Shown here in pieces: positions 1-12,156 of a stretch of 12,156 nucleotides of DNA. Below the pieces are notes generated by a model that made no database searches, was not told where the DNA came from, and worked only from the letters and a program-made list of their open reading frames with translations. Every line of letters begins with the position of its first letter. The stretch's first letter is position 1. A program made the translations under genes and the position numbers. Source of the DNA: Rhodoferax sp. (GTDB taxonomy: Bacteria > Pseudomonadota > Gammaproteobacteria > Burkholderiales > Burkholderiaceae); assembly GCA_028292075.1 (NCBI GenBank), contig JAQGNA010000488.1, forward strand, positions 1 through 12,156. The letters run 5' to 3'.

Positions 1-659
1 ATCATGTGGAAGACCACGCCGTTGGTGTCCATGCCGAAGTAGAAGTAGACCTCCATGCGGCGCTCGTGGGTGTGGCACGGCATGGTGTTCCAGAGGCTGC
101 CTTCGTCGAGCTGGGTCATGCCCATGAGCAGTTGGCAGGTGGGCAGCACATCGGGCACGATGAACTTGTGGATCGTGCGGCGGTTGCTGCTCTTGGCATC
201 GCCAAGCGTCTCGGGCGAGGCTTCGGCCAGGGTGATCCTGCGGTGCGGATACGCGGTGTGCGCCGGCGCCGAGTTGAAGTACAGCTTGGCGGGCCTGGCG
301 GCATCGACGCTCAGGAACTCGACTTCCCTGGCGCCCTGGCCGATGTACAGGGCCTCGCGCGCCGAAACCTCGAACCGCGTGCCGTCGACCACCACCACGG
401 CATCGCCGCCGATGTTGATCAGGCCCAATTCGCGCCGCTGCAGGAAGAAGTCGGTGCCGGTGTGGCGACCCAGCTCGGCCGCGAAGGTGACGGCCTTAGA
501 GACCGGCATCACGCCGCCCACGATGATCCGGTCGATGTGGCTGTAGGTCAGCGTCACGGCGTCGGCGCTGAAGATGCCCTCGACGAGAAACTGCTCGCGG
601 AGGCCGGCGGTGTCTAGCGTTCGCGCATGGGCGCTGTGAATCGGTTGGCGAATTTGCAT
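1..659 (-). CDS. kduI: 5-keto-4-deoxyuronate isomerase (KduI), 5' part only
   Basis: Interconverts 5-keto-4-deoxyuronate (DKI) and 2,5-diketo-3-deoxygluconate (DKII) in the cytoplasm, the step before KduD in breakdown of unsaturated uronates from pectin. I translated 219 residues from the ATG at 659-657; the gene leaves the left edge, so about 60 C-terminal residues of the usual ~278 are missing. The product begins [12 protein letters not shown] and contains [22 protein letters not shown] and [18 protein letters not shown], all hallmarks of KduI. His196, His198 and Glu203 fall at the cupin zinc-ligand positions; the fourth ligand (near His245) is beyond the edge. An AGGAG-type ribosome site lies just upstream (complement of 661-669). 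It is divergent from kdgF, the preceding step, across 180 bp. kduD may lie further left, but that is a guess. Identity is nearly certain. Confidence 0.96.
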
Positions 660-839
660 GGTGCTCCTGAAGTGCTGTTTTGCATGCCGGCCCGGCGTGT
701 CTGAAAGGCGTGTCGGCAAGGTTTTAAATCCAAACGAAAAAGATTGAACCCGCGTTTCATTTTTGTTTGTTAGACGATATAGTACACAAAAAAAGCTGGC
801 ATCATCCTCATCGCATACGATAAGACAGGCAAAAAAACA
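660..839. promoter_or_regulatory. kduI-kdgF divergent promoter region
   Basis: This 180-bp gap between two divergent start codons is markedly AT-rich from about 721 to 840, unlike the surrounding genes, as expected for a bidirectional promoter. A TATAGT at 778-783 is a possible -10 for kdgF, giving a leader of about 50 bases. The matching -35 (TTTCAT, 755-760) is weak and overlaps the palindrome at 745-759. I could not fix a promoter for kduI. The AGTYRT-N3-AYRACT operator found at the udh, dctP and regulator promoters is absent here. Confidence 0.6.
745..759. promoter_or_regulatory. Candidate KdgR-like operator palindrome
   Basis: TGAACCCGCGTTTCA is an imperfect inverted repeat (TGAAMC-N3-GKTTCA). 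Its right half with the following bases, GTTTCATTTT, resembles the right half of the gammaproteobacterial KdgR box (IclR family, consensus around TGAAAC-N3-GTTTCA). It overlaps the weak -35 proposed for kdgF and would suit a KDG-responsive repressor. No IclR-family gene is visible in the window, so the regulator's identity is inference. Confidence 0.4.
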
Positions 840-1190
840 ATGTCGACCACCGAGACAACGAAGTTCTTCCATGACAACGCCGCCACGCCCTGGACGGAAC
901 TGGGCGGAGGCATCCGGCGCAAGGTGGTCGGTCATACGCCGCACCTGATGGCCGTGCTGGTGCAGTTCGACAGCCTGGCCGTCGGCGTTGCCCATGCGCA
1001 CGAGGCCCACGACCAGATCGCCTATGTGGTGTGCGGGGCCTTCGAGGTGAATGTCGCCGGCATCAAGCAGGTGCTGCGCACTGGCGACGCCTTCGTAGCG
1101 CCGCGCCTGCACACCCACGGCGTCGTGGCACTGGAGGCTGGGAGCACCCTTCTCGACCAGTTCTCGCCGCGCAGGGACGACTACCTGTGA
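840..1190 (+). CDS. kdgF: KdgF, single-domain cupin converting 4,5-unsaturated uronates to linear ketouronates
   Basis: A 116-residue one-domain cupin. KdgF catalyses opening of the cyclic 4,5-unsaturated galacturonate (or the alginate equivalent) left by polysaccharide lyases, giving the linear DKI that KduI uses. Visible family features are [12 protein letters not shown] (residues 21-32), the cupin histidines His52 and His54 with Gln59, the later His93 in [12 protein letters not shown], and a C-terminal [13 protein letters not shown]. In that tail Asp106, Phe108 and Arg112 sit where KdgF enzymes have functionally important residues. Length matches the family (about 110). The start at 840 follows an AT-rich leader with only a weak ACAGG ribosome site; no better start lies upstream in frame. 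The divergent kduI supports the assignment strongly. A generic cupin is the alternative, but the C-terminal signature makes it unlikely. Confidence 0.93.
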
Positions 1191-1480
1191 ACTAGCAGGG
1201 TGGTTGCCGCCAGCCGGCGCCAGCCATTCGGGTGCATCGCCTGGTTCCCCGTGCCGATGGACGCAGCCTGAAAGTCCGCAAAAGGACGCAGTCCCACCTC
1301 GGTGCCACCGCCCGCCCCGTTTCCTTGGCCGACGCACCTGCAGTGCGCCCGGCTTGATCCCCACCGCCCTTCGCCGCGTCCCTGCAACCTCTCGTTCCGG
1401 CCGCGCCATGGCGACCTGCGCGTGGAGGAACACAAGCGCCGTCCAACCCCGACGGCGGCGCTCACCCGGAGACCTCCAAA
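1191..1480. other. kdgF-porin intergenic stretch
   Basis: These 290 GC-rich bases contain no convincing gene, terminator or strong sigma-70 promoter. A 7-bp hairpin (CGCCGTC 1437-1443, loop of 7, GACGGCG 1451-1457) lies just before the porin ribosome site (GGAG, 1468-1471) and could influence its translation. I cannot tell whether the porin is read through from kdgF or has its own promoter here. Confidence 0.4.
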
Positions 1481-2503
1481 ATGAAAAAAACAGCCATTCC
1501 CTTTACAGCCGCGCTGGCCCTGCTTGCCACCCAGGCCCTGGCGCAATCGTCCGTGACCCTGTCCGGCCGGGTCGACCTGGGCCTGCTGCATGCGCCCTCC
1601 GACCTGACGAAGAACACCGACAGCAGCAGCCAGGTGGCCGAGAGCTCCAACGGGCGGCTCAACATCGCCGGCCGCGAAGACATGGGCGGCGGCCTGAGCG
1701 CCTTCTTCATGCTGGAGGCTCGCTTCAATGCGGACACCGGCGCCATCACCGAACCCACCGCGTTCTTCAAGGACAAGGCCTGGGTCGGGCTGGCCAGCAG
1801 GGACTGGGGCGAAATCAAGCTCGGCCGCCTGCATTCGCCGCAGTACGGCATCGGCACGGCCGGGCGCTACGAGGCCTTCATCGGCGACAGCTATGCCTCC
1901 ATGGGCACCCGCGGCGCGCGTTCCGCCAACCAGTGGAACAACTCGGTCTACTACACCACGCCCACGGTCGGTGGCTTCCATGCCGGCGTGATCAAGCGTT
2001 TCGGCGAAGGCACGGCGGCCAACGGTGTCGGCGGCCATCTGGTCTATGCCAATGGCCCGCTGTCGCTGGCCTATTCGTTCCAGAAGGAGCAGGACACGCT
2101 GGTTCCGGCGATCAACACCATCAAGACCCACACGCTGGGCGGCTTCTACGATTTCGAAGTGGTGAAGTTCGTCGGCACCTATGCAAGGTCTACCGGCGTG
2201 AACGCGGCGGACACCGGCTCGCAGGTGGTGTGGACCGCCGGCGCGCGCGTGCCGATAGGCCCGGGAGAGCTGCGCACCTCGTACCGCCTGATGAACGACA
2301 CCAGCCGCGCCGCCACCGGCGACGCCTCGGGTGACCAGGACTCCACGCGTCTCTCGGTCGGCTACGCCTGGTTCCTCAGCAAGATGACTTCCATCAACCT
2401 CTCGCTCGTGCGCGAACGGCAGAAGCGCTACACCGCCGCAGGGGCGATCACGACCGACAACGCCGGCAACGGCGCTGAAGCCGCCCTGCGCGTGATGTTC
2501 TAG
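1481..2503 (+). CDS. Gram-negative trimeric porin, Burkholderiales type
   Basis: Predicted outer-membrane beta-barrel of 340 residues. An Sec signal peptide is clear: MKKTAIPF, a hydrophobic run, then cleavage after ALA/Q near residue 21. The mature protein starts [14 protein letters not shown], the usual first strand of Omp32/OmpC-like porins in Comamonadaceae and Burkholderiaceae. Further family marks are [42 protein letters not shown], a tyrosine- and glycine-rich set of strands, and a terminal phenylalanine (ALRVMF) needed for BAM recognition. GGAG at 1468-1471 is the ribosome site. It lies downstream of kdgF on the same strand and ends at a strong hairpin. From context it may admit oligo- or monouronates to the periplasm, but these porins are usually general anion-preferring channels, so specificity is inference. 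Confidence 0.92.
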
Positions 2504-2524
2504 ACCTGGCCCCGCAAAACGAAA

Positions 2525-2562
2525 AAACCTCTCCGCCGGACTACCCGGGGGAGAGGTTTATT
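2525..2562. terminator. Bidirectional intrinsic terminator
   Basis: AACCTCTCC (2526-2534) pairs perfectly with GGAGAGGTT (2550-2558), extendable by A2525-T2559. On the plus strand the stem is followed by a short T-rich end (TTTATT), suited to ending the porin transcript 22 bases after its stop. On the minus strand it is followed by a much longer T-rich tract (complement of the A-rich 2517-2527), suited to ending the converging uronate operon. One element can therefore serve both converging units. Confidence 0.85.
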
Positions 2563-2625
2563 CATGACTGACCGACTCGAGGCCGGCACGGGGGACCGAA
2601 GCCCCTCGTCGCACCTCTATCGGGC

Positions 2626-2655
2626 GCCGATCAAGTGCCGATCAAGTGCCGATCA
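2626..2655. repeat. Short 11-bp tandem repeat
   Basis: GCCGATCAAGT occurs at 2626-2636 and again at 2637-2647, followed by a partial third unit GCCGATCA at 2648-2655. The array lies in the noncoding space 10 bases beyond the stop of the semialdehyde dehydrogenase gene. It looks like replication-slippage duplication; no function is apparent. Confidence 0.85.
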
Positions 2656-2664
2656 CGGGCCGAA

Positions 2665-4107
2665 TCAGGCGCCGACGTAGGCCGTCTTCACCGTGGTGAA
2701 GAATTCCTGCGCGTAGCGGCCCTGTTCGCGCGAGCCGAAGCTCGAGCCCTTGCGTCCGCCGAACGGCACGTGGTAGTCAACGCCCGCGGTCGGCAGGTTG
2801 ACCATGACCATGCCGGCCTGGCTGTGGCGCTTGAAGTGCGCGGCGTACTTGAGGCTGGTGGTCGCGATGCCGGCGGACAGGCCGAACGGCGTGTTGTTCG
2901 ATTCGAACAGCGCTTCTTCGTAACCCTTCACGCGGATGACGCTAGCCACCGGGCCGAACACTTCCTCGCGGTTGATCCGCATCTCGGCGGTGGTGTCGGT
3001 CAGCAGCGCGGGCATCATGTAGTAGCCGTCGGTGGACAGCTTCAAGCGGTCGCCGCCGGCAACCAGCGTGGCGCCTTCCTTTTGGCCGATGGCCACATAG
3101 TCCATGTCCTGCTCGAGCTGCGACTGCGAGGACACCGGTCCGATGTCGATGCCTGCGGCCAGGGCGTCGCCCACCTTCAGCGTGGCCATGCGGGCCTTGA
3201 CGGCCTCGACGAACTGGCTGTAGATGCCGTCGGTGACGATCAGCCGGCTCGATGCCGTGCAGCGCTGGCCGGTCGAGAAGAACGCGCTCTGCACGCTGAG
3301 TTCAACGGCCTGCTTCAGGTCGGCGTCGTCCAGGATGATCTGCGGGTTTTTGCCGCCCATTTCGAGCTGCACCTTCTTCAGGTTGACGGCGCACTGCTGG
3401 GCAATGCGGGCGCCCACACCCTGTGAGCCGGTGAAGCTGATGGCGTCGATGCCGGGGTGGTTGACCAGCGGGTCGCCAATGACGGAGCCGCGGCCCATCA
3501 CCAGGTTGAACACGCCGGCGGGGATGCCGCTGCGGCTGATGATGTCGGCCAGCGCCCATGCGCAGCCCGGCACCAGGTCGGCGGGCTTCAGCACCACGCA
3601 ATTGCCGTAGGCCAGGGCCGGCGCGATCTTCCACGAAGGAATGGCGATGGGGAAGTTCCACGGTGTGATCAGGCCGATGACGCCGACGGGTTCGCGGGTG
3701 ATTTCAACCACGACGCCGGAACGCACCGAAGGCACCACTTCGCCGGTCAGGCGCAGGCATTCGCCGGCGAAGAACTTGAAGATGTTGCCGGCGCGGGTGA
3801 CTTCGCCGATGCCTTCAGGCTTGGTCTTGCCTTCTTCGCGGGCCAGCAGGGTGCCGAGCTCTTCGCGGCGCGCCAAGATTTCGGTGCCGATCTTGTCGAG
3901 CGCGTCATGGCGGGCCTGGATGTTGCCGGTGGACCAGGCGGGGAAAGCCGCACGTGCGGCAGCCACGGCGGCGTCGAGTTGGGCGGCATCGGCCTGGGTG
4001 TAGTCGCCGATGATGTCGGCCAGGTTGGACGGATTGACGTTGGGCGCGTACTTGGCGCCGGCAACCCATTCGCCGTTGATCAGGTTGTCGAATTTCTGGG
4101 TGGTCAT
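2665..4107 (-). CDS. 2-oxoglutarate (alpha-ketoglutarate) semialdehyde dehydrogenase, aldehyde dehydrogenase family
   Basis: A 480-residue NAD(P)-dependent aldehyde dehydrogenase. Catalytic features are all present: Asn151 in TPWNFP, cofactor-binding Lys174 in VVLKPA, FTGSQGVG (225-232), general base Glu249 in LEMGGKNP, and nucleophile Cys283 in FSTGQRCTASSR. The C terminus VPFGGRKGSSFGSREQGRY and length fit the semialdehyde dehydrogenase group. Sequence alone would leave the substrate open (succinate or glutarate semialdehyde are alternatives). Its place directly downstream of kdgD, whose product is 2-oxoglutarate semialdehyde, makes oxidation to 2-oxoglutarate by far the likeliest job. The ATG at 4107 follows an AGGA-type site. 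The 169-bp gap to kdgD contains a strong hairpin (4208-4239). It is the last gene of the minus-strand operon and ends at the bidirectional terminator near 2540. Confidence 0.9.
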   Translation of the reverse strand: MTTQKFDNLINGEWVAGAKYAPNVNPSNLADIIGDYTQADAAQLDAAVAAARAAFPAWSTGNIQARHDALDKIGTEILARREELGTLLAREEGKTKPEGIGEVTRAGNIFKFFAGECLRLTGEVVPSVRSGVVVEITREPVGVIGLITPWNFPIAIPSWKIAPALAYGNCVVLKPADLVPGCAWALADIISRSGIPAGVFNLVMGRGSVIGDPLVNHPGIDAISFTGSQGVGARIAQQCAVNLKKVQLEMGGKNPQIILDDADLKQAVELSVQSAFFSTGQRCTASSRLIVTDGIYSQFVEAVKARMATLKVGDALAAGIDIGPVSSQSQLEQDMDYVAIGQKEGATLVAGGDRLKLSTDGYYMMPALLTDTTAEMRINREEVFGPVASVIRVKGYEEALFESNNTPFGLSAGIATTSLKYAAHFKRHSQAGMVMVNLPTAGVDYHVPFGGRKGSSFGSREQGRYAQEFFTTVKTAYVGA

Positions 4108-4207
4108 GTGTTGGTGTCCTGGTTGGAGGTGAAAGGTAGGAGGCGGGAGGCGGGCCGCGGAAGGCGTCGCGCATCCGAAGATGTTAGCGCAACCATGAAA
4201 TGCCTTC

Positions 4208-4239
4208 GTCCCCGCCCTCCCCTGAGGGCTGGCGGGGAC
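4208..4239 (-). other. GC-rich stem-loop between kdgD and the semialdehyde dehydrogenase gene
   Basis: GTCCCCGCC (4208-4216) pairs with GGCGGGGAC (4231-4239), a 9-bp perfect stem, with an inner CCC/GGG pairing closing the loop. Read on the minus strand it begins 38 bases after the kdgD stop. It lacks a following T tract (the next bases read GAAGGCATTTC), so it is a poor intrinsic terminator. A partial attenuator or an RNA-processing/stability element inside the operon is more plausible. Confidence 0.6.
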
Positions 4240-4276
4240 GCGTTGGCCAGGCGCAGCGCCTTGCCGGGGCCGGGAA

Positions 4277-5188
4277 TTACTGTGCGCCGAGCTTCTTGAT
4301 GAGTACGGCCAGTTCTTCCATCTCCGAAGGCTTGAGGTCGGTCAGGGGCGCGCGAACCGGGCCGCCGTCATGGCCGACGATCTTGGCACCGGCCTTGATG
4401 ATACTCACACCATAACCTTCGACGCGGTTGCGGATCGACAGGTAGGGCATGAAGAACTCCTTCAGCAGCTTGTGCTGGGTCGGCAGGTCGTCGGCGGCCA
4501 CGGCCTTGTAGAAGTCCATTGCCGTCTTCGGGATGAAGTTGAACACCGCCGACGAATACACCGGCGTGCCCAGCGCCTTGTAGGCCGCTGCATAGACTTC
4601 GGCGGTGGGCAGGCCACCCAGGTAGGCGAAGCGGTCGCCCATCTTCATGAAGATGGAGGACATGGTCTCGATGTTGCCAACGCCGTCCTTGAAACCCACC
4701 AGGTTCGGGCAGCGCTCGGCAAGGATCGCCAGCGAATTCGGCGTGAGCTTGGTGCGGTCGCGGTTGTACACGATGACGCCGAACTTCACGCTGTTGCAGA
4801 CCTGGGCCACATGCTCGATCAGGCCTTCCTGGCCGGCTTCGGTCAGGTAGTGCGGCAGCAGCAGTACGCCTTGGGCTCCCAGGCGCTCGGCTTCCTGGGC
4901 GTGGGCGATGGCGGTGCGGGTCGGGCCGCCGGCGCCGGCGATGATCGGCACCTTGCCGCGGCAGGTTTCCACAGCCGTCTTGATGACGCGGCTGTATTCC
5001 TCGCCGGCCAGCGAGAAGTATTCGCCCGTGCCGCCCGCGGCGAACAGCGCGCTCGCGCCGTACGGCGCCAGCCATTCCAGGCGCTCGATGTAGCTCTTGG
5101 GGCGGAACTCGCCCTGCTCGTCGAAGTCGGTGATCGGGAAGGACAGCAGGCCGGAGCCCATGATGGTTTTGAGTTCTTGTGGATTCAT
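4277..5188 (-). CDS. kdgD: 5-dehydro-4-deoxyglucarate dehydratase (KdgD)
   Basis: A 303-residue member of the DHDPS/NAL class I aldolase-like family. KdgD decarboxylates and dehydrates 5-keto-4-deoxyglucarate to 2-oxoglutarate semialdehyde. Visible motifs are [11 protein letters not shown] (carboxylate-binding GGTGE at 52-56), Tyr141 in [11 protein letters not shown], and the Schiff-base Lys167 in [11 protein letters not shown] chose the ATG at 5188 ([23 protein letters not shown]) rather than an in-frame ATG 123 bases upstream, because it gives the normal family length and N terminus and has AGGA before it. The asparagine-arginine after Tyr141 and the FKDGVGN loop fit KdgD better than dihydrodipicolinate synthase. 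Neighbours are a Bug protein upstream and the dehydrogenase for its product downstream. Confidence 0.95.
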
Positions 5189-5268
5189 GATTTTTTTCCT
5201 GGAGGTTGGTGGGGTGGGTGGCATCACCGTGGCTCGGTGCGGCGACGGGGCGTCAGGCCCGCATGCGC

Positions 5269-6243
5269 TCAGTCGAGCTTGATGTTCGCCTGGTTCACGA
5301 CCTGCGCCCATCGCGCGCGTTCGCGGTTAAAAAATTGGTCCTGCTCGGTGGCCAGCATCGTGACGACCTCGGCGCCCTGCCCGGTCAGGCGGGAGCGGAT
5401 GTCGGCACTGCGGATGATCTTGATCAGCTCGGCGTTCAGGCGGGTGATGATGGCCGGCGCGGTGCCGTTGGCCACCAGCACGCCCTGCCAGGTGCCCGAC
5501 TCGAAATCGGTCAGGCCCTGCTCGGCGAACGTGGGCACGTCGCCCACCAGCGGCATGCGGGTCTTCTTGGAGATGGCCAGCACCTTGAGCTTGCCGCTTT
5601 GCACATGCGGCAGCGTGGCCAGCATGCCATTCATGAGCACCTGGGTCTGGCCGCCCATCGTGTCCTGGATCGCCTGCACGCCACCCTTGTAGGGCACGTA
5701 GACCCACTTGGCGCCACTGGCCCGCTCCACGGCCACGCCGGCCAGGTGCGGCGCGCTGCCCATGGCGGTCACCGCGAAGTTCAGGTCGGTGGTCTTCGAC
5801 AGCGCGACCAGTTCCTTGAACGTGTTGGCCTTGACCGAAGGGTGCACCACCAGCATGTGCGGCGAATACGCCAGCATGGTCACGCCGCGCAGGTCCTTGC
5901 TCGGGTCGAACGGCAGCTTGGTGTAGACCGAGGGGCTGATGGCCAGCGCACCGACGTCGCACAGCAGCAGCGTATGGCCGTCAGGTGCCGACTTGGCAAC
6001 GAAGTCGGCGCCCAGGTTGCCGTTGGCACCGGCGCGGTTTTCCACCAGCACCGTCTGCTTCAGCGCTTCGGCCAGGGGCTGGCTGATGGCGCGGGCGATG
6101 ATGTCCGACGAACCGCCCGGCGGGTACGGCACGATGAGCTTGATGGGCTTGCTCGGCCAGGCCTGGGCGAAGGCGGCCGGCGCTGCCGCGGCAGCGGACG
6201 CAGCGACGGCAGACGTGATGAGTTGACGGCGATTCAGCGACAT
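5269..6243 (-). CDS. Bug/TctC-family periplasmic solute-binding protein
   Basis: A 324-residue tripartite-tricarboxylate-transporter type binding protein. The N terminus [16 protein letters not shown] with an alanine-rich hydrophobic stretch ending AFAQA (about residue 27) is an export signal; the paired arginines suggest a Tat signal but the motif is imperfect. Bug hallmarks are [45 protein letters not shown] and VPYKGG. No TctA/TctB membrane genes are in the window, which is common for the many orphan Bug genes of Comamonadaceae. A good AGGAG site precedes the ATG. It sits inside the uronate operon exactly where an aldarate dehydratase might be expected, so an acidic sugar such as galactarate or glucarate is a reasonable ligand guess. 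The ligand cannot be read from sequence. Confidence 0.92.
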
Positions 6244-6273
6244 GTTGGCTCCTTTTTGTTCGACGCGGACCGA

Positions 6274-6288
6274 TCCCGTGACACGGGA
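6274..6288. promoter_or_regulatory. Perfect 15-bp palindrome upstream of the Bug gene
   Basis: TCCCGTGACACGGGA is a perfect 7-bp inverted repeat around one central base. It lies 31 bases upstream of the Bug start in the 126-base gap after the lactonase gene. It may be a protein-binding site for separate control of the Bug gene or simply a small RNA hairpin; no matching -35/-10 pair was fixed. Confidence 0.4.
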
Positions 6289-6369
6289 GCGATGCGCCGG
6301 GGTGATGGCGATGGGTGGAAGTCGATGGCGGCGGTCTGGCGGCGGCTGGGGCTGGCGACGGGATCGCTC

Positions 6370-7275
6370 TCAGCCAGGAAAGCGCGAGAACACCGGCTCG
6401 GGCAGGCCTCGCACGCCAGGATCGAGCGCGAACACGGCGCCATTCAGGCCCGGCTGCTCAGCCGACACGGTGCCCGGCAGGATCGAGGTGACATACAGCA
6501 CATCGAGGTTGGCACCGCCGAAGGCGCACATGGCGGGCTTGGCCACCGGCACTTCAAGCGATTTCACCAGTCGGCCCTGGGGGTCGAAGCGGTGCACCTT
6601 GCCGGCATCGTTGCCACAACTCCAGTAATGGCCTTCGGCGTCCACCGCCGCGCCGTCGGGCCGGCCGGGCAGATTGGTCATGTCGATGAATTCGCGGGGC
6701 TCGCCAAAGGTGGCGGTGGCGGCATCGAAGTCAAAAGCCCAGACGCGTTGCACCGTGGGGTGCGAATCGGACAGGTAGGCCGTGCGCCCGTCCGGGCTGA
6801 AGCCCAGGCCGTTGGGCGTGATCATGTCCTGCACCTTGGCTGCGCTCAGACCGTGTTCGTCCAGGCAATACAGCGCGCCCAGCGGGGATGCGGCGGCCAT
6901 GTCCATGACCATGGTGGTGATCCAGAACCGGCCCTGCGCATCGCAGCGCCCGTCGTTGAAACGCATGCCCGCGGCTGGGTGGTCGATCCTGGCCAAACAG
7001 CGCAGCGCCACGTCACCCGAGGGTTGCAGCGTCACGGCGTAGACCCCGGTTTCCATGGCGGCAATGATTTCGTCGCCCTCTGGCTTCGCACTCAGCGCGA
7101 TGCACCCGACCCGCTCCGGCAAACGCCAGCTTTGGAGAACGTCGGTTGCCGGGTCCCATCGGCGGACCAGCCGGCCCTCGATGTCGACCCAAAAAAGCGC
7201 CTGGCCGCGCACATCCCACACCGGAGACTCTCCAACGCGGTCACGGCTGCTGCCGATTGGGGGCGCGACGATCAT
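6370..7275 (-). CDS. SMP-30/gluconolactonase-family aldarolactone hydrolase
   Basis: A 301-residue six-bladed beta-propeller lactonase. Metal-binding residues of the family are seen as Glu16 (VGESPVWD), Asn155 (ITPNGLGFSPDG) and Asp207 (GRPDGAAVDAEG). RFNDGRCDAQGRFW (105-118) is the usual substrate-side loop, with Asn107. The ATG at 7275 overlaps the udh stop as ATGA, implying translational coupling. The product of Udh is an aldarolactone, so hydrolysis of galactaro- or glucarolactone to the open aldarate is the likely reaction. Sequence alone would equally allow gluconolactone or arabinolactone. Such lactonases in hexuronate operons have been called UxuL, but I do not assign that symbol. A 126-base gap separates it from the Bug gene. 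Confidence 0.92.
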   Translation of the reverse strand: MIVAPPIGSSRDRVGESPVWDVRGQALFWVDIEGRLVRRWDPATDVLQSWRLPERVGCIALSAKPEGDEIIAAMETGVYAVTLQPSGDVALRCLARIDHPAAGMRFNDGRCDAQGRFWITTMVMDMAAASPLGALYCLDEHGLSAAKVQDMITPNGLGFSPDGRTAYLSDSHPTVQRVWAFDFDAATATFGEPREFIDMTNLPGRPDGAAVDAEGHYWSCGNDAGKVHRFDPQGRLVKSLEVPVAKPAMCAFGGANLDVLYVTSILPGTVSAEQPGLNGAVFALDPGVRGLPEPVFSRFPG

Positions 7276-8081
7276 GACTCGTAAGGCCCTTGCACAACGA
7301 AACCGCCGCCATGGCTGGTATGGGCCGGATTCTTCAGGTCAGGTGCCGTGGTCGCCGCATAGATCTCTTCACGGAACTGGTCTGAACTGTCTTGCGGCAC
7401 GTAGCCCACATGCCTTGCACCGCTGTTGTCCCACCATGTCACCGCGTTGTTCGACATGCCGAAAATGATGCTGTGCTTCAAAACGGGCGTGGTCAGGCAC
7501 GCGGTGATCAGGCGGTGCAGATCGCCGTAGCTGAGCCAGGTGGCCAGCATGCGCCGGTCGACCGGCTTGGGGAACGACGAGCCGATGCGCACGCAGGCCG
7601 TCTCGATGCCATAGCGTTCGAAGTAGAACTTCGACAGGTCTTCCCCGAAAGCCTTGCTGACACCATAGAAGCTGTCAGGCCGGGGCGGCGCGTCGACGCC
7701 GATCGTCTCGCCCTGGCTGTAGTAGCCGACCACGTGGTTCGAACTGGCGAACACGATGCGCTTCACGCCGTGCTTGCGCGCCGCTTCATAAAGATGGAAG
7801 AGCCCAAGAATGTTCGCCTGGACGATCGGCAGATAAGGGCCGTCGACCGAAACGCCGCCCAGATGCACGATGGCATCGACACCCTGCACCATGGCGTCGA
7901 CCGCGGCAGCGTCGGCCAGGTCGGCCAGAACGATTTCCTCGTTCGCTTGCGCGGCCCCGAACTCCGCGCGATCGGACAACCGCAACGTGGTGCAGTTCTG
8001 CTTCAGGCTTTCGCGCAGCACCTTGCCAAGACCGCCGGCCGCACCGGTCAGCAAAATCTTTTCATGCAATTTGATGGTCAT
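7272..8081 (-). CDS. udh: Uronate dehydrogenase (NAD-dependent, extended SDR family)
   Basis: A 269-residue NAD-dependent oxidoreductase. It oxidises C1 of D-galacturonate or D-glucuronate to the aldarolactone, the entry step of the oxidative uronate pathway. Visible features are the Rossmann loop TGAAGGLGK (12-20), IVHLGG (71-76), the active-site serines in FASSNHVVGYY (111-121), and the Tyr139-x3-Lys143 pair in FYGVSKAFGEDL. WWDNS (216-220) is typical of Agrobacterium-type Udh. I chose MTIKLHEK at 8081 instead of the in-frame ATG at 8150: it gives the family's normal length (about 265), and the upstream start would lie close to the predicted transcription start. Its stop overlaps the lactonase start by four bases. 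It is the first gene of its operon and diverges from the TRAP transporter. Confidence 0.95.
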   Translation of the reverse strand: MTIKLHEKILLTGAAGGLGKVLRESLKQNCTTLRLSDRAEFGAAQANEEIVLADLADAAAVDAMVQGVDAIVHLGGVSVDGPYLPIVQANILGLFHLYEAARKHGVKRIVFASSNHVVGYYSQGETIGVDAPPRPDSFYGVSKAFGEDLSKFYFERYGIETACVRIGSSFPKPVDRRMLATWLSYGDLHRLITACLTTPVLKHSIIFGMSNNAVTWWDNSGARHVGYVPQDSSDQFREEIYAATTAPDLKNPAHTSHGGGFVVQGPYES

Positions 8082-8158
8082 TTTTCTTCTCTGAGGGTGG
8101 GACGTGAGGCAAGAAAGGACCGCACTCTCAATGCAGTCCTGAATCGCCACAGGTCATA

Positions 8159-8173
8159 AGTTGTCTGATGACT
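8159..8173. promoter_or_regulatory. Operator 1 (udh promoter), FadR/GntR-like
   Basis: AGTTGTCTGATGACT is an inverted repeat with half-sites AGTTGT and AGTCAT around a 3-bp centre. It lies about four bases downstream of the predicted udh -10, covering the likely transcription start, which suits a repressor. The same halves in the same order occur at 8370-8384. Confidence 0.75.
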
Positions 8174-8176
8174 GGA

Positions 8177-8205
8177 ATTCTCGAAATATTGCCCCCGACT
8201 GTCAA
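8177..8205 (-). promoter_or_regulatory. Predicted sigma-70 promoter of the udh operon
   Basis: On the minus strand a consensus TTGACA (8205-8200) is followed after exactly 17 bases by GAGAAT (8182-8177), a 4/6 match to the -10. The predicted start falls in operator 1, leaving a leader of about 90 bases before the udh ATG. Confidence 0.6.
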
Positions 8206-8224
8206 GCAGTTTCTGGCAGATCTA

Positions 8225-8235
8225 GGGCAAACCCT
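8225..8235. promoter_or_regulatory. GGGCAAACCCT motif within a CTAGGG/CCCTAG inverted repeat
   Basis: CTAGGG (8222-8227), CAAA, CCCTAG (8232-8237) is a perfect 6-bp inverted repeat 16 to 19 bases upstream of the udh -35, an activator-like position. Its core recurs with one change as GGGTAAACCCT at 8340-8350. The binding protein is unknown. Confidence 0.45.
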
Positions 8236-8339
8236 AGGCACCACCTCCCATTCAGGCCCGTTGTGTAAACGATCGCCTGCCACTGGGGCGGTCACCAGGG
8301 AAGCCGCGCTGGGCCCTCTTAACCGACGTGACAGCATTG

Positions 8340-8350
8340 GGGTAAACCCT
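8340..8350. promoter_or_regulatory. GGGTAAACCCT motif upstream of the dctP promoter
   Basis: A second copy of the GGGYAAACCCT motif, directly abutting the proposed dctP -35 (8351-8356). It is in the same orientation as the copy at 8225-8235, 115 bp away. Confidence 0.4.
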
Positions 8351-8380
8351 TTGAAATACTTGAACGATCAGTTGTAGGAT
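8351..8380 (+). promoter_or_regulatory. Predicted sigma-70 promoter of the TRAP operon
   Basis: TTGAAA (8351-8356) and TAGGAT (8375-8380) are separated by 18 bases, a moderate match; TTGAAC at 8360-8365 with GATAAA at 8385-8390 (19-base spacer) is an alternative. Either way operator 2 overlaps the promoter. The leader to dctP would be about 140 bases. Confidence 0.45.
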
Positions 8381-8384
8381 GACT
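8370..8384. promoter_or_regulatory. Operator 2 (dctP promoter), FadR/GntR-like
   Basis: AGTTGTAGGATGACT has the same half-sites as operator 1 (AGTTGT and AGTCAT). Its symmetry continues outward as ATC and GAT, so 8367-8387 is the most symmetric of the three sites. It overlaps the predicted dctP -10 region, a repressor position. Confidence 0.78.
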
Positions 8385-8419
8385 GATAAACCAAGGTCGT
8401 GTTGCCGAAAGCGCCACTT

Positions 8420-9512
<1,093 letters not shown>

Positions 9513-9519
9513 GTCGTCT

Positions 9520-9596
9520 CACCGCCACGTTGACGCTGCACTGCTTGCACGGCCAGGGGTTCGCCCCGGCCAGGCAGGCAGTGTCGCGTGGCGGTG
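9520..9596 (+). other. Long intercistronic stem-loop between dctP and dctQ
   Basis: The outer stem is a perfect 10-bp pair, CACCGCCACG (9520-9529) with CGTGGCGGTG (9587-9596). An inner stem pairs CACTGC (9539-9544) with GCAGTG (9578-9583). The tip pairs GGCC-A-GGGG (9551-9559) with CCCCGGCC (9564-9571) around a TTCG loop, with one bulged A. It starts eight bases after the dctP stop and ends just before the dctQ ribosome site. No T tract follows. It probably protects the dctP message or limits read-through, so that the binding protein outnumbers the membrane subunits. Confidence 0.75.
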
Positions 9597-9617
9597 TCAC
9601 GGCGAGAAGCAACCACC

Positions 9618-10100
9618 ATGGATCTTTACAATTCAATCAACGCGCAGCTGTCGAACTGGGTGCTCCGTATTGCGAGCGTCTGTCTGGCCGCTCTGGGCAT
9701 CGTGGTCATCTACGGCGTCATCATGCGTTACGCCTTCAACGATGCCCCACCCTACGTGGAGCAGGTGGCCCTGCTGCTGGTGATCTCGGTCGCCATGTTC
9801 GGTGCCGCCGCGGGCGTCCATGACGCCGGGCATATCGGCCTCGACTCCGTCGTCAAGCTGTTGCCGGAGAAGGTGCAGTTCCTGTGCCTGATCCTGGTGG
9901 AGGTGTTCACGATCCTGTTCGCGGCGGTGCTGCTGTATGGCTGCGAGCACATGGCTGCCTCGACCCGCCACGACACCATACCGACGCTGGGCATCTCGGA
10001 AGCCTGGCGCTACGTACCGCCCATGATCGCGGGCGTTCTCATCATCCTCTTCTCAGTCAAGCACATGCTCACACTGTTCACGAAGAAAACGACTGCCTGA
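9618..10100 (+). CDS. dctQ: TRAP transporter small membrane subunit (DctQ family)
   Basis: A 160-residue inner-membrane protein with four predicted hydrophobic helices: about residues 16-37 (RIASVCLAALGIVVIYGVIM), 48-68 (EQVALLLVISVAMFGAAAG), 85-107 (VQFLCLILVEVFTILFAAVL) and 131-151 (YVPPMIAGVLIILFSVKH). MRYAFNDAPPYVEQ after helix 1 is the usual DctQ signature. I chose MDLYNSIN at 9618 over an ATG 30 bases upstream because GAGAAG (9604-9609) precedes it at good spacing and the upstream start lies inside the stem-loop. It bridges DctP docking and the DctM channel. One base separates its stop from the dctM start, so the two are translationally coupled. Confidence 0.94.
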   Translation: MDLYNSINAQLSNWVLRIASVCLAALGIVVIYGVIMRYAFNDAPPYVEQVALLLVISVAMFGAAAGVHDAGHIGLDSVVKLLPEKVQFLCLILVEVFTILFAAVLLYGCEHMAASTRHDTIPTLGISEAWRYVPPMIAGVLIILFSVKHMLTLFTKKTTA

Positions 10101-10101
10101 C

Positions 10102-11454
10102 ATGGAACTCGCCGTACTTTCCCTGAGCTTCGTGCTCTTCCTCGCGCTGGGCGTGCCGGTGGCTTTTGCCATCGGCCTGAGTTGCCTGGCCACCTTCGCC
10201 GTCGAAGGCCTGCCACTCGCCACCGCCATGCAGATGATGGTGTCGGGCATGAACGTGTTTTCGTTCCTCGCGATCCCGTTCTTCATCTTCTCGGGCGAGC
10301 TGATGCTGCACGGAGGCATTGCCGACAAGATCCTCGACTTCGCGCGCAGCATGGTCGGCCACATGAAGGGCGGCCTCGGCCTGGCCAACGTGATGGCCAG
10401 CACCCTGTTCGGCGGCGTTTCGGGTTCACCCATTGCCGACACCTCGGCCATGGGCGGCGTCATGATCCCGATCATGAAGCGGGAAGGCTACAGCGCGGAC
10501 TACGCGGTGAACGTCACCACGCATGCCTCGCTCACCGGCGCGCTGATGCCGACCTCGCACAACATGATCATCTACGCCTTCGCGGCGCAGGCGGCGGCGG
10601 GCACCATCGACGGCCACATCATCCGTGGCGTGTCGATCGGCGACCTCATGTTCGCCGGCTTGATTCCGGTTTTCTGGATCATGGTCTGCATGCTGATCGC
10701 GGCCTATTGGCAGGCGGTGCGCAACGGCTTTCCGAAGCGCGCGGACGGCTCCTCGATGCTCGAACGCTTCCCCGGCTGGAAGGCCGTTCTGACGACCTTC
10801 ATCGCGGCCATTCCCGGCCTGATGGTGATCGTCGTGATCCTGGGCTGCGTGATGGGCGGCGTGACCACAGCCACCGAGGCCGCGGCCATCGCGGTGGCGT
10901 ATTCGCTGTTCCTCACGGCGGTGATCTACCGCACCATGAACAAGGAAAAGCTGATCAAGTCGCTGAAGAAGGCCTCGAAGACGACCGGCGTGATCCTGCT
11001 GCTGATCGGCGTGTCGAACATGCTGCGCTGGCAGATGGCCTACCTGGAAATTCCCGAAGCGATCGAAGGCGCGCTGCTGCACGCCACGCAGACGCCATGG
11101 CTGATGCTGCTGTACATCAACATCATCCAGATTTTCCTGGGCATCTTCCTGGACATGGCGGCCCACATCCTGATCACGACGCCGCTGTTCCTGCCACTGG
11201 CCATGCAGATGGGCGTCGGCCCGGTGCAGTTCGGCATGATGCTGCTCCTCAACTGCGCGCTCGGTCTCGTGCACCCACCAGTGGGGACCGTTCAGTTTGT
11301 CGGGTGTGCCATCGGCAATATATCGATCGGCGAGGCGACGAAGACCGCCTGGCCGTACTATTTGGCGATATGGATTGCAATCAACCTGGTGACCTATGTG
11401 CCGTCGTTCTCGACCTGGCTGCCATCGGTGATTACCGGCCATCCGGTGTTCTGA
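10102..11454 (+). CDS. dctM: TRAP transporter large membrane subunit (DctM family)
   Basis: A 450-residue polytopic inner-membrane protein, the sodium-driven transport subunit of the TRAP system. It is mostly hydrophobic with about a dozen helices. DctM hallmarks are VPVAFAIGLS near the N terminus, FSFLAIPFFIFSGELMLHGGIADKI (51-75), GGLGLANVMASTLFGGVSGSPIADTSAMGGVMIP, and NCALGLVHPPVGTVQFVGCAIGNISI in the second half, which are the re-entrant loop regions. It is some 20 residues longer than the typical 425-430. Its start is one base after the dctQ stop. Transcription should end at the hairpin at 11504-11536. Confidence 0.96.
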   Translation: MELAVLSLSFVLFLALGVPVAFAIGLSCLATFAVEGLPLATAMQMMVSGMNVFSFLAIPFFIFSGELMLHGGIADKILDFARSMVGHMKGGLGLANVMASTLFGGVSGSPIADTSAMGGVMIPIMKREGYSADYAVNVTTHASLTGALMPTSHNMIIYAFAAQAAAGTIDGHIIRGVSIGDLMFAGLIPVFWIMVCMLIAAYWQAVRNGFPKRADGSSMLERFPGWKAVLTTFIAAIPGLMVIVVILGCVMGGVTTATEAAAIAVAYSLFLTAVIYRTMNKEKLIKSLKKASKTTGVILLLIGVSNMLRWQMAYLEIPEAIEGALLHATQTPWLMLLYINIIQIFLGIFLDMAAHILITTPLFLPLAMQMGVGPVQFGMMLLLNCALGLVHPPVGTVQFVGCAIGNISIGEATKTAWPYYLAIWIAINLVTYVPSFSTWLPSVITGHPVF

Positions 11455-11503
11455 CGACGCCGCGTAAGTCGACGGACACACAGCCCTGTCCAACCCAAAA
11501 AAC

Positions 11504-11536
11504 GCCCGGCCGGCCTCCTCGCCCGCTGGGCTTTTT
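11504..11536 (+). terminator. Intrinsic terminator of the TRAP operon
   Basis: GCCCGGC (11504-11510) pairs with GCTGGGC (11525-11531), seven pairs including one G-U, followed by TTTTT (11532-11536) and preceded by a run of A that can extend the stem. It lies 50 bases after the dctM stop and insulates the regulator gene. Confidence 0.8.
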
Positions 11537-11646
11537 CACGCCCGCGCAACCCCACGAAGCACTCGCCGCACTGGTAGTTTCCCCTCTTGATCAGGCGCGA
11601 TTGAAGCTGGACTTTTGCGCAATGTTTGCTAAAGTTAGTGGCCTCG

Positions 11647-11677
11647 TTGACACGTCAGTCATACGTTGTCCTATAAC
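11647..11677 (+). promoter_or_regulatory. Predicted promoter of the FadR-type regulator
   Basis: A consensus TTGACA (11647-11652) is followed after 19 bases by TATAAC (11672-11677), a good -10 with a slightly long spacer. The predicted start is about 28 bases before the ATG at 11712. The -10 is embedded in operator 3. Confidence 0.6.
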
Positions 11678-11678
11678 T
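11664..11678. promoter_or_regulatory. Operator 3 (autoregulation of the FadR-type gene)
   Basis: CGTTGTCCTATAACT is an inverted repeat of the AGTYRT-N3-AYRACT class with one half-site deviation at its first base. An extra half-site AGTCAT lies just upstream at 11657-11662. It contains the promoter's -10, so binding would block transcription. It is weaker than operators 1 and 2. Confidence 0.6.
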
Positions 11679-11711
11679 AACAAACTCACTTGGCCTGCAG
11701 CCAAAATACCT

Positions 11712-12156
11712 ATGGAATCTACATCCGCTCCTGCGCCGGCGACGCTCATGCAGCCGACAAAACCCGGGACGGATGCAAGCCCCAATGCCCGCCTCAGGCG
11801 ACCGCGCGGTCTGGTCTCGGAAATCGTTGAGAACCTCGCCGCCGACATCCGCCAGGGGCAGTTGAAGGAAGGCGACAAGTTGCCCACGGAGGCCGAGATC
11901 ATGGCCCGCTTCGATGTCAGCCGCACCGTGGTGCGCGAGGCGCTTTCGAAGCTGCAGGCGTCCGGCCTGGTCGAAACCCGGCATGGCATCGGCACCTTCG
12001 TGATCGCGCCGCCTGAAGCCGGCAACTTCAAGATCGCCGCCGAAGATTTAGCCACCGTGGCCGACGTGATCGCGTTGCACGAGCTGCGCATCAGACTCGT
12101 GACAGAGGCAGCAGGACTGGCCGCCCAGCGCCGCACCGCGGCCAATCTGGCCCAAC
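11712..12156 (+). CDS. FadR-subfamily GntR transcriptional regulator, 5' part only
   Basis: I translated 148 residues in an open frame that runs off the right edge. After a roughly 30-residue polar, proline-rich leader comes a GntR winged helix (residues 33-98). It includes the start of helix 1 (GLVSEIVENLAADIRQGQL), the LPTEAEIMARFDVSRTVVREAL helix-turn-helix (58-78), and the wing GLVETRHGIGTFV (85-97). LHELRIRLVTEAAGLAA (122-138) begins the all-helical FCD ligand domain that defines the FadR subfamily. The remaining ~100 residues are outside the window. The ATG at 11712 has no clear ribosome site; codon 13 (11748) is an alternative start. It is probably the repressor acting at the three matching operators, including its own, with a uronate-pathway intermediate as inducer. 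The inducer and the operator link are inference. Confidence 0.92.
   Translation, partial: MESTSAPAPATLMQPTKPGTDASPNARLRRPRGLVSEIVENLAADIRQGQLKEGDKLPTEAEIMARFDVSRTVVREALSKLQASGLVETRHGIGTFVIAPPEAGNFKIAAEDLATVADVIALHELRIRLVTEAAGLAAQRRTAANLAQ

Follow-up and report, generated by a model that had tools for sequence, protein, structure and literature searches.

Three predicted operators of a GguR-like GntR regulator at a uronate gene cluster of Rhodoferax

The uronate gene cluster and its nearest relatives

The window, by which we mean the whole 12,156-nucleotide stretch of Rhodoferax sp. DNA that was analyzed, carries a uronate gene cluster that consists of a minus-strand udh operon and a divergent plus-strand array of the transporter genes dctP, dctQ and dctM together with a gene for a GntR-type regulator. 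On the minus strand, udh (7275..8081) encodes a uronate dehydrogenase whose top matches in the PDB are enzymes of this kind (E 3.4e-87). It is accompanied by genes for an SMP-30/gluconolactonase-like protein (6373..7275), a TctC-type binding protein (5272..6243), 5-dehydro-4-deoxyglucarate dehydratase (kdgD, 4280..5242, above the cut-off of TIGR03249; the coordinates are those of the frame scanned and the start is putative) and an aldehyde dehydrogenase (2668..4107) that is probably an alpha-ketoglutaric semialdehyde dehydrogenase, this being its best match, at a score below the cut-off (519/770 bits). On the plus strand, dctP (8526..9509) encodes a TRAP binding protein and is followed by dctQ (9615..10097, likewise the frame scanned, with a putative start) and dctM (10102..11451); the gene neighbors suggest that the substrate of this transporter is a uronate. 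The regulator gene (gntR, 11712..12156, plus strand) is cut by the end of the window. Its product has a GntR winged-helix domain at the N-terminus (PF00392, 82.9 bits, with the match beginning at residue 35), and an FCD domain is present in both of the orthologues that were scanned (L113 and L002), the window copy being cut before it.

The nearest relatives that we found are a Rhodoferax MAG (genome G001, locus L001) and the genome G167, in which the uronate locus is L113. Their dctP genes are 96% and 95% identical to the window copy, respectively, and their udh genes 91% and 95%.

Operator sites and their conservation

An initial annotation of the window had described two near-identical sites, 211 bp apart, and had proposed them as operators for the regulator encoded at 11712. 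A pattern match bears out the pair: AGTTGTN3ATGACT occurs without mismatches only twice in the window, as operator 1 on the udh side (AGTTGTCTGATGACT, centre CTG, 8159..8173) and as operator 2 on the dctP side (AGTTGTAGGATGACT, centre AGG, 8370..8384). Overlooked at that stage were a further site upstream of gntR, operator 3 (CGTTGTCCTATAACT, 11664..11678), which is likely the autoregulatory site of this gene, and the extra half-sites that stand beside operators 1 and 3. When the intergenic DNA of the window was aligned with that of L001 and L113, 136 of the 471 columns were identical in all three species, and the most conserved 15-column stretches proved to be those of operator 2 (15/15) and operator 1 (14/15).

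The same motif emerged de novo from relatives. Intergenic regions between gntR and udh were collected from loci up to L120 in which both genes were at least 50% identical to those of the window and separated by a gap of less than 700 bp; the 43 regions were reduced to 34 unique ones by removal of identical or contained sequences, and these, with the window excluded, served as the training set for a palindrome-constrained EM search with 500 sampled seeds. Each of the 15 best seeds led to the same palindrome, aGTTGTCWGACAACt, which matches the window sites. The motif is thus conserved before orthologous operons, and the initial annotation, which was to be given up if no such conservation existed, stands on this point.

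Scored with the resulting PWM, the window sites rank in the order 8159 (20.8 bits), 11664 (15.5 bits) and 8370 (15.3 bits), after which the scores fall to 6.0 bits. A simulated 12-kb window contains on average 0.025 sites that reach 14 bits; the maximum score in 200 simulations averaged 7.7 bits, with a single highest value of 17.8 that exceeds the score of operator 2 alone. Across 71 loci plus the window, we counted 12 exact and 36 one-mismatch sites (two and one of them, respectively, in the window) versus 0.2 and 7.6 expected as the mean of five simulations. The paired sites are not the product of chance.

At positions 3-1187 the window also contains a divergent pair formed by kduI and a small cupin gene. 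The PWM scan found no operator site of at least 10 bits in this region, and the kduI/cupin route therefore seems to lie outside the regulon; a partial match of 9.4 bits occurs at 862, within the cupin gene.

Promoters

A promoter scan placed a udh promoter, TTGACA-N17-GAGAAT, at 8177..8205 on the minus strand and a dctP promoter, TTGAAA-N18-TAGGAT, at 8351..8380 on the plus strand, these being the two consensus promoters found between the operons versus a mean of 0.2 in shuffled sequences. Judged by eye, hexamers that correspond to the udh promoter exist in L001 and L113, and the dctP -10 hexamer is identical in both of these loci, its -35 partner being poor in L113. Operator 2 covers the dctP -10 hexamer, and operator 1 would coincide with the udh start if transcription begins ~7 bases after the -10 hexamer. 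Both intergenic operators overlap promoters, one for each of the divergent operons, as the initial annotation had proposed.

A possible gntR promoter, TGGACT-N16-TAAAGT (11608..11635, plus strand), was recognized by eye through comparison with L113, L002 and L058; the promoter scan returned none for gntR in this region. Another candidate for the same role, TTGACA-N18-CTATAA, is absent from the scan and by eye is not kept in L113, L002 and L058; it was dropped because the combination of TGGACW-N16 and a -10-like hexamer seems to be kept in all three.

Arrangement of the operators around gntR

Among the best 30 udh loci, taken from the 379 genomes with a match out of the 399 searched, 26 have a gntR orthologue adjoining udh in divergent orientation. 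The common layout in relatives runs from udh through operator 1, gntR and operator 2 to another operon, for example that of the transporter or of kdgD. In the 24 of the 34 regions that have a second site of at least 11 bits, the two operators are separated by 785-935 bp with gntR in between; the other 10 gave no such site, some of them because the sequence retrieved stopped short. The operators stand together with no intervening gntR in the window (211 bp apart), in L001 of G001 (209 bp) and in G167 (206 bp). In two of these three, the window and G167, the regulator gene follows dctM. Operator 3 of the window keeps the extra half-site that characterizes the gntR|udh site of the relatives. We infer that gntR, which lies between the operators in most of the relatives seen, was relocated with its own promoter to a position behind dctM, an event that would have left its two flanking operators together as the 211-bp pair.

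By eye, the counterpart of operator 3 in G167 looks decayed. The same genome has a one-mismatch operator (L113:6648-6662) and a AGGGTTTTCCCT box behind gntR and before a short-chain dehydrogenase-like gene, in a layout that to the eye resembles that of dctP.

Composite and simple operators

The extra half-site of operator 1, GGTCAT (8152..8157, plus strand), agrees with AGTYRT in five of six letters and ends one base before the operator, and that of operator 3, AGTCAT (11657..11662, plus strand), agrees in all six. In the relatives, 30 of the 34 sites of the operator 1 type have an additional AYRACT (at least five of six letters) one base beyond the palindrome, versus a mean of 0.6 and at most 5 of 34 at control offsets.

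The two types also have different centres. Sites of the operator 1 type carry CWG in 28 of 34 cases, ACG in five and CGG in one, although the EM motif model includes the centre, so that its choice of sites leans to CWG. All 24 accepted sites of the operator 2 type have A-B-G, in a scan behind gntR that ignored the centre and accepted sites of at least 11 bits. The initial annotation had treated the three central bases as the only difference between the two sites; the sites themselves stand, but the centre turns out to be specific to the class of operator. Centre type and extra half-site can part from each other, as is evident from operator 3, which has the composite flank together with a centre of the AGG type, and from the five sites of the operator 1 type with an ACG centre. 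By eye, the regulator N-termini gave no sign that the third half-site goes with a longer or shorter N-terminal extension, the start codons being uncertain and the rows for L100, L107, L109 and the window running far upstream of the likely start.

A second conserved palindrome

A second palindrome, AGGGCAAACCCT (8224..8235), is located at approximately -60 of the expected udh start, and a copy of it, GGGGTAAACCCT with the core GGGTAAACCC (8339..8350), at approximately -42 of the expected dctP start. The stretch with AGGGCAAACCCT follows next after the operators in the three-species alignment, with 13 of 15 columns identical. The core GGGYWAACCC occurs at both promoters, L001 and L113 retain it, and L002, L091 and L092 have a similar box upstream of dctP. 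A longer form, AGGGYWAACCCT, is rare in the six genomes searched for it (1-5 matches per strand, control 0-1), and two of its four places in G167 are in the udh/dctP intergenic region. Genome neighbors and a limited literature search yielded no candidate for a protein that might act on this palindrome.

Sites elsewhere in the genomes of relatives

Exact matches to the motif number 0-3 per genome and 11 in total in the eight genomes searched, whereas a reversed control pattern has 3-16 per genome; the motif is thus rare and not enriched genome-wide. Five of the 11 places are in uronate clusters (L073, L077, L078, L079 and L080), one precedes a galactarate dehydratase gene (L076), two are flanked by a dehydrogenase gene and a TRAP gene (L074 and L082), one is situated before a porin gene near a GntR paralogue (L075) and two are inside genes (L072 and L081). 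The four exact places in G167 are at dctP, at a galactarate dehydratase gene (L159), at the junction of a D-erythronate dehydrogenase and a TRAP gene (L158) and within a gene (L160). According to the gene-finding script, the sites of L074 and L158 fall within a long frame; in our reading they lie upstream of the probable start codon. With one mismatch allowed, the 26-51 matches per genome (control 127-253) are too many to be informative.

The galactarate dehydratase gene, garD (TIGR03248), was sought in 30 relatives and found above the cut-off in 27, in 10 of which it is unlinked to udh. An exact match to the motif precedes the unlinked genes, confirmed by the family model, in G001 and G167. 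At a cut-off of 10 bits, which was set first and is reached by 3.6% of control chunks, 3 of the 10 unlinked garD genes have an upstream site, versus none of the 17 linked ones. In the genus group, this search covered six of the eight genomes (all but G003 and G403), and all six have an unlinked garD with a site of 8.7-16.5 bits, where the lower cut-off of 8.7 bits was chosen after the scores were seen; among simulated 420-bp stretches, 2.4% reach 8.7 bits and 1.2% reach 10. Upstream of the other four unlinked garD genes there is nothing above 3.1 bits.

Likeness to known regulators

The palindrome GTTGT-CWG-ACAAC conforms to the description of FadR-subfamily operators in the main text of PMC4494728, namely TKGT and ACMA boxes in which GT and AC are separated by 3 nt. 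That text also describes double sites in divergons of this subfamily and additional, weaker half-sites at a distance of 7-12 nt from the centre, so that both of these features of the window are already on record for FadR-type regulators. The likeness extends to placement, with each intergenic site close to one of the two operons, but the pair in the window, unlike those divergons, can be followed back to a gntR that lies between the sites in relatives. The main text of PMC4494728 names ExuR and UxuR but contains no word beginning with "glucarate" or "uronate".

A counterpart in function might be GguR of Halomonas, which parts of PMC5507952 present as a GntR-family protein that controls galactarate/glucarate and hexuronate genes; in strain HL-93 its regulon takes in udh and aldarate genes as well as UxuPQM, a TRAP transporter for hexuronates. 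The sites found here point to a similar set of genes, since they occur at udh, at dctP (whose transporter probably takes up a uronate) and, in relatives, before garD, where 6 of the 10 unlinked genes have one at 8.7 bits or more. A wider study of GguR reportedly appeared in J Bacteriol in 2019. We draw the likeness from protein family and regulon genes, and the window departs from the Halomonas system, as far as those parts of PMC5507952 describe it, in that its regulator gene has apparently moved away from udh.

NanR of E. coli, according to parts of PMC8012715, binds a (GGTATA)3 operator as three dimers by means of an N-terminal extension of 32 residues. The window regulator resembles it as a GntR-type protein, putatively a repressor, with an N-terminal extension and with operators of more than two half-sites. 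The window operators, however, are palindromes of another sequence with one further half-site rather than GGTATA repeats. On the 148 residues of the cut window copy that could be scanned, the NanR family model gives 65 bits versus a cut-off of 260.

Proposed regulation of the uronate genes

It is very probable, in our judgment, that operators 1, 2 and 3 are the sites of a GguR-like repressor of the GntR/FadR type (FCD) encoded from 11712, which would shut each promoter through that promoter's own site until it is released by a metabolite of the pathway. This reading builds on the sites that were computed, their conservation, their gene neighborhood and the similar site that some relatives have upstream of garD. 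A dimer of the regulator would read AGTYRT-N3-AYRACT and would cover the udh start point on operator 1, the dctP -10 hexamer on operator 2 and the leader of its own gene on operator 3, from which positions it follows that each promoter might be closed independently; the releasing metabolite is probably an aldarate or a uronate. Such an arrangement would provide a precise set of operators for uronate use in Rhodoferax-like bacteria, including a likely autoregulatory site, and suggests how the relocation of a regulator gene can leave an operator pair behind. It would be a well-made but ordinary bacterial switch that leaves the general understanding of such regulation unchanged.

The spacing of the paired sites had led the initial annotation to suggest that both lie on the same face of the helix and that the repressor might loop the DNA between them. 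In its fullest form, this would mean that a repressor tetramer bridges both operators across 211 bp and silences the two promoters as one unit, which we regard as improbable. At 10.5 bp per turn, the distance corresponds to 20.1 turns in the window and to 19.9 turns in L001, and none of the three genomes seen with the paired layout has lost either operator. The 206 bp of G167 amount to 19.6 turns, about half a turn off the value for 211 bp, so that the range of 206-211 bp does not support phased looping; the commoner layout places the operators 785-935 bp apart with gntR in between, and the spacer of the paired layout is unconserved over much of its length. Taken together, the 24 long spacings give phase p values of 0.01-0.07 that vary with the helical period, but several values repeat among relatives, and for the 19 unique spacings that remain the phase is not significant (p 0.05-0.21), with the value for the best period (periods 9-13) reached by 110 of 300 random sets. 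The proposed same-face placement is thus not upheld by the spacings, and independent action of a repressor at each operator is the reading that we retain.

Conservation and gene neighborhood favor the regulator encoded at 11712 as the probable owner of the motif, in line with the initial prediction, but the motif alone does not name its protein because GntR paralogues and like sites exist elsewhere. The paralogues in L075 and L119 are 45% and 42% identical and by eye have a similar recognition helix, and near-identical sites occur at other loci of the relatives, as might be expected if the sites were bound mainly by another GntR/FCD protein, for example a regulator for erythronate or a similar acid. 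We give this little credence, since the gntR|udh junctions of 34 relatives, with the orthologue adjacent, yielded the motif de novo and since the window has a site before the gntR at 11712 itself. Slighter still is the prospect that the regulator activates the udh and dctP promoters, either exclusively or in addition to repressing them. Sequence does not reveal the mode of action with certainty, but a protein bound at operator 2 on the -10 hexamer or at operator 1 at the expected start would block the polymerase, and the positions that are typical of activators, as estimated from the expected starts, are occupied by the separate palindrome.

As an extension of the repressor reading, we offer, quite tentatively, the idea that the regulator recognizes both a composite CWG kind of operator at udh and gntR and a simple A-B-G kind behind gntR, before the transporter genes or kdgD. 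An extra dimer might load cooperatively on the composite sites in the manner of NanR, the enzyme, transporter and regulator genes might switch at different levels of inducer, and an activator on GGGYWAACCC might act along with the repressor.

Loci with a dehydrogenase and a TRAP transporter

Exact sites lie between dehydrogenase and TRAP binding protein genes in three genomes, at ~1887 in L158, ~1501 in L074 and ~454 in L082, and the dehydrogenase of L158 is of the D-erythronate type according to its family model. No GntR paralogue was found in the 9.5 kb of G167 covered at this locus; in G007, the paralogue of L119 adjoins the dehydrogenase/TRAP locus. The site in L075 (AGTCGTCTGACGACT, 750-764) precedes a porin gene and stands beside the paralogue with 45% identity, and a nearby fragment resembles, by eye, an enzyme of the mandelate racemase family.
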